Part shown: positions 1 to 64,000 of the stretch, piece by piece
How positions within the stretch are numbered: position 1 is the first letter of the stretch
Layout of the letters: every line of letters begins with the position of its first letter
Assembly: GCA_019309045.1 (NCBI GenBank)
Contig: JAFDGZ010000001.1
Coordinates: 62,001 to 126,000 of the forward strand
Length of the DNA: 64,000 nucleotides
Source: Deltaproteobacteria bacterium
GTDB taxonomy: Bacteria; Desulfobacterota; Syntrophobacteria; BM002
Reading direction: 5' to 3'
The notes under the pieces: model-generated
What the model was told of the DNA's origin: nothing
Databases searched by the model: none
What the model saw: only the letters and a program-made list of their open reading frames with translations
Program-made: the position numbers and the translations under genes

Positions 1-272
1 TTGTGGGCAGAGCACCCACTAATGACATTGTGCTGCCCAGTTCTTCGGTGTCGAAGTCGCATGCCAATTTTACCCCCACTTCGGAGGAGAGAGACTACGA
101 ACTGGTGGACATGTTTTCTTCAAATGGCACTTTTGTAAATGGAGAAAAAATCCACCCCTTCGAAAAACATCCGGTAAAGGACCACGACGAAATCAGCTTC
201 GGCCCCGATTATGTGCTGATTTACTACTCTCCCAGAGGCTTTTATGAACTCCTGAGGAGTCTGCGAATGTGA
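1..272 (+). CDS. FHA domain protein, 3' fragment
   Basis: This is the C-terminal end of a forkhead-associated (FHA) domain protein; the window starts inside the gene. The visible part has the FHA signature: a GRAPTNDIVLP strand, then S-S-V-S-K-S-H-A, then the SSNGTFVNG turn. In the FHA family these residues form the loop surface that binds phosphothreonine peptides, so the protein probably docks to Ser/Thr-phosphorylated partners. The first GTG (base 3) lies inside the domain and is not a plausible start. The domain ends close to the stop codon, so FHA is the C-terminal domain. What lies upstream cannot be told. Confidence 0.85.
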   Translation, partial: VGRAPTNDIVLPSSSVSKSHANFTPTSEERDYELVDMFSSNGTFVNGEKIHPFEKHPVKDHDEISFGPDYVLIYYSPRGFYELLRSLRM

Positions 273-398
273 GGGGGGGGCATCATAGCGTTTCGCAAGC
301 AGAAACTTCATCCGGCTGCCAGCAATGTGGCAGCGGCGGTGGCCGCTTGTGCCGGGCCAGCAGCAGACGCAAGTGAAGTTGGATTTGAGAGGACCACC

Positions 399-812
399 AT
401 GAAAACCGAAAAACAGATGAATGCCAGGAATATTTTGCAACTTTTGATTGTAGCCTGCAGCATCCTGGCTGCAGGCATGTGGTGTGTGGCGGTCCCGGCC
501 CACGCTGCCGAAAACAACAGCTACCGGGCCGGCTATGTCATGGGGTACCAGGAGGAACCCGCAGCCAGGGCTGCAGACCCCACACTCACCTACGGCAAGT
601 ATGCGGTTCAGAGGCGGGAGGCCCTCAAGAAAGAAGGCAAAGTGCCCATCAGCTTCTACCGGGGGCTGAAAGACGGCTACCGGCATGCCATCAGAAAAAG
701 AACTCCCAAGTTCACCATCGAAGACGTCCATCTGGATCAGCTGCCTCCATATCTCCGGCCCACGACAAGTACAGCCGAACCAGTCAAGGAGAAGAAATCC
801 TCAACTGAATAA
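399..812 (+). CDS. small exported protein of unknown function
   Basis: This encodes 137 residues. The start is the ATG preceded by GAGAGGACC. The N-terminus looks like a Sec signal peptide: lysines at 2 and 5, a hydrophobic core of about residues 11-30, and a likely cleavage after A-H-A near residue 36. The mature part is about 100 residues, hydrophilic and rich in Tyr, Arg and Lys, with several GY pairs, and ends in a charged tail. No cysteines remain in the mature part and no family is recognised. It may share a transcript with the RAM-domain gene 61 bp downstream. It is probably a periplasmic or secreted protein; function is unknown. Confidence 0.6.
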   Translation: MKTEKQMNARNILQLLIVACSILAAGMWCVAVPAHAAENNSYRAGYVMGYQEEPAARAADPTLTYGKYAVQRREALKKEGKVPISFYRGLKDGYRHAIRKRTPKFTIEDVHLDQLPPYLRPTTSTAEPVKEKKSSTE

Positions 813-873
813 GCTCTTTTCTCATTCTAATCCTCGATAGTATTTGCCCATATTGCAAAAGGAGGGATACGTC

Positions 874-1107
874 ATGGCCAAAGCATTCGTGCTCATTACT
901 GCCGAACCCGGAGCAGACCGGGAGGTCGCCACCAAGGTCAAGGAAATCGCTGGAGTGGGAAATGTCTACCTGGTGGCTGGACTCTATGACATAGTTGCCG
1001 AGGTCGACGCTGCCGACGACAGCGCTCTGCTGGCGCTCGTCTATGACAAGATCAGGGTCATCGACGACATTCGAGAAACCCAGACCATGTTTTGTCTGCC
1101 AGTATGA
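874..1107 (+). CDS. stand-alone AsnC/Lrp-type RAM domain protein
   Basis: This encodes 77 residues. The start is the ATG after AAAGGAGG (bases 858-865). The sequence is an Lrp/AsnC ligand-binding (RAM) domain without the DNA-binding helix-turn-helix: AFVLITAEPG, then a V-K-E-I-A-G-V segment, then the VAGLYDIVAEV strand and an I-R-V-I-D-D-I helix. Such small proteins are known in bacteria and archaea as octameric sensors of amino acids, or as partners of full-length Lrp proteins. Its ligand cannot be told from sequence. The gene is followed by a long hairpin and then by a convergent gene. Confidence 0.8.
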   Translation: MAKAFVLITAEPGADREVATKVKEIAGVGNVYLVAGLYDIVAEVDAADDSALLALVYDKIRVIDDIRETQTMFCLPV

Positions 1108-1235
1108 TGTAGCTGTTCACAGGGCGTTGCAGGTTGCTCCGAGAGCAAGCCACCCCAATCAGAGCAATGGGCCAGCATCAGGTTGGCCTGAGAAGCTGCT
1201 CCCAGCTGCAGCCCCGGCCTGACACAGACCTGCGA

Positions 1236-1266
1236 GCCGCTGCCTGGAAAACTTCCTGGCAGCGGC
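1236..1266. terminator. long hairpin between convergent genes
   Basis: GCCGCTGCC (1236-1244) pairs perfectly with GGCAGCGGC (1258-1266). An inner TGGAA/TTCCT extension adds four of five pairs around a 3-base loop. It lies between the RAM-domain gene and the convergent flavodoxin gene. Neither side has a clear T-run, so intrinsic termination is only suggested by position. Confidence 0.4.
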
Positions 1267-1355
1267 AGGGCAACTCTGGCGGGGCCGTTTGTCGATGGGT
1301 CATATTAAATGGTTTGCGCCCGGAGAGGCGACTTTGACTCCTGTGGAGGAGCGCC

Positions 1356-1835
1356 TCACTGCAGCTGCTTTGCCAGTGCAGCCACCCGCGCCCCCAGTTT
1401 CTCTCCGTTCTGCCGAGCGCTTGCGTCCGGGGCGCCCAGGCAGGCCACCCCATAATGGCCGGTGGCACTCATGGGGTCGCCCACGATTATCATGCCGTAG
1501 ATGAGCATGGCCTGAATGATGGAAAGCATGGTGGTCTCCTTGCCTCCCGAGGCGTCCCCACCGGTGGCAAAGGCAGCACCTACCTTGTTCTCCATCTTCT
1601 TGCGCACGCCTACAAAATCATCAAAGATTTTTTTGAGTTCAGCAGCCATCACGCCAAAATACACGGGAGAGCCGGCAATCACCCCGGCTGAACCCACAAA
1701 ATCGTCCTCGCTGACCTCCTCGGTGGATCTCAGCAAAGGCTGCACGCCATCAACAGAGGCCACCCCCTCGGCAATGGCCTCGGCCAGCTTCCTGGTATTG
1801 CCGCTTCGCGAGTAGTACAGGACCAGTATCTGCAT
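1356..1835 (-). CDS. flavodoxin family protein
   Basis: This encodes 159 residues. The N-terminal QILVLYYSRSGNTRKLA segment is the FMN phosphate-binding loop of the flavodoxin/WrbA superfamily, and G-S-P-V-Y-F-G near residue 58 fits the second FMN contact. The length is close to short-chain flavodoxins and NAD(P)H:quinone oxidoreductases of the WrbA type. The ATG at 1835 is preferred over the one two codons upstream because AAGGAG sits six bases before it. The likely role is electron transfer or quinone reduction in the cytoplasm. It stands alone and converges with the RAM-domain gene. The exact substrate is not resolvable. Confidence 0.82.
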   Translation of the reverse strand: MQILVLYYSRSGNTRKLAEAIAEGVASVDGVQPLLRSTEEVSEDDFVGSAGVIAGSPVYFGVMAAELKKIFDDFVGVRKKMENKVGAAFATGGDASGGKETTMLSIIQAMLIYGMIIVGDPMSATGHYGVACLGAPDASARQNGEKLGARVAALAKQLQ

Positions 1836-2145
1836 ATCCATCTCCTTCCCTAGCCTCAGTTGGGCAGTTGGCTTATCTGAGCACTCTTTCCGTCAACCGC
1901 CTGCAAGAATATCCCCCCCAGCCGCTGCCGCCAATATAAAATACTGCGCCCCGCCTTTCAACCGGCAAGCATCCGGCTGCCAACAAGAAAAACACTGGTG
2001 TCTCTCACGGCCAAGTGCTAAGATCATCGCCATTTTAGTCGACAGGTGGCAGCCCTGGCAAGACAGCCCTCTTTGTTGACCAGGGAACGAGAAGACAACT
2101 AGGCCGAGGCAGCCATGCTCTCGGCGGCTCCCCCGCAGCCTTCGT
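1836..2145. other. 310-bp divergent intergenic region
   Basis: This gap separates the divergently read flavodoxin and DMT transporter genes and presumably contains both promoters. I see a short C-run near 1913-1920 and an AT-rich patch near 1931-1942, but no convincing -35/-10 pair, sigma-54 site, RNA gene or repeat. Confidence 0.5.
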
Positions 2146-3102
2146 ATGGATGTGAGAACCTATAAAGCTGACTCCCTGCTGATGCTCACCGCGATCATCT
2201 GGGGAGGAGCCTTTGTGGCCCAGAGAGTGGGCATGGATCACGTGGGCCCCCTTACTTTCAATGGCGTGCGCTTTGCTCTCGGTGCTCTCACTCTGATGCC
2301 GCTGGCCCTGCGCCAGAGCCCTGCCGCCAAGATGCCCGCAGAGCTGCTGCCGAGCTTCACCACCAGGCAGACTCTTCTGGGAGGAGCCCTGGCAGGAATA
2401 GCGCTTTTTGCTGGTGCCACCTTGCAGCAGGTGGGGCTGCTGTATACCACAGCTGGCAAGGCTGGCTTCATCACCGGGCTCTACGTGGTGATCGTGCCAT
2501 TGCTGGGTATGATCTGGAGACAATGGCCTGGCTGGGGGGACTGGACCGGCGCCATTTTGGCCGCCGCAGGCCTCTATTTGCTCAGTGTGAGCGAGCAGTT
2601 CACTCTTGCTCCGGGAGATGCCTGGGAAGTGGCAGGTGCCTTCATGTGGGCTGCCCACATGTTGATAATCGGCTGGTTGTCCCCACGGGTAAATGGCATT
2701 CGCCTCGCCTGTGCCCAGTACATCGTCTGTTCCACTCTGAGTCTCCTGGTTGCCTGCTTTACAGAAGAGATCCTCCTGAGTGGCCTGCTGGCAGCCACCG
2801 TGCCAATTCTCTATGGCGGCGTCATGTCTGTTGGCATTGCCTATACCCTGCAGGTTGTGGCCCAGCGTGTGGCCCCACCCACTCATGCCGCCATAATCCT
2901 CAGCCTGGAAGCTGTTTTTGCCGCCCTGGCAGGCTGGCTTATCCTGGGTGAAACCCTCAGCCTCAGGGCCATGCTCGGCTGCGGCCTCATGCTCTCGGGG
3001 ATGCTGGTGGCGCAGCTCTGGCGCTCTCCATCCCTTTGCTGCAGGGAGGACTGCAGTGAGAAGCCTACTCCGGAGCACTCCGAAAAGACTCACCGCAACT
3101 AG
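2146..3102 (+). CDS. DMT (EamA) family transporter
   Basis: This encodes 318 residues. It has about ten hydrophobic segments in two related halves, typical of the drug/metabolite transporter superfamily with two EamA domains. The first half begins with a LTAIIWGGAFVAQRVGMDHVG-like segment; the second begins near residue 165 with an AFMWAAHML helix. The C-terminal 35 residues are hydrophilic. It is predicted to be an inner-membrane exporter of amino acids or similar metabolites; substrate is not inferable. No strong ribosome binding site precedes the ATG, so the start is approximate. It converges closely with the next gene. Confidence 0.85.
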   Translation: MDVRTYKADSLLMLTAIIWGGAFVAQRVGMDHVGPLTFNGVRFALGALTLMPLALRQSPAAKMPAELLPSFTTRQTLLGGALAGIALFAGATLQQVGLLYTTAGKAGFITGLYVVIVPLLGMIWRQWPGWGDWTGAILAAAGLYLLSVSEQFTLAPGDAWEVAGAFMWAAHMLIIGWLSPRVNGIRLACAQYIVCSTLSLLVACFTEEILLSGLLAATVPILYGGVMSVGIAYTLQVVAQRVAPPTHAAIILSLEAVFAALAGWLILGETLSLRAMLGCGLMLSGMLVAQLWRSPSLCCREDCSEKPTPEHSEKTHRN

Positions 3103-3126
3103 GCGGGTAGCGGTTCTTTGCCAGCT

Positions 3127-3945
3127 TCAGCCCCAGAGTTCTAGGGGCGTTATTTTCCTATCCACCTCTTGCAGAGCCAACTTTCCCAGATAGTCAAAAA
3201 CCTCTGCACCTTCAAAGTCAGCTGACTCATCTCGCCTGGCGCAAGCAAGAATGCGCTCCTGGCTCGCAGGCTGCTGCGGAGAGAATGTACCTCGCAGCAA
3301 GCCAAGCCAGAATCCCTCTTCTTTGAACAATAACAAGTCCTCGAATGCTGTCTGGGGCATGCCATTGCCTTTGACCCTGGCAAACGTCTGAGTATCCCCG
3401 GGGACAAAAGATAGATTTACCGCCTGATAGCGCAGCAATTCAAAAAACAGATCAAAGGACTCCTGGATTTGCTCCATGTCCTGCTGCTCCAGAGCCCTGG
3501 ATGCCTCTGCAACGAGCTCGGCAATGTCCTGCTGGCCATAGGTCAGGTCCAGGAGAGAAAAAACATTGTTGTACACCCGTTTGAGAGACTCTTTGCCCTT
3601 GCTGGCAATGACATCTTTGTCGTTGAGTATTTTCTTGATGTTGCTGATGCTGAACATCTCCTTCCAGTCCGGGCTCTTGCGCAGGGCAACATCGTCAATG
3701 GAAGTGCGATAGATGGCCAGCTCGTTGTCGAGGACGAGCACCTCTGGCTGTTCAGCCTCCCCGATGCGAACGTAAAGTTCCAGGTCTCTGGCTTTCTCCT
3801 GCTTGAACTGCGACATGGCCAACAGTTTCCTCATGAGATCCTTGTCAACCCGCCTCTGACTCGGGCCTTCCCTGATGGAGCTGTTGATCGCTTGCACAAG
3901 CCTATCCAGGCTGATCTTGGCCTTGAGATTCTCTTTGAATGACAC
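3127..3945 (-). CDS. conserved-looking protein of unknown function
   Basis: This encodes 272 residues with a GTG start; GAGGAGGAGG lies eight bases upstream. There is no signal peptide or membrane segment, so it should be cytoplasmic. It looks largely helical, with charged amphipathic stretches, for example residues 1-60 and 130-175. I recognise no domain or catalytic motif. The good ribosome binding site and the even codon use support a real gene. It stands alone between convergent and divergent neighbours (the DMT transporter gene and manA), so the context gives no function. Confidence 0.6.
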   Translation of the reverse strand: MSFKENLKAKISLDRLVQAINSSIREGPSQRRVDKDLMRKLLAMSQFKQEKARDLELYVRIGEAEQPEVLVLDNELAIYRTSIDDVALRKSPDWKEMFSISNIKKILNDKDVIASKGKESLKRVYNNVFSLLDLTYGQQDIAELVAEASRALEQQDMEQIQESFDLFFELLRYQAVNLSFVPGDTQTFARVKGNGMPQTAFEDLLLFKEEGFWLGLLRGTFSPQQPASQERILACARRDESADFEGAEVFDYLGKLALQEVDRKITPLELWG

Positions 3946-4088
3946 GATGGCCTCCTCCTCGGCAGATAATTGCTGTTGTCAGTCATCATTTTCATTGTAT
4001 GATAGGCGAAGCAATCTGAGAAGCGAATAACATGCTGGCTGCAAATTTATGAGGATGCCAGCAATGACAGATCTGCAAGGAACTGCGC

Positions 4089-5300
4089 ATGACCGGGCCC
4101 ACGATTGAATTGCTGCAGAACCCCATCCAGGAATATGACTGGGGTTCTACCACCGCCATCGCCGAGTTGCTCGGTCAGCCGACGCCCTCCCCTTCGCCGC
4201 AGGCGGAACTATGGATGGGGGCACATCCGCGGGCGCCATCCAGAATTCTCTGGCAAGGGAGTTGGCGGCCTCTGCCGGAGCTGATACAGGAGTATCCAGA
4301 AGAAATTCTGGGTCCGCGCACTGCCCAGAAATTCGCCGGGCAGCTGCCATTCTTGTTCAAAGTCCTTGCCGCTGCCAGACCGCTGTCTCTGCAAGCTCAT
4401 CCCAACAAAGTCCAGGCAGAAGAGGGGTTTGCCAGGGAAAATAGCCGAGGAATCCCCCTGGACGCACCAGAACGCAATTACAAAGACAGCAACCACAAGC
4501 CGGAGATCATCTGTGCCCTCACAGACTTCTGGGGCTTGAACGGCTTTCGTCCCATCCCAGAGACGCTCAGGTGGCTGCACATTCTGGACATAGCCGGACT
4601 GCAACCGGCAGTGCAACGGTTGCAGCAGCAACCTGATCAGCAAGGATTGCGCCGGTTTCTCGAGGACTTGCTCACCATGAGCAGTCAACAAAGGCTTTCG
4701 GTTGTGGCAGAGATCAGCGAAGCAGTGAAGGAGCTTGACAGGAAGGTTCCAGAGTTTTACTGGGTCACAAAGCTGTTGCAGGACTATCCCCAGGACATAG
4801 GAGTCATAGCTCCCCTGTTTCTCAATCTAATTTGCTTGCAGCCGGGAGAAGCCATGTATCTGGCTGCCGGGGATCTGCACGCCTATCTGCAAGGAACCGG
4901 CATCGAATTGATGGCCAACTCCGACAACGTCTTGCGGGGCGGCCTCACCAGAAAACACGTGGATGTGGCGGAGCTTCTCACGGTGCTGAGCTTCCGTGAA
5001 AAAAAGCTGGCAATCCTCACCCCCCGACAGCTCCCTTCAGGAGAAAAGCTTTATGAGACCCCTGCGGAAGAATTCTCTCTGGCCGTAATTTCCGTCAGCC
5101 AGGAGAGCCCCTTCAGCAGCAGAGCCAATCGCAGCGTGGAAATCCTCATCTGCACTGCAGGAGACGCGTGGCTTACCGCTATGGACAGCGGCAAGAAAAT
5201 TCATCTTCTCCGAGGCCGATCCGTTCTGGTGCCAGCTGTGGTCAAGGAGTATCACCTGAAGGGGAGGGCGGAAATCTACCGGGCAACCGTGCCCATCTAG
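4089..5300 (+). CDS. manA: mannose-6-phosphate isomerase, class I
   Basis: This encodes 403 residues, the usual length for type I phosphomannose isomerases, which interconvert mannose 6-phosphate and fructose 6-phosphate. The zinc-site pattern is present: QAHPNK near residue 101, NHKPE near 137, and a later LHAYLQGTGIELMANSDN segment around 270-285 that carries another metal His and the family signature. AAGGA precedes the ATG by seven bases. It could feed GDP-mannose synthesis for surface polysaccharide, but no such genes are adjacent. It converges with the dehydrogenase gene. Confidence 0.93.
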   Translation: MTGPTIELLQNPIQEYDWGSTTAIAELLGQPTPSPSPQAELWMGAHPRAPSRILWQGSWRPLPELIQEYPEEILGPRTAQKFAGQLPFLFKVLAAARPLSLQAHPNKVQAEEGFARENSRGIPLDAPERNYKDSNHKPEIICALTDFWGLNGFRPIPETLRWLHILDIAGLQPAVQRLQQQPDQQGLRRFLEDLLTMSSQQRLSVVAEISEAVKELDRKVPEFYWVTKLLQDYPQDIGVIAPLFLNLICLQPGEAMYLAAGDLHAYLQGTGIELMANSDNVLRGGLTRKHVDVAELLTVLSFREKKLAILTPRQLPSGEKLYETPAEEFSLAVISVSQESPFSSRANRSVEILICTAGDAWLTAMDSGKKIHLLRGRSVLVPAVVKEYHLKGRAEIYRATVPI

Positions 5301-5317
5301 CCGGGACTTTTCGGGCA

Positions 5318-6265
5318 TCACCCGCCTGGTGTGGCTGGAGGGCTGGATATCTCTGTACTGCAGAGCTGCTCTAGCGCCAGGATGAGGGCCTGGGTGCCAA
5401 GCTTGCCGTGGCCCTGGGCCTTTACTGCCAGATAGAGCTGCTGGACCAGAGCCAGGCCCGGCAAGGAGAGTTGGAGGCGTCTGGCCTCTTCCAGGGCAAT
5501 GGCCATATCCTTGACAAAGTGGTCCACAAAAAAACCGGGATCAAAGTCTCGACGCAGGATGCGCGGCGCCAGATTCGTCAGCATGCCGCAGGCGGCAGCG
5601 CCGCTGCTCACAGAACGCAGCATTTTTTCCAGATCGAGACCCGCCTTGTAGCCGTAGAGCAGACTCTCGCACACTCCAATCATGGTTCCGGCAATGACTA
5701 TCTGATTGCACATCTTGGTGTGCTGACCTGCTCCGGGGCCGCCCTGATGGACAACCTGTTTTCCCATCACAGCGAGCAGAGGCCTGATGGCTTCCACCGC
5801 CTCCCGGTCCCCACCCACCATTATGGAAAGGGCAGCTTCCCTGGCGCCCACATCACCGCCCGATACAGGCGCATCTACTGCCTGTACGCCGGCGGCCTGC
5901 GCTCTCCGGTAAATCTCTCTGGCAAGCGATGGTGTGCTGGTGGTCATGTCTACCACAATACTGCCAGGCCGCGCTCCCGAGAGAATGCCGTGTTCTTCAA
6001 GGTAGACCTGCCTGACATCCTCGGGAAAACCCACCATGGTAAAGACGACAGTAGAATTGGCCGCCACCTCCCGGGGCGATTCCGCCCAGGAAGCTCCCTT
6101 ATCGAGGAGAGGCTGCGCCTTTGCCCTGGTGCGATTGAACACGGTCAGGCGGTGGCCGTATCTCAGCAGATGGCTGCACATGGAAAGACCCACAATTCCC
6201 GTGCCAATCCAGCCAAGAGGTGCATCCGTACCGAAGCGCAGAGTTTTGCTGCTGGCAGTATTCAT
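5318..6265 (-). CDS. beta-hydroxyacid dehydrogenase, NAD(P)-dependent
   Basis: This encodes 315 residues of the 3-hydroxyisobutyrate dehydrogenase / tartronate semialdehyde reductase family. The N-terminal Rossmann motif is GWIGTGIVG near residue 19. The substrate-binding [11 protein letters not shown] segment is near residue 135, and the catalytic lysine lies in [11 protein letters not shown] near residue 185. The last 120 residues form the all-helical dimerisation domain. It reduces or oxidises a small 3-hydroxy acid; it could equally be a succinic-semialdehyde (GLYR-type) reductase. The start has only a weak ribosome binding site. Confidence 0.87.
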
Positions 6266-6473
6266 GACAACTGACTGGATACACTTAGAGTGGTGCTCTT
6301 GTCAACCGGCAAAAAGACCGCAACTCTTTCATCGCAGGCAGCAGCGACCACTTTCCTTCTTCGGGAAGCAAATCCAGTCTGTTCGCAGTTCCCATTGACA
6401 GCACTCCACATAGCTTGCTAAGCTGAAACACTATAATTTTACCAGGGATAATCAGCAGCAAAAGGAGGCAGCC

Positions 6474-7250
6474 ATGGCTTACACCAATGTGCTGGTAGAC
6501 GTTCAGGACCACATCGGCCGCATAACCCTCAATCGACCAGAGGAAATGAACACCTTCAATGTACCTTTTGCCCGTGAGCTCAATGATGCTCTCAGAGAGC
6601 TGGACCAGAACCCGGAAGTGCGCGTTGTCATCATAGGAGCTGCGGGCAAGCATTTCTCCACTGGCATTTCGCTGGCTGAATTCAAGGACAAGAACCACGG
6701 CGACTATCGAGAATTCATCAAGCTGATGGATGAACACAATCACACTATAGCCGGAATGAAAAAGCCGGTCATTGCTGAGGTCAAGGGATATGCCATAGCC
6801 AACGGCGCCGGGCTGGTCTTTGCCTGCGATCTGGCTGTGGCCGCAGAAGATGCCAAGATAGGAACCACTGCCATCAATGTGGGCCTTATCTGTCTGGGGC
6901 CGGCCGTGCCCCTGGCCAGGCTGGTAGGTCGCAGAAAGACCCTGGAAATGGTGCTGGGCGGAGACATAATCTCAGCTGCCGAAGCAGAAAAGCTTGGACT
7001 GGTGAACAAGGTGGTTCCTGCCGACAAGCTCGAAGAAGCCACTACTGACCTGGCCAACAAACTGGCGGCCAAGAGCCCTCTCGCCTTGCAGATTGGCAAG
7101 GTAGGCATCTATGCCCTCGAGGATCTTCCCTATCACAAGGCCGTCGACTACATGAGCGAACTTTTTGCCGGCCTCTGTGTCACAGAAGACGCCATGGAAG
7201 GTCTGCAAGCTTTTCAGGAAAAAAGAAAGCCCGTCTGGAAGGGCCGTTGA
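6474..7250 (+). CDS. crotonase family protein (ECHDC3-like)
   Basis: This encodes 258 residues, preceded by AAAAGGAGG. It has the crotonase fold markers: HFSTGISLAEF for the first oxyanion-hole strand, GYAIANGAGL for the second, and a V-L-G-G-D-I-I-S-A segment. Aligned without gaps to rat enoyl-CoA hydratase, the positions of the two catalytic glutamates (E144 and E164) are Gly and Ala. It is therefore unlikely to be a standard hydratase. The INVGLICLGP segment resembles the ECHDC3-type branch, whose reaction is not well defined. A CoA-thioester substrate is inferred from the fold only. Confidence 0.82.
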   Translation: MAYTNVLVDVQDHIGRITLNRPEEMNTFNVPFARELNDALRELDQNPEVRVVIIGAAGKHFSTGISLAEFKDKNHGDYREFIKLMDEHNHTIAGMKKPVIAEVKGYAIANGAGLVFACDLAVAAEDAKIGTTAINVGLICLGPAVPLARLVGRRKTLEMVLGGDIISAAEAEKLGLVNKVVPADKLEEATTDLANKLAAKSPLALQIGKVGIYALEDLPYHKAVDYMSELFAGLCVTEDAMEGLQAFQEKRKPVWKGR

Positions 7251-7497
7251 TCTGCAGCAAGAGCAACTGACTACTGGGTTCAGGGCCTCTGTGTCGAGGA
7301 AACGCCAGTCTCGTGGCAGGCCCCGAGCAGTCACCATACTGGCAAGGCGAATCCCTGTCTGGAGGTTTCAGCTAACTAATTACCACCTGACAGCCAAGTC
7401 TTTGTTCCAGTCTTCTTCAGCTTCGCATCCAACCAGCTTTTGGTGATGCCGGGGGTATATGTCATGCGGACAGTATGCTGTGCCGTGAACCTGCGAG

Positions 7498-7821
7498 TCA
7501 GAAAATCTTGCCTGCCACCCAGTAAAGGGCCATGCCCACCAGCACGGTGCCGCCAAGGGACTTTGTTTTCAAGGCAAAGACAAAAGTCGGCAGGGCGACC
7601 CACAGTTTTGCCTGGGACAAACTGAGACAGCGAGGTACACCGTGCGTGACGAGCTCGGGTGCCAGCAGGGCACTCAGAATGGCCACCGGCAGCAGATCCA
7701 ACCACTCTACAAACCACTGGGGCAATTGTCTCCTGGACAGAAAAAGAAGTGGCACCCAGCGCGGCAGGTAAGTGACTACACCCATGCCAAGGACCAGCAG
7801 CAGGTAGTCGCTCTGATTCAT
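7498..7821 (-). CDS. azlD: AzlD family branched-chain amino acid export subunit
   Basis: This encodes 107 residues with about four hydrophobic segments. It starts with the L-V-L-G-M-G-V-V-T-Y-L-P-R-W pattern typical of AzlD, the small partner of the AzlC permease. Its ATG overlaps the azlC stop by four bases (ATGA), so the pair is translationally coupled. In characterised systems AzlCD exports branched-chain amino acids or azaleucine. The assignment rests on size, topology and partner. Confidence 0.87.
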   Translation of the reverse strand: MNQSDYLLLVLGMGVVTYLPRWVPLLFLSRRQLPQWFVEWLDLLPVAILSALLAPELVTHGVPRCLSLSQAKLWVALPTFVFALKTKSLGGTVLVGMALYWVAGKIF

Positions 7822-8546
7822 AAACGATATCTCCGACCGTACACCCTTTTGAGCGCTGTGCCGCAGGTTGCAGCAAACAGGGAAGCAAGGACGATATAGC
7901 CATTACCCGGAAGCAGCAGGGCCAGCACTACGGCAACCACGGCGGCACAGGCAGCGGTGAGGACATACAACCCTCCGTGGAGCTGCAATACCAGCAAGCA
8001 AATGAACATGGCCACCAGGGCATAGTCGATGCCAAAGGAGCCTGCCGGAATAAACTGGCCACTGAAACCGCCTATAATGGTGCTGCTCAACCAGGCAATA
8101 TTGGCTGTGTGGTTGAGAGCCAGGGCCTGGGGCCAGTGCCAGCTTCCTCGTCTGAATCTTGTCAGGTTGACAGCGAAGCTTTCATCGGTAATTCCATAGG
8201 CAAAGAGCGACAGCCAGCCCCTGGGGAGCCGCTGCAAGTAGACAGCAAGAGAAGAGCTCATGAGCAGATGTCGGAGGTTGACCATAAAGGTGGTGGCCAC
8301 GATAGGTGAGACAGTGGCGCCGCCAGCCAACATGGACACAGCGATGAACTGGGAGCTGCCCGCAAATACCAGCAGAGACATGCAGCCGATTTCCAGAGGG
8401 TTGAGCCCTGCCTTCTGGGCCAGAACACCGAAGGCAAGGCCGATGGGAAAGTAGCCCAGGCAGATGGGCCAGGCAGCTCTAACGCCTTCCCAGAGGCTGG
8501 TGCCAGAAGGGTTTGCCGAGCGGCTGGATTCGGATGGCGGTACCAT
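7818..8546 (-). CDS. azlC: AzlC family branched-chain amino acid permease
   Basis: This encodes 242 residues with about six or seven membrane segments. The family signature is visible: GVRAAWPICLGYFPIGLAFGV near the N-terminus and F-A-G-S-S-Q-F-I-A near residue 55. The ATG at 8546 follows GGAGC with good spacing and is preferred to an in-frame start 57 bases upstream. It is the large subunit of an AzlCD exporter with the downstream, overlapping azlD. The inner membrane is the expected location. Confidence 0.9.
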   Translation of the reverse strand: MVPPSESSRSANPSGTSLWEGVRAAWPICLGYFPIGLAFGVLAQKAGLNPLEIGCMSLLVFAGSSQFIAVSMLAGGATVSPIVATTFMVNLRHLLMSSSLAVYLQRLPRGWLSLFAYGITDESFAVNLTRFRRGSWHWPQALALNHTANIAWLSSTIIGGFSGQFIPAGSFGIDYALVAMFICLLVLQLHGGLYVLTAACAAVVAVVLALLLPGNGYIVLASLFAATCGTALKRVYGRRYRL

Positions 8547-8741
8547 GAAAACCAGCTCCAATGAGAAACGGCCCCAACACAAAGGGGTTCTGCAATGCCT
8601 CATAGCCTATAGCTTTTTGCTGACCTTGTCGAGCCATGATTCTGTCTGTGCTTCCTCTCACCACAGTGATTTTTCCAGGAGCGCCTGTTAGATTAACCAG
8701 TAAAGTTACTGAAAAAATAGCATACAGTTCTGGAGGGTGTC

Positions 8742-9026
8742 TTGAAAAAGAAGGAAATTCTCACGCCGGATCATGATCTGTGGGATGAATTCTACCGTGG
8801 TCTGTGCGGACAGGGAGGCTGTGATTTCAGATTGGACCCGGCCAAAGGGTATGGCTGGAAATGTAACCATGGCAACAGCAAACAGCGCACCAGAGCCGTC
8901 CTCAAGACCATGCCGACAATTGATGTAGAGGGAACTCTGGCATACTTCGACGCCCGCGGCCTCTCCTGCGACTGCAAAATCTTGTTCAATGCAACCGGTA
9001 GTGAACTTGACGACGAGTTGCATTGA
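8742..9026 (+). CDS. DUF2695-like small Cys-rich protein
   Basis: This encodes 94 residues with a TTG start; GGAGGG lies six bases upstream. The C-terminal two thirds resemble DUF2695: a C-x-H pair (KCNHG), a T-R-A-V-L helix, then G-L-S-C-D-C-K-I-L-F-N. An added C-G-Q-G-G-C segment lies near residue 22. The Cys/His spacing could bind a metal. Function of the family is unknown, and the gene stands alone between the azlC gene (divergent) and the Hsp20 pair (convergent). Confidence 0.7.
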   Translation: MKKKEILTPDHDLWDEFYRGLCGQGGCDFRLDPAKGYGWKCNHGNSKQRTRAVLKTMPTIDVEGTLAYFDARGLSCDCKILFNATGSELDDELH

Positions 9027-9236
9027 TAGCCGCACCGCACATGGGCGCGATGATTGGCTGCGACTCTAGAAGATAACATTGAAACTGTTCACGGCGTTTG
9101 ATGTAAGGTGTGTGCTGAAGCTCTTCGGCCAATGTTGTGATAGCGTGCTGCCCCGGGATTGCACGAACTTGCCATGTAGGCCGGGCCCCATGCTGCCGTG
9201 GGCCGCAACTCGAGCAGAGCTAAAGGCAAGATAAAA

Positions 9237-9275
9237 GTGGTGGGTGCGCGAGTGCAGAAGCCCGCGCCCCCAACC
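9237..9275 (-). terminator. probable terminator of the Hsp20 pair
   Basis: Read on the minus strand just after the hsp20 stop, a GC-rich imperfect stem forms: GGTTGGGGGCGCG pairs with CGCGCACCCACC across a loop of about 12 bases. It is followed by ACTTTTATCTT, a T-rich tail. This is a reasonable intrinsic terminator. Confidence 0.5.
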
Positions 9276-9677
9276 TCAGCCTGCCTTTACCTCGATCTTT
9301 CGCGGTCTTGCCTTTTCCACTTTTGGCAATACCAGCCGCAGGACACCGTCCTTCATGGTGGCAGAGATCTTGCTCTGATCAATGCGATCAGACAGGCTGA
9401 ATTCTCGATGGAATCTGCCGGTTTCGTATTCCTTAAGCAAGAATCTCTCATTGTCTGCGGTCTGATCTTCTACTTCGGCTGAAATGGTCAATTGTCCCTC
9501 AGTCAGGTCTATGCTGATACTATCGCTCGCTACCCCTGGCAAGTCAGCAAGCAAAGTGATCTCGTTTTCCGATTCGAAAATGTCAACTGCTGGCACGAAT
9601 ACAGGCCCTGGCTTGGTCTGCTCTGCTTCCGCCTGCACCTGCTGTTTTTCTCTCACCTGCAGTTCCTTGTCTGCCAT
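9276..9677 (-). CDS. Hsp20/alpha-crystallin small heat shock protein
   Basis: This encodes 133 residues. The alpha-crystallin domain runs from about residue 29 to 130: V-D-I-F-E-S-E-N-E-I-T at its start, an L-P-G-V turn, a GVLRLVLPK strand near the end, and the I-E-V-K tail. The ATG at 9677 follows GGGAGGTGA, so it is preferred over a GTG three codons upstream. It holds unfolding proteins during stress, usually as an oligomer. It lies 36 bp downstream of a second Hsp20 gene, probably on the same transcript. The short N-terminal arm is Gln/Glu-rich, unlike the aromatic arm of its neighbour. Confidence 0.93.
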   Translation of the reverse strand: MADKELQVREKQQVQAEAEQTKPGPVFVPAVDIFESENEITLLADLPGVASDSISIDLTEGQLTISAEVEDQTADNERFLLKEYETGRFHREFSLSDRIDQSKISATMKDGVLRLVLPKVEKARPRKIEVKAG

Positions 9678-9713
9678 ATTTGTCACCTCCCATCATCATT
9701 GTTGGCGCTTCTT

Positions 9714-10175
9714 TCAAGAGGACTTCACTTCGATCTGCCGCGGCTTTGCTTCAATTGCCTTGGGAAGTGTTACCGTCAAGACACCATTCTTGCACACAGC
9801 AGTTACCCTACTCGAGTCTATTTTCGAAGGCAGGGAGGTTATTCTCTGGAATCGTCCTGCTTCGCGCTCCCGCCTGTGGTAACATACGTCCTCGCCCTCC
9901 GCAGCTATCTTTCTCTCCCCCTTGATAATCAGATTGTTGTCCTGGGTAGTGATCTCGATATCCTCTGGAGACACCCCGGGCAGTTCTGCCCGCACATAAA
10001 GGTTCTCACTGTCTTCCGAAACATTGATGGCCGGAAACACACCGGCAGTAGAGACCCTCTGTGTCCCAGAGAAAGATTCGAACAATCTGCTGATCTCTCT
10101 CTGCAAACGCTCCATTTCGGCAAAAGGATCCTTTTGCCAGCCAAAAAGGCCTGGCCGCCATCTCACTACTGCCAT
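9714..10175 (-). CDS. Hsp20/alpha-crystallin small heat shock protein
   Basis: This encodes 153 residues, preceded by AAGGAGG. The N-terminal arm has the W-R-P and D-P-F-A-E-M-E-R-L-Q-R-E-I pattern common in class A bacterial Hsp20 proteins. The alpha-crystallin domain follows from about residue 45 (PAINVSEDSENLYVRAELPGV) to GVLTVTLPK and a final I-E-V-K. It is the first gene of a two-gene Hsp20 operon; the pair may form mixed oligomers. The upstream promoter and inverted repeat (10270-10313) suggest heat or stress control. Confidence 0.95.
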   Translation of the reverse strand: MAVVRWRPGLFGWQKDPFAEMERLQREISRLFESFSGTQRVSTAGVFPAINVSEDSENLYVRAELPGVSPEDIEITTQDNNLIIKGERKIAAEGEDVCYHRREREAGRFQRITSLPSKIDSSRVTAVCKNGVLTVTLPKAIEAKPRQIEVKSS

Positions 10176-10269
10176 ACTATCTACCTCCTTTCTGTCATGC
10201 TCTTCACAATATGCTGCCCTGGAGTTGAGTTTGATGTGCTGTTTGAACTCCCCTCCACCTCAGCCTTGA

Positions 10270-10298
10270 AATATCGAGCCGCATAAATTCAAGGTCAA
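10270..10298 (-). promoter_or_regulatory. promoter of the Hsp20 operon
   Basis: On the minus strand TTGACC (10298-10293) and GATATT (10275-10270) are separated by exactly 17 bases, a good sigma-70-type promoter. The same stretch can also be read as a heat-shock (sigma-32-like) promoter, CTTGACC then 14 bases then CTCGATAT. The expected start of transcription is near 10263, about 90 bases before the hsp20 ATG. Confidence 0.5.
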
Positions 10299-10313
10299 GC
10301 ACCTGGAATTTAT
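10283..10313. repeat. inverted repeat over the Hsp20 promoter
   Basis: ATAAATTCAAGG (10283-10294) and CCTGGAATTTAT (10302-10313) are inverted copies matching at 11 of 12 positions, around the 7-base spacer TCAAGCA. It covers the -35 element, where a repressor would act. It does not match the CIRCE (HrcA) consensus. Confidence 0.55.
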
Positions 10314-10945
10314 ATTAACTTTGTTTGATCCGGCCAAAAAGTAAGTCCCCTTCCCGGGCTTGTCAAGAGGAGCCAGGGCGAAGATAGTCCCTACGGTGCT
10401 ACAAGACATTCCCTAGCCGCCTTGCCTGGCACGACAAACCACAGGCAGCAACCAGAGGTCTGGAATGGTATCTCTGGTTTCGCATCCCTCTAGATTGCCG
10501 ACTGCAGTTGTGCCATATGGCATTGGCTTGGCGGTCCGGGTTGTTCTGCTGAGCCGGCGTCTGCGCCTATCTCAAATGGGAAGCGGACAGCAGCAGCAAT
10601 CCAGAGCCAACCATCTGCAGCGACCTTCTTGCAGCACAGCTCAATTAATAACGGCAAGGAATCGACCACCAGAATTCAGGCAGACTTACTGTTCATCTAC
10701 ACTGCGATGAAGAACCTGTCCGGCAGGCAGCCAACATGCCGCAAGCCAAGATATGGTCTTGCAAAACAATGGAAGCAAGAGAAGCAGAGGCAGCAACTGC
10801 CATAAAGGAGGTCAGCTGCCCGGGTAAGAGGGCTGTATGCCAGGGCGGTGTGATGATGATTTGGCGGTAGCCGCCAGCACGCCTCGAGTAAATCCATGAA
10901 ATACTCAGATAAGCCGCGGCTAGAATAACAAGCGTGCTTTCTTCT
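10314..10945. other. 632-bp region without a convincing gene
   Basis: Between the Hsp20 promoter and the PilZ gene I find only short open frames without ribosome binding sites or recognisable proteins. No tRNA, repeat or terminator was seen. An isolated AAAGGAGGT at 10804-10812 has no usable start codon behind it. Confidence 0.45.
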
Positions 10946-11428
10946 TCATGAAGACATTGAAGCTTGATGCTCTATTATAAGCATATCTTTTAAGTATTGT
11001 GAGACGTTGTCACGAATATATTGACGGTCTTCATCAGAAATCTGCAAAAATCTTACGCCGACAGCACGCCTTTCTTGTTGAGATTTGTGCGGATACAAAT
11101 GGCAATGCACCACCTGTGCAGTTATAATTAGAGGATCATGCGCCGGAGGATATATATCCATGCGGAATATTTCATAAGGAATAAATGAATAATTGCAGAA
11201 AAAGAGCGAACCATACGCACTTATATTCGCTGTTTCTCCTTTTATTAAACCATTCGTCTTCTGGGAATTCTGCGGCAGAAACGAAATCAAGCAAATCTGT
11301 TCTCGAGTGTTATTTACCTGAATAGGAAGGTTATTATTGTATAATTTTAAACAGTATCTCAATATACGAACTGGCCACTTTGCCTCCAGCCTGATTGCCA
11401 GTCTTCTCTTGTAAGACGCCTCTGTCAT
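10946..11428 (-). CDS. PilZ domain protein
   Basis: This encodes about 160 residues from the ATG at 11428; an upstream TTG at 11503 would add 25, and neither start has a strong ribosome binding site. The two c-di-GMP motifs of PilZ domains are present: R-L-A-I-R (RxxxR) near residue 9 and N-I-S-A-Y-G (NxSxxG) near residue 67. The C-terminus has the GVRFLQISDEDRQYI pattern seen at the end of many PilZ domains. It should be a cytoplasmic c-di-GMP receptor. The gene is visibly more AT-rich than its neighbours. Confidence 0.75.
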   Translation of the reverse strand: MTEASYKRRLAIRLEAKWPVRILRYCLKLYNNNLPIQVNNTREQICLISFLPQNSQKTNGLIKGETANISAYGSLFFCNYSFIPYEIFRMDIYPPAHDPLIITAQVVHCHLYPHKSQQERRAVGVRFLQISDEDRQYIRDNVSQYLKDMLIIEHQASMSS

Positions 11429-11671
11429 TTTTCCCGACCAGTGTTGTTCAACTGCCAACCGCTCAGCCTTCGTCCAGCAGTCATGTAAAACTTCTGCAGC
11501 CAATCGCTGCCAGCCCCACCTTCTTTCTCGTCAATTTACCCGGGCAGCCTCCAGGAAGCCTTTCTGTTGAGCTGGGCCTCCTGTCCCGGCTAACTTACAG
11601 GAAGAACTTCATGAATGCAAGAAAATCGTGCACCCTCTGTTGCCAAGGGAGATCAACCAGGGCGCTGCAAA

Positions 11672-12253
11672 TCAAGGAGCTCGCCACAGTACCTGGCCGC
11701 TCTTGTCCAGCAAAATAAGAGCAGGCAAGGCCTTTTGTTCTATGAAGCCGGTTCGCCGTATCCTGGTAAGATCGGTATTGCCGAGTATTGCACGCTCTCT
11801 GCCGCTGCCATCGTAGATTGTCATTGCTGCTTCACCTGCATGGTCCACCAACAGGGCAATGCGGTTTCTACCCCGGTTGTCTCGCAACGACAGATAGGGC
11901 TCGCCATTTGTTTTTATGGCCATGGTAGCTCGATGCTTGCCTTGACCGTCCATCAGGGACAACACGGGAGTTTCTTGCTGCCCGGTCAGGGTAAACAGAG
12001 CATGTGGTCGACCCGAGCTATCATAAAGAACGAGGCCCGGCCCTTCAGCAGACATGGCCAGAGTAGCTCTAACCACGCCCTGCTTGTCCACCAGACGAAA
12101 CTCCTGAGAAACCAGCACATGGTGGGCCTCTGCAGGTTGCTCGGCGAACAGGAGGGCGTGCTCGTCAAAGAGGTTGGTCAACAACCCTCCGCCTACCCCG
12201 GCAATTATGGCCAGCAAGACAAGCATTGCTATTCTTCCATTTTCTTTTGCCAT
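11672..12253 (-). CDS. membrane-anchored protein with six short beta-type repeats
   Basis: This encodes 193 residues. A single hydrophobic segment (about residues 8-28) with no clear cleavage site anchors it in the membrane; the rest is probably periplasmic. After it come about six imperfect repeats of 16-35 residues with the pattern L-x-L-x-D-x-x-G-x-x-R-A-x-L, for example FRLVDKQGVVRATL, LSLMDGQGKHRATM and LSLRDNRGRNRIAL. The alternation suggests paired beta strands, as in a solenoid or propeller. I recall similar repeats in uncharacterised bacterial proteins but no function. It lies 37 bp after the hydrolase gene and may share its transcript. Confidence 0.65.
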   Translation of the reverse strand: MAKENGRIAMLVLLAIIAGVGGGLLTNLFDEHALLFAEQPAEAHHVLVSQEFRLVDKQGVVRATLAMSAEGPGLVLYDSSGRPHALFTLTGQQETPVLSLMDGQGKHRATMAIKTNGEPYLSLRDNRGRNRIALLVDHAGEAAMTIYDGSGRERAILGNTDLTRIRRTGFIEQKALPALILLDKSGQVLWRAP

Positions 12254-12290
12254 CTTCCTCTTCCCTTTCCTAGGCTGGATAGTCCATGAA

Positions 12291-12983
12291 TTAACAGCTG
12301 CCCTCTCTGGATCCTCCGAGCCAGTGCAGGGTCTTCAGCATGATTCGCTCGTGCACCGCCTGCTGGCTGACACCGGCGGCTTTGGGCAGCCGAAAAGAGT
12401 GGTCCCCACCCTCTATGATCTCCAGCACCCAGGGAGCCGACAACCGCTCCAAGACTTGCTGCAACAGCGGCAAATCGCATAGAGAGTCCCGACTGCCGGC
12501 AAAGAAGAGCATGGGGATAGTGATATGCTCGAGGTGGGCTGCCCTGAGTTTTTCTTTCCGTCCAGGCGGATGGAGTGGATAACCGTAAAAGATCAGCCTG
12601 GCCACTGGCAGGAGACCTTCGGCAACCATCTGGGCTGCCACTCTGCCACCCATGGATTTACCTGCAGCTATGATAGTTCGCGGAGCATGGCGGTGATCAC
12701 GCAAGAAATGGTAGACCTGCTGCCAGGTAGCTGCCAGAACCTCTTGTCTGTCCGGAGACTTGCGCCCCTGTTCGCGATAGGGAAAGTTGAATCTGAGCGA
12801 AAGATAGCCGGCCTGGGCCAGTCCCTGGGCCAGAGTGACCAGCAGAGGATGGTTCATATCGTTGCCAGCCCCATGGGCCAGGATAACGCCTGTTCCAGTT
12901 TTTTCCCCAGAAGTTCGGGGCAAAGAGAGGATCCCTGAGACCTGCCTGTGTTTTCCTATGGGAATATACACTCTGTCATTCAT
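12291..12983 (-). CDS. alpha/beta hydrolase (dienelactone hydrolase-like)
   Basis: This encodes 230 residues. The oxyanion segment is LAHGAGNDMNHP near residue 35; the nucleophile elbow is G-K-S-M-G-G near residue 110; the acid is probably the Asp in SRDSLCD near 168, and the His is in GGDHSF near 198. This arrangement matches the KANL3/Tex30-like branch of alpha/beta hydrolases, whose substrates are mostly unknown. It has no signal peptide, so it is cytoplasmic. It is the first of two closely spaced minus-strand genes. Confidence 0.85.
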   Translation of the reverse strand: MNDRVYIPIGKHRQVSGILSLPRTSGEKTGTGVILAHGAGNDMNHPLLVTLAQGLAQAGYLSLRFNFPYREQGRKSPDRQEVLAATWQQVYHFLRDHRHAPRTIIAAGKSMGGRVAAQMVAEGLLPVARLIFYGYPLHPPGRKEKLRAAHLEHITIPMLFFAGSRDSLCDLPLLQQVLERLSAPWVLEIIEGGDHSFRLPKAAGVSQQAVHERIMLKTLHWLGGSREGSC

Positions 12984-13229
12984 GTGCAGTTGCCCCTCAA
13001 ACTTTTTCTGCTGTGATTTTTTAGCTTATGCTTATGAGCTAAATGCTGTCAAGATCACCTTTGATAAAGGCTCTCTTTTGTTGCCGTTCACAGCCCCGCA
13101 GGAGCACAGTGGCAGCGTCCAGCGCCCCGCCCTTTGACTTATTGCTCGCACATCAGGTAATATATGAAATTCTTTTGACTTGCTCTGATCTCCCAGCTCA
13201 GAGATCTATGGATCAGCGGATGGTGCCCG

Positions 13230-14294
13230 GTGGAAAAGAAGCAGTTCATAGATGAACTCAGCCAGAATGACGCTGTGACAAGCCCTTTCCTGGTAAAGGA
13301 AAAGAGACTTGCTACAACTCGCAGCGGCAAGCCATACCTCAGCCTTCGCCTCGGAGACAGAAGCGGCGAGATTGAGGGCCGCATCTGGGAGCAGGCAACA
13401 GAGCTCGACTCCGCCTTCGATGTCAATGATGTGGTGTTGGTGCAGGGCAGGGTGGAGCGCTATCGCGAGCAACTGCAACTCAAGGTAACGGCAATCGAGC
13501 GTCTCGATCCGGAGGACATCGAGGCAGATCTGTTTCTGCCCACCAGTCCAGTAGACTCAGAGGAACTCTGGCAACAACTCAAAGCAATTGCAGCGCAGGT
13601 AAGGAATCGGCACCTGCAGCGGCTGCTGCAGCATTTTCTCACCGCCCCGGATTTTGCTCGGCAAATGAAAAAGGCACCTGCTGCCAAGTCCATGCATCAC
13701 GCTTATGCCGGTGGCCTCCTGGAACACACGGTGTCAGTGACCAAACTCCTCGAGAGTTTTTGTGAACACTATCCTTTTTTGGACAGAGATCTGCTCATCA
13801 CGGCAGGGATACTGCATGACATAGGAAAGTTGGAGGAACTCTCAGGCAATCTGGCCATAGACTATACTGATGCCGGCAGGCTGCTCGGCCATCTGGTGCT
13901 GGGCGCCCAACGTGTGGCTCAGGAAATTGACAAGATCGCCAATTTCCCAACGGATCTTGCCCTCAGCCTTCAACATCTTATTGTCAGCCACCACGGCGAA
14001 TACGAATTCGGCTCCCCCAAGCGCCCCAAAATCATCGAGGCCTTTGCCCTCCATTATGCCGACGATCTGGACGCCAGGATGAACAACATCAGCAGCGTCC
14101 TTGCTGCAACTACCTCCCGCTGGACCACTTTTCAACGGCAGTACGGCCGTTTTCTATTCAAGGGCGGCAACAGTAGCCAAGCCGCCGCCCTGGAGACCTC
14201 CAGGTCTGCCCTAGAAGTGAGGCCCCGGGAAAAGTCTGCAAACTACAGCCTGTTGGAGCGGTTGTCCTCGATCAGCGAAGGAAAGGAGCCTTGA
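13230..14294 (+). CDS. yhaM: YhaM-type 3'-5' exoribonuclease (OB fold + HD domain)
   Basis: This encodes 354 residues with a GTG start. Residues about 15-95 form an OB-fold nucleic-acid-binding domain (KPYLSLRLGDRSGEIEGRIW). An HD metal-dependent phosphohydrolase domain follows: GGLLEHTVS near 165, ILHDIGKLEEL near 192 and HLIVSHHGEYEFG near 250. This is the layout of YhaM, a 3'-5' exoribonuclease best known from Firmicutes. It heads the yhaM-tmk-holB-ricT-metG run, and its stop overlaps the next start, which points to translational coupling. The ribosome binding site is weak. Confidence 0.87.
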   Translation: MEKKQFIDELSQNDAVTSPFLVKEKRLATTRSGKPYLSLRLGDRSGEIEGRIWEQATELDSAFDVNDVVLVQGRVERYREQLQLKVTAIERLDPEDIEADLFLPTSPVDSEELWQQLKAIAAQVRNRHLQRLLQHFLTAPDFARQMKKAPAAKSMHHAYAGGLLEHTVSVTKLLESFCEHYPFLDRDLLITAGILHDIGKLEELSGNLAIDYTDAGRLLGHLVLGAQRVAQEIDKIANFPTDLALSLQHLIVSHHGEYEFGSPKRPKIIEAFALHYADDLDARMNNISSVLAATTSRWTTFQRQYGRFLFKGGNSSQAAALETSRSALEVRPREKSANYSLLERLSSISEGKEP

Positions 14295-14932
14295 CCGCTG
14301 TGTTCATAAGCTTCGAGGGAATTGAGGGATCGGGCAAGAGCACGCAGGTGCACAAATTGGCGCAGCTATTCAGCCGCCGACAGATCCCTCACGTGGTAAC
14401 CAGGGAGCCAGGTGGCACTAGACTTGGCCAACTGGTCCGCCGCATTCTTCTCGATTCGCAGCACCGAGAAATGGAAAGCCTCACAGAACTGTTGCTCTAT
14501 GCGGCGGACAGAGCCCAGCACGTGGCCCAGGTCATTCGTCCTGCCCTGGCAGCGGGAAAATGGATCATCTGCGACCGCTTTGCCGACGCCACCATCGCTT
14601 ATCAGGGCTTTGGCCGAGGGCAAAACATGGATCTCATCCATGAGTTGAACAGGATGGCTACCCAGGGAGTATGGCCAGAGCTGACCCTGCTGCTCGACTG
14701 CCCGGTGGAAGTTGGCCTGCACAGAGCTCGACAACGTATCGACAGATTGGCCCCGGCGGATCGGCAGGACCGCTTCGAACAGCAGTCGCAGTCATTTCAT
14801 CAGAAGGTCAGGAATGGCTATCTGCAACTGGCAGCCGCAGAGCCAGAGCGCTTCATGGTTCTGGATGCCACCAAGGACCCGGACCTGCTGCACGAGGAAA
14901 TTGTCGCACTCCTGGCACCTCATGTGAGCTGA
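14291..14932 (+). CDS. tmk: thymidylate kinase
   Basis: This encodes up to 213 residues. The P-loop is F-E-G-I-E-G-S-G-K-S-T near the N-terminus, followed by the TREPGGT motif near 38, the D-R-F-A-D-A-T-I-A-Y-Q-G motif near 95 and a LID with R-I-D-R-L near 150. It phosphorylates dTMP to dTDP. The TTG at 14291 overlaps the yhaM stop by four bases but lies only two bases after GGAG; the GTG at 14300 is an alternative start. It precedes holB as in many bacteria. Confidence 0.95.
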   Translation: MTAVFISFEGIEGSGKSTQVHKLAQLFSRRQIPHVVTREPGGTRLGQLVRRILLDSQHREMESLTELLLYAADRAQHVAQVIRPALAAGKWIICDRFADATIAYQGFGRGQNMDLIHELNRMATQGVWPELTLLLDCPVEVGLHRARQRIDRLAPADRQDRFEQQSQSFHQKVRNGYLQLAAAEPERFMVLDATKDPDLLHEEIVALLAPHVS

Positions 14933-14945
14933 GGGAGGAGACGGA

Positions 14946-15980
14946 ATGAGTTTTGCCGATATCTTTGGCCAGCAGCGTGTTATTCGCTTGTTGCAGAGAG
15001 GCTTGCGCAACAATCGTCTACCCCACTCCATGCTGTTCACGGGTCAGCAAGGTGTGGGCAAGCGGTTGACTGCTGTCACACTTGCCAAGGTCCTTACCTG
15101 TCAGGGCGGCAACAGACTGGATTGCTGCGAGCAGTGCAGCTCTTGCGCCAAGGTCAACAACAACAATCATCCGGACGTGCTCACCCTGAATGGCCAAAAG
15201 GATATCATCAAGATAGGCCAGATTCGCAACATGCAGCAACATCTCCGTTTCCGGCCGCTCGAGGGCGACTGGCGTATTGTTATCCTGGATCATGCCGAGC
15301 AGATGACCATGGAAGCAGCAAATGCGCTCCTCAAATCGCTAGAAGAGCCTCCTGCTGGCAATCTCTTCATCCTCACCGCTCCTGATGTTACTGCTCTGTT
15401 CCCCACTATTGTCTCGCGCTGCCTGCATCTCCGCTTTCAGCCACTGAGCCAGACTGTCATCTCACGGTATCTACAAGAGTCCCATGGAGTAAAGGTAGAA
15501 CAGGCGGACGAGGTCGCCTCGCTTGCAGGGGGAAGCCTGTCACGAGCCCTCAATCTTGTGAATGAAGAGCTCAGCAAGCACCGCCGCTGGCTCTCGGCTG
15601 CCATAGACAATCTTCACGGTCTCAGCTACACGGAGGTGTTGACAGTTGCAGAGAAATGGAGCAAGAGCACACCGGGTCTGCGCCAGGACCTCGACTGGCT
15701 GCAAGTGCGCTTGCGTGATCTTGTGGTCAGCCGTCTGCTCCAGGCTGACAGCTGCCAACGAGTGACGCAGCCGGAGTCGTTGCCCACCTGGTTGCTGATG
15801 CAATTTTTTGATATGGTCACAGCACTGCAGCAGGGACTGCAGTACAACTTGAACAAACGGCTCGCCCTCGAAGCCCTGCTCCTGTCTGTGCAGAGTTTGC
15901 TGAAAAAGGAAGACAGCCAAGTCAGCTTTTCAGCAAAAGGCTTCGACCTCGCGGCCTCCAGTAGGATATTGCGTGGATAA
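14946..15980 (+). CDS. holB: DNA polymerase III subunit delta'
   Basis: This encodes 344 residues, preceded by GGGAGGAG. It is an AAA+ clamp-loader subunit: FGQQRVIRLLQRGLRNNRLPHSMLF at its start, a P-loop-like G-Q-Q-G-V-G-K-R, a four-cysteine zinc cluster (CCEQCSSC near residues 59-66), then LEEPPAGNLFILTA and the T-I-V-S-R-C segment. In the clamp loader it is the rigid stator. It follows tmk by 13 bases and its stop overlaps ricT. Confidence 0.93.
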   Translation: MSFADIFGQQRVIRLLQRGLRNNRLPHSMLFTGQQGVGKRLTAVTLAKVLTCQGGNRLDCCEQCSSCAKVNNNNHPDVLTLNGQKDIIKIGQIRNMQQHLRFRPLEGDWRIVILDHAEQMTMEAANALLKSLEEPPAGNLFILTAPDVTALFPTIVSRCLHLRFQPLSQTVISRYLQESHGVKVEQADEVASLAGGSLSRALNLVNEELSKHRRWLSAAIDNLHGLSYTEVLTVAEKWSKSTPGLRQDLDWLQVRLRDLVVSRLLQADSCQRVTQPESLPTWLLMQFFDMVTALQQGLQYNLNKRLALEALLLSVQSLLKKEDSQVSFSAKGFDLAASSRILRG

Positions 15981-16800
15981 AATGGATAAGATCGTCGGTA
16001 TTCGCTTTCGAAGAGGGGGCAAGGTCTATTACTTCGATCCAGGCCACTTTGTCCTCAAAGAAGGCGACGAGGTCATAGTCAAGACCGAAAAGGGATTGGG
16101 ATTCGGCTTCGTGGCCACGCCAGTGCGCCAAAGGCAGCCCAATTATCCTGCCAAGGAACTGAAAGAGGTCTTCCGCCTGGCCAACAATGCCGACCGCCGC
16201 CAGTACAAGGCAAATATTGCTCGGGAAAAGGATGCCTTTGCCTTCTGTCAGCAGAGGATTGCCAAACGTGGACTGCCCATGAGACTGGTGGATGTGGAGA
16301 GCTTCTTTGACGGTTCAAAAATAATATTTTACTTTTGTGCAGACGGCCGTGTTGATTTCAGAGAGCTCGTCAAAGATCTGGTCAAGAAACTCAGAACAAG
16401 AGTGGAGCTTCGTCAGATAGGTGTCCGCAACAAGGCCAAAATGATTGGCGGTCTGGGTCCTTGTGGCCGGGAATTATGCTGCACCACTTTTTTGAGAGAG
16501 TTCCATTCGGTCTCGGTGAAAATGGCAAAAGAGCAAAATCTCTCCCTGAACCCCACAAAAATTTCCGGGGTCTGTGGCCGACTCATGTGTTGTCTCAAAT
16601 ACGAGTATGCCGACTACCAGCGGCTGAAAAAGGGCCTGCCCAAAGTGGGAAAACGGGTGCACTCATCAGAAGGATCCGGCAAGATTATCAGGCAAAATGT
16701 CATGGAGCAGCGACTGATAGTGCAGTTGGATGAAGGAGGAGAGGTAGAGCTGGCAGCTGCCGACATCAGCATGGATGACAACAGTGAGAGAAAGAAATGA
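15973..16800 (+). CDS. ricT: PSP1 domain protein, RicT (YaaT) family
   Basis: This encodes 275 residues. It has the PSP1 domain (about residues 65-150) and the Cys-rich C-terminal motifs of RicT/YaaT: GGLGPCGRELCCTTFL and SGVCGRLMCCLKYEY. In Bacillus, RicT joins RicA and RicF in an iron-sulfur complex that affects RNase Y-dependent RNA processing; a role in this organism is inferred only. The GTG at 15973 overlaps the holB stop by eight bases and follows AGGA; the ATG at 15982 is an alternative. It sits between holB and metG, a common position. Confidence 0.92.
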   Translation: MDKMDKIVGIRFRRGGKVYYFDPGHFVLKEGDEVIVKTEKGLGFGFVATPVRQRQPNYPAKELKEVFRLANNADRRQYKANIAREKDAFAFCQQRIAKRGLPMRLVDVESFFDGSKIIFYFCADGRVDFRELVKDLVKKLRTRVELRQIGVRNKAKMIGGLGPCGRELCCTTFLREFHSVSVKMAKEQNLSLNPTKISGVCGRLMCCLKYEYADYQRLKKGLPKVGKRVHSSEGSGKIIRQNVMEQRLIVQLDEGGEVELAAADISMDDNSERKK

Positions 16801-16870
16801 CAGCAGCAAAGACCGGTAGGCCGTCACAAAGTAAAATACCGGCCTAGACTGCACAGAGCATGGAGGTCTG

Positions 16871-18763
16871 ATGACAACGAGAAGCTACATTACCACCCCC
16901 ATTTACTACGTGAACGCCCCCCCTCATCTTGGTCATGCCTATACTACTATTGTGGCCGACGTCATCAATCGCTTTCACAAGCTCATGGGGAAAGAAACTT
17001 TTTTTCTCACCGGTACGGACGAGCACGGCGACAAGGTTGTGGAAGCCGCTGCTGCAGCCGGCAAAGACCCCCAATCGTATGCCGATGAAATCAGCGCTCT
17101 CTTCCGCAACATCTGGCCAAAATTGAGGATCACCAACAACTATTTCATCCGGACCACAGACGAGGCTCACAAGCGGGTGGTCCAGTACATCCTGCAGAAA
17201 GTTTATGACAGTGGCGACATCTACTTCAGCTCTTACAGTGGCCAGTACTGCGTAGGCTGTGAGCGCTTCTATACGGAACGAGAACTGGTCGACGGCAAGT
17301 GCCCTCAGCATGACCGGGCTCCAGTTCTGCGCCACGAGGAAAATTACTTTTTCAGAATGAGCAAGTACCAGGACTGGCTCATCGACCACATCAACAACAA
17401 TCCTGACTTTATCAGGCCAGAGCGCTATCGCAATGAGGTCCTGAGCTTCCTGAACGAACCCCTGGACGACCTGTGCATTTCTCGTCCCAAATCGCGGCTC
17501 AGCTGGGGTATCACCCTGCCTTTTGATGACCGCTATGTTACCTACGTCTGGTTCGATGCCCTCATAAATTACGTCTCGGCTCTCGGCTATCCCGACGGCG
17601 AACTCTATCAGCGCTTCTGGCCAGTAGCGCAACACCTGATCGCCAAGGACATCTTGAAGCCGCACGGCATCTACTGGCCCACCATGCTAAAGGCGGCAAA
17701 CATTCCTTTGTATCGGCACCTCAATGTGCACGGCTACTGGAATGTGGATGAAAAGAAGATGTCCAAGAGCAGAGGTACGGTGGTCAAGCCACTGGATCTT
17801 CTCAAGATCTATGGCCTTGACGCCTTTCGTTACTTTCTCATGCGGGAGATGGTATTCGGGCTCGACGCCAACTTCAGCGAGGAGGCGTTGATCAACCGCA
17901 TCAACGCTGATCTGGCCAATGATTTTGGCAACCTGGCGAGCCGCCTCCTCACCATGGTAAAAAAATACTGCGACGGCAAAGTGCCGGCGCCTGCCAGCCT
18001 GCAAGCGGAAGATACAGCCCTGCGAGAAGCAGCCATGCAGCTGCATCACAGCTATGTGGCCAACATGGAGGAACTGCAGTTTCACAAAGCTCTAATGGAG
18101 CTCTGGGCAGTGATCAACCTTATAAATCGCTATATAGACCAGTGTGCACCCTGGGTGCTGGCCAGAGACGACAGCAGTAAATCTCGCCTGCACACAGTAC
18201 TGAATTGTGCTCTCGAAGCCCTGAAAATCGTCACTGTGCTTCTGGCTCCGGTCATGCCGGCAGCCAGTGAGGATTTGTTGAGCAGGCTTGGTCTGCAAAA
18301 GGACTCTCTGGACCTCAGGCTGGCAAGGGATGCTTCCTGGGGGACTCTCATACCGGGCACTGCCATCCGCCGAGGCAAACCTCTCTTCCCCAGGGTTGAC
18401 AAGATCTCTGCCATGGCAGCTGCAGGCCCTCAGAGCAGCCTGCCACAGCTGGCAATTGATGAATTTGCCAGGTTGGACCTTCGGGTTGCCGAAATCATGG
18501 AAGCGGAAAGCATTCCTGGCTCCAACAAACTGCTCAAGCTGCAAGTTGATATGGGTGAGACCAGGACCATAGTAGCCGGCATCGCCCAGTCCTACAAGCC
18601 AGCCGAACTCAAGGGGAAGCAGGTGATAGTGGTGGCAAACCTGAAACCGGCCACCCTGATGGGAGTACGCTCAGAAGGGATGGTTCTTGCCGCCAGCGAC
18701 GGCAGCAGCCTCACATTGGTGACCCCGGAAGAAAAAATGAAGCCAGGCACTCCTGTCAAGTAG
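16871..18763 (+). CDS. metG: methionyl-tRNA synthetase
   Basis: This encodes 630 residues, preceded by GGAGG. The class I signatures are P-P-H-L-G-H (HIGH) near residue 17 and K-K-M-S-K-S near 295. A single zinc knuckle is visible near 127-150 (CVGC and CPQH). The C-terminal 105 residues are an EMAPII/Arc1p-type tRNA-binding domain (FARLDLRVAEI to GVRSEGMVLAA), fused as in many bacteria. It charges both initiator and elongator tRNA-Met. It is the last gene of the plus-strand cluster and converges with rpe. Confidence 0.97.
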   Translation: MTTRSYITTPIYYVNAPPHLGHAYTTIVADVINRFHKLMGKETFFLTGTDEHGDKVVEAAAAAGKDPQSYADEISALFRNIWPKLRITNNYFIRTTDEAHKRVVQYILQKVYDSGDIYFSSYSGQYCVGCERFYTERELVDGKCPQHDRAPVLRHEENYFFRMSKYQDWLIDHINNNPDFIRPERYRNEVLSFLNEPLDDLCISRPKSRLSWGITLPFDDRYVTYVWFDALINYVSALGYPDGELYQRFWPVAQHLIAKDILKPHGIYWPTMLKAANIPLYRHLNVHGYWNVDEKKMSKSRGTVVKPLDLLKIYGLDAFRYFLMREMVFGLDANFSEEALINRINADLANDFGNLASRLLTMVKKYCDGKVPAPASLQAEDTALREAAMQLHHSYVANMEELQFHKALMELWAVINLINRYIDQCAPWVLARDDSSKSRLHTVLNCALEALKIVTVLLAPVMPAASEDLLSRLGLQKDSLDLRLARDASWGTLIPGTAIRRGKPLFPRVDKISAMAAAGPQSSLPQLAIDEFARLDLRVAEIMEAESIPGSNKLLKLQVDMGETRTIVAGIAQSYKPAELKGKQVIVVANLKPATLMGVRSEGMVLAASDGSSLTLVTPEEKMKPGTPVK

Positions 18764-18802
18764 CGGAGGCACCGAGGCGGCTCCAGGGGCAGTCAATGGG
18801 GC

Positions 18803-19471
18803 TCAGGTTTTAAGGGCCTGGCGAATCCTTTTCCTGAGCAACTCGAGGGTTGCCTGGTAATCTGCAGTAGAAAACACTGCTGAACCTGCAACAAACACCT
18901 CAGCCCCGGCCCGGGCTGCCTTGCCGATGGTATGGGGGTTGATGCCACCATCCACCTCGAGCTCCACCTGCAGCCCACGCTCATCTATCATGCGCCTGAG
19001 CTGGGCAATTTTCGGCACCATGGCTGCAATGAACTGCTGGCCACCAAACCCGGGGTTTACAGTCATGAGCAGCACCTGGTCCACCAGGTCCAGGACGTGT
19101 TCGATCATCACCAAAGGGGTGGAGGGATTGAGGGTGACGCTGGCCCTGACGCCCAGTTCCCTGATGCGCTCCAGGGTGCGATGCAGATGGGGCAAGACCT
19201 CCACGTGCACCCCGAGAGTGTCTGCCCCAGCCTTGACAAACTCTTCCAGATAAGAATCAGGATTGCTCACCATCAGATGCACATCCAACGGCAGATGGGT
19301 GGCCCGGCGTACTGCCTTAACCACCTCGGGGCCAAGGGTGATGTTGGGGACGAAATGCCCGTCCATCACATCCAGGTGAATGTAGTCTGCGCCGGCTGCA
19401 GTTACGGCAGCCACTTCTTGATGCAGCCTGCCGAAATCGGCAGCCAGAATCGATGGCGCCAGTTTTTTCAT
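18803..19471 (-). CDS. rpe: ribulose-phosphate 3-epimerase
   Basis: This encodes 222 residues. The ATG at 19471 follows GGGAGG; an upstream in-frame start is less likely. Family motifs are APSILAADFG at the N-terminus, HLDVMDGHFVPN near 35, H-L-M-V near 68, VNPGFGGQ near 145 and EVDGGI near 175, which include the metal-binding His and Asp residues. It interconverts ribulose 5-phosphate and xylulose 5-phosphate. It is the last gene of the def-fmt-rsmB-PASTA-rpe cluster. Confidence 0.96.
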   Translation of the reverse strand: MKKLAPSILAADFGRLHQEVAAVTAAGADYIHLDVMDGHFVPNITLGPEVVKAVRRATHLPLDVHLMVSNPDSYLEEFVKAGADTLGVHVEVLPHLHRTLERIRELGVRASVTLNPSTPLVMIEHVLDLVDQVLLMTVNPGFGGQQFIAAMVPKIAQLRRMIDERGLQVELEVDGGINPHTIGKAARAGAEVFVAGSAVFSTADYQATLELLRKRIRQALKT

Positions 19472-19484
19472 CTTGCCTCCCCTG

Positions 19485-20507
19485 CTATTGCCATGCAAGC
19501 GCGTCGAATTCCTCCATATTCATATAGAGCCTGCCAATGCCTTCCTGTTGCAAGACAGCCCCTTCGGGCAGCTGATGGACACCATCTGCGTAAATACTCA
19601 CCTCTTGTGGAGAGCGGGCCCACACCAACCACTGCAACAGTTCGCCTGGCTGATGAATCCCTCGGGAAATCTCTACTGTCTTGCCACCGATCTGCTGAAA
19701 AACCGTTATCTCCTTCTTGAAATAGCCTTCGGGCACCAGATAAGAAATCAGCAACAACCCGGGGCGCTGCTCTGGGCGCTGCCGACTGCGATTTGTCTGC
19801 AGAGTAATGGGGGTGGCGGCAGTGACGCGATAGCCAGCCACTGGTCTCTGGCTGACGATGACATTCAGGGGTTCCCCGGGGCTGTGTACCTCCTGAATGG
19901 CAGCAACAGTGAGACCGAGGCCTTTCAGCCTCAACAGTGCTTTGCTCACGGATTGGTGCCTGAGTTCAGGCATGGCTCTGACCGGCGGCCTGGGCCCCTT
20001 GCTAACCAGTAGATCCACTGGACGGCCACGCTCGATCTCACCTAGAGCAGCAGGTGACTGCGCCATGACAATATTGCGAGGATAGCGCTGTGAAAATACC
20101 CGGCAGATGCCCCCTTGCTGTAGACCATTCTGGGACAGAACCAGTACTGCTTCCTGCAGCCTGACGCCTACCACATTGGGCATGCGCACAGTTCTGGATC
20201 CACGAGAGAGCACCACTTTCACATCCCTGTCGCGTTTGAGTCTGACGCCCGGAGCAGGATCCTGAAAGGCGATAAAATTTTTCGGCACACTATCACTCCA
20301 TTCGAAGCCGCTTACCTTGATATTCAACCCCAGGGAAGTGAGAAGATCCAGGGCATACACTGTATCATGACCCACCAAGTCGGGAACCACCACCTCCGCC
20401 TCATTCTGGACGATCCATTTACTCGTAAAAAAAAGTCCTGATAACAGGGCGATGAGAAAAATCCCCAGGAAGAGGCCTACTCGAAGCATTTTGCCAATAA
20501 TAGCCAT
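19485..20507 (-). CDS. PASTA domain protein with N-terminal membrane anchor
   Basis: This encodes about 340 residues from the ATG at 20507. A hydrophobic segment (about residues 8-30) is followed by three PASTA domains, starting at VVVPDLVGHDTVYALDLL, RMPNVVGVRLQEAVLVL and AMPELRHQSVSKALLRL, then a unique C-terminal domain of about 120 residues. PASTA domains are known to bind muropeptides or peptidoglycan in kinases and penicillin-binding proteins. Here there is no kinase or transpeptidase domain, so this may be a periplasmic cell-wall-associated protein. The position between rsmB and rpe recurs in related genomes as I recall. Confidence 0.85.
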   Translation of the reverse strand: MAIIGKMLRVGLFLGIFLIALLSGLFFTSKWIVQNEAEVVVPDLVGHDTVYALDLLTSLGLNIKVSGFEWSDSVPKNFIAFQDPAPGVRLKRDRDVKVVLSRGSRTVRMPNVVGVRLQEAVLVLSQNGLQQGGICRVFSQRYPRNIVMAQSPAALGEIERGRPVDLLVSKGPRPPVRAMPELRHQSVSKALLRLKGLGLTVAAIQEVHSPGEPLNVIVSQRPVAGYRVTAATPITLQTNRSRQRPEQRPGLLLISYLVPEGYFKKEITVFQQIGGKTVEISRGIHQPGELLQWLVWARSPQEVSIYADGVHQLPEGAVLQQEGIGRLYMNMEEFDALAWQ

Positions 20508-20612
20508 GGAGCCGAACCTCAATACAGTTGCCAAAAGATATCACTGTAGGCCATCGATTTCAAACCGGAAGGGCCGGCAACGATTTGACCTTGCTCCCTT
20601 CATAAACCCATA

Positions 20613-22028
20613 TCAGAGGCTCGCCTTCCATTGCAGGGCCCCTTGATGGAGGCGAGCAGGATGTCTTGCAGCCCTGCGCAGCCGCACGGCAAAGAAGCCA
20701 TCTATGCCATGTTTATGCGGCCAGGTTCTGAGATTGCCGTTTTCATCCACCACTTCTCTGCTCTGCCTGGGCAGAGCAGAGACAGCCGCCTCCTGGCAAA
20801 AATCGGCGTGGCAGCCAAGAAACTCCTGGACCACGGCTTCGTTCTCTTCGCGGGAGACTGTGCAAGTAGCATACACCAGGAGACCTCCTGGTCGCACCAT
20901 GGGCGCCACTGCCGCAAGAAGCGCCAGCTGCGTCCGCTGTAAGCGTCGCAAATCCTTTTTGTTGATCTTCCACTTGATATCTGGTTTCCTCCTGAGTACT
21001 CCCAGACCACTGCAGGGTGCATCAAGCAGTATCCGGTCGAAGGAGGCTAGCCAGGGATGGGCTGCGCCCATCTCGAGCAGGTCTACCTCCTTGGTGTCGA
21101 TGCAGGAGATCTGCAGTCGCCTGGCATTCTCTTGCAAATGGTTTAGGCGCCAGCCCTGCTTGTCCATAGCAGTGAGGCGCCCCTCATTTTTCATCAGTTG
21201 GCCCAGATGGGTGCTTTTCCCTCCCAGGCCGGCGCAGGCATCCAGTATCCGTTCTCCGGGTTGAGGAGCCACAAGGTGGCTGACGAGCTGTGCCGCTTCA
21301 TCCTGTACCTGGAATTCTCCCCGGAGGTATTCAGGCAATGAGGAAAGATCCGTACGGATATTGTCAAGATGAATGGCCTCAGGAGAAAATCTGCCAGGTG
21401 TCACCTTGAAACCTCGCGCGCCAAGAACCCTTGCCAATTCAGTAACCGTGGTTTTCAAAGTATTCACCCTGATGGTAGTGGGCGCCACCTCATTGCTCGA
21501 GCGGCAGAAGGCTTCCGTTTCCTGCTGACCCAGTTCAGCAAGCCATTTCTCTATCAACCAGCCAGGAAAGGAAAATGCCACTGCCCATCTTTCAGGAGTT
21601 GACTTCTCTGACAAAGCGTCTCGGAGAGCGTCGCGGTTGGCTGCAATGCTTCTCAGCACCGCATTGACAAAGCGGACGATGTAGAGAGGTTGACTGGCTT
21701 TGGCCAGTTTTACCGCTTCATTCACGGCAGCAGAAGGAGGCACCCGATCTAGATAGAGGAGCTGGTAGGTTGCCAGCCGCAAGATCACTCGTACGGGCAG
21801 GGCCATTCTGGCCGACTTCATCCGTGCATAGCGGTCAATGATCCAGTCGAGGCGGGCTTGCCAGCGCAGCGTGCCGTAGACCAGTTCAGTAATAAAGGCC
21901 CGGTCTCTGGCATCCAGGGTGGCCTGCCTTTTGAAACACCCACTCAGCAAGACATCAGCATGAGAGCCTTGCTGAGCCACCTGCATGAGGATGTGCATGG
22001 CCATCGACCGCGAATTCATCAGTTTCAT
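20613..22028 (-). CDS. rsmB: 16S rRNA (cytosine-967-C5)-methyltransferase
   Basis: This encodes 471 residues. An N-terminal NusB-like RNA-binding domain (about residues 5-140, with DARDRAFITELVYGTLRW) precedes a Rossmann methyltransferase domain: S-adenosylmethionine loop LDACAGLGGKS near 268, the LDAPCSGLGVLRRKPD motif near 335 and YATCTVSREENE near 390, which contains the catalytic cysteine. It methylates C967 of 16S rRNA. Several in-frame ATGs near the start make the exact start uncertain. It follows fmt by 143 bases. Confidence 0.93.
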   Translation of the reverse strand: MKLMNSRSMAMHILMQVAQQGSHADVLLSGCFKRQATLDARDRAFITELVYGTLRWQARLDWIIDRYARMKSARMALPVRVILRLATYQLLYLDRVPPSAAVNEAVKLAKASQPLYIVRFVNAVLRSIAANRDALRDALSEKSTPERWAVAFSFPGWLIEKWLAELGQQETEAFCRSSNEVAPTTIRVNTLKTTVTELARVLGARGFKVTPGRFSPEAIHLDNIRTDLSSLPEYLRGEFQVQDEAAQLVSHLVAPQPGERILDACAGLGGKSTHLGQLMKNEGRLTAMDKQGWRLNHLQENARRLQISCIDTKEVDLLEMGAAHPWLASFDRILLDAPCSGLGVLRRKPDIKWKINKKDLRRLQRTQLALLAAVAPMVRPGGLLVYATCTVSREENEAVVQEFLGCHADFCQEAAVSALPRQSREVVDENGNLRTWPHKHGIDGFFAVRLRRAARHPARLHQGALQWKASL

Positions 22029-22171
22029 TGCTCCAGCCGAGATGCCGTTCTTCAGAAGTGCAGCAGAAAATGGGGAATTGGTAACAATTTCCGCTTATTA
22101 TAGAATAAGGGCAGCGGCAGCTATGGCAGCTCTCTGCGGCTCCACGATCGCCTTCATGACCCGGTCCTGTT

Positions 22172-23119
22172 TCAGTCTCCCAGCACCGTTCCTTCCCTGA
22201 GAGCATAGCCCGAGATAAATTCCTGGATCGGCATTCGCCGTCGCCCTTCGAGTTGCAAAGATTTGAGGCGCACGGCACCCTTGCCAGCCGCCACTAGCAA
22301 ACCCCGTCTGTCCACGGCTAGCACAGTGCCGGGAGCCTGCCGCCCCATTTCTTTCACAGGAGTGCTGTCGAAGAGTTTTAAACGTCGTTCATTCCAGTAG
22401 GTGAAGGCGCCTGGACGAGGATCCAGAGCTCGAATTTTCCTGGAAATTTTTTCTGCCTCTTCCTGCCAGTTTATTCTGGCATCCTCTTTTGTCAGCATGG
22501 GCGCATAGGTGGCCCTGGCATGATCCTGGGCTCTAGCTTGCAAGGTCCCCGCCCCCAGGCCTTCCAGGGTCTCGAGCAACAGTGCCGCACCAACGCCTGC
22601 CAGGCGGTCGTGCAGGGTGCCTGCATTGTCCTCTGGTTCTATCTTTACCTCCCGGGACAACAGCAGGTCACCGGTATCCATGCCCTCGTCAAGAAGCATG
22701 GTGGTTACCCCGGTGACTCTGTCACCTTGCAGCAGGGCCCATTGAATAGGGGCAGGCCCCCGGTACCTGGGCAGCAATGAAGCATGGAGATTCACCGCTC
22801 CCAGAGGTGCCGCCCGCAAGAGGGCAGCCGGCAAGATCTGTCCGTAGGCAACTACTACCAGGCAGTCAGCTGCCGCGGCTCTGACCCGCTGCTGCGCATC
22901 GGGGACCTTGATGCTGGCAGGCTGGAACACTGGAAGATCATGTCTGGCAGCGACCTCCTTTATCGGCGGCACCTGCAGCTTTCTTCCTCGCCCTCTGGGC
23001 CGGTCAGGCTGGGTTATCACCAGCAGCACCCTGACACCGCCTTGCAGGAGCGTCTCCAGACTGGGAACGGCAAACTCGGGGGTACCAAGAAACACCACAC
23101 TTGGAAGCTTTTTTGTCAC
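22172..23119 (-). CDS. fmt: methionyl-tRNA formyltransferase
   Basis: This encodes about 315 residues from the GTG at 23119; a TTG at 23161, 11 bases after the def stop, would add 14. The sequence opens with PSVVFLGTPEFAVPSLETLL, has the formyltetrahydrofolate-binding and catalytic NLHASLLPRYRGPAPIQWALLQG-like segment near 115, TGVTTMLLDEGMDTGD near 140, and a C-terminal OB-type domain. It formylates initiator Met-tRNA. The position right after def is the standard def-fmt pairing. Confidence 0.94.
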   Translation of the reverse strand: MTKKLPSVVFLGTPEFAVPSLETLLQGGVRVLLVITQPDRPRGRGRKLQVPPIKEVAARHDLPVFQPASIKVPDAQQRVRAAAADCLVVVAYGQILPAALLRAAPLGAVNLHASLLPRYRGPAPIQWALLQGDRVTGVTTMLLDEGMDTGDLLLSREVKIEPEDNAGTLHDRLAGVGAALLLETLEGLGAGTLQARAQDHARATYAPMLTKEDARINWQEEAEKISRKIRALDPRPGAFTYWNERRLKLFDSTPVKEMGRQAPGTVLAVDRRGLLVAAGKGAVRLKSLQLEGRRRMPIQEFISGYALREGTVLGD

Positions 23120-23171
23120 CAGAGTCTCTTTCTTCAGAGCGCCACTCTGCTTCGGAGTCAAGCAAAGATGC

Positions 23172-23675
23172 CTATTTGGCGAGTTTTTTCCTCATCCTGC
23201 GCTTGTAGAGATCGCGCTTGAGTCTGCTGATTCGGTCAATGAAAAGAGTGCCGTTGAGATGATCGATCTCATGCTGCAGTACCACGGCGAAGAGGTCTTC
23301 TGCCTCTATTTCCACCGGCCTGCCCTCCAGATTGAGTGCCCGAACGACAACCTTCTGGAATCTCTTCACATCCGCCTGATAGTCCGGCACGCTGAGGCAG
23401 CCTTCCTCTGTGCTAATTAGCCCTTCGGCCGCCACTATTTCCGGATTGACCAGCACAATAAGATTAGACTCGGGCTTCTTGGGAGCCAGGTCAACCACTA
23501 TCACCCGGCTCGTTTCCCCCACCTGATTGGCGGCGAGACCTATGCCTGGCGCTTCGTACATGGTCTCTGCCATGTCATCTGCAAGCTTGTATATGCTCCT
23601 GTCCACCTGCTCAACCGGGTGAGCCTTCTCGAGAAGCACCTTCTCAGGATATTTCCGAATTTCGAGTATGGCCAT
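23172..23675 (-). CDS. def: peptide deformylase
   Basis: This encodes 167 residues. All three deformylase motifs are present: GIGLAANQVG near residue 46, EGCLSVPD near 92 and QHEIDHLNG near 134, giving the Cys and two His metal ligands and the catalytic Glu. It removes the formyl group from new proteins. The start follows GTGGAG with good spacing. It is the first gene of the def-fmt-rsmB-PASTA-rpe cluster; 267 bp separate it from the HEAT lipoprotein gene upstream. Confidence 0.97.
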   Translation of the reverse strand: MAILEIRKYPEKVLLEKAHPVEQVDRSIYKLADDMAETMYEAPGIGLAANQVGETSRVIVVDLAPKKPESNLIVLVNPEIVAAEGLISTEEGCLSVPDYQADVKRFQKVVVRALNLEGRPVEIEAEDLFAVVLQHEIDHLNGTLFIDRISRLKRDLYKRRMRKKLAK

Positions 23676-23942
23676 CAGTCAACTCCACCCTGTCAGCCTC
23701 AGCAGTCCCGCCATAACCTGCAACTGCAGCTTCACTTCCTATCATAACAACGGTTGAGTCTCGCCACAATAGCGTACCATCCCCGGAGTGCTGTCTTCTT
23801 GCCGCCGAATCATCTACTGGGGCGTTACTGTCCCGCTAGCCACCTGCTGTTGGCCCCCGAAACCACCCTGTTCCAGCAACCCTGGCGATTGGCCCCAGGG
23901 GCAGTGACCAGGCTGAATTATGCCGCCTTTACAGAGCAGCTC

Positions 23943-24932
23943 TCAGCGAATCCCGGGCATTTCCAGGAGCTGCAATGCTTGCCGAGCAGCAGTGCGCACG
24001 TTTCTATCCTCATCCTCCAGCATCGCTTCAAGGGCTGAACGTGAACGGGGATCGCCAATTTTGCCCAAAGCTTCGCTAAGGTGCTGCCTGACAACTGCTT
24101 CTCTATCGGCAAGAGCGGCCATCAACGGCTCCACAGCTCGAGTGTCGCCAATATTGCCCAAGGCCTGGGCAGCGCGGCTGCGAATATTCCAGTCCTGGTC
24201 CCGCAAGGCAGTGAGCAGTGGCTCGACGGCAATTGGATTACGGAGCAGACCGAGCGTCTCGGCAGCGCTGGCGCGCACATGAGCTGCCTCGTCCTTGCGC
24301 TGCAGTACTGCCAGCAGGGGCGCCACTGCCCTGTCATCGCCTATCTTGCCCAAAGCTTCGGCTGCCTGTCTCCTGATGAGCGGCTCCTGGTCGTTGAGAG
24401 CCGCCAGCAGTGGCTCGACCGCCCTCGGGTCACCGATCTCACCAAGGGCTTTCGCTGCCTGACTTCGCACCAGAGGATCAGGGTCATCTAGAGCGTCCAT
24501 GAGAGAGTCGACTCCTGCAGCACCCAGGCCTCTGAGAATTTCCAAAGGCTGGTGGCCGAGATCATAGTGCTGGGGTAATTCATACTTCTCATCTGTGTAG
24601 CGGCGGACCTGGCGCTCACTCATTTGCAAACGCTCGGCTATTGCCGCCGGGCTGAGCCCCCGATGCTGAAGGTTCTTCACTCGCAGTAGTTCAGCCTCTT
24701 TTCTGGGCATTTGTATGTATCCCATTTCTTCCATACAGCGACTGACCTCGGTCGAGTCAGAAACCAGTCTGCGGCACTGTTCGAGGTCAGCGCGGCTTGC
24801 AGCAGCAGAACCATCCTGACGATACCACACCTTGTCACCGACCGCCCGTTGCTCCCATGGGGGCAGACCGGCACAACTGACAAGAGCCAGGCATGCCACT
24901 GCCAGGATAATGTTACCCAGAAGTCTAATCAT
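23943..24932 (-). CDS. HEAT-repeat lipoprotein
   Basis: This encodes 329 residues; GGAG precedes the ATG at 24932. The N-terminus is a lipoprotein signal with lipobox L-V-S-C near residue 20. A domain of about 50 residues with two cysteines (EQCRRL and SRCMEEMGY) follows. Then comes a helix-turn-helix-like stretch, GLSPAAIAERLQMSERQVRRY, near 92-112. From about residue 135 there are six HEAT-like repeats of about 31 residues, with the consensus V-R-x-x-A-A-x-A-L-G-x-I-G-D-x-R-A-V-E-P-L-L. It is probably membrane-anchored on the periplasmic side and acts as a scaffold. Its partner is unknown. Confidence 0.78.
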   Translation of the reverse strand: MIRLLGNIILAVACLALVSCAGLPPWEQRAVGDKVWYRQDGSAAASRADLEQCRRLVSDSTEVSRCMEEMGYIQMPRKEAELLRVKNLQHRGLSPAAIAERLQMSERQVRRYTDEKYELPQHYDLGHQPLEILRGLGAAGVDSLMDALDDPDPLVRSQAAKALGEIGDPRAVEPLLAALNDQEPLIRRQAAEALGKIGDDRAVAPLLAVLQRKDEAAHVRASAAETLGLLRNPIAVEPLLTALRDQDWNIRSRAAQALGNIGDTRAVEPLMAALADREAVVRQHLSEALGKIGDPRSRSALEAMLEDEDRNVRTAARQALQLLEMPGIR

Positions 24933-25187
24933 GGCCACTCCAACAGTAAAGAACCACAGAAAAAGGCCAGGCTAGCAAGTTCATCCGAGAATATGTGTCA
25001 CGACAGTGCCAGCATGTCAAGTGAGGTCTCTATATCGCCCCAGCCCAAGAGGCTACAACCTGCTGAGCAGTTACCAGCGAACCGCATTGTCTCGAGATCA
25101 TCGAGGCAAATTGCAAATGGCTGAGGCCTCCATTTCTGCACAAAAGCTAACCAACTATAATAATACAGCAAAAATGTGTTCAAGAGG

Positions 25188-25203
25188 TGGCACTGATCTT
25201 GCT
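25188..25203 (+). promoter_or_regulatory. sigma-54 promoter of the diguanylate cyclase gene
   Basis: TGGCAC-TGATC-TTGCT matches the sigma-54 consensus, with GG at 25189-25190 and GC at 25201-25202 ten bases apart. Transcription should begin near 25214, just before the AGGAG (25219-25223) of the ATG at 25231. This also argues that the long open frame upstream of 25231 is not translated. Confidence 0.75.
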
Positions 25204-25230
25204 AATTCTCTAGACACCAGGAGTTTTGAG

Positions 25231-26679
25231 ATGAATGCTGGGCACAATCCTACTGACCGCCAGAAACTTGAAAGCGACGGGTTCAAGATCCTGCTCGTAG
25301 AGCAGGACAAGGAAGCCGTTGAGCAGCTCAGAGGACTCCTCATCGCTAATGGTTATCAGGTGGCCCACCTCGATCCTAGTGCCATTGGTTCCACCAATGA
25401 TATGCCCACCAGTTACGATGCCATTATTTTCTCCGAGGATAGTGCTTGTCTCACCCTGAGCGATCTGCAGGAGGTTCTCGGCCTCGATCGTCGCAGTTCT
25501 TTTCTGATACTGCTCGGCGGCAGTTCTACAGTAGAGCGAGCAGTGGATGCCATGCTCGAGGGCGCCCATGCCTATCTGACCAAGCCAGTATGTGGCAAGA
25601 GACTGCTGGATGTGTTGAAAAAAGGATTCGAAAATCAGAAAATTTTTCATGATATCATGCAGATGGCCACTGAAGTCCAGGAAGTGAACCGCCAGCTCGA
25701 GCAACACAGAAAGAATTTGCTCGAGGAAAAGAAGCAGCTAGAAAGAAAGACGGAACAGCTCCACCTGCTCTATGATCTCAGTCTCACAGTGAATGCCTCC
25801 CTCGACAGAGAAGAAATTGTCCATAAAGTATTTCATCACCTGCACCAGGTCTTCCAGGTGGACTGGTGCCGCGTGTGTTTGTTCAATAGCCATGAGAACC
25901 AGGATTGGGAATGCGTGGTGGGCAGCCGTGCCTCTGGACTGTCAGCAGTGCAGTCCCTACCCCTTTCAGCCCAGGGCAAATCCATTGGCGTCATGGAGTT
26001 GACAACCACTGCAGCAATTAGCAAAGAACATCGCCAATTGCTTGACACTATTGCCCTGCAGGTCGGTATGGCCCTCCAAAATGCCAACAGTCATGAACTG
26101 GTCAAACATCTTGCTGACCAGGATCCGCTGACCCGTCTGGGTAATCGGCGGTCTTTCGAACGTCAATTGCAGAGGGAGTTCAGGAGATACCGTCGCTACC
26201 GCCAGGATATGTCTCTCATCCTCTGCGACCTGGATCGCTTCAAGGAAATCAACGATCGCTTTGGACATCAAACTGGCGACAAGGTGCTTCGTCATCTGGG
26301 GCGGGTGATGCTCGAAAGCTTCCGTGACTGCGACTATGTGGCCCGCTGGGGTGGAGACGAATTCGCTGTCATTCTCCCCAACACTGCCAAAGAACAGGCC
26401 TTGCTCTCAGCTGAACGACTGCGTCAGCGTTTACGACAACCTGTGGAAAATGATGGCCGAGCCCTCATACAGGTGAGTGCCAGCTTTGGCATTGCCGACA
26501 CAAAATCATGTGCCCTCAATAAGGCACACGACCTGCTTGCCCTGGCAGATCAGGCCCTTTATCAGGGTAAGAAGGCAGGGGGAGACGAAATACGACTGTG
26601 CCAGGAAAACCAGCAACCTCCGTCTGACTCTTGTCCGCTGTGGATTGAGGCAGGAACACCTGCGACCATTGCCTGGTAG
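25231..26679 (+). CDS. diguanylate cyclase (pseudo-receiver, GAF, GGDEF)
   Basis: This encodes 482 residues. Residues about 18-135 fold as a response-regulator receiver, but Ser68 replaces the phospho-acceptor Asp and the acidic pocket is changed, while Y-L-T-K-P keeps the conserved Lys. A coiled coil (about 150-190) leads to a GAF-like domain (about 195-315) and a GGDEF domain (about 320-475). The active site is intact, R-W-G-G-D-E-F, and an inhibitory RxxD site (R-D-C-D) lies five residues before it. It should make c-di-GMP with product inhibition. The ATG follows AGGAG and a consensus sigma-54 promoter. Confidence 0.9.
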   Translation: MNAGHNPTDRQKLESDGFKILLVEQDKEAVEQLRGLLIANGYQVAHLDPSAIGSTNDMPTSYDAIIFSEDSACLTLSDLQEVLGLDRRSSFLILLGGSSTVERAVDAMLEGAHAYLTKPVCGKRLLDVLKKGFENQKIFHDIMQMATEVQEVNRQLEQHRKNLLEEKKQLERKTEQLHLLYDLSLTVNASLDREEIVHKVFHHLHQVFQVDWCRVCLFNSHENQDWECVVGSRASGLSAVQSLPLSAQGKSIGVMELTTTAAISKEHRQLLDTIALQVGMALQNANSHELVKHLADQDPLTRLGNRRSFERQLQREFRRYRRYRQDMSLILCDLDRFKEINDRFGHQTGDKVLRHLGRVMLESFRDCDYVARWGGDEFAVILPNTAKEQALLSAERLRQRLRQPVENDGRALIQVSASFGIADTKSCALNKAHDLLALADQALYQGKKAGGDEIRLCQENQQPPSDSCPLWIEAGTPATIAW

Positions 26680-26701
26680 TAGAGGGCTGTTCAATCCCCC
26701 C

Positions 26702-28576
26702 TTATTGGGCCTTGTGATTCTCCCGGAGCCCTTGTCGCAATTGCAATGCGTCAACCACAATGCTCTGCACCTTCGTCAATTCAAAAGGCTTGCAAAGCAA
26801 GAGATCCACGCCCTTCTCCTTCATTTCATTTTCGTTCAGTTCATTTCCCCAACCCGTGATCAGCACCACCGGGATGGAGGGTGTGCGCCGCTTGATGGCC
26901 GCAGCCACCTCCCAGCCGCTGAGATCCGGCATACCTAGATCGGTGAGCACAGCATCAAAACTCTGTTTCTCCAACTCTGCCAGTCCTTCCCTTCCCCCGG
27001 CCACACTAACCACCTCATGGCCCAACTGCTCGATCATAGTTGCCAATACATCTCGGACGAGATTGTCGTCGTCAATGAGGAGAATTCGAGCTTTCTGCAT
27101 CCCCTGGCTATCGCCTTTCTTTTCCTTGTCGGCTGCTGACTCTTGACTGAGCGGCAGACGGATTGTAAAGGTTGTCCCTTTTCCCAGTTCACTTTCCACG
27201 GCGATCTCCCCCTCGTGCCTGCGGATTATCCCATAGGCCACACTGAGGCCGAGGCCAGAATTGCCAGGGCCTTTGCTGGTGAAAAACGGGTCGAAGATGC
27301 GATCCACAGTCTCACTGCTCATACCTGTACCACTGTCCTCAATGCGCACGAAACCCCGGGACTCAGTCGTCCAGGTGGAAACAGTGATCCTGCCTCCAGA
27401 TGGCATGGCATCCAGGGCATTGAGGATAATGTTGGTGAAGGCCTCACGCAGCTCTGAACCGTCACCAGCCACCGGGTTTACATCATTGAGACGTGTGACA
27501 AATTCAACCTTCCTGCCACTCTTCTGCAACTGGTCTTTCCAGACCGGCTTGGTGATTGTCAGCACGTCGCTGATCAAATCTCTGAGATTCAGGGGCACGA
27601 ATTCCCTGGTGCGTCTGGTGCGACTGAACTCTTGAATGCGCTTCACAGTGGCTGCCCCGTCTCGGGCAGCCATTTCCACAGCCTTCAACTTCTCCCTCTG
27701 TTCGGGAGCGCTGATATCGGCAAGAAGCAGTTGAGTGTAGCCAATGATGGCAGCCAGACTATTATTGAAATCATGGGCTACGCCAGAAGCCATCTGGCCG
27801 AGCGCTCTCAGTTTTTCGGTCTGGGCCATACGGGATTTGGTCTGCTGCAGTTTCTTGTGGGTCCTCTCCAGGTACTCTGTCCGCTGCCTCACCTTTTCTT
27901 CCAGCTCACTATTGATTTCTTGCAGCTCCTTGTACATCCGGGCATGGTCGAGCTGTACAGCGATCTGGTTGGCCACGATGATCATGCCGTGCAGATCTCT
28001 CCCCTGAAAGGAATTCTTCTCTTTGCAGCTCAGATTGAGAACCCCAACTGTTTCACCTCGTACCAGCAGAGGCAGACAGAGAAGAGAACCGATCTCCACG
28101 CTCTGGCGCGGATCTGTCAAGAATCTTTCATCTTTTTCCACATCGTTTATGAGAATGGGGGTTGCTTCCTCCAGTACTTTGCCAGCTACTCCTTCACCCT
28201 TCTTGAGAGACACGGTGGCAAAGTGGTTGCCCTTATCATGAGAGTCCGCATTGCTGCTGTCCACTCCTCTGGCCACTTTTAGCTTGAGTTCTCTTTTCTC
28301 CGGGTCGAAAAGCATTATGGAGGCATTGTCTACTGGCAGTTCATCCAGGAGGATGTCGAGGACAGCGCCACAGGTCTTCTCTACATCTTCGTCCAGCGCC
28401 ACAGAGTCAGTGAGCCTCCGGGCTACAGAAAGTTCTCGCAAGCGCTGGAGTTGGATGCGACCACTATCATGCAATACTGCCCGGACTGCCTTGAGGTCTA
28501 CCCTGGTCTGGTGCTGGGATGGCTTGTCTTCCAACATTTCTTGTCCGCTTGCATCTTCTGCAGATGGGCTAACCAA
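26702..28576 (-). CDS. hybrid sensor histidine kinase (GAF, HisKA, HATPase, receiver)
   Basis: This encodes 624 residues with a TTG start; GGGAG lies nine bases upstream. Residues about 45-215 form a GAF sensor domain. A coiled coil leads to the HisKA phosphoacceptor GVAHDFNNSLAAIIG near 272, an HATPase domain with N-I-I-L-N-A-L-D-A-M near 390 and D-S-G-T-G-M, and a C-terminal receiver with the phospho-acceptor in LTDLGMPDLSG near 550. There is no membrane segment, so it is a soluble sensor. It lies 64 bp after the HDOD gene and probably shares its FliA-dependent transcript. The partner regulator is not identifiable. Confidence 0.92.
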   Translation of the reverse strand: MVSPSAEDASGQEMLEDKPSQHQTRVDLKAVRAVLHDSGRIQLQRLRELSVARRLTDSVALDEDVEKTCGAVLDILLDELPVDNASIMLFDPEKRELKLKVARGVDSSNADSHDKGNHFATVSLKKGEGVAGKVLEEATPILINDVEKDERFLTDPRQSVEIGSLLCLPLLVRGETVGVLNLSCKEKNSFQGRDLHGMIIVANQIAVQLDHARMYKELQEINSELEEKVRQRTEYLERTHKKLQQTKSRMAQTEKLRALGQMASGVAHDFNNSLAAIIGYTQLLLADISAPEQREKLKAVEMAARDGAATVKRIQEFSRTRRTREFVPLNLRDLISDVLTITKPVWKDQLQKSGRKVEFVTRLNDVNPVAGDGSELREAFTNIILNALDAMPSGGRITVSTWTTESRGFVRIEDSGTGMSSETVDRIFDPFFTSKGPGNSGLGLSVAYGIIRRHEGEIAVESELGKGTTFTIRLPLSQESAADKEKKGDSQGMQKARILLIDDDNLVRDVLATMIEQLGHEVVSVAGGREGLAELEKQSFDAVLTDLGMPDLSGWEVAAAIKRRTPSIPVVLITGWGNELNENEMKEKGVDLLLCKPFELTKVQSIVVDALQLRQGLRENHKAQ

Positions 28577-28640
28577 AGAAATGACTCCCGCGGATCTGCC
28601 GCGGTGCCAGCTAACGAATAACCATCTAACCTCATTCCTC

Positions 28641-29498
28641 CTAGGAAATTAGTGAAAACACTTCCTTTATTGCTGTCTGCTGTCGGCGAACAGCCCCGCA
28701 CATCTCGGCCAGCTCTTCACTGTCTAGCTGCAGGACCGCCATGGCCTCCTTGCTGCCTCCATCAAATGGCCAGATGTTTTCTTCTCCTGCCGTCGCTTGA
28801 TGGGCCAGTTTGTTGGCCAGATATACGGTGGCCACTCCTTTCGGACGAACCACAGAAGCGGCAAAAGGGGAATGATGCTGGGCAATGAGTTCCATGAGCT
28901 CTGCGGGGAAATGCCATCTCTCGGCCAGCCAGCCTCCTACTTGGCCGTGGTGAAGCTGATACGCCTCCTTCTCTGCTTCGTGGTCTGCCTGCCCTCTGCT
29001 TCTGGCTTCCTGGACCACAGTGAAATATGCGTCTCCCAGTATAGAGTGTAGGGCGAGCTTGCCAATGTCATGGAGGAGCGCCCCAATGTAGACCTTTTCA
29101 GGGTGTATTTCTTGACCCCGATCACCCAAAAGCCTGACGGCAGCAGCACTGGTGAGAACATGAATCCAGAAATCCTCCAGCACCTCCGCTGGCACCACAG
29201 AAGAAAAACTGTCATATACAGAGATTGTCAGACTAGCACTGCGCACCTCATTGAAGCCTACCACGATTACCGCCTGCTCAATGGTGGCTACATTACGGAA
29301 GCGTCCATAATAGGCTGAGTTCGCCATTTTCAAGATCTTCGAACACAAGGCTTGATCCTTGGCAATAATGTCAGCGAGATCTTTTACTGTGGAGTCTTCG
29401 TCTTCAATCGTATTAAGAATCATGGTAAATGAGTGCGGCAGGGTGGGAACTTCCTCGAGACGACGTATTTTCTCTCTGATTTCTTTGGCATTACTCAT
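28641..29498 (-). CDS. HDOD domain signalling protein
   Basis: This encodes 285 residues. It is nearly all HDOD domain, the HD-GYP relative without full catalytic residues: VPTLPHSFTMILNTIEDEDSTV at its start, KILKMANSAYYG near 55, and YIGALLHDIGKLALH near 140. HDOD proteins act in bacterial signalling and motility, often next to chemotaxis or c-di-GMP genes; the mechanism is not well known. A strong sigma-28 promoter lies about 90 bases upstream, so it should be expressed with late flagellar genes. The sensor kinase gene follows. Confidence 0.9.
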   Translation of the reverse strand: MSNAKEIREKIRRLEEVPTLPHSFTMILNTIEDEDSTVKDLADIIAKDQALCSKILKMANSAYYGRFRNVATIEQAVIVVGFNEVRSASLTISVYDSFSSVVPAEVLEDFWIHVLTSAAAVRLLGDRGQEIHPEKVYIGALLHDIGKLALHSILGDAYFTVVQEARSRGQADHEAEKEAYQLHHGQVGGWLAERWHFPAELMELIAQHHSPFAASVVRPKGVATVYLANKLAHQATAGEENIWPFDGGSKEAMAVLQLDSEELAEMCGAVRRQQTAIKEVFSLIS

Positions 29499-29585
29499 AT
29501 GACAAGCCTTATCTTTATTGAAATCTGTGGCTCACAAATTCAGGAAAGAGATCACCATACCATAATCCGGGATGTTACAAGAGTT

Positions 29586-29612
29586 TTATCGGCAAAAAGC
29601 GGAAAAATCTTA
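29586..29612 (-). promoter_or_regulatory. sigma-28 (FliA) promoter of the HDOD gene
   Basis: On the minus strand TAAGATTT (29612-29605), 11 bases, then GCCGATAA (29593-29586) matches the FliA consensus TAAAGTTT-N11-GCCGATAA: the -10 element is perfect, the -35 element six of eight, and the spacing exact. Transcription should begin near 29579, about 80 bases before the HDOD start. The fliA gene itself is at 47677-48495. Confidence 0.75.
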
Positions 29613-29786
29613 AATAAATACGAGATAGGCTGCTTCAGGAAAAGCTGCAAAAAGGTACGGCCAGGAAAAAAAGGAACATCAAATGAGTTGACCGCTGCAT
29701 ACTTTATTTTTACTGAGTAACTGCAAGGGCAGGAAGATGATCAGGGGATTGACTTCTGTTGCCAATTGACAGCTATCTTATCATTC

Positions 29787-31451
29787 TTAATTGTTCTTCA
29801 ATATTTCTCGCACTGCTGTCAGAACCTGTTCTATTTTGTACGGTTTACGAATGAATCCTTTTGCACCTAGTTCGAGCAGTTCCTGCTGCACAGCGCTGCT
29901 TGCATAGCCGCTGGCAACTAGTACCCTAGCCTGGGGATTGATCTTCAGGAGTTCCTTCAAGCATTCTTTGCCTCCCATACCAGGCATGATGAGATCTAGG
30001 ATAATGACTTCTATCCCAGCCTCTTCCTTGGCATAGAGCTCCAGAGCCCATTCACCTTTCGCCGAACAGACCACGGTGTAGCCAAACATCTCGAGCATCT
30101 GTTTGACTGAATTTCGAATGGCTTCCTCATCCTCGATGAGCAAGATTTTCTCAGAGCCTGCTTGACAAACCGCTGCCTGCTCTTCAGCGGGAGTGGTGCG
30201 CCTCACCTGTGACACCGGCAATAGAATTTTGAAGGTTGTGCCATGGCCTGGACTGCTCTCTACAGTGATATGGCCCGAGTGATTGGCCACAATCCTCTTC
30301 ACCATGGCCAATCCCAAGCCAGCACCCGCGCCATTTTGCTTGGTGGTGTAGAATGGTTGGAAGATTTGCTCGAGCATCTCTGCTGACATGCCGTGGCCGG
30401 TGTCAGTAATGGTGAGCTCCACATACTCTCCTGGCTTTATCTCCTGACGCAGACGACACTTCTCCTCACTTATGCTGACATTTGCCGTGGAGATGGTCAG
30501 GATTCCACCCTTCGGCATGCTGTCTCTGGCGTTGTTGGCCAAGTTGACGAGCACTTGTTCAATCTGGGTCGCATCAGCCAAAACAGTAGGCAGATCAGGG
30601 CCGAGCTCTAGTTCTATATTTATCATTCTGGGCATGGCGAGGCGCAAGAGATCCTCTGTTTTTTCCACAAGAGGATTGAGCTCCACCGGCTGTAGTTTAC
30701 TGTCCAACTTCCGGCTGAAGCTCAGTAACTGGCCGGTCATCTGTTTTCCTCTCTCCGCAATGCTGAGAATCTCACGTAGCTGGCGCATGCAGTTTTCTTC
30801 ATCGGCCCTTCCCAGCAGCAGCAGCTCTGCATAGCCCTGGATGCCCTGGAGTACATTGTTGAAATCATGGGCGATACCCCCAGTAAGAGTGCCGAGAGCT
30901 TCCATCTTCTGGGCCTGGCAGAGCTGCGCCTCCAGCTGCAGCCTCTCTTCCTGGGCATGCTTCCGCTCGGTAATGTCTTTGATGTAATCTATGACCCCCA
31001 CCACATTGCCAGCGCCGTCTCTGAACGGAAATGCAGATATCTCGAACCATCTAGTTGACTGGTACCCATATTCAAAGGGAACTTCGCGAACACTCACCTC
31101 ACCGGTCTCCAACGTTATGACCGCGGGGCACCAGGGGCAGGGCTCCTCCCTCATCTGGTAGACCTGGTAGCATTTCCTGCCTAATAGAGTATTCTTGTCT
31201 GCAAAGGCGCGCTCCAGCGACCTGTTGGTACGAATAATGTTGAAATGTAGATCGAGAACGCATATGCCGTCTTGAATGGAGTTGAATATGTCGCTGATAA
31301 ATAATCTTTCCCTGCGCAGGACGTCTTCGGCAACCTTTCGTTTGCAGATCTCTTCCTCCAACAGGCCGCTCGTCTCCAGCACCAGCTCCCCATCCAACCG
31401 CCAATCTCCTGAGGGATGCTGTAAACGGCTCTCAGAAGAATTTCTGCTCAT
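29787..31451 (-). CDS. hybrid sensor histidine kinase (PAS, HisKA, HATPase, receiver)
   Basis: This encodes 554 residues. A PAS/PAC sensor (about residues 45-165) contains a Cys-rich patch, C-Y-Q-V-Y then P-C-P-W-C-P, which could hold a metal or sense redox. The phosphoacceptor is in [17 protein letters not shown] near 192. An HATPase domain follows ([14 protein letters not shown] near 300, D-T-G-H-G-M). The receiver (about 432-550) has its Asp in [13 protein letters not shown]. There is no membrane segment. It starts 90 bases after the HDOD-GGDEF gene and may be cotranscribed with it. Confidence 0.92.
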
Positions 31452-31540
31452 TTGTCACCTCTCCTCCTATCTACTCCTCTGTCCAGCAGCAACTTTCTGC
31501 CCTGGGGAAACTCGGCTCGGGCGTCCCCCGTGACCTGACT

Positions 31541-33025
31541 CTACTTTGGAGTAGAATACAGACAGCACCTGTTGCGTCCTTCAGCTTTCGCCTGGTAGAG
31601 GGCTCGATCAGCCATATCGAGCAGATCGTCATGGGTGATGTCTGCTTCCGCCTCGAGCGAGGCAACGCCGATGCTGACGCTTACCTGTACGCTCTTGCCT
31701 TCGAATTCAATGGCAAGAGATGCCAGCTGCTGCCGCAATCGCTCCACTGCAATCATAGCACCTGTACTGTCCGTCTCCGGCATGATGATGGCGAATTCTT
31801 CTCCACCATAACGAGCAATAATGTCTGACTCCCGGAAGCAGTCAGTCATGTGGCGGGCAACTGTCCGCAGCACCAGGTCACCAGCAAGGTGGCCGAAAGT
31901 ATCATTGATGGCCTTGAACAGGTCAAAATCAACAATGGCGAGCGCCAGCTTGGACCTGTATCTCTGAGCACGGTAGAATTCGTTTTTGAGAAATTGACGG
32001 AAACCTTTATAGTTGAACAACCCTGTGAGACTGTCGCGCAGCGTCTGTTCTTTCAAGGTGGCAATAATTTTTTCTTGTTTCAATAGATCTGTCACTATGC
32101 TGCTAGATAGATTTATAAGCTCCTTCCGAGCCTCTTCAATCAAGTGTAGATAGTTTTCCTGTTTATCAACCCTGATTTCGAACAGAGGCAAAATATCCTT
32201 GGTGTTTTTATCAATTTGTTCGATTATGTCGTCCAATCTTATTTTATCCGCAAGATCATATTTCACCCAGGTTTCTTCCAATTGTTTAAGATAGTTAATG
32301 TTTTTCTGTGCAAGAAAATCACTGATAAGTGCAGCCAGATAGAGCAATTTTGTATAACCTTCTGCCTCAACTGCCGCTTCAGGCAATCGTTCGGGGTAAT
32401 GATGATAGCTTATTGGTATGGAAAAGTTGTCAGGAAGACCCCATTTATCAACAAGAAATCCTCCTACCTGCATATGATTTATGCCAATTATCTTTTTTTC
32501 AGCTTCGTGATCTGTGCAGGAGCCTGCTTCTACTTCTTTTGCCACCAGTTCGTATTTCTCAGGGAGGCACTGGCTCAATACGAAGACCCCAATGTTGTGA
32601 AGCAGACCTAAAAAGAACACATCTTCCGCGCCGGAAGCAAGCAGCTGCTCTCCGATCAGTTTTGCTGCCACCGCTGCTATGAGCGAATTCTTCCAGAAGA
32701 GTGTGTGATCGAAAGAACTGCCGTTTCCCTGATTGTAGTTGCGGATAAGAGAAAAGCTTAGGGCTAGGTTCTTTACCGTGTTTATGCCGAGCAAATTTAC
32801 TGCCAGCGGTACTGAAGTGACCTTCCTGGGCAAGCCGTAAAATGGTGAGTTGATCATTCTCAGCACCTTGGCACTGAGTGGTGGATCTTTGGAAAGGATG
32901 TCGGCAATCTCGTTCAAACCGGCCTTTTCATTTCTCACTGCGGCAAGAATTTCCATTGCTATGCCCGGCAGGGTTGCCAGATTTTCCGATTTCCTGATGA
33001 TCTCTTCCACGTCTACTTGGCTCAC
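31541..33025 (-). CDS. HDOD-GGDEF signalling protein
   Basis: This encodes 494 residues from the GTG at 33025, which follows AGGTGA; upstream in-frame codons look untranslated. The N-terminal HDOD domain covers about residues 8-215 (LPGIAMEIL, VLRMINSPFYGLP, FFLGLLHNIGVF). A helical linker is followed by a GGDEF domain (about 330-490) with an intact active site A-R-Y-G-G-E-E-F and an RxxD inhibitory site (R-E-S-D) five residues before. It is thus a predicted active diguanylate cyclase. The central linker region (about 32100-32500) is AT-rich compared with the rest. Confidence 0.9.
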   Translation of the reverse strand: MSQVDVEEIIRKSENLATLPGIAMEILAAVRNEKAGLNEIADILSKDPPLSAKVLRMINSPFYGLPRKVTSVPLAVNLLGINTVKNLALSFSLIRNYNQGNGSSFDHTLFWKNSLIAAVAAKLIGEQLLASGAEDVFFLGLLHNIGVFVLSQCLPEKYELVAKEVEAGSCTDHEAEKKIIGINHMQVGGFLVDKWGLPDNFSIPISYHHYPERLPEAAVEAEGYTKLLYLAALISDFLAQKNINYLKQLEETWVKYDLADKIRLDDIIEQIDKNTKDILPLFEIRVDKQENYLHLIEEARKELINLSSSIVTDLLKQEKIIATLKEQTLRDSLTGLFNYKGFRQFLKNEFYRAQRYRSKLALAIVDFDLFKAINDTFGHLAGDLVLRTVARHMTDCFRESDIIARYGGEEFAIIMPETDSTGAMIAVERLRQQLASLAIEFEGKSVQVSVSIGVASLEAEADITHDDLLDMADRALYQAKAEGRNRCCLYSTPK

Positions 33026-33134
33026 TCTCTGTTCACCTCGTTGCGCCTCGGATAATCCAGTTCGTCGTGCACCCATCCAGCAGCCAGACACACTGCTATC
33101 ACAGACACTTGTCTCTCCGAATCAGAAGCCTCAT

Positions 33135-33149
33135 GCAACAGGCATGCCT
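33135..33149 (-). promoter_or_regulatory. possible sigma-54 promoter of the HDOD-GGDEF gene
   Basis: AGGCATGCCTGTTGC on the minus strand has the GG-N10-GC core and a TTGCA -12 element. It shares its AGGCAT -24 variant with the site on the other strand at 33542. The leader would be about 100 bases. Confidence 0.35.
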
Positions 33150-33541
33150 CGAGAAAGTGGCGGCCCGGATTCCCCAGGCTCCTGGCCCAGGACCCCGACA
33201 GCTGGCAGCAACTGTGCCTGCCACCAGGGCACTGCCATGACAACATGCTGCTGATTCGCACAATTAGTAAAATAAATTGCCTGTAAATTCCCTGTCTTAC
33301 AGTTAAATCGTCTGTCAGTTGCTCAGCCTGTGCTCTCGGGAAAAGAGCACCTTTTTGCTCTGAACCCCATTGTAGAACCTCACTTGCCGCAACTCTGCCA
33401 TCTCCTTCTTTGTTTGATCTCCAACACAGCTTCTCTGTCAATGAAGCACTGCAGAGCCCCGAGGTGGCAAGGGCAGGGCACCACGAGTAAAAGAAAAATA
33501 GTACAGACCTGTATACCTTCCTTGTCAGAAAAAGCTCATGG

Positions 33542-33556
33542 AGGCATGGGTATTGC
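33542..33556 (+). promoter_or_regulatory. possible sigma-54 promoter of the PilZ gene
   Basis: AGGCATGGGTATTGC has GG and GC ten bases apart and a TTGCA -12 element. The -24 element departs from TGGCAC at two positions. The predicted transcript start is about 75 bases before the PilZ gene start at 33643. Confidence 0.4.
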
Positions 33557-33642
33557 AAAAATAGATACTGAGGCACACCTCCAACCGCAACTCGGTATAT
33601 GGCTATTGTGGTCCAAGGGGAGACCTCAGACAAGAGAATTTT

Positions 33643-34602
33643 ATGAAATCATATCTGATTATAATAGGCAGCACTCTCCTTTGTCTGATCTTGTTCTTCC
33701 GGCGCCAGAGCCGCCGCCAGCCTCGGAAACTCTGTCAGGTAGACAGTGAATGCCAAATTAGAACAATCCTGGAACAGTCAATCATTGAGAGACAGGCTTA
33801 CGAAATAGTCGTAGAACTGCAGGAAACCTCTTCATCAATGACTGCAGTTCCCATGGAATTGACCGAAAAGAACACTTTGCTGGTCGAGCTCCTGGACTAT
33901 GGCAGTGAATTGACAAAGTTGCGCCAGTTGCCCCTGACTGTCTACTTTCGGGTGGGACATGGGCAAGGACAACAGTTTTTCTATTTCAATACGTCAGCAA
34001 GCGGCATCATCCAGAAGCAGATTGGCCGAGTGAAACATCGGCTTCTCAGTATTGCAATTCCTTCTTGTCTACACCAGGGCCAGAAACGGCGTCACTACAG
34101 ACTGCAACCTGCCAAGGCAGCGCGTGTATGCGTTTCTCTCAGAGCGACAGGGCCAGCTCACCGCAGGCGCCAGCGCCTGATGCTGCAGAATGCTCCCGTG
34201 GATGATATCAGCGCCGGCGGTCTCAGCTTCACCAGCAGAGATCTTCCTGCAATCAGCGAACTTGGCAAAGGCGACGTCATGGTCCTGGAAGTATCATTCC
34301 AGCCGTGCTGTTTCGAAAGTCGGCAAGCAAGGGTGCCAGCAACCATCTTTTTCCAGGCGGAGCTCCTGGGCAACAGGCTGATAAAGCAGGGCAGGCGGCG
34401 TTTGCGTTTCCGCTTTCTCAGCCGACAGGTTGATGCGGGCTATGGCAAGTCCTATTTCTCAGATGACCTGGACAGGCTGAACGAAGATCTGTCACGCTGG
34501 ATTCATGAATGTCAAAGGATGATCATCAAGCAACGGCGGCTGGCAGAAAACCTTGAGCATGGTCAAGAGCATCGTCGCTCGGTATCTCAACGCTCGCCCT
34601 GA
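33643..34602 (+). CDS. membrane-anchored PilZ protein, flagellar brake (YcgR) type
   Basis: This encodes 319 residues. One hydrophobic segment (about residues 4-20) is followed by a cytoplasmic part with a YcgR-N-like barrel (about 65-135) and a PilZ domain (about 145-275). The c-di-GMP motifs are intact: R-R-H-Y-R (RxxxR) near 150 and D-I-S-A-G-G (DxSxxG) near 188. In YcgR-type proteins, c-di-GMP binding slows the flagellar motor; that role is inferred from the layout and the neighbouring flagellar genes. The start has a weak ribosome binding site. It converges with fliW. Confidence 0.82.
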   Translation: MKSYLIIIGSTLLCLILFFRRQSRRQPRKLCQVDSECQIRTILEQSIIERQAYEIVVELQETSSSMTAVPMELTEKNTLLVELLDYGSELTKLRQLPLTVYFRVGHGQGQQFFYFNTSASGIIQKQIGRVKHRLLSIAIPSCLHQGQKRRHYRLQPAKAARVCVSLRATGPAHRRRQRLMLQNAPVDDISAGGLSFTSRDLPAISELGKGDVMVLEVSFQPCCFESRQARVPATIFFQAELLGNRLIKQGRRRLRFRFLSRQVDAGYGKSYFSDDLDRLNEDLSRWIHECQRMIIKQRRLAENLEHGQEHRRSVSQRSP

Positions 34603-34686
34603 CCCTGGAAGGACGACAGAGAGACTTCCTCCTTGCCCTGCGTTACCCAACTCGCAAGGGCAACCTGTCCCCCTGCCAAGACTCTC

Positions 34687-35202
34687 TTACTTTGCTGTAA
34701 TTCTGCAACATGCCTTCTGGGAACGGCCATTGTCAGGAGCGAGGAGAGGATGGCGATGGGAGTAGCAGCAGTTGTGCAGTACCAGTTGCTTGCCGAGCAG
34801 CTTGTTGGTATTTATGACAATCGGTCCCAGGAGGTTGATTGTCATGGCCGTGGGATCCTGACGGGGGATGGTTACCAGGCCATAGACGGCACACTGCCCC
34901 TCGTCTTGCAGTTGCAGTTCTTGCTTGTCCTCTTCGTGCAACTCTATCTGGTATTCAGGAACAACAGCTGCCGTCAGGACGACCACAAAGGCCAGGGTAG
35001 GATCATCAATAGATTGCAGCCAGAGAAAGGGAGAATCCTCCCTGTGTGACAGAAGCACGAATCTTTTCTGCTGCGGAAATCCCACCAGCCCTTTGGGCAG
35101 AGTGACGATCTGTCCAGTAGTGATCTGGATCTTGCCGAAGCGGCTCGTCTCAACATGAAGAATATCGCTTTGCTGGGCTTTTTCTTCTGCTGTGTTCTGC
35201 AA
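34687..35202 (-). CDS. fliW: flagellar assembly factor FliW
   Basis: This encodes 171 residues with a TTG start, AGGAG six bases upstream. The N-terminal part carries the FliW signature: ETSRFGKIQ, I-V-T-L-P-K-G-L-V-G-F-P, and F-L-W-L-Q-S-I-D-D-P-T-L-A-F. In Bacillus and Campylobacter, FliW binds CsrA and flagellin, and so couples flagellin translation to export. It starts one base after the csrA stop. The last 30 residues are basic and Cys-containing, beyond the usual FliW end. Confidence 0.93.
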   Translation of the reverse strand: MQNTAEEKAQQSDILHVETSRFGKIQITTGQIVTLPKGLVGFPQQKRFVLLSHREDSPFLWLQSIDDPTLAFVVVLTAAVVPEYQIELHEEDKQELQLQDEGQCAVYGLVTIPRQDPTAMTINLLGPIVINTNKLLGKQLVLHNCCYSHRHPLLAPDNGRSQKACCRITAK

Positions 35203-35203
35203 A

Positions 35204-35440
35204 CTATTCTCCTCTACCGCGAAGCCACAGAGAATGCGCCTCCTGAAGATCAGCGGGTGCGGCTGCAGCCATGCGGTTCTGAGCCGCTATACGCTGGTAT
35301 ACTTCACTGCGATGAACGGCGGTATCTGCCGGGGCACTGATTCCCAGCCGTACTTGCCGTCCTCTGATCTCCAGTACCTGTACCAAGATATCGTCACCTA
35401 TCTGTATTCCCTCTCCAGCCTTCCTGGCTAATATGAGCAC
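35204..35440 (-). CDS. csrA: carbon storage regulator CsrA
   Basis: This encodes 78 residues with a GTG start after GGAGGGTGA. The sequence [17 protein letters not shown], then V-R-L-G-I-S-A-P and the V-H-R-S-E-V-Y helix, match CsrA/RsmA throughout. It is an RNA-binding dimer that blocks ribosome binding sites containing GGA. It lies 161 bp after flgL and immediately before fliW, the conserved flgL-csrA-fliW order. FliW is expected to antagonise it. The flagellin gene, its likely target, is not in the window. Confidence 0.96.
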
Positions 35441-35601
35441 CTCTCACCCTCCGTGGTGAACTCGAGACGATCCATTGTCTTGCTGCCGGTGGAGCCTGAC
35501 GGCTACCCATTGTGCCGCTGTCTCCTGCTGCGGCTCTCCTGTCCCGCCCATCTGATTTGCGGGCTCTATGCTAACTTTGCCAACCGCTCAGTAGTGCCAC
35601 C

Positions 35602-36792
35602 TCAGAGGTAGTCGAGCAGAGTGATCCTGGTGATCATGGTGGCAGATTGCAGAGCAGCCTCATAGGCAAGCTGCTGATTTTTGAGCTGGGTAATGGCGGC
35701 AACTATATCAGCGTCCTCCACCTGAGAAAGCCGTTCTTTGTTGAATAAGCCCAGGGAATCATTGAGAGTCTCTCTGACATCCAACCGTTCGAGCCTGGCC
35801 CCCACGTCTGCCGCCTCATCGAGCACTTTGTCCTGAGCTGCAGCCAGTTCCACAAGGCTGCTGCCAATAGCCTCGGTATTATTGTTGAGCAGCGCCGCCC
35901 GCAGCTCATCCAGGATGTCCAGGACGCTCTTGCCACTTGCCAGTTCGAGCACGCCTGAAGCGGTTACGTTCTTGGTCACTTTGGCGTTGCGGCCAATGTG
36001 CACCTCAACGGCATCATCCCCGGCCGTCATCTCATAGTGATGGATGGGAACGGTATAGCGGTCTGCCACCTGGAAGCTGCCGCCAAGAACGTCAAAGTTC
36101 ACGTCCATGCCTGCCGCGATGTTCACGTCTGTACCACTGGCCACGTTATTGTACTCTGCCCAGGTGGTGCCGCCGTCGTTTGAGACTCGGAAGGAGATGG
36201 TGGATTTGTCTGCGGCCACAGCTGTTACCTCGATCAGGTAGGGATTGCTGGGAAATGTCTGGTCTATGAGTAGAGGATCCCAGGTTACGGTAATGTCTGC
36301 AGCATCGCCTCCAGTCTGCTGGTGGGCCACAACATCTGCTACACTGTTCAGGTGGCCAACTGCCTGCTGGTCTGTCTGAAAACCAGAAAAAACATACACG
36401 CCGTTCTGCTGAAAATTGACAGCCTGCATGACTTCTTCTGAAAGATGCCAGACTTCGGCAGCGGCAATTCTGCGATTCTCAGCAGACGATGTCTCGGAAG
36501 CCATCTGCACGGCAATCTCTTTTGCCCTGGTAAGTACCTGGGTTATGTGGTCTATAATACTTTCACTGGCCTGCAGTTGCGCTTTGGCCTCGTTGATGTT
36601 GTCGCTGTATTGCTGCAGTTCGCTCAAGCTGCCTTTGATGTCCAGCGCAAGGGCAGCAGCTGGAGGATCATCTGCAGGGCTGCTGATCCTCTTGCCGGAA
36701 CTGACAACCTGATTCAAGTCCTGCAACCTTTCTGTCTGTCGAAAGAGGGTCTGAATAATCTGGTCGTATACCGTCCTGGTGGCAACTTTCAT
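35602..36792 (-). CDS. flgL: flagellar hook-associated protein 3 (hook-filament junction)
   Basis: This encodes 396 residues, preceded by GGGAG. The N-terminal ATRTVYDQIIQTLFRQTERLQDLNQVVSSGKRI helix and the C-terminal helical region with IVAAITQLKNQQLAYEAALQ are the flagellin-like coiled-coil ends; the middle (about 150-290) is a variable beta-rich domain. FlgL joins FlgK to the filament. It is exported through the flagellar type III apparatus and has no signal peptide. It follows flgK by 102 bases and precedes csrA-fliW. Confidence 0.93.
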   Translation of the reverse strand: MKVATRTVYDQIIQTLFRQTERLQDLNQVVSSGKRISSPADDPPAAALALDIKGSLSELQQYSDNINEAKAQLQASESIIDHITQVLTRAKEIAVQMASETSSAENRRIAAAEVWHLSEEVMQAVNFQQNGVYVFSGFQTDQQAVGHLNSVADVVAHQQTGGDAADITVTWDPLLIDQTFPSNPYLIEVTAVAADKSTISFRVSNDGGTTWAEYNNVASGTDVNIAAGMDVNFDVLGGSFQVADRYTVPIHHYEMTAGDDAVEVHIGRNAKVTKNVTASGVLELASGKSVLDILDELRAALLNNNTEAIGSSLVELAAAQDKVLDEAADVGARLERLDVRETLNDSLGLFNKERLSQVEDADIVAAITQLKNQQLAYEAALQSATMITRITLLDYL

Positions 36793-36894
36793 AAGCCATC
36801 TCCCTGAGTGCTCGGCTGCAGGGCCTCTCTTCTAGAGATGCTGCCCTGAGCCGGTCTCTCTGGCAGCGCTTCTCTTTTCAACTGCCCCGGTATT

Positions 36895-38610
36895 CTAGGT
36901 CTTGGTGTTCAACAGGGTCTGCAACATCTCGTCAGTGACGCCAATGAGTTTTGCCGCCGCAATGTAAGCATGCTGATACTTTATGATATTTGTCATTTCC
37001 TCATCCAGGGACACCCCGGCTACTGAATCACGCATGCTTGTCAATTGTTGTTGCAAACCCTCACTATACTTATGACGGCTGCTGGCCAAAGCACTGTCAT
37101 TTCCAACTGCAGCAACCAGACCAGAGCGAAAAATCTCGCCAAGGGTCCCTTGCTGGCGGCATATCATAGTTTGCTGATTGCGCAGCTCTGCAATGGCCAG
37201 TGCATTGCGGTTATCGCCCGGTGCAAACGGCTCGCTACCAGCAGGCCTTGCTGCCGCCACCATTCTGGCGTCAGCCGCAAGCTCTGGCCTCACTCGCAGG
37301 TTGCTTGCCAGATCACGATTTGCCAGCAGCACAAAACCCTCGCCATTGCGCGGGCCGCTGCCCTTGTCGGCTATGGTAACCCGCAAACCATCAAAGTCGT
37401 AGGAAGTGCCAGAGACATAGGGTTGAGCTGCCACTACCAGAGCGCCAGTGGAAAAGTTGCTGATGGAGATTTCCATGACGCCACCGTTCATATTGAATTG
37501 AACGTGATAGCGGTCACCCGAAACCTCAGCCGGGTTATAGAGGCCCACAGTGTTGCTGGCACTGTCGTAAAATTCAGTCGTAATATTAACGCTATCACTG
37601 GTACCGGCATCAGGAAGACTGCCAAAGGTGGGAGTGTAAGTGAAGAAGTCAATGCCATCATTGCCTTCCAGGTCGACGCCGAGTCGGTGCAGTTCATTGA
37701 CCATGTTGGCCAGATGGGCGGCCAGCCCGTCCAATGTCTCTTCATACTTGGGGATGAGTTCGTCCCTCACCTCGAGCCAGCCGCCAATTTTGCCGGCGCT
37801 AACGCTGTCAGTGATATCTGTGTCACCGTTGTAGAGCAGCCTTTGTCTGTTGTTGCCGTCCAGGGCAGTGCTCAGGTGCCAGGAACTGGTGCCCTCCACC
37901 AGGGTGTAGCCGCCCGGCAGGAAAACAGACAGAGTTCCCTGCTCGCTTTCCAGGGAGCTCACTGGCACCAGTTCGCTGAGTTTCTCGAGAATAAGGTCGC
38001 GTTGATCCCGCAGATCATTAGCATGACCGTATTGAGATTCATTGGCCACAATTTTTTCATTGAGTTCAGCCAGTTGATCCACGTAGCGATTGACTTCTGT
38101 ACAGGCATTGCTGATGGTAAAATCCAGGTCATCCTTTACACTGTCGAGATGAAGGGCGGCATTGTTCATAGCCTCCGCAAGAGATCTGGCCCTGGCTATC
38201 AGGGTGGTCCTCTCTGCCATGCCTCCGGGATTGTTGCTCAGCTCTTCCCAGCTATTCCAGAAATCATCCAGCAGCTGGTTGAGGCCGGGCCCCTCAGTCT
38301 CATTGAAGCGCGATTCCAATACGGCCAGCACCTGCTTTTCTGCCTGCCACCTGGAGGTCTGGGCATGCTTGTCAATCAGTTGCTCATTGAGAAATTGGCT
38401 GTAAGCGCGTTGGATCTCCAGGGTCTCCACCCCGGTGCCCATCAGACCCACATCCACAGGAACCGGTTCATTGGCCTGCAGAATCGCCCTCTGCACTGAA
38501 TATCCTGGGGTGTTCACATTGGCAATATTATGGCTCGTCACTTCCAGGCCATTTTGCTGCACTTCCAGGGCTCTCTGGGCAATGTCGAGTATGCTGTTTA
38601 TTCCTGGCAT
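36895..38610 (-). CDS. flgK: flagellar hook-associated protein 1
   Basis: This encodes 571 residues. The ATG at 38610 (residues start P-G-I-N-S-I-L-D-I-A) follows AGAGG and lies one base after the flgN stop; an open frame further upstream is not translated. The N-terminal rod-type motif NGLEVTSHNIANVNTPGYS and the C-terminal DEEMTNIIKYQHAYIAAAKLI segment are diagnostic. FlgK is the first hook-filament junction protein. Length is typical for the family. Confidence 0.95.
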   Translation of the reverse strand: MPGINSILDIAQRALEVQQNGLEVTSHNIANVNTPGYSVQRAILQANEPVPVDVGLMGTGVETLEIQRAYSQFLNEQLIDKHAQTSRWQAEKQVLAVLESRFNETEGPGLNQLLDDFWNSWEELSNNPGGMAERTTLIARARSLAEAMNNAALHLDSVKDDLDFTISNACTEVNRYVDQLAELNEKIVANESQYGHANDLRDQRDLILEKLSELVPVSSLESEQGTLSVFLPGGYTLVEGTSSWHLSTALDGNNRQRLLYNGDTDITDSVSAGKIGGWLEVRDELIPKYEETLDGLAAHLANMVNELHRLGVDLEGNDGIDFFTYTPTFGSLPDAGTSDSVNITTEFYDSASNTVGLYNPAEVSGDRYHVQFNMNGGVMEISISNFSTGALVVAAQPYVSGTSYDFDGLRVTIADKGSGPRNGEGFVLLANRDLASNLRVRPELAADARMVAAARPAGSEPFAPGDNRNALAIAELRNQQTMICRQQGTLGEIFRSGLVAAVGNDSALASSRHKYSEGLQQQLTSMRDSVAGVSLDEEMTNIIKYQHAYIAAAKLIGVTDEMLQTLLNTKT

Positions 38611-38611
38611 G

Positions 38612-39124
38612 CTATACCTCTCTGTGCAAATAAAGAGGTCCTGGCTTTCTTTCGACAGTATGGGGTGTGGCTGAATACGGCTGGCAGTGTCCAGCAATGC
38701 CTGCATGCATGCAGGCCAGAGCATCCTGGCAAAAGGCCAGGCCTTCACCAATCAGAATACTGTTGCGACTCTGGAGAAATCCCAGTTTTTGCTTCCAGTC
38801 CTGCGCCAGCTGCCATGCCTCTGTGAGGAGTGTCCCTTGTGAATCTTTGGCAACGGCCATTTCCAGCAAAGCTTGCAGCTGTGTTGGTCCGGCAGGGATC
38901 TGCCAGCAAGTCGCCAGTCTTTCCTGGTACTCGTCCACTCTTGCAGCCGCCATTCCGAGCTCATGGAGTACCCCACTTTTCTTCGCTGCCAGGGCGAGCA
39001 GACCGTCAAAGTCAAAAGAACGCAAATTCTCCTGCTCCTCTTCCAGCAAGAGATACAGCTGCTGTAAACATTGGCTGACCTCCTGCAGGGACTCTGTCAG
39101 TTGTCTTACAGTTGTATGGGGCAT
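38612..39124 (-). CDS. flgN: FlgN-type flagellar chaperone
   Basis: This encodes 170 residues; the ATG at 39124 follows GGAGGG. It is a mostly helical protein with LLEEEQENLRSFDFDGLLALAAKKSGVLHEL, the pattern of the FlgN N-terminal coiled coil. FlgN binds the C-termini of FlgK and FlgL and delivers them to the export gate. The gene is directly upstream of flgK, the usual place. The C-terminal 30 residues are not helix-forming and diverge from the family. Confidence 0.8.
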   Translation of the reverse strand: MPHTTVRQLTESLQEVSQCLQQLYLLLEEEQENLRSFDFDGLLALAAKKSGVLHELGMAAARVDEYQERLATCWQIPAGPTQLQALLEMAVAKDSQGTLLTEAWQLAQDWKQKLGFLQSRNSILIGEGLAFCQDALACMHAGIAGHCQPYSATPHTVERKPGPLYLHREV

Positions 39125-39224
39125 CACTGACCCTCCATCTACTTATCGACACAATGTCCTTGTTTCACAAGCAGCAAGAGAGGATTTCCTTCCCGGAGCG
39201 CAGCCCAATACCGCAGTTGCAGAC

Positions 39225-39620
39225 TCAGCGGTTGAGCAGAGGCAGAGCCAGCCCATTTTGTACAGTCTTTCTGGGACCACTTTTCAGGCGCGGCAAAGAA
39301 GCAGGCTGCGGCTCCTTCTCTCCAGTCTGCTCGACAGCAGGGCTCAGCTGCTTGTACATGAGTTCCGCCAGGCCGAGGCCGGAGCCCCGAGCAATGCCTC
39401 TGCAAAACTCCTGGTCCAGGAAGTCCTGGAACATCTCCTCCCCCTGGCCACCATGAAACAGCTCGCATTTGCTGATGGTCTTGCGCAGCCCTCTTACTAT
39501 CTGATGCAGGAGCACGGCTTCGAATTCCCCGCAGGCCCTGCGCAGAGCCTGCTTCTGGTCTCCATCCTCCTGGAGGTGAAAGTCCAGGGCGCTGCCCATG
39601 CCTGCTGCTCCATCAATCAT
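39225..39620 (-). CDS. flgJ: rod-binding protein (FlgJ N-terminal domain)
   Basis: This encodes 131 residues, preceded by GGAGG. Residues about 22-98 match the FlgJ rod-binding domain: ACGEFEAVLLHQIVRGLRKTI, GGQGEEMFQDFLDQEFCRGIA and GLGLAELMYKQL. There is no muramidase domain, unlike FlgJ of enteric bacteria; a separate peptidoglycan hydrolase must open the wall. It caps the growing rod. It lies between flgI and flgN, where many relatives also have flgM. Confidence 0.88.
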   Translation of the reverse strand: MIDGAAGMGSALDFHLQEDGDQKQALRRACGEFEAVLLHQIVRGLRKTISKCELFHGGQGEEMFQDFLDQEFCRGIARGSGLGLAELMYKQLSPAVEQTGEKEPQPASLPRLKSGPRKTVQNGLALPLLNR

Positions 39621-39751
39621 CTGTGGCCTCCTTCAGACCATTCCCTGTTGCTTGTTGTCCATCTTCGGCCTCTTCCGATAAACAGCTGCTTTGCAACTTC
39701 ATGGAAAGGCCAGTTGTTCGACCAGATCCACGAGCAATACGGTAGTCATGA

Positions 39752-40879
39752 TCAGATGATCTGCAGTTCCGCCTGCAGGGCGCCGGCTGCTTTCAAGGCC
39801 TGAAAAATGCTGATAAGATCTCGCGGAGTGGCGCCAACTGCATTGAGGGCCTGCACTACTTCGCCGATGTTGGCACCCTCTTTAACCAACAGCAATCTCT
39901 TGGTGCCCTCCTGCACCTGCACATCACTTTCAGGGGTTACCACCGTACGGCCTCTCCTGGCAAAAGGCGCTGGCTGGCTCACGTTGCGGGTCTCCTTGAT
40001 CTGGATGCTCAAACTGCCGTGGGCCACAGCCACCGTGGAAATTCTCACATTCTCGCCCATTACTACGGTGCCGGTCCGTTCATCCACCACAACTCTGGCC
40101 TTGCTGTCAGGAATGATTTCGATCTGCTCGAGGCGGGCCATGAGACCCACCAGATCTTCTCTAGCCGAGGCCGGCACTTCCAACCTTATGGTGCCAGCGT
40201 CTATGGCCCTTGCCACCTCTCCTTGCAGGTATTTGTTGATTGCCGCTACAGTGCGAGTTGCCGTGGTAAAATCCGGATGAAACAGGTTTATTCCTATGGT
40301 GCTCTCGACGCTGAAATTGTATGGCAGCTCCCTTTCCACTGTTGCCCCTTCGGGGATGCGGCCCACCGTAGGGAAGTTTTTTTGCACCCCGCCGCCTGCA
40401 GCGCCTACAGCCTTGAAGCCTCCAATCGAGACCGCTCCCTGCGCCAGGGCGTATACCTGGCCATCCACACCTTTGAGGGGCGTGAGCAACAGGGTGCCGC
40501 CCTGGAGACTCTCAGCGTCTCCCAGGGAGGAGACCAGTACATCCAGCTTGCTGCCCCGGCGCGCAAAGGAGGGAAGATCTGCCGTCACCATCACAGCAGC
40601 CACATTATCCACTTTCACCTGCTCACGCGGCACATCCACCCCCAGGCGCTCCAGCATGTTGACCAGGGTTTGCACGGTAAATTTAGTTCCCTTGCCGTCT
40701 CCGGTGCCTTCCAAACCAACCACCAGGCCATAGCCGATGAGCTGATTCGAACGCATTCCCTGGACCGCGGCCATATCTTTCAGGCGTACGGCAGCAGCCT
40801 GATCACAGATTCCCCAAGCAAGAAAAATTGCCACAAAGATCAAGGCAAGCACTCTGTAGCTGTCGTATGTCCGTCTCAC
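39752..40879 (-). CDS. flgI: flagellar P-ring protein
   Basis: This encodes 375 residues with a GTG start seven bases after GGAG. A signal peptide (to about residue 30) precedes a mature protein with VRLKDMAAVQGMRSNQLIGYGLVVGLEGTGDG, the FlgI signature. Other conserved parts are NVAAVMVTADLPSFARRGSKLDV and VVVDERTGTVVMGENVRIS. It forms the ring around the rod in the peptidoglycan layer, which confirms a Gram-negative envelope. It follows flgH by 39 bases. Confidence 0.97.
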   Translation of the reverse strand: MRRTYDSYRVLALIFVAIFLAWGICDQAAAVRLKDMAAVQGMRSNQLIGYGLVVGLEGTGDGKGTKFTVQTLVNMLERLGVDVPREQVKVDNVAAVMVTADLPSFARRGSKLDVLVSSLGDAESLQGGTLLLTPLKGVDGQVYALAQGAVSIGGFKAVGAAGGGVQKNFPTVGRIPEGATVERELPYNFSVESTIGINLFHPDFTTATRTVAAINKYLQGEVARAIDAGTIRLEVPASAREDLVGLMARLEQIEIIPDSKARVVVDERTGTVVMGENVRISTVAVAHGSLSIQIKETRNVSQPAPFARRGRTVVTPESDVQVQEGTKRLLLVKEGANIGEVVQALNAVGATPRDLISIFQALKAAGALQAELQII

Positions 40880-40918
40880 GTCTTCACTCCAGAAACCAAG
40901 TGGTTGCTCAGCAGGCGC

Positions 40919-41629
40919 TCAAAATGGCCAGACAATATCCAGCACTCGCGCCAACCAGCCGGGCCTCTGCTTTTCACTCACCACTCCCTTGCCATAGTAT
41001 TCAATCCTGGCGTCAGCAATGAGACTGGAAAGCACGGTATTGTCGACAGTGATGTCCTCTGGCCGCACCATGCCGCTGAGCACGATGATCTGGTCCTCAT
41101 TGTTCACTCTGATCTGCCGGCTGCCCCTGATGATCATATTGCCGTTGGCCATGACCTTCACCACTTTGGCGGAGATGGAGGCAACCATGGTTTCGTTGCG
41201 CGTGGTACTGCCGGAGCCGTCAAAGTCGTTTATGGTGTGTGCCCTGATCATGTGATCAGGATCGAAGCCGTACGACTCGTTCCAGTGGTCTTTCAGCCAA
41301 TTCTCATAGCCGAAAAAATTGTTGATTCCCAGATCGACCTTAGAATCTCGAGCAGTACTGGTCTTGGCTTCTTTGCTGGCTTTGGCAGTCTCGACAATCT
41401 TGATTCTGACAATATCACCCACATTGCGCGCTCGAAAATCGCTGAACAGAGAGGTGTTCTGGCCATGCTGCCACAGTCCCGCATCAGGCGGCAGCTCCTC
41501 TTTTGTTGGCGGCTCAGCAAACCGTGACAGATCCAGACCGGCCTGCTGGTCAACCACCGGCGTACCGGCGCAGCCGCTCATAAGGCAGAGCAGCAGTATT
41601 GCCAGCATTCTTCGGAAAACTAAGCTCAT
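40919..41629 (-). CDS. flgH: flagellar L-ring lipoprotein
   Basis: This encodes 236 residues from the ATG at 41629, which follows GGGGAG. The lipobox L-M-S-G-C is near residue 20. The conserved FlgH parts are LFSDFRARNVGDIVRIKIVETAKASKEA near 70, ISAKVVKVMANGNMIIRGSRQI near 160 and the S-G-M-V-R-P-E-D-I segment near 190. It forms the outer-membrane ring around the rod. It lies between flgA and flgI. Confidence 0.97.
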   Translation of the reverse strand: MSLVFRRMLAILLLCLMSGCAGTPVVDQQAGLDLSRFAEPPTKEELPPDAGLWQHGQNTSLFSDFRARNVGDIVRIKIVETAKASKEAKTSTARDSKVDLGINNFFGYENWLKDHWNESYGFDPDHMIRAHTINDFDGSGSTTRNETMVASISAKVVKVMANGNMIIRGSRQIRVNNEDQIIVLSGMVRPEDITVDNTVLSSLIADARIEYYGKGVVSEKQRPGWLARVLDIVWPF

Positions 41630-41651
41630 TTTGCTCCCCTCGCACCTCGCC

Positions 41652-42626
41652 TTAAAAGTCGACCCGCACACTGCTGGGCCCCAGAACGCGGCCAATGATC
41701 TCCTTGCCGCTGCTGAGATTGGCCACCCTGATAGCGCTGCCCTCATAGCCATCTTCCAGAGCCCTGCCAGTGGTTACCACCTTCAAGCAGGCAGACTCGG
41801 CCACAATGACCAACCGGTCGCCTCGTTTGATCAACGGTGCTCTTTGCAGCATCCGGGAGAGAACCACCTCCCCTGCTCGCAGCGGCTGCACCGTCTGCAT
41901 ACCAATGGCGTCGCTCACATCTGTTAGCACGCCGCCGGGCATTCTTGCCAGATCCACTGTCTTGCTGCACAGGTCTCCCCTTTGAATCTTCTGACGTCGC
42001 CGCAAATCCCTGGCTGCTACCACCACCTGTTGCCTCACCTCCACCCGCCCGGAAAGACGCACGGCTCGCTGGCGCACATCATCGACAAAGAGAGTTGCCA
42101 ACAAGGTGACAGTCCCCAGGTAGCGCGACTTTCCCAGGGTCTGCACCTTGTAGGAAAATCTGCCCACAGGAAGCAACACCGCCTCAGGCACTCTTATGTT
42201 GCTGAATCTCACCGTGGCTGGAGGCCAGGGCATGTGCGCCTTCACGTGTTCTCTGAATATGCGCACCAGTGTGCTTTTGCCCACTGTTTGAGCGCGTCGG
42301 GTCACTACAAGCTGTCGAGGAAGCACCACGGAAAGATGCGGCCGGCTGAGGCGCGCCTTGAGTTTGTAGCTCAGAAATTTGCGATCCAGCACCAGACGCC
42401 CACCAGCCGCAGGGGCGTGAGCCACTACTATCTGCTTGAGCTCTGCCAGCTGGGCATCACTCTGGCCGCTGAAAGAGGCTACTTCGCCCAGAGTAATCAG
42501 GCTACCTGTTACTTCCGCCTGCTCGTGTATCCTGATTTCCAGGGCACAGGCGGCAGGCGAGCTCCAGGCAAGAATGATGCCGGCAACCAGTGCTGCGAGG
42601 CCCACTGTCACTTTACTATTTCTCAT
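41652..42626 (-). CDS. flgA: flagellar P-ring assembly chaperone FlgA
   Basis: This encodes 324 residues. A signal peptide ends near residue 28 (A-C-A-L-E). The first 190 residues are a family-specific region containing ITLGEVASFSGQ. The C-terminal SAF/ChapFlgA domain starts near 200 with VVVAARDLRRRQKIQRGDLC and ends with ALEDGYEGSAIRVANLSSGKEI. It is a periplasmic chaperone needed to assemble FlgI. It is somewhat longer than enteric FlgA (about 220). Confidence 0.93.
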   Translation of the reverse strand: MRNSKVTVGLAALVAGIILAWSSPAACALEIRIHEQAEVTGSLITLGEVASFSGQSDAQLAELKQIVVAHAPAAGGRLVLDRKFLSYKLKARLSRPHLSVVLPRQLVVTRRAQTVGKSTLVRIFREHVKAHMPWPPATVRFSNIRVPEAVLLPVGRFSYKVQTLGKSRYLGTVTLLATLFVDDVRQRAVRLSGRVEVRQQVVVAARDLRRRQKIQRGDLCSKTVDLARMPGGVLTDVSDAIGMQTVQPLRAGEVVLSRMLQRAPLIKRGDRLVIVAESACLKVVTTGRALEDGYEGSAIRVANLSSGKEIIGRVLGPSSVRVDF

Positions 42627-42639
42627 TGTCTCACCTTAC

Positions 42640-43422
42640 CTACCGCCGGATGGAGTTGGCCATCTGCAGCATTTCGTCAGCAGCTTTGATGGCTTTTGAA
42701 CTCACTTCATAGGCCCGCTGGCTGATTATCATATTCACCATCTCTGTCACCACGTCCACATTGGACATCTCCAGGTATCCCTGGGCAATTGTTCCCACAC
42801 TGTCCACCCCAGGAGTACCCTCCTGGGGATCGCCTGAGGCCTCGGTGGGAATAAAGCCGTTGCCGCCGATGGCCTGCAGGCCGGCAGGATTGGCAAAAGT
42901 ATAGAGAGAGAGCTGAGTGGAAGCCAGTTCAGTGCCGTCTGAGCCGATTGCCACCAGGCGGCCGCCAGAATCCACAGTCACAGTGTTGGCTTCGCTGGGG
43001 ATGGAGAACTCCGGCTGCAGACGCTCGCCGTCGGCAGTGCAGATAAAGCCCTCACTGTCTCTCTTGAAGGCGCCGGAGCGGATGTAGACCTCTTCGCCGT
43101 TGCGGAGGATCTTGAAGAAGCCCTTGCCCTCAATGGCAAAGTCGAGTTCGTTCTTGGTTTCCACATAGTCGCCCTGGGAAAAAAGCTTTTGCACTGCCAC
43201 AGGTTTCGTTCCCATGCCCACCTGGATACCTGTGGGCACCTGGTTGCCGGAGGCAGTGGTTGCTCCTGGAGCCCGCAAAGTCTGATACAGCAAATCTTCG
43301 AAATCTGCCCGGCTCTTCTTGAAGCCGTTGGTGTTCACGTTGGCAAGGTTGTTGGCGATGATATCCATTTTCAACTGCTGCGCTGCCATGCCCGAGGCAG
43401 CCACCCATAAGCCGCGGATCAT
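42640..43422 (-). CDS. flgG: flagellar distal rod protein
   Basis: This encodes 260 residues, the usual FlgG length, after GGAGGA. The N-terminal M-I-R-G-L-W-V-A-A-S-G-M-A-A-Q and NIIANNLANVNTNGFKKSRADFEDL, the GFFKIL motif near 95, and the C-terminal NVDVVTEMVNMIISQRAYEVSSKAIKAADEML are all diagnostic of the distal rod protein. It is exported by the flagellar apparatus. Confidence 0.97.
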   Translation of the reverse strand: MIRGLWVAASGMAAQQLKMDIIANNLANVNTNGFKKSRADFEDLLYQTLRAPGATTASGNQVPTGIQVGMGTKPVAVQKLFSQGDYVETKNELDFAIEGKGFFKILRNGEEVYIRSGAFKRDSEGFICTADGERLQPEFSIPSEANTVTVDSGGRLVAIGSDGTELASTQLSLYTFANPAGLQAIGGNGFIPTEASGDPQEGTPGVDSVGTIAQGYLEMSNVDVVTEMVNMIISQRAYEVSSKAIKAADEMLQMANSIRR

Positions 43423-43527
43423 GTCTTCCTCCTTACATGCTGAACCCGGATGCTGCCGAGCAACTGTGGTCCCTGCTCGGCAATGTCCCTGCAGTAATCC
43501 TCCACAATCCCCTATTGACTCTCCCCG

Positions 43528-44286
43528 CTATCGCAACCTGCCGAAGTCATTTATGGCCTTGCTGTTTATCTCGTGCAGGGCTCGAATGATCTTCTGGTAA
43601 CTCTCGTAAGCTCGGACGGTCTCGAGCATTCTCACCATCTCTGCCGTTGCTTTCACATTGGCCTCTTCCACATAGCCCTGCTCGATGGAAGTTTCTGTCT
43701 CGGAGGGCCTGTTCTCCATCATGTCAGCGGTTGCCCTGAACAGTGAGCCGCCTTCTTTCTGCAGATACTCAGGATTGTCAAATACCACTACCTCGAGGGT
43801 GTCAATGGCGTCGCCATCCACAGTTATCTGCCCTGTCTTATCAACACTGATCTCGCCCTCAGGAATGTTTATAGGCCCGTTCTTGCCGAGAACGAGTCCG
43901 CCATCCGAGGTAACCAGCATGCTGTCGCCGTTCACCTGAAAAGTGCCCTTCCTGGTATAGCGAATGCCGTAGTCCGTGCTGATTTTGAAAAACCCTCTGC
44001 CTGAGATGGCAAGATCCAATGGGTTGCCGGTGTACTTGAGCGTGCCCTGACTGGTGTCCACCTGCACACTGACGAAGCGCCGATAGAGTTGCTGATCCTG
44101 AATCACCTCTGCACCTGCCTGTTCTCCATTCATCTGCCTCAGCTGATCACGCATGAGAATGTGAAAGGAGAGGCGGTCCTTCTTGTAGCCCGGCACATTG
44201 ATGTTGGCCAGGTTGTTGCTGATGATGCTCAGTTGCAGCTCTTCATTGAGACTGCCATTGATGGCTTCATATATTCCTGATATCAC
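43528..44286 (-). CDS. flgF: flagellar proximal rod protein
   Basis: This encodes 252 residues from the GTG at 44286, which follows GGGAGG. It has the same rod signatures as flgG, in the shorter FlgF form: LSIISNNLANINVPGYKKDRLSF near 22, GFFKIS near 95 and a C-terminal EEANVKATAEMVRMLETVRAYESYQKII. It is the first gene of the flgF-flgG-flgA-flgH-flgI-flgJ-flgN-flgK-flgL run. A sigma-54-type promoter lies about 45 bases upstream. Confidence 0.95.
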   Translation of the reverse strand: MISGIYEAINGSLNEELQLSIISNNLANINVPGYKKDRLSFHILMRDQLRQMNGEQAGAEVIQDQQLYRRFVSVQVDTSQGTLKYTGNPLDLAISGRGFFKISTDYGIRYTRKGTFQVNGDSMLVTSDGGLVLGKNGPINIPEGEISVDKTGQITVDGDAIDTLEVVVFDNPEYLQKEGGSLFRATADMMENRPSETETSIEQGYVEEANVKATAEMVRMLETVRAYESYQKIIRALHEINSKAINDFGRLR

Positions 44287-44312
44287 AGGAGCCTCCCTTG
44301 AATGTTTCTTCT

Positions 44313-44336
44313 GGTTGCCATAAGCATTAGGCAACC
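44313..44336. repeat. inverted repeat at the flgF promoter
   Basis: GGTTGCC (44313-44319) and GGCAACC (44330-44336) are perfect inverted copies with a 10-base spacer. The right arm overlaps the -12 element of the sigma-54-type promoter, and the rest falls around the expected transcript start, so it may act as an operator or as a leader hairpin. Confidence 0.5.
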
Positions 44337-44345
44337 TTTATACCA
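44331..44345 (-). promoter_or_regulatory. sigma-54-type promoter of the flgF operon
   Basis: On the minus strand TGGTAT-AAAGG-TTGC fits the sigma-54 pattern TGGYAY-N5-TTGC, with GG (44344-44343) and GC (44332-44331) ten bases apart. Transcription should start near 44319, about 33 bases before the flgF GTG. Confidence 0.6.
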
Positions 44346-44410
44346 ATGAGGCTGGATCGACTGATTTTCATTCAACTATTTAATTTTGCTGGATTACTTA
44401 ATTTTTCATT

Positions 44411-44493
44411 CCTGAAAATTCTCTGCCATCTTCTCTTGTTTTGCCGATTGCTGCCTGCAACTAGGAAATTGTTTCCTAGCATGAATTTTCAGG
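44411..44493. repeat. nested inverted repeats upstream of the flgF operon
   Basis: CCTGAAAATT (44411-44420) and AATTTTCAGG (44484-44493) are a perfect 10-bp inverted pair. Between them lies a tight palindrome, CTAGGAAA-TTG-TTTCCTAG (44461-44479). They sit 80-160 bases upstream of the sigma-54-type promoter, where enhancer sites for a sigma-54 activator would be expected. Termination of the upstream operon is another reading. Confidence 0.55.
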
Positions 44494-44544
44494 TCCATTA
44501 CTGCAGCAGCCAGGCAGTGGCCCGAGGCAACAGGGGAGCAAAAC

Positions 44545-44835
44545 CTATGGTTGTGCCGTGGGAGGTCCTGCTGTCTTGCGTTGTTCGTTCAAGCGGTAGA
44601 CAAAGGCCAGCACTTCGGCCACTGCTTGATATAGAGAAGCAGGGATGTGCTCCTGCCAGTCGAGCTGGGCAAGAGTTTCCACCAGGTCCGGGTCTTCCCT
44701 GATAGGCACGCCATGGAGGCGGGCAACTTCAATGATTCGTTCGGCAAGCAGCCCAGTTCCTTTGGCTGTCAAACGAGGGGCCTTGTCTTTGTCTGGCTGA
44801 TAACTGAGAGCTGCTGCTTTTTTCCTCTTGTCCAT
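44545..44835 (-). CDS. flhX: stand-alone FlhB C-terminal-domain protein
   Basis: This encodes 96 residues. Residues about 9-86 align with the part of FlhB (52678-53745) after its NPEH cleavage motif: a K-G-T-G-L-L-A-E-R-I-I-E-V-A-R segment, V-P-I-R-E-D-P, and an I-P-A-S-L-Y-Q-A-V-A-E-V-L-A-F-V-Y-R-L end. The cleavage motif itself and the membrane part are missing. Similar FlhB-C homologues (FlhX in Helicobacter) can replace the cleaved FlhB fragment. It lies downstream of a FliK-like gene. The ribosome binding site is weak. Confidence 0.85.
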   Translation of the reverse strand: MDKRKKAAALSYQPDKDKAPRLTAKGTGLLAERIIEVARLHGVPIREDPDLVETLAQLDWQEHIPASLYQAVAEVLAFVYRLNEQRKTAGPPTAQP

Positions 44836-44952
44836 AAGAGTCCACTCGCCTGCTCAGCCAGCAGACATTCAAGCTGGCCTGCACCATGCACATCGACAAT
44901 GTCAGCAAGCAAAGGCAGAAAAATTCACCGGCAATCGAACAGAATAGAAAAC

Positions 44953-46044
44953 CTAGAGGACAGTATGGAAAAATTCCGCTTTTGCCATGCCCTCACTGCT
45001 AAGGGGAGGCGGTAACTTCTGCAAGTCTGCTGCTGAACAACCGATAACTCCCACCTGGAAACCGCGGGCAGCAAGCGCCTTTTCGAGGTGTACCAGCCGG
45101 GCGCTGATCCAGGCCGCCACCTCCTCGCTTTCCACAAGCAGCCGGCACGAAAGTCTCTTGCTGCGCAACTGTATATCTGCCTGTAAAGAGCCCAGGCAAC
45201 TCAAACAAAGCCGCATGCACACCTTGAAAGTAAAATCTCCCTGTTCTTTCTTGTGCTCCTTATCTTCAGTCACGAAGATTTCTACACCGCCATGGTCCTT
45301 TTCCATCCTGGCGGGCACGAACCAGAACCAGTGGCCAGGGTCGCGTCTGCTCAGCACATTGTACTGTTGCTGAGCTTCCACCAGCTGCAGCACTTCTCGC
45401 CCCAACTGGGCCAGTCTTTGCCGCTCCTTGCTTTCGGCAAACTCCGTTAGAGCCTGCGGCAGTTTCAGCAGTATTCCTTTCAGATCTTCGGCAAACAGGG
45501 GCTGAGCCCCGCGGCCAACGAGCCAGCGCCAGATCTTGTGTTCCCAGAACAGTCCTCCAGAAAGAAGCTGGTTGGCCAGCCAGCTGCCAGCCAACACCGT
45601 TGTGGGCTCGAGGGTTATCACTGGCAACAGACGGCTCAGCCGCTGCAGTTCTTTCGCTGATCTTTCATTGCTGATCTGCTGCTGGCTGGCTGCTGCCAGG
45701 CGGGCGAGATCGCCCATGAGCACTCTGCTTGCCCGGTGAACAACCTGCCAGCACTGCAGCAGCCGGTTTGTCTGGTTGGCCTGGGGGGTCAGGACTCGCA
45801 GGATCGTCTGCTCTCCCAGTTGCTGGACAAAGAAGCGATACTGTTGGCCAGCCCTGAGAGGCAGTTGAGATCTGGCCTGAAATCGGATGCCTTTGGCAGT
45901 AATCGTGGCTGTCTGGTCCCTGTGTAGCTCTAGCACCTGGCCCCAGAAAACATCGCCATTCTTGAAAAGGCGGCCAAAATGGCTTGGCCTGGTATCCAGG
46001 TAGACGAGGGGTAGGTGGCTGTGCACCTTGAGATCGAGCACCAT
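44953..46044 (-). CDS. FliK-like hook-length control protein
   Basis: This encodes 363 residues, preceded by GAGGTACC. The first 90 residues look beta-rich (FWGQVLELHRDQTATITAKGIRF). The C-terminal 130 residues resemble the FliK C-terminal core: F-T-F-K-V-C-M-R-L-C-L-S-C-L-G-S-L-Q-A-D-I, then a strand-helix with HLEKALAARGFQVGVIG. This core carries several cysteines where FliK has L-x-P-x-x-L-G. It is distinct from the fliK that begins beyond the end of the window. FliK proteins signal FlhB to change export substrate; the adjacent FlhB-C gene fits such a role. Confidence 0.7.
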   Translation of the reverse strand: MVLDLKVHSHLPLVYLDTRPSHFGRLFKNGDVFWGQVLELHRDQTATITAKGIRFQARSQLPLRAGQQYRFFVQQLGEQTILRVLTPQANQTNRLLQCWQVVHRASRVLMGDLARLAAASQQQISNERSAKELQRLSRLLPVITLEPTTVLAGSWLANQLLSGGLFWEHKIWRWLVGRGAQPLFAEDLKGILLKLPQALTEFAESKERQRLAQLGREVLQLVEAQQQYNVLSRRDPGHWFWFVPARMEKDHGGVEIFVTEDKEHKKEQGDFTFKVCMRLCLSCLGSLQADIQLRSKRLSCRLLVESEEVAAWISARLVHLEKALAARGFQVGVIGCSAADLQKLPPPLSSEGMAKAEFFHTVL

Positions 46045-46119
46045 GGTACCTCAATGACTTGGTGGTCACAGCCATCCCGGTCCCTGATACTGTGACCCGC
46101 TTGCCCCAGGATTTTCTGG

Positions 46120-46602
46120 TCACGACGAACAACAGACCTTGCTGCTCTCATTGACTGCCTGATTGACTTTCAACATCAGGGCCACTTCCCCGACTGGCAA
46201 ATTGACTGCTGTGGCGATCTCAGCAATTGACTCTCCCTGCTCGGCACGTTCCAGCACAACAGCCAATTTTTCTTCTCGCGGTAAAGCGGCGGCAAGTCCC
46301 GCCTTTGCCTCCTGGCGGCCAGCAGCAGTCAACTTCAGGTCCAGATCCTCCTTCAGCTGTTCCATGCGGGTCAACCGCTCCTCCACGCCAGCCAGGACCT
46401 GTTCCGTCAAGGCCTTCTTTTCTGCCAGATGGGCTGCCAGATCATCCGCCAGTTTCCTGATATCTGTCATCAGGGCGCCTGTCTGGCTATCCGGGGCCGA
46501 GCTCTGACTCATCCTGGTGGTTCGCAGCATAAATACCAGATAACAAAGCAGGCCGAGCACTGCCACATCTACCAGTAGTCGGCCAATGGCTAAGGTGTGC
46601 AT
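46120..46602 (-). CDS. DUF2802/DUF6115-like flagellar-operon protein
   Basis: This encodes 160 residues. An N-terminal membrane helix (about 9-27) leads to a long charged coiled coil (about 45-105) and a C-terminal mini-domain ERAEQGESIAEIATAVNLPVGEVALML. That last part looks like a small helix-turn-helix and is typical of DUF2802/DUF6115 proteins, which are regularly found in flagellar operons of many phyla. The role is unknown. It is a likely inner-membrane protein with a cytoplasmic C-terminus. Confidence 0.72.
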   Translation of the reverse strand: MHTLAIGRLLVDVAVLGLLCYLVFMLRTTRMSQSSAPDSQTGALMTDIRKLADDLAAHLAEKKALTEQVLAGVEERLTRMEQLKEDLDLKLTAAGRQEAKAGLAAALPREEKLAVVLERAEQGESIAEIATAVNLPVGEVALMLKVNQAVNESSKVCCSS

Positions 46603-46622
46603 GTCTACCCCATTTCTTCGTC

Positions 46623-46934
46623 CTAGACCACGATATCAATGAAGCGGCCGGGTTCGTCGCTGGCAGCCGCCTCACCTTCAGAGCCGTCATCCTTGCTGTT
46701 CTTCTTGTGGCGCTCATCTTTCCCTTTGTTGTGGGCTTGCCGCTCGGATATTGCCAGATTCTGGTCGCTTGCGGCGGACTTGCGAACCTGCTTCTGCTTT
46801 TGACTCCGCTCCTGCTCCGCAGCAGTCATGGTGGTCCTTTTTTGCCATTCGGGGGTCTGCTGTTGAATCTCCTGGAGTTTTTCTACCTTTACTCCTTCAG
46901 CAATGACGCCGCCCATGGAAGCAGTGCTACTCAT
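46623..46934 (-). CDS. small charged flagellar-operon protein
   Basis: This encodes 103 residues from the ATG at 46934, which follows AGGGGG. It is very rich in Lys, Glu, Gln, Ser and Ala, with no hydrophobic core, and is probably unstructured. It ends with G-R-F-I-D-I-V-V. A short hydrophobic C-terminus of this sort (often I-D-I-x-V) recurs in tiny proteins of flagellar operons as I recall. No function is known. Position and codon use support a real gene. Confidence 0.6.
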   Translation of the reverse strand: MSSTASMGGVIAEGVKVEKLQEIQQQTPEWQKRTTMTAAEQERSQKQKQVRKSAASDQNLAISERQAHNKGKDERHKKNSKDDGSEGEAAASDEPGRFIDIVV

Positions 46935-47085
46935 GGCCATCCCCCTGCTTCTGCCGGCCAGCTCTCTCTGTCAGGGCCGACACTGGCTAATTGATCTCGA
47001 CTGTTCAACTCCTCCCTGCCACTCCCTGCTCCCTCCCGGACAATTCGAGGATTCTGGCGAAGCCTAATTCGTGATACCTCTGGAC

Positions 47086-47670
47086 TTACACAGTGGTTTG
47101 CCATTCAACCCAGATGCTAATATTGTCAGACTGCAGCCACCACTCCAGAATTTTGCGTATTTCAGCCTGCACTTCTGCTTCTCTACCCGACATTAACTGC
47201 GACCCGGCCATTCTCGCCAGCACACCGTAGATATCGTCGCGAATAGCAATCCGGTTGCGCCTGAATCTCTTCCTCGCCTCTGCCGGCCAGCTGACTTCCA
47301 CAGATACCTGAACCACCTTCTGATTCGTCCCCTCTTGAAGGGGAATAAAAAAGTCCTGCAGATGTTCGGAACTCTGGCGCAGCAAGGCGCTTTGCGATGA
47401 GCTGCCAGCCTGTGGCTCATTTCTGGAGAGCAGAATTCCGGCAGCAATAGCAACAGCAAGCAGCACCACAACTGCTGCCGCCGAAGCGAACAGCAGCTTA
47501 TGCTTGCTTGTCTTTTTCTCTGCAGCCGCCTCGCTGTCCTGTTCCTGGGAGTCGTCAGCTGCAGAGTGCTTCTCATCTCGAGCATCTGCAAGATCTGCGG
47601 CCGCCACATCTCGCGGCTCTTGCTCGTCAAGCGCTGCTGTTTGCTGTTGTTCGTCTATGTTCAACTCCAT
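47086..47670 (-). CDS. second FliL-like protein
   Basis: This encodes 194 residues, preceded by GGGAG. An acidic N-terminus of about 50 residues, one membrane helix (about 60-83) and a periplasmic domain follow. The domain shows the FliL pattern: a V-V-Q-V-S-V-E-V-S strand, then R-R-N-R-I-A-I-R-D-D-I-Y-G-V-L-A-R and a helix E-V-Q-A-E-I-R-K-I-L-E-W-W-L. FliL supports the stator around the motor. A regular fliL is at 57922-58437, so this is a divergent second copy. It lies just after fliA. Confidence 0.7.
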   Translation of the reverse strand: MELNIDEQQQTAALDEQEPRDVAAADLADARDEKHSAADDSQEQDSEAAAEKKTSKHKLLFASAAAVVVLLAVAIAAGILLSRNEPQAGSSSQSALLRQSSEHLQDFFIPLQEGTNQKVVQVSVEVSWPAEARKRFRRNRIAIRDDIYGVLARMAGSQLMSGREAEVQAEIRKILEWWLQSDNISIWVEWQTTV

Positions 47671-47676
47671 TGCCTG

Positions 47677-48495
47677 TTACTCCCTCGTCTGCCGCGACTT
47701 CTTTTCGGGAAAATAGGAGTGAAGCTTGCGGCGCAGACGCAAGACGGCCTGCGTCTGAAGTTGAGAGATGCGAGATTCGGTGTAGTTCATCACCAGGGCA
47801 ATTTCCCGCATGGTAAGCTCTTCGTAATAATAGAGAGTGACTACCAACCGCTCCTTTTCCGGCAGCTGCTCAATGGCTGCCGCCAGCACCTGGCGCAGCT
47901 CAGCCAGCCCCAGAGCCTGCAGAGGATCACCGTTGCCGTTTTCTCCGCTTAGCAGACTCAGTAGACTGTCACATTTGAGATCGGGACACATCCTGGCCAG
48001 TTCACTCTCGGTGATCAGAGAGAGACCTCGCACCTCCTGCAGGAGCTGGTAAAAGCCTTCCATATCCTCGCCCAGCGCAGCGGCAACTTCCTCCGGCTCA
48101 GCAGGTCCACCCTTGGCACCTTCAACAGCTTCATAAGCTCGCGCCAGCATGTGGGCTTTTTTGCGCACCGAACGCGGCACCCAGTCCATCTGCCGCAGTT
48201 CATCTATCATGGCACCACGGATGCGAAATTCAGCATAGGTTTTGAACTGTACCTGTTTGGCAGGGTCAAACTTTTCAATGGCGTCTATGAGGCCGATCAC
48301 CCCAGCGCTCATGAGATCGTCCATGCTGACGCTGGGGGGAAGTCTGTTGGCCAGTCTGGCCGCTATGGGTTTGATCAGGGGGGCAAATTCCAGGATGAGA
48401 GCCTCACGCTGTCGGCTGTCCACAGCGGACCATTTGTGACTGGCTCTGTTCTGGTATGATTTGAGTTTGCCAAGCGGTTGCTGTCGGGCAACCAT
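47677..48495 (-). CDS. fliA: flagellar sigma factor sigma-28
   Basis: This encodes 272 residues, preceded by GAAGGG. Region 2 is clear (MDDLMSAGVIGLIDAIEKFD, then F-K-T-Y-A-E-F-R-I-R-G-A-M-I-D-E-L-R), followed by the FliA-specific W-V-P-R-S-V-R-K-K. Region 4 has the helix-turn-helix LTMREIALVMNYTESRISQLQ. It directs late flagellar transcription. A matching promoter was found at 29586-29612. It follows flhG, the usual flhA-flhF-flhG-fliA order of polar flagellates. Confidence 0.97.
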   Translation of the reverse strand: MVARQQPLGKLKSYQNRASHKWSAVDSRQREALILEFAPLIKPIAARLANRLPPSVSMDDLMSAGVIGLIDAIEKFDPAKQVQFKTYAEFRIRGAMIDELRQMDWVPRSVRKKAHMLARAYEAVEGAKGGPAEPEEVAAALGEDMEGFYQLLQEVRGLSLITESELARMCPDLKCDSLLSLLSGENGNGDPLQALGLAELRQVLAAAIEQLPEKERLVVTLYYYEELTMREIALVMNYTESRISQLQTQAVLRLRRKLHSYFPEKKSRQTRE

Positions 48496-48517
48496 GACCC
48501 TTCTCCATTGCTTACTG

Positions 48518-49426
48518 CTAGAGATTTATCAGCCGACGCCAGAAAAATTTTATGTTGCCGCTCACCTGCGGCTGTTTGCCGGAGCTCCAGACAGCCTTCG
48601 CCAGCTTGAGGAAACTCTTGCTGGCCGGCGCTTCGGGATACAGCTGAAGCACCGGCTGCTGACGGCAAACTGCTGCTGGGACATGCTCATCAAAGGGTAT
48701 CCACCCCAGATAATCAAGGGAAGGTCCCCCCAAGAATCTTATGGCCACTGTACTCAGCTGGCGATATACCATCTCAGCCTCGTCTTCCTTCTCAACCCCG
48801 TTGACCAGCACTTTGAATTCTGTCTCCCGATAGCGGGTGTACAGCACTTTGATCAGAGCGTAGGCATCAGTGAGCGATGTTGGTTCACTGTTGGCAATAA
48901 CCACTTTCTCCTGGGCAGCCATGTTGAAATACATGACGTTGGCAGAAATGCCCGCACCAGTGTCTATTATGAGGGCATCGAAACACTCTTCCAGAGTGTC
49001 CAACTCATCCAGGAGGCTGAGGCGCTCGCTGTCGCTGAGATGGGTGAGCTCCACCACGCCTGAGGTGGCGGGCAATATGGTAATTCCTGCTGGCCCGGGC
49101 ACCAGGATCTCCTCGAGCTTCCTTTTACCTCTGAGCACATCTTGCATGGTATAGGGAGGATCCAGTCCCAGGAGAACATCAATGTTGCCGAGGCCCAGGT
49201 CAGCATCGAGTACTAGCACCTTTTTGCCTCGCTGCTGCAGGGCAATGGCCAGGTTGGCCACCACATTGGTCTTGCCAACGCCCCCCTTACCACTAGTGAC
49301 CGAGATTACCCGCACCGGTGTAGTGGCACACTGCAGTTGAATTTCTTGTTGCTCAGCCTGCAGACAGTCTGCTGCCGGCCTGTTATGATTGGCCATCATT
49401 TTCCTGAGCCCGATTGCCTGATCCAT
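48518..49426 (-). CDS. flhG: flagellar number regulator FlhG (MinD-like ATPase)
   Basis: This encodes 302 residues. The start at M-D-Q-A-I-G-L-R-K-M-M (49426) matches the usual FlhG N-terminus, which activates FlhF, and follows AAGGA; it overlaps the end of flhF by 44 bases. The deviant Walker A is SGKGGVGKTN near 50, and LDADLGLGNIDVLLG and I-D-T-G-A-G-I-S follow. FlhG limits the number of flagella. A C-terminal amphipathic end is present for membrane binding. Confidence 0.94.
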   Translation of the reverse strand: MDQAIGLRKMMANHNRPAADCLQAEQQEIQLQCATTPVRVISVTSGKGGVGKTNVVANLAIALQQRGKKVLVLDADLGLGNIDVLLGLDPPYTMQDVLRGKRKLEEILVPGPAGITILPATSGVVELTHLSDSERLSLLDELDTLEECFDALIIDTGAGISANVMYFNMAAQEKVVIANSEPTSLTDAYALIKVLYTRYRETEFKVLVNGVEKEDEAEMVYRQLSTVAIRFLGGPSLDYLGWIPFDEHVPAAVCRQQPVLQLYPEAPASKSFLKLAKAVWSSGKQPQVSGNIKFFWRRLINL

Positions 49427-50585
49427 ATGTCCAATCCTTGTCAGCCATTTCCGTTTCAACAGCGTTCATGCTCGCCACAAGGGCGCAAATGCTGCGTCCT
49501 CTGGCGACAAATGCTGCCAGCCGCTCTCTGGTCGCTGCCTCGATGTCCTCGGGAACCCGCTGGCCGGTTGTAAAAAAAGATAGAGGACGGGGCTCAGTGA
49601 GCAGAAAATTCATCAGTTCAGCTCCATCACAGGCCTCATCCAGTTTTGTGATGAGATATCCCTTGTAGCCGAATCTTTCAAAGGCGGCAGCTGCCAGCAG
49701 CAGGTCACGGTATGCCGTGTTAGCACTGAGCACGAGCTGGTGCTCTACAGGCCAGGGCAGCCGGAAGATCTCTGCCAATTCAGCCAGATCGTCCTGATTT
49801 GCTGGACTGCGGCCGGTGGTGTCTATAAAGATCACGTCTTTGTCCAGGTGTCGTTTGAGCACCCGTCGCAGTTGGACAGCATTGGCTGCTGTTTCCATGG
49901 GAAGCTTCATTATCCGCGCATAGGCATACATCTGGTCGATTGCCCCAATGCGGTACTGATCCACGGTGACCAGTGCCACCCGTTTGCCCTGTTCAAAGGC
50001 TGTCCTGGCGGCGAGCTTTGCCATAGTGGTTGTCTTGCCAACCCCTGTGGGACCTATAAACGAAATTATTTGCTGGCCGTCCTCAGAAAAGGATGGTGGC
50101 GCCATGTCAATCTTGTCCAAAATATGATCCAGTACCTGGCGGACGCAATCCGAGCGGCTGCCTTTGCCATCTCGAGGCTGCTGCTGGTGTTCTGTCAGGG
50201 AAGAGCGAATAATGCCGTCTTTAATGCCCAGCTCTCTGTACACGGTGTATAGCTGTCCCAGATGATTGTCAAAAAATGCAGCACCGGCAAGCATTTGCTC
50301 CATCCGGCTGATCCAGAGCAGATCACGCAATTCCTCCAACTGTTGGTCGAGCCGCTGACACCACTGCGGCGACGGCCTCACCTGGTCCTGACCACCGGCC
50401 TCACCTGAGCTCTCCTCGAGCATGTCCAGATCAACTGCAGCGGTGACCTCGATCAGTTGCCCGCCAGCAGAAGAATTATTTTGCAGATTTCTGCTGCCGA
50501 GGACAACCGCACCAGGCCCCAGCTCAGATCTGATCTTGCGCAAGGCTTCATGAGAATTTCTGGCAACGAAACGTTTAATCCGCAT
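49383..50585 (-). CDS. flhF: flagellar biosynthesis GTPase FlhF
   Basis: This encodes 400 residues. It opens with M-R-I-K-R-F-V-A-R-N-S-H-E-A-L-R-K-I-R-S-E-L-G-P, has an N/helical domain, and an SRP-type GTPase domain from about residue 165: GPTGVGKTTTMAKLAA, VDQYRIGAIDQ, DTTGR and TKLDEACDGAELM. FlhF places flagella at the cell pole. It overlaps the end of flhA by 11 bases and the start of flhG by 44, so all three are coupled. Confidence 0.97.
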   Translation of the reverse strand: MRIKRFVARNSHEALRKIRSELGPGAVVLGSRNLQNNSSAGGQLIEVTAAVDLDMLEESSGEAGGQDQVRPSPQWCQRLDQQLEELRDLLWISRMEQMLAGAAFFDNHLGQLYTVYRELGIKDGIIRSSLTEHQQQPRDGKGSRSDCVRQVLDHILDKIDMAPPSFSEDGQQIISFIGPTGVGKTTTMAKLAARTAFEQGKRVALVTVDQYRIGAIDQMYAYARIMKLPMETAANAVQLRRVLKRHLDKDVIFIDTTGRSPANQDDLAELAEIFRLPWPVEHQLVLSANTAYRDLLLAAAAFERFGYKGYLITKLDEACDGAELMNFLLTEPRPLSFFTTGQRVPEDIEAATRERLAAFVARGRSICALVASMNAVETEMADKDWTYGSGNRAQENDGQS

Positions 50586-52674
50586 GGCTCAATGTAAGTG
50601 TGTCAATGACTTTGACTTCTGTATCTGCCACAATTTCACTGTCTGAAAGTACAGCGAGTTCCGGTTGAAAACGTTCAACGAGCTTTCGCAAGTGCCTTCT
50701 AATTCTGGGAGCTGCCAGCAGCACCGGCGTACCCACCTCGGGAGCCAGCCGCTCAACAGTCCGTCTGAGTACTGCGGCAATCTTCTCTACCAGTGCAGGC
50801 TCCATCGCAAGGTAAGCGCCGTGTTCTGTTTCTCTTACTGCCTCGCTTATGGCCTGCTCCACATCTGCACCCACCATCACAACGCGCAGAGTGTTATCTG
50901 GACCCGTATGAGGCCTGATGATCGTCCTCGCCAGCCGCTGCCGCACGTACTCAGTGAGAAGATCCGGATCCTTGGTCATGGGAGCATAGTCAGCAAGGGT
51001 TTCCACAATGGTGAGAAGATCACGAATGGAAATGCGCTCCCGAACCAGATTTTGCAGAACCTTCTGAATTCCACCCAGGGAGAGCAAAGTCGGCGTCAAT
51101 TCTTCAACAACTTTGGGATGTGTTTTTGACAGGTTGTTGAGCAGATTCTGAACATCCTGACGTCCAAGCAATTCATCAGCGTGGCGTGCGATGATCTCGC
51201 TGAGATGAGTGGCAATCACGCTGGCAGGGTCAGCAACGGTGTAGCCGGCAAACTGGGCCTCCTCCCTTTTTGCTTCCGGAATCCAGATGGCGGGCAGACC
51301 AAAGGCTGGTTCTACTGTGGGAATGCCTTCTATTCGGCGCCGCACATCACCCGGCGCCATGGCCAGATAGTGGTCCGCCATGAGCTCTCCTCTTGCCACC
51401 TCATTGCCTTTGATGCAGACGGCATACTCGCCCGGTTTGAGCTGCAGATTGTCGCGAACATGCAATGGCGGCACCACGATTCCCATCTCCAGCGCAAATT
51501 GTCGGCGGATGAGACGAATCCTTTCCAGAAGATCACCCTGCTGCTCTTCATCCACCAGAGGAATGAGGCCATAGCCAACCTCGAGCGACAGCAGATCCAG
51601 TGGCAGCAAATTCTCCACCGTTTCAGGACCTCGACTCGGTTCCACTTTGTCTTGCTCCAGAGCCAGTTCAAGCTCTTTGCGCTGCTGCCGCACTCGATAG
51701 CGGGCCAGAGCTCCCATAGCAGCTGCCAGAAGCAGAAAAGGAAGCAGGGGAAGCCCGGGAGAAAGACTGATCACCAGGACGATGACTGCCGCAATAGCCA
51801 GAGCCCTTGGATGCAGGCCAAAATGCTGGGCGAATTCCCTTCCCATGTGGTCTTCGCTTGCTGCCCGGCTCACCAGGATGCCTGCGGCAGTGGAGATCAC
51901 CAGGGCTGGTATCTGGCTCACCAGACCGTCGCCAATGGTGAGCAGGGTATAATTCTGTACTGCCGTGTGAAAGTCCAAGCCTTTCTGAAAGACCCCGATA
52001 ATCAGCCCGCCGATAATGTTGATGAGGGTAATGAGAATACCGGCGATGGCATCGCCGCGCACAAATTTGCTGGCACCGTCCATGGCCCCATAAAAATCTG
52101 CTTCCCGGGCAATTTCGGCTCGCCGCCGCCTCGCTTCATCTTCGTCAATGAGGCCGGCATTGAGGTCCGCATCGATGCTCATCTGTTTTCCTGGCATGGC
52201 ATCCAGGGTGAAGCGGGCGGCAACCTCGGCTATGCGGCCAGAACCTTTGGTGATTACCACAAAATTGACCACCACCAGGATGACGAACACCACCAGGCCT
52301 ACAGTAGGATTGCCGCCAACCATAAACGAGCCGAACCCTTTGATGATCTTGCCGGCAGCACCGGTACCAGTGTGGCCGTGCAGGAGCACCAGACGGGTGG
52401 AGGCAACATTCAGTGAGAGTCGAAAGAGTGTGGTAATCAACAACAGTGAGGGAAAAATGGAAAATTCCAGGGGCCTGGTTGCATATATGGTGAGCAGAAG
52501 TATGAGCAGGGCCAGAGTAATATTGAAGGCCAGCAGCATGTCGAGCATGAGCGGTGGCAGGGGCACCATCATGACAATCAAGACGCCCACCACGCCCAGG
52601 GCCATACCCACTTCACTGCTGGCCAGAAGGGTAAGTGGCCGCCGTGATGCCATCTGTGATTCGAGCACTGTCAT
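50575..52674 (-). CDS. flhA: flagellar export gate protein FlhA
   Basis: This encodes 699 residues. About eight membrane segments fill the first 320 residues, with the FHIPEP-like conserved loop SIDADLNAGLIDEDEARRRR near 175. The cytoplasmic domain (about 345-699) forms the docking ring for export chaperones. It is the largest part of the flagellar type III export gate. It begins three bases after the flhB stop. Confidence 0.98.
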   Translation of the reverse strand: MTVLESQMASRRPLTLLASSEVGMALGVVGVLIVMMVPLPPLMLDMLLAFNITLALLILLLTIYATRPLEFSIFPSLLLITTLFRLSLNVASTRLVLLHGHTGTGAAGKIIKGFGSFMVGGNPTVGLVVFVILVVVNFVVITKGSGRIAEVAARFTLDAMPGKQMSIDADLNAGLIDEDEARRRRAEIAREADFYGAMDGASKFVRGDAIAGILITLINIIGGLIIGVFQKGLDFHTAVQNYTLLTIGDGLVSQIPALVISTAAGILVSRAASEDHMGREFAQHFGLHPRALAIAAVIVLVISLSPGLPLLPFLLLAAAMGALARYRVRQQRKELELALEQDKVEPSRGPETVENLLPLDLLSLEVGYGLIPLVDEEQQGDLLERIRLIRRQFALEMGIVVPPLHVRDNLQLKPGEYAVCIKGNEVARGELMADHYLAMAPGDVRRRIEGIPTVEPAFGLPAIWIPEAKREEAQFAGYTVADPASVIATHLSEIIARHADELLGRQDVQNLLNNLSKTHPKVVEELTPTLLSLGGIQKVLQNLVRERISIRDLLTIVETLADYAPMTKDPDLLTEYVRQRLARTIIRPHTGPDNTLRVVMVGADVEQAISEAVRETEHGAYLAMEPALVEKIAAVLRRTVERLAPEVGTPVLLAAPRIRRHLRKLVERFQPELAVLSDSEIVADTEVKVIDTLTLSHAD

Positions 52675-52677
52675 TTA

Positions 52678-53745
52678 TCAGGAAACCTTTCCTTTGAGCC
52701 GGTACACATGGGCCAGAACCATTGCCACTGCCTGGAATAAGGCAACCGGAATCTCTTGACCAATATCCACCGTACGATACAAGTTCTGTGCCAGAGGTTT
52801 GTCCTCCACAATGGCCACCTGATGTTCTCGAGCCAACTCTTTGATGCGCTCGGCAATAAGAGCCGCTCCCTTGGCCACCACGGTTGGGGCATTCATAGTG
52901 GCGGCTTCATAGCGCAGGGCTACAGCCAGATGTTCCGGGTTGGTAATGACCACGTCTGCCTTGGGCACCTCGGCCATCATTCTTCTGCGAGCCATGGTCC
53001 TCTGCAGACTGCGAATCCGCCCCTTCACATGTGGATCACCTTCGCTCTGCTTGAGCTCTTCCTTTACCTCCTGTTTGGTCATCTTCAGATTGCGTTCAAA
53101 CTCCCACCGCTGGTAAGCATAGTCGAGAATGGCAAGAACCAGCATGGCCCAGAAACCGCGCTGCATGATCTTCAGGGTGGCGCTGCCCAGATAGCGGCTG
53201 ATTTGAGCTGTATTCATCTCCGCCAGGGGCAGCAGTTGACGGAATTCTCCCTTCAGAGTCCAATAAACAACCAGACCCACCACGGCAATCTTTGCCATTG
53301 ACTTGCCGAGCTCTACCAGAGAACGCTGGGAGATGAGCCTGCGGGCCCCCTGCAAAGGATCAATCTTGGACAGCTTTGGCGTCACTGGTTCAGCACTCCA
53401 GACAAAGCCCACCTGCAGCAGATTCACCAGGAGCGCTGCCAGGGCCAGGGCAATCATCATGGGCAGGATCAGCCAGAGGTAGTGCCAGGTACTCCGATAG
53501 AGCCAGCTGGTAATATCGTTGTCTTGACGACCAAGTTCCGCAATCCTCATGAGGCTGGCAGAAAGCAAAGCTCCCAGTTTGTCCACCAGCCAACCGCCGT
53601 ACAGGTAAAGCATCAGGAGGCTGGCGCCCAACACCGCCACCGAGACAATTTCCTGGCTCCGGGCAACCTGGCCCTTCTTCTTTGCCTCTTGCCGGCGCTT
53701 GGGAGTTGCTTTTTCTGTTTTTTCTTGAAATTGCGGTTCAGCCAT
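52678..53745 (-). CDS. flhB: flagellar export switch protein FlhB (NPEH motif)
   Basis: This encodes 355 residues. Basic N-terminal residues with EKTEKATPKRRQEAKKKGQ are followed by four membrane segments and a cytoplasmic switch domain from about 215. The self-cleavage motif is N-P-E-H at 269-272 instead of the usual N-P-T-H. FlhB selects between rod/hook and filament substrates. The Glu codon (52935-52933) is unambiguous. The gene follows fliR. Confidence 0.96.
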   Translation of the reverse strand: MAEPQFQEKTEKATPKRRQEAKKKGQVARSQEIVSVAVLGASLLMLYLYGGWLVDKLGALLSASLMRIAELGRQDNDITSWLYRSTWHYLWLILPMMIALALAALLVNLLQVGFVWSAEPVTPKLSKIDPLQGARRLISQRSLVELGKSMAKIAVVGLVVYWTLKGEFRQLLPLAEMNTAQISRYLGSATLKIMQRGFWAMLVLAILDYAYQRWEFERNLKMTKQEVKEELKQSEGDPHVKGRIRSLQRTMARRRMMAEVPKADVVITNPEHLAVALRYEAATMNAPTVVAKGAALIAERIKELAREHQVAIVEDKPLAQNLYRTVDIGQEIPVALFQAVAMVLAHVYRLKGKVS

Positions 53746-53794
53746 TTACTAGTTCCAGGGAAAAGGTTGACTTTGCTGTCCTGGCATTTCCTTG

Positions 53795-54580
53795 TCAGCC
53801 GCTCTGTATGAGGCCATAGACAACGGGCAGCAGCTGTTTCAACAGGCGGCTGAAATAGGGGACCAGCGTGCCCATGGATATGCCGAAAATCAGCAGGCCA
53901 ATGCCAATATTGAGCGGGAAGCCAACAATCAAGATGTTTATCTGAGGTACTGTCTTGCAGATCAGCCCCAGTGCCACCGTGGTGAGCAGCAGGGCAATCA
54001 TCACTGGAGCAGAAATTCTCACCGCCACCTGAAACATGATGCTGCTCAACTTGACAAGCTTGGCATAGATTCCTGCCTGCAGCACAAAGCCGCCCGGCGG
54101 GATAAGTTCGAAGGAGCGGATCACGGCCTGCAGCAGCAAATGATGGCCATTGATCAACAGAAAGATGAGGATGGCCAGGATATAGCTGAACTGGGCCAGA
54201 ATGGAGGACTGGCTGCCGCTCTGTGGATCAATGACATTGACAATGCTGTAGCCCATCTGAAAGCCTATGAACTGGCCGGCGATCTGAAAACCAGCGAGAA
54301 TGATACGCACAGACAAGGCAAGCACCACGCCGAGGAGCGTCTCGGCACAGATCATCAGCACCATTTGCACGCTCGACTGCACCACCAGAGGCTGCACGGG
54401 AACAACCTGACTGAGAAAAAGCGCCAGCAGCAACGACAGACTGGCCTTCCATACCGTCGGCAAATTGACGCTTCCGAAAAACGGCAGCAGGAAAAGACAG
54501 ACACTCACCCGGAAAAAGATGAAGAAAAAGCTATAGAGCCGGGGGGTAGAGAGTAGACTGTAGAGGAGTTCATATGGCAT
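53795..54580 (-). CDS. fliR: flagellar export protein FliR
   Basis: This encodes about 261 residues from the ATG at 54580; an in-frame start at 54601 is also possible, and neither has a strong ribosome binding site. Six hydrophobic segments and the FliR pattern are present: FFIFFRVSVCLFLLPFFGS, AGQFIGFQMGYSIVNVIDPQSG and P-L-N-I-G-I-G-L-L-I-F. It is part of the FliPQR core. A gap of 178 bases separates it from fliQ, unusually wide for these genes; it holds no gene. Confidence 0.93.
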   Translation of the reverse strand: MPYELLYSLLSTPRLYSFFFIFFRVSVCLFLLPFFGSVNLPTVWKASLSLLLALFLSQVVPVQPLVVQSSVQMVLMICAETLLGVVLALSVRIILAGFQIAGQFIGFQMGYSIVNVIDPQSGSQSSILAQFSYILAILIFLLINGHHLLLQAVIRSFELIPPGGFVLQAGIYAKLVKLSSIMFQVAVRISAPVMIALLLTTVALGLICKTVPQINILIVGFPLNIGIGLLIFGISMGTLVPYFSRLLKQLLPVVYGLIQSG

Positions 54581-54758
54581 GGCATTACTCACACCCAGCA
54601 ACTGCCTCGAGGAACGACAGCCGCCCGATGATACAGGCTGTTCTGTACCCCCGGAGCGGTCAATGTGCCCAACTGTGGCGGTTGCCCAGGCAACACAAGA
54701 TTGTAGCTATCCTGATCCTTGTCGCAGACAGCGGTAAATATCGCCTGCAATACCCGGC

Positions 54759-55028
54759 TCAATGCACCAGGGTGGGAATAATGGTGATAATATGTCTGGC
54801 AAAAGCAGTCATTTTGCTGATCATCCATGGAGCAAAAAAGAGCAGCCCCAGCAATACTGCCACGATTTTCGGCACAAAGGTCAAAGTCATCTCCTGCACC
54901 TGCGTTACGGCCTGAAAGATGCTCACCACCAACCCGACTATCAGTCCTATGCCCAGCATTGGCAGAGAAATCAGCAAAGTCATCTCGACCGCCTCCCGTG
55001 CCAACCCCATGAGGAATTCAGGTGTCAT
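54759..55028 (-). CDS. fliQ: flagellar export protein FliQ
   Basis: This encodes 89 residues, the standard FliQ length, from the ATG at 55028 after GAGGGG. Two membrane helices carry the family motif: LLISLPMLGIGLIVGLVVSIFQAVTQVQE and FVPKIVAVLLGLLFFAPWM. It begins seven bases after the fliP stop. Confidence 0.96.
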   Translation of the reverse strand: MTPEFLMGLAREAVEMTLLISLPMLGIGLIVGLVVSIFQAVTQVQEMTLTFVPKIVAVLLGLLFFAPWMISKMTAFARHIITIIPTLVH

Positions 55029-55035
55029 TTTCCCC

Positions 55036-55896
55036 TCACACAAAGCTTTTCAGCAGCGAGCCCACCAGCAGGGACCAGCCGTCTACCAGGACGAACAGCA
55101 GTATCTTGAAAGGCAAAGAGATCATTATCGGCGGCAGCATCATCATTCCCATGGAGAGAAGTACACTGGCCACCACCATGTCTATGATGAGAAAAGGAAT
55201 ATAGAGCAGGAAGCCGATCTGAAAGGCTGTCTTCAGTTCACTGATGACAAAGGCAGGAATGAGCACCAGTATGGGGACATTTTCCTTGTTATCCGGGCGT
55301 GCAAGCTTTGCCGCCTTGACGAACAGGGCAAGATCCTGCTGCCTCGTCTGCTTCAGCATGAACTCTCTCAGGGGTTTGACCGCCCTGTCCAGGGCCTCCT
55401 TCTGTGTCAGCTCACTCGCCAGATATGGCTGCAGTGCCTGACTGTTTACCTGTTGCCAGGCAGGCGTCATGAGAAAGAAGGTGAGGAACAGTGCCAGGCC
55501 AACAAGCACCTGGTTCGGCGGCATCTGCTGGGTGCCGAGGGCCTGGCGCAAGAAAGAGAACACCACCACGATCCTGGTAAAAGAGGTCATGAGAACCAAT
55601 ATGGCCGGCGCCAGGGAAAGTACAGTGAGGATGAAGAGAATTTCCAGGAGAACTGACACCCGCTGTGGCTCTGTGGCCTGCTCCAGTGAAAAATTCACGG
55701 ACGGCAGGGTCAGGGATTCGGCCATGGCTGCCTTCGGCAGCAGAATGATCAAGGCTGTGGCAGCTAATGCCGCCACAACGAACACTCGCACAGCCCCACG
55801 AGGAAAGAATGAGGCTTCTCCACCATTTCGACATTTCTCAGCCAACCGCCTCATGCGCTTTTCTTTCTGCTGCGACTCAGAGCAAACCTGCATCAT
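55036..55896 (-). CDS. fliP: flagellar export protein FliP
   Basis: This encodes up to 286 residues. A signal-type hydrophobic stretch (about 36-58) is cleaved in known FliP proteins. The conserved part includes [39 protein letters not shown]-like sequence near 105-140 and [22 protein letters not shown] near 230. The start overlaps the fliO stop by four bases. The first 35 residues are basic and longer than usual, so a later start is possible. Confidence 0.95.
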
Positions 55897-56426
55897 TTCA
55901 TTACTGTCAAGGGGCGGTCTTCAGGAGCTGCAGCCTGTTGCTGGTGTTCGTCGCTAGTGCCAATTCCTGGCTGCATCGCCTCGGTCAGCCTGTCAGTAAA
56001 GGACAGGAAGCCACGCCCTCTGTCAACAGCCTCTTCTGCCTGCTGGCTGATCCTGCTGAGAAAATTGATGGATTCGGTGCCGACGCCCAGAAGGAAGCGT
56101 TCTCCCGCCACCTCCACCAGAGCTATAGATTTCTTGGGCGCCACCAGTCGCATATCTATTACCTGAATATGAGATTTGCTAGAGCCACGGGCCAACTTGA
56201 CCCACCAGCGCTTCAAGAAATAGAGAGTGACAATGAGAAGGCCCAGGACCAGGGCCAGACCGCCTGCCATTCTGATGCTGCTCCACAGAATGTTCTGCGG
56301 GCCGCCTGCCACCTGCGCTACAGCTGGCGAAGCTCCATAAAGGGTGCTGGGACATGCTGCCAGCAAGAACAATATTGCCGCTGCCAGAATCGTCCGTAAA
56401 TGCAAAGGGCTTCTGCTGCAGTTCAT
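55893..56426 (-). CDS. fliO: flagellar assembly protein FliO
   Basis: This encodes 177 residues. A signal peptide (to about residue 30) is followed by one membrane helix (about 52-70) and a cytoplasmic domain with [30 protein letters not shown], the FliO/MopB signature. FliO helps FliP fold. It lies between fliN and fliP as in most bacteria and is coupled to fliP by an ATGA overlap. Confidence 0.93.
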
Positions 56427-56448
56427 CCGCTCTCTCCTTCGACCGAGC

Positions 56449-56886
56449 TCAGGCTAGCTTTTTTACTCTCTCTGCTGGACTGATGATATCTGCCAGGCGC
56501 ACCGCGAACTTGTCGTTCACCACCACCACTTCCCCACGCCCCATAAGTTTGTCATTGACGAAAATATCCAGCGGCTCTCCGGCAGCCTTGCCAAGTTCGA
56601 CTATCGCCCCTGGACCAAGTCTGAGCAAATCTGCAATCAGCATGCGTGCTCGCCCCAGCTCCACAGTCACTTCCAGCGGAACGTCCAACAAGAAATCCAG
56701 GTTGCGTGGAGTTTCTTGACTGCTGCCATCTTCCTGGAGTTCTGAAAAAACCGTCTCCTTGGCCTCTTCCTCAGACGTGGGCTCAGTGTCGCCAAGCTCT
56801 TCCTCCACTGCCTCGCTCTGTGACACACTTTCTTCTGCTGCCGTATCTTCAGCAGTCCCTGCGGTCTTTTCTTCTACTGCTGTCAT
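56449..56886 (-). CDS. fliN: flagellar motor switch protein FliN
   Basis: This encodes 145 residues from the ATG at 56886 after GGGAGGG. An acidic low-complexity N-terminus (about 60 residues) precedes the FliN/SpoA domain: LLDVPLEVTVELGRARM, L-G-P-G-A-I-V-E-L-G-K-A-A-G-E-P-L-D-I-F-V-N, and GRGEVVVVNDKFAVRL. It forms most of the C-ring, which binds the switching signal and export proteins. It follows fliM by 31 bases. Confidence 0.96.
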   Translation of the reverse strand: MTAVEEKTAGTAEDTAAEESVSQSEAVEEELGDTEPTSEEEAKETVFSELQEDGSSQETPRNLDFLLDVPLEVTVELGRARMLIADLLRLGPGAIVELGKAAGEPLDIFVNDKLMGRGEVVVVNDKFAVRLADIISPAERVKKLA

Positions 56887-56917
56887 GGAACCCTCCCTTG
56901 TGCCTGCGTGCGCAGCT

Positions 56918-57892
56918 CTACTCTTCATAGAGCCCATTTAGTCTGAATGCCTTTTTACCTCGCCGCACTCCGGCAAAGCCATGCATTTTGGGTACTCCCT
57001 CTACTTTGGCCATCACTGGGTCAGTGAACTGTTGCTCGAGAACGATAATGTCACCTGGACGCAGCTGCAGAAGTTCGCCGGCCGAAATCATGGCTCGGCC
57101 CAGTTCCACTTCAACTTCAACCTTGGTCTTGTGAAGATGCTCCCGGAATATCTGCTGCCAGCTGTGGCCAGGGGCTTGTTCCTGGGCGTGAAAGGCGGCA
57201 TCTAGCTGATTGCGAATGGGCTCGAGGGTAGAGTAGGCCAGACAAAAGGTGATGTCACCCACAGGCTCTTCCAGGACTATAGAAAAAGGAATTACAAAAA
57301 CCGCCTCATCAGGAGCGCTCATGTTGACCATCTCAGGGTTCGTCTCCGAGGTCTGCAGAACAAAATTCACAGGATGAACTGGCTCCCAGGCCTTTTGCTG
57401 CGCTTGCAGGGCCATCTGCACCACTTTGCGGATGAGGGCGCTTTCGATCTGGGTAAACTCTCTTTCAGTAATTTCTGTGGGACCATCACCGCTGGCACCA
57501 AAAAATGCCTCCAAAAGAGCAAAAATCAAGCGCGACTCCAGCACCACCAGGCCAACACCCTGCAGGGGCGCCATCTGAAAGAGATGCAGACTCGAGGGCA
57601 GAGGCAGAGAATTGCTGAATTCTCCATAAGTCTTGAATTCCACCTCCTTGCCCTGCACATCTACGGAGCGGCTCAGGGCACTGGTGAGAACTTTGGCAAA
57701 GGATTTGACGAAGCGCTCATTAATGGAATCGAGCTGTATGGGTCTTTTCTTTAGATAGGCACTGCGATCGGCAAAATCGAAGGCTGTTACCTCAGAGCTC
57801 TTGCCGCTGCTCTGCGACTCTGTTGTCACCTCACCCTCAGACATGCCTTTGAGCAGGGCATTGACCTCGTCTTGAGAAAGCACCTTGTTCAT
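56918..57892 (-). CDS. fliM: flagellar motor switch protein FliM
   Basis: This encodes 324 residues. The N-terminal M-N-K-V-L-S-Q-D-E-V-N-A-L-L is the CheY-P binding motif, so the motor should respond to chemotaxis. The middle CheC-like domain includes IFALLEAFFGASGDG, and the C-terminal SpoA domain includes VEVELGRAMISAGELLQLRPGDIIVLEQ. The ribosome binding site is GAGGGA. It follows fliL. Confidence 0.97.
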   Translation of the reverse strand: MNKVLSQDEVNALLKGMSEGEVTTESQSSGKSSEVTAFDFADRSAYLKKRPIQLDSINERFVKSFAKVLTSALSRSVDVQGKEVEFKTYGEFSNSLPLPSSLHLFQMAPLQGVGLVVLESRLIFALLEAFFGASGDGPTEITEREFTQIESALIRKVVQMALQAQQKAWEPVHPVNFVLQTSETNPEMVNMSAPDEAVFVIPFSIVLEEPVGDITFCLAYSTLEPIRNQLDAAFHAQEQAPGHSWQQIFREHLHKTKVEVEVELGRAMISAGELLQLRPGDIIVLEQQFTDPVMAKVEGVPKMHGFAGVRRGKKAFRLNGLYEE

Positions 57893-57921
57893 ATTCCCTC
57901 TTCCCCAGCGCGCTTGCTTGT

Positions 57922-58437
57922 TTACTGCACCACGAATTCAGTAAAGTACATAGTCTTGATGGTATCTTTCCCCAGACGCCTGTTTAGTTCTCGCAGAAGT
58001 TCCTGGCGGAGACGCATTTTGCCTTCAATACTGAGGATATCTTCAAAATTTTTGCTGCTGAGAATCAATATGATGGTGTCGCGCAGCTGCGGCAGCCTCT
58101 CTTCCACCAGTTGGCTGGCCTTGTCGTTGGAGAGCTCCAGGTCTGCTTTGATCTTGAGATAGCTCCTTCGCACCGGATCATTGAGATTCACCACAAAGGT
58201 GCCCAGAGAATAGATGGGGCCCATGTGTTCCCCGGAACCCCCTTCACTGGAGGATTTCTTCTGTTCCTGCTGAGAATCTTTGCCAAGAAATTTGGAGGCC
58301 AGCCCTGTTTTCCAGGCTACTCCGCCCCCTCCCAGCAAAATTAACATGCTGATCCCCAGGATAATGAAAAGCTTTTTCTTTGACTTCTTCCTTGGTTGCT
58401 CATCTTTGCTGCTAGGATTTTTCTGTTCATCTGCCAT
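57922..58437 (-). CDS. fliL: flagellar basal body protein FliL
   Basis: This encodes 171 residues. A lysine-rich N-terminus, one membrane helix (about 24-45) and a periplasmic domain follow, with MGPIYSLGTFVVNLNDP, YLKIKADLELS, VEERLPQLRDTIILILSSKNFEDI and the C-terminal V-Y-F-T-E-F-V-V-Q-like end (M-Y-F-T-E-F-V-V-Q). It encircles the stator and helps it bear load. It lies between the stator genes and fliM. Confidence 0.95.
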   Translation of the reverse strand: MADEQKNPSSKDEQPRKKSKKKLFIILGISMLILLGGGGVAWKTGLASKFLGKDSQQEQKKSSSEGGSGEHMGPIYSLGTFVVNLNDPVRRSYLKIKADLELSNDKASQLVEERLPQLRDTIILILSSKNFEDILSIEGKMRLRQELLRELNRRLGKDTIKTMYFTEFVVQ

Positions 58438-58454
58438 GGCTCTTACCTTTCCGG

Positions 58455-59198
58455 TTAATTTCGGTAGAGAAAAACCTCGATTCGGCGATTCCTCTGGCGA
58501 TTCGCCTGGCTGGTGTTCGGCACCAGAGGTCTACTGGAGCCGAAGCCACCCACTCTGAACCTGTTGGCGCTCAAATCTTTCACCTCGGTGAAGTATTTCA
58601 CCACCTCGATTGCCCTGGCTAGAGAGAGCTGCCAGTTGTCTTTAAAGCGCTTCGAGTGCACGGGAATGTCGTCAGTGTGCCCTTCCACTGAGACCCGAAA
58701 CCGGCTCCTGCGAATAATCTCAGCAAGCCTGTCGAGCAATGGCATCACCTCTGGGTCCAGCTTGGTGCCCCCCGCCCGAAACAGGATTCTGTCCTTGAAG
58801 CGTATTCTCAAGCCCCGGCGACTCTTTTTGACCTCAACACCATCGCTGACAAGCTGCTCGTATTTGCTCCACTTGTCCGGCTTGTACTCGAAGAGCAATT
58901 TCTTCAGACCCTCGTCATCGAGACTTCCTTCCAGGGGAATGGCGAATCTGAGCTCCTTGAGCATACGGCCTACTGCCTCCACATCCGATTTCTCCGCAAA
59001 GGAGAGAGGTCCGGTTGCCCCTTTGAAAATGGTAAAAAACCTCTGCAGCAAGTTGGAGTCCATGGAGGACATGGAGAGCAATAAGACAAAAAAGGTCAGC
59101 AGCAGGGTCATGAGGTCAGAAAAGGTCATCATCCAGCTATTCGGATCCATGCCGCTAGATTCTGACTCTCTTCTCCTTGCCACTTTCTCTCCTGGCAT
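58455..59198 (-). CDS. motB: MotB-like stator protein, copy 1
   Basis: This encodes 247 residues. One membrane helix contains the ion-carrying Asp (W-M-M-T-F-S-D-L-M-T-L-L-L). The periplasmic OmpA-like peptidoglycan-binding domain has VSVEGHTDDIPVHS near 165 and a final RNRRIEVFLYRN. It starts five bases after the stop of the other MotB-like gene. The two share the layout but are only moderately similar. With motA they would form one or two stator types. Confidence 0.93.
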   Translation of the reverse strand: MPGEKVARRRESESSGMDPNSWMMTFSDLMTLLLTFFVLLLSMSSMDSNLLQRFFTIFKGATGPLSFAEKSDVEAVGRMLKELRFAIPLEGSLDDEGLKKLLFEYKPDKWSKYEQLVSDGVEVKKSRRGLRIRFKDRILFRAGGTKLDPEVMPLLDRLAEIIRRSRFRVSVEGHTDDIPVHSKRFKDNWQLSLARAIEVVKYFTEVKDLSANRFRVGGFGSSRPLVPNTSQANRQRNRRIEVFLYRN

Positions 59199-59203
59199 TT
59201 CCC

Positions 59204-59983
59204 CTAGGGATTGAACATCCGAAACAGGAATCCCTTGAACTCATACAACAGAGGCCTGCGAAGCTTGTCTTCCATGTGCTCGCCCACTTGTTTGTCTCTC
59301 TCGTCCAGAATGATATTCACCCGGCGATTCTTGGCCCGGTTCAAGGCGGTATTGTTGGGTGCAATGGGTCGGTGGCTGCCGTAGCCAAAGGCCGAAAGAC
59401 GCCTGGCTGCCACCTTTCCCTCTTTGACCATAAAGCGCAACACAGCCAGGGCTCGCAAGCCGCTGAGCTGCCAGTCACTCATTATGCCGGGGGAGGCTCT
59501 GATCATGTCATCTGTGTGCCCTTCAATACGAATAGGATAGTCGTTCAAATTGAGATAATGAGCCAGCTCCAGCAGAAATGAACGAGCTTCTGGTTTGAGA
59601 TGGTAGTCCCCAGGTTCGAAGAGCACCGCGTCCTTGATACTTATGATCCGCGGCAATCCCTTGCCTGCCACACTCAAGCCGCTGGCAATCTTGCTGCGCA
59701 GAAGCTGTTCAATCAGTTCCGGCTCCTCTATGGCCTTCTCAATAGGCGCAGATGGGGGGAGCATGCTGCGTGGGGCGCTCTCAATGGCCGACAACCCTCC
59801 TCCCAGGATGCCCAGACTGCCAATGAAAGAATTGAGGGCCAGGCGCTGTCTTTCCTCATCAATAATAGCGATGGAATTCAACAGAACGAAAAATGTCATC
59901 AACAGGGTGACCAGATCGGTAAAAGTGGTCATCCATCCCATGGGGTCGAGACCACTGGCATCAGATTTTTTCTTTTTCCTCAC
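59204..59983 (-). CDS. MotB-like stator protein, copy 2
   Basis: This encodes 259 residues with a GTG start. The helix near 14-38 again has the ion-carrying Asp (T-T-F-T-D-L-V-T-L-L-M). The OmpA-like domain has IRIEGHTDDMIRASPGI near 153 and N-R-A-K-N-R-R-V-N-I-I. It extends about 28 residues past the domain. It lies between motA and motB copy 1. Tandem MotB-type genes behind one MotA-type gene suggest a mixed B-subunit pair, but two alternative stators cannot be ruled out. Confidence 0.92.
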   Translation of the reverse strand: MRKKKKSDASGLDPMGWMTTFTDLVTLLMTFFVLLNSIAIIDEERQRLALNSFIGSLGILGGGLSAIESAPRSMLPPSAPIEKAIEEPELIEQLLRSKIASGLSVAGKGLPRIISIKDAVLFEPGDYHLKPEARSFLLELAHYLNLNDYPIRIEGHTDDMIRASPGIMSDWQLSGLRALAVLRFMVKEGKVAARRLSAFGYGSHRPIAPNNTALNRAKNRRVNIILDERDKQVGEHMEDKLRRPLLYEFKGFLFRMFNP

Positions 59984-60107
59984 AGCTGCTCACCACTAGT
60001 CACATAATGCGATCATTGCCTTTGAGTTCCATCTCAGGGCAGCCATGCCTGGCGAAAATGTCTGCTGGCTTTACCAGGAAATGTGGCCTCCTGGCAAAAG
60101 GCCCGCC

Positions 60108-60872
60108 CTAGCTCGAGGCTTGTTCACGCTGCTTTGGAGCAATGAAGGCTTTCAGCCTCTGCTCCAGGATCCTCGGATTTTCACCTTTGGCTATGCACAT
60201 TACCCCTTCAATTGTCAGTTCTTTGGCAAGCACCTCTTCTGTGCTGCGCGTACGCAGCTTTCCAGCAATGGGGTTGAAGATAATATTCGCCATGATGGCA
60301 CCATAGAATGTAGTCAGCAGGGCCACTGCCATGGCTGGACCGATGGTGCTTGGATCATCCATTGTCTGCAGCATCTGCACCAGACCTATGAGCGTTCCAA
60401 TCATGCCGAGGGCAGGAGCGAAGGTTCCCATGGTGGTGAATATTTCGGCACCAAGCTTGTGCCGTTCCTGGATGTATTCCAGCTCCGTCTCCAGGATGGC
60501 CTGAATCGACTCCGGCTCCATACCGTCCATGGCAAGCTGCAGCCCGGTGCGGGCAAATTCATCGTCCATATCCTTGATGGCCGGCTCCAGGGCAAGTATG
60601 CCCTCTCTTCTCGCCTGGCCCGCAAGCGTCACAAAATTGGCGATTGCTTCCGCAGGCGAGAACTGCTTGGCGAAAAAGGCGTTTCTTACCACCTTTACAA
60701 CCTTGAAAACTTCTTTGAGAGGGTAGTTGATTAGGGTAGCCCCCAGGGTGCCGCCAGCCACAATCATCAGCGATGGCACGTTAACGAAGAGGCCGAGACC
60801 TCCTCCCATCATGATGGCGCTGAGTACAAGGGCGAAGGCAGAAAATATGCCCGCAAAGGTAGCAATATCCAT
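60108..60872 (-). CDS. motA: motor stator protein MotA (PomA-like)
   Basis: This encodes 254 residues, preceded by GGAGAG. Four membrane segments are visible. The conserved pore part, FAPALGMIGTLIGLVQMLQTMDD and IGPAMAVALLTTFYGAIMANI, resembles the sodium-type PomA more than proton-type MotA; ion use is inferred only. The cytoplasmic loop (about 60-145) would contact FliG. It heads the operon motA-motB-motB-fliL-fliM and so on, behind a consensus sigma-54 promoter. Confidence 0.96.
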   Translation of the reverse strand: MDIATFAGIFSAFALVLSAIMMGGGLGLFVNVPSLMIVAGGTLGATLINYPLKEVFKVVKVVRNAFFAKQFSPAEAIANFVTLAGQARREGILALEPAIKDMDDEFARTGLQLAMDGMEPESIQAILETELEYIQERHKLGAEIFTTMGTFAPALGMIGTLIGLVQMLQTMDDPSTIGPAMAVALLTTFYGAIMANIIFNPIAGKLRTRSTEEVLAKELTIEGVMCIAKGENPRILEQRLKAFIAPKQREQASS

Positions 60873-60923
60873 AGATCTCTCTCCAGATTCTTCGGGTAAA
60901 ACAATGGCTTGCCAGTTGACTAA

Positions 60924-60938
60924 GCAACCTCTGTGCCA
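60924..60938 (-). promoter_or_regulatory. sigma-54 promoter of the motA-fliL-fliM operon
   Basis: On the minus strand TGGCAC-AGAGG-TTGC is a perfect match to the sigma-54 -24/-12 core, with GG and GC ten bases apart. Transcription should start near 60912, about 40 bases before the motA ATG. A sigma-54 activator such as FlrC/FleR type would be needed; its gene is not in the window. Confidence 0.78.
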
Positions 60939-61447
60939 GCAAAATCATTGCAGAAAATGGCCAGACAGCAATATGCCTCATATACGGAGCTCCAGAGATG
61001 TCACAGTCAGGACAGCCCTCAAAGAGCAGCCACACTTTTGTGGCCGACCCCTGACAATTCCAATCCCTCTCCCCTGGCGGTCTGCCACGAGGAAGTCGCC
61101 TTACCTCCCCTGCAAACTCGCGCCGAATGGGGGCTAAGTCGCAGTCCTCCAGTGGTCTGGACTCAGGGTCGAAGGCAAACGAGTAGCGGAGGGGTGAAAA
61201 TCGTTCAACTGTACTGTGGGGAAATAGTGACGAGAATCTTTGCAGCATGGTTGTTATCTCGGTAGTACTGCCCGCTAGACCCTTTGGCAAGATGCGGGCC
61301 TTACTCCCAGGAGACAGCTGCAAGCATGGCCGGCGAAGCAGCTACGCCAAAGTACTGTTCAACAACCTCCTGCAGATAGTCAAATTATTGACTAACTGGT
61401 CCGGCAGACGCCAATTGACAGGCGAAAAAGGGTGGGCTGCAACTACC

Positions 61448-61471
61448 AAGGGCGGGAGTGATCCCGCCCTT
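61448..61471 (-). terminator. hairpin after flgE
   Basis: AAGGGCGGGA (61448-61457) and TCCCGCCCTT (61462-61471) form a perfect 10-bp stem with a 4-base loop, about 40 bases after the flgE stop. No T-run follows on the minus strand. With the next promoter at 60938, it marks the likely end of the fliK-flgD-flgE transcript. Confidence 0.6.
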
Positions 61472-61510
61472 CTGAGCTGCAGGCAATAATAAGGTGTAGG
61501 GAAAACTGTT

Positions 61511-62911
61511 CTACCGCTTCAGATTTATCAGCTCCTGCAACATGGTATCAGTAGTAGTAATGATCCTCGAGTTCGCCTGGAATCCCCGCTGGAAAATAAT
61601 CATCTTGACGAACTGGTCAGCGAGATCTACGTTGGATTGCTCCAGGGCATTTGAGGCTATGGTCCCCAGCCCGTTGGTGCCGGGGTGGCCGGTGGATGGA
61701 TCTCCTGTTCTCTGGCTGGCTGCAAAGAGGTTGCCCCCCTTCTTGGTCAAATCCCAGGGATTGTTGAAATTGGCGAGAGCCACCCTGTAAAGAGGCGTCA
61801 CCTGCCCGTTGGAGTAATGACCCACCATAATACCATCGGTGTCCACAGATACGCTCTGGAGAAAACCTGGACCGTAGCCGTTCTGCGACTGGCCTATGGT
61901 GGTTGAGGAAGAGGCATACTTGGTGCTGGTGAAGTTGGCATCACGGGCCCAGCCCGTACCGTTCCAGTAGAGACCCAGGTTGAGTTCGATTGTCTGGGGC
62001 CCCTGGCCAAAATCCACGGTGAACTGAGGATAGTTGTTGGTGCCAAAAGTTGCAGCTGTCCAGTTGGTTGGATCGTTATCCTTGGTCTCCAGGTTGGAAA
62101 GACTGGCAAGATTGCCGTTGGCATCATAGGTGATGATGCCTCGCATGTAGACTCCGGCAAGAGCTCCCTTGGCAGCCTGGTTCTGATCCTTGCCTGGATC
62201 GGTTGTCACCAGGAATTCATACTGATCATTGGCATCTGTTCGGTCGAAATAGAGGGTGAGTGTGTGCTCACTGCCCAGGCTGTCATAGATATTTATCGAA
62301 GTCTGGTAGGCATAGTCGTTCGGGGTCAGCGGTGGATCCAGGCTGGCATCCCACTTGCTCGCCAGGTTGGCACCGGCCACTGTATCGAGCGCCCTGCGAG
62401 AATCCAGATTGGTGGTCAGCTGCAGCAGGTTGGTCTCCTGGGGCGGGGAACTGAAATCGTTCAGGTGAATGTCCGTGATGTCACCCTGGTCTTCACCAGT
62501 TTCGGCATCGAGCCTCCAGCCCTGCACCACATACCGTTCGGGATTTACCAGGTAGCCTTCCTGATCAAACTTGAACTGTCCGGCCCTGGTATAGTAGCGG
62601 TCGCCCGTGTCTCTGTTTTCCAGGATGAAAAAGCCGCTGCCGCCAATTGCCAGGTCAGTAGGCTCACTGGTGTTCTCGAAGGAACCCTGATCAAAAGTGG
62701 CGCTGATGTCGCTCAAACGAGAACCACGGCCTATCTGGGCTGACCCCGAAGCCACTGACACATTCTGGGCCAGAAGATCCTGGAAGGTGACCCGGCTCGA
62801 TTTGAAGGCCACGGTATTCACATTGGCGATGTTGTCGCCAATGACAGCCATGGAATTTCCCAGGACATTGAGGCCGCTGATGCCCGAGTAGAGAGAACTT
62901 GAAATTGACAT
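61511..62911 (-). CDS. flgE: flagellar hook protein
   Basis: This encodes 466 residues from the ATG at 62911, which follows AGGAGG. It opens with S-I-S-S-S-L-Y-S-G-I-S-G-L-N and NSMAVIGDNIANVNTVAFKSSRVTFQDLL, has a GSGFFIL motif near 90, and ends with NVDLADQFVKMIIFQRGFQANSRIITTTDTMLQEL. The middle is a variable surface domain with Asn/Thr-rich sequence. It forms the hook and is exported by the flagellar apparatus. It lies 28 bases after flgD. Confidence 0.97.
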   Translation of the reverse strand: MSISSSLYSGISGLNVLGNSMAVIGDNIANVNTVAFKSSRVTFQDLLAQNVSVASGSAQIGRGSRLSDISATFDQGSFENTSEPTDLAIGGSGFFILENRDTGDRYYTRAGQFKFDQEGYLVNPERYVVQGWRLDAETGEDQGDITDIHLNDFSSPPQETNLLQLTTNLDSRRALDTVAGANLASKWDASLDPPLTPNDYAYQTSINIYDSLGSEHTLTLYFDRTDANDQYEFLVTTDPGKDQNQAAKGALAGVYMRGIITYDANGNLASLSNLETKDNDPTNWTAATFGTNNYPQFTVDFGQGPQTIELNLGLYWNGTGWARDANFTSTKYASSSTTIGQSQNGYGPGFLQSVSVDTDGIMVGHYSNGQVTPLYRVALANFNNPWDLTKKGGNLFAASQRTGDPSTGHPGTNGLGTIASNALEQSNVDLADQFVKMIIFQRGFQANSRIITTTDTMLQELINLKR

Positions 62912-62939
62912 GGTACATCCTCCTTGCTTCCAGAAGTAC

Positions 62940-63641
62940 TCACGAAGTTCTTGCAGATTGATTCGCAGCCGTGGCAGGCGCTGGCTCCACGGCAATGATT
63001 TTGCTGAGGGGCACCTCCATATCCCCCACGGAGATTATTGGCATTGCCCCTCCGAGCTTGACGCCTGTGACAATTCCTGAAGTGCGGCTGCTGACAGTCA
63101 CTTCTTCTCCGGCAAAATTTTTTGCCAGCACACGAAAAGTATAGACCCCTTCCGGCATCAATTGACCGTCGCCGTCGAGGCCATCCCATTCAAAAGAGTG
63201 GCTTCCTTTCTCAAGAGCTCCCAGCGGCAGGTTGCGCACCGTTCTACCCTGGCTGTCCTGGATGGAAACGATGCATTGGCTGACATCCTCATTCAAGACA
63301 AATGAGGCAGATGGTATGGAGCTTTCGCTCAGGCGCAGACTGCTTCCTTCAGCAACTACTTTCTTGCCAATAAGGTTCAGGGCCTGGATCCGAGCCGACG
63401 TGCCCTGTCCGTTGAGCATCTGCACCACATTGTCATTGATGTTGAACAGTTGCTCTAGACTGCTGAACTGAGCCAGCTGGGCTGTAAATTCGGTATTGTC
63501 GATGGGGTTTAGGGGATCCTGAAACTGCATCTGGGTGATGAACATTTTCAAGAAGTCGCTGCGGCCCAGTTTGTCCCGATGACTCCTGGTGTCAGCCACA
63601 TGCTGATTCTGCACGATCGGTTCTAGTGCTGCAATTGCCAT
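62940..63641 (-). CDS. flgD: flagellar hook cap protein
   Basis: This encodes 233 residues from the ATG at 63641, which follows GGAGGAGG. The N-terminal segment GRSDFLKMFITQMQFQDPLNPIDNTEFTAQLAQFSSLEQL is diagnostic for FlgD. The C-terminal part (about 95-215) has the FlgD Ig/FlgD-type beta domains, with GSHSFEWDGLDGDGQLMPEGVYTFRV. It scaffolds hook growth. It follows fliK by 55 bases. Confidence 0.97.
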   Translation of the reverse strand: MAIAALEPIVQNQHVADTRSHRDKLGRSDFLKMFITQMQFQDPLNPIDNTEFTAQLAQFSSLEQLFNINDNVVQMLNGQGTSARIQALNLIGKKVVAEGSSLRLSESSIPSASFVLNEDVSQCIVSIQDSQGRTVRNLPLGALEKGSHSFEWDGLDGDGQLMPEGVYTFRVLAKNFAGEEVTVSSRTSGIVTGVKLGGAMPIISVGDMEVPLSKIIAVEPAPATAANQSARTS

Positions 63642-63696
63642 CAGCTTCCTCCTCCAAGTGGTGCGCTGCCTCCTGCGCTCTAGGCAAGCCTCCTGG

Positions 63697-64000
63697 TCAG
63701 GCAAAGAGGTCGACCCTGCGGCCGGAAATTAGACGTTCAACCTGTTGAACAGATGGCTCCTCTTCACCGGTTCCGGATGGCGCCACGGGTGAGATCCTCG
63801 GGGCGCCTCCTCGCTTGTTTTCCTGAAAACGATCCTCATTCAGCTGAGGGTAAGGCGACCTCTCCCTGTTCACGCTCACTTGAAACGATTCTAGATGCAG
63901 GTTGTGTTGGGCCAGGTGCTGTCGAAGTTGCAGCAGATGCGCTTCAATAAGCTCCTTCACCGCGTGCGACTCCGCCACCAGGGTAGCTGTAAGGTGATCC
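63697..64000 (-). CDS. fliK: flagellar hook-length control protein FliK, C-terminal fragment
   Basis: The window ends inside this gene; about 100 C-terminal residues are visible. The frame is open to the window edge, so the GTG at 63978 is not the true start. The part A-T-L-V-A-E-S-H-A-V-K-E-L-I-E-A-H-L-L-Q-L-R-Q-H-L matches the end of the FliK C-terminal core, and the Pro/Gly/Ser-rich tail after it is also typical. The order fliK-flgD-flgE is standard. It is separate from the FliK-like gene at 44953-46044. Confidence 0.85.
   Translation of the reverse strand, partial: DHLTATLVAESHAVKELIEAHLLQLRQHLAQHNLHLESFQVSVNRERSPYPQLNEDRFQENKRGGAPRISPVAPSGTGEEEPSVQQVERLISGRRVDLFA

Follow-up and report, generated by a model that had tools for sequence, protein, structure and literature searches.

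The diguanylate cyclase gene at 25231-26679 is probably read from a sigma-54 promoter, and appears to belong to a wider set of sigma-54-linked genes that would serve surface or biofilm behaviour in this family, whether flagella are present or not. The gene lies in the window, the whole stretch of 64,000 nucleotides that was analysed. When c-di-GMP genes are under sigma-54, this control can readily be taken for an extension of flagellar regulation. In this family, two cyclases have kept predicted sigma-54 promoters in relatives without flagellar markers; the link to c-di-GMP can therefore be told apart from the link to flagella, and the promoters form a well-defined set for testing. The case also carries a warning: flagellar co-regulation does not follow from the use of one sigma factor and a location only loosely near the flagellar genes.

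The -24/-12 site and the start of the cyclase gene

The gene and the elements upstream of it are the following.

25115-25135: possible activator site (speculative), dyad AAATGG-N9-CCATTT, its centre about 89 nt upstream of the predicted transcript start
25188-25203, + strand: predicted sigma-54 -24/-12 promoter TGGCAC-TGATC-TTGCT (TGGCACTGATCTTGCT), exact consensus, kept upstream of the ortholog
25214, + strand: predicted transcript start with a 17-nt leader, about 12 nt past the -12 GC, placed by standard sigma-54 geometry
25220-25224, + strand: ribosome binding site AGGAG, read from the sequence, with ATG at 25231
25231-26679, + strand: diguanylate cyclase of 482 aa (Pfam, NCBIfam, alignments and a low-confidence structure model)

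The first-pass annotation had placed TGGCAC-N5-TTGCT just upstream of AGGAG and an ATG, and the coordinates above confirm this arrangement. The site fits TGGCAC-N5-TTGCW, with a distance of ten bases between GG and GC. The window's genome encodes rpoN and, with about 38 matches to the sigma-54 activator domain, of which at least one is weak, the activators that a sigma-54 promoter calls for. Exact matches to TGGCACNNNNNTTGCW occur twice in the window, at 25188-25203 and upstream of motA. Across the 3.9 Mb genome there are 25 exact matches versus 2 for the reversed motif, which served as control. Among 100,000 simulated 200-bp upstream regions (first-order Markov), 22 carried an exact match, a chance of about 2 in 10,000. 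The ortholog's site is likewise rare by chance, at 22-25 per 100,000 simulated regions for each of the two genes.

A single ortholog of the cyclase (51% identity) was found, in another genus of the family (Deltaproteobacteria bacterium isolate CTSoil_058, G003), by a search that covered 60 related genomes and a class-wide set of 56, together with a scan of the genome collection. The ortholog carries TGGCATTTCCCTTGCT in its upstream region, at a distance of 56 nt from the GTG start. Comparison of upstream regions in related genomes had been proposed as a check, and in this one ortholog the -24/-12 site is indeed kept. Promoter conservation is thus a matter of two sequences from two genomes, the ortholog's being 75% complete, and direct alignment of the two upstream regions failed to place the two sigma-54 sites together. 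The open frame of the ortholog can be extended by no more than about 14 codons above the GTG, to a point just past the predicted transcript start. Because the ortholog keeps the site in the same place and its frame ends there, the predicted promoter and the start codon are well supported. Two earlier claims are strengthened accordingly by the ortholog: that a sigma-54 promoter drives the cyclase, and that the gene starts at 25231, since the ortholog's frame is closed upstream of the predicted transcript start. GTG 25006, which opens a longer frame, was rejected as the start codon: it lies before the promoter, and in the ortholog the frame stops short of that point.

Two other readings of the site have to be weighed. 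It is scarcely credible that the -24/-12 match is a functionless chance occurrence. When up to two mismatches are allowed, matches in the window are no commoner than in shuffles, but the genome-wide excess of exact matches over the control is about twelvefold, and the ortholog carries an exact site in the same position. Alternatively, a sigma-70 type promoter could drive the cyclase, with the -24/-12 match unused or acting as a second promoter. A perfect TATAAT hexamer does lie at 25156-25161, 26 nt upstream of the -24/-12 site. However, TTTCTG, which occupies the -35 position if the spacing is 17 nt, fits at 2 of 6 bases, and the promoter scan gave only a 9/12 match, in a neighbouring register. 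Furthermore, the ortholog's upstream region shows the -24/-12 site and not the TATAAT hexamer, which makes a sigma-70 promoter very unlikely here.

The preferred sigma-54 reading implies a simple transcription unit. The divergent neighbour encodes a HEAT-repeat protein (23943-24938, - strand) and the convergent neighbour a hybrid kinase (26702-28576, - strand); therefore, the cyclase would be transcribed from 25188-25203 as a single-gene unit. Sigma-54 polymerase would remain at the promoter as a closed complex, to be opened with ATP by an enhancer-binding activator, so that a signal acting on transcription would result in more c-di-GMP synthesis. The dyad AAATGG-N9-CCATTT is a possible binding site for such an activator; about one of its kind is expected by chance, and its sequence differs from the ortholog's upstream region. 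No common activator site beyond chance was detected between the upstream regions of the cyclase and its ortholog, or between the cyclase promoter and the other 24 exact sites.

Domain organisation of the cyclase

The protein comprises four regions.

Residues ~19-125: degenerate receiver, from the strand-helix order in the low-confidence model
Residues ~122-187: long helix
Residues ~193-284: GAF-like region, a partial Pfam match to the end of the GAF domain
Residues 295-451: GGDEF domain, full-length PF00990 (E 1.8e-45), with the signature RWGGDEF

With an intact GGDEF signature and a complete domain, the protein has the sequence features of an active diguanylate cyclase. An RxxD inhibitory site (I-site) lies five residues before GGDEF (RDCD-YVARW-GGDEF), and reads RGCD in the ortholog. 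The receiver is less easily recognised: no Pfam match to a receiver domain was found in the cyclase, and NCBIfam response-regulator models weakly match residues 16-206. At the end of strand 3, the position of the phospho-acceptor Asp is taken by Ser68, and by Ala in the ortholog (DAIIFSED / HVILFAED). Ser68 was placed by hand from the DxxxxD strand-3 pattern and the predicted strand 64-67, as the automatic receiver alignment misplaced this region. From the structure model, built on two sequences and with a mean pLDDT of 53.5, no more than the order of the receiver strands was taken.

Response-regulator cyclases of the PleD/WspR type carry a receiver and a GGDEF domain in one protein. The window's cyclase is similar in having both, but differs in the replacement of the phospho-acceptor Asp (Ser here, Ala in the ortholog) and in the GAF region between the two domains. 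Lacking the phospho-acceptor Asp, it does not classify as a PleD-type phosphorylatable response regulator, and is therefore probably not controlled by phosphorylation. Its control would more probably lie in the amount made, the GAF region and product inhibition.

Relation to the flagellar genes

Flagellar genes occupy the window from about 35.6 kb to its end and continue into flanking sequence with FliG, FliF, FlgB and an activator. Two sites within the window concern their promoters.

44331-44346, - strand: weak sigma-54-like site upstream of flgF (TGGTATAAAGGTTGCC), the sole flgF candidate
60923-60938, - strand: predicted sigma-54 promoter of motA (TGGCACAGAGGTTGCT), perfect match

The first-pass annotation had described the cyclase as next to the flagellar cluster, and had assigned sigma-54-type promoters to both motA and flgF. 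The first description is loose: about 8-9 kb and five genes (HK-RR, HDOD, HK-RR, HDOD-GGDEF and PilZ-like) separate the cyclase from the fliW/csrA/flgL end. The second stands for motA, whereas the flgF site is weak, scoring 10.3 bits versus a maximum of 18.3 on an approximate matrix. The site at flgB (TGGTATTCCTTTTGCA) is also weaker than that of motA.

These genes raise the most serious alternative, namely that a cluster-encoded flagellar activator (FlbD/FlgR-like) switches on the cyclase promoter along with those of motA and of the hook and rod genes; c-di-GMP would then be made while the flagellum is being built. The cluster does encode an activator, at C1:136041-136538, which is nearest to FlbD, AtoC and NtrC models, all below cut-offs, and sigma-54 sites are found at motA, flgB and flgF. 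The region upstream of the motA site is among those more similar to the cyclase's, a resemblance that is not significant after many comparisons. Nevertheless, the cyclase is separate from the flagellar operons, many other activators are encoded in the window's genome, and the ortholog has the same promoter in a genome (75% complete) without matches to FlhA, FliG or FlgI. On balance, joint control with the flagellar genes is unlikely. Sharing sigma-54 with motA does not entail sharing an activator, because activator domains are so numerous in this genome and exact sites also precede unrelated genes.

The scarcity of flagellar markers extends beyond the ortholog's genome. The other relatives tested have neither FlhA nor FliG, and FlgI was detected in 1 of 13 family genomes, the window's own. 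Relatives with genomes more complete than the ortholog's likewise lack flagellar markers. A promoter belonging to a flagellar sigma-54 regulon should occur only together with flagellar genes, which is not the pattern seen for the ortholog. Since the ortholog keeps its site in a genome without flagellar markers, the promoter does not appear to be tied to a flagellar regulon; as predicted from sequence, sigma-54 control of the cyclase exists outside any such regulon. The proposed co-induction with the flagellar genes consequently finds no support, either in the ortholog's genome or in the other 11 family genomes, which are without FlgI. Control by a flagellar activator in the window's genome alone is possible. 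The cyclase promoter probably serves a general surface or attachment programme rather than the flagellar gene cascade.

The flagellum of the window's genome could be either a unique retention or a gain within the family of 13. Two adjacent MotB-type genes lie downstream of motA (58455-59983, - strand). Beside fliW/csrA, a protein without a Pfam match (33643-34602, + strand) has a C-terminal region that looks PilZ-like by eye (KRRHYR, DISAGGLSF), and a sigma-54-like site, AGGCATGGGTATTGCA, lies upstream of it at 33542-33557. This protein is possibly a flagellar brake.

Sigma-54 sites and c-di-GMP genes in the family

Five GGDEF matches were found in the window's genome, and two of the five genes have an exact sigma-54 site (p ~5e-4, assuming 3,500 genes). 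The other gene with such a site encodes a second cyclase.

C32:48689-49786 (G000; 48656-49786 with its site): second cyclase P0002, GAF-GGDEF, exact sigma-54 site

Close orthologs of P0002 occur in nine other family genomes and all nine have the sigma-54 site, giving 10 of 13 genomes in all. The site reads TGGCAYGAAGGTTGCT in eight of these orthologs and TGGCACGAACATTGCT in the ninth, which shares its genome with the ortholog of the window's cyclase, and the spacer GAAGG is itself conserved across most of the family's orthologs. The P0002 paralogs examined are without a sigma-54 site.

Genes for PilZ domains show a similar association. Among the matches listed, a PilZ domain lies within 400 bp downstream of approximately 11 sigma-54 sites in four genomes; the corresponding controls within 1,000 bp are approximately 4 when the opposite strand is counted and 6 when the same strand is counted upstream. 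PilZ genes recur behind sigma-54 sites on contigs C26, C48 and C113 of G000, on C12, C15 and C19 of G003, and on several contigs of G001. Other exact sites precede the gene of a response-regulator activator and, as named by eye from sequence, those of an apparent ammonium transporter and a histone-like protein. Exact sites before such varied genes suggest that sigma-54 is a broad regulator in the window's genome.

We infer from this distribution that the cyclase promoter would join several PilZ receptor genes and the second GAF-GGDEF gene in a family sigma-54 set. It would work with or without flagella, with surface or biofilm behaviour as the most likely output. A bolder proposal, which we advance tentatively and would not favour over its negation, is that sigma-54 is the dedicated controller of a c-di-GMP module of two cyclases and several PilZ receptors. 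Such a module may have arisen or persisted without flagella, and the flagellated member would have kept it as a layer beside its flagellar sigma-54 genes.

Sigma-54-linked cyclase genes are already known; the retention of this link by two cyclases, in a family mostly without flagellar markers, is less usual. According to Francke et al. 2011 (PMC3162934), the Escherichia coli cyclase genes yeaJ and yhjK have predicted sigma-54 promoters, and they were listed as new likely regulon members; sigma-54 itself is linked there to flagella, to exopolysaccharide and to the cell exterior. The window's cyclase is likewise a GGDEF-protein gene with a predicted sigma-54 promoter. Unlike in that listing, its site also stands upstream of an ortholog from another genus, in a family mostly without flagellar markers. 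In Pseudomonas, direct ChIP-seq targets of the sigma-54 activator FleQ include genes for GGDEF proteins as well as motility genes, and FleQ binds the gcbA promoter (PMC6120874). Sigma-54 is thus linked to GGDEF-protein genes in both cases but, compared from sequence alone, the promoter described here is present in a relative without flagellar markers, whereas FleQ is a flagellar master regulator. In Burkholderia cenocepacia, RpoN together with c-di-GMP controls biofilm formation (PMC5552954). There, c-di-GMP acts through the effector BerB, while sigma-54 here would drive c-di-GMP synthesis.

Beyond the c-di-GMP genes, TGGCACCCTAATTGCT is the identical sigma-54 core of two paralogous, apparently secreted proteins (L016 and L020, on contigs C70 and C127 of G000), one of which has a carboxypeptidase-regulatory-like domain.
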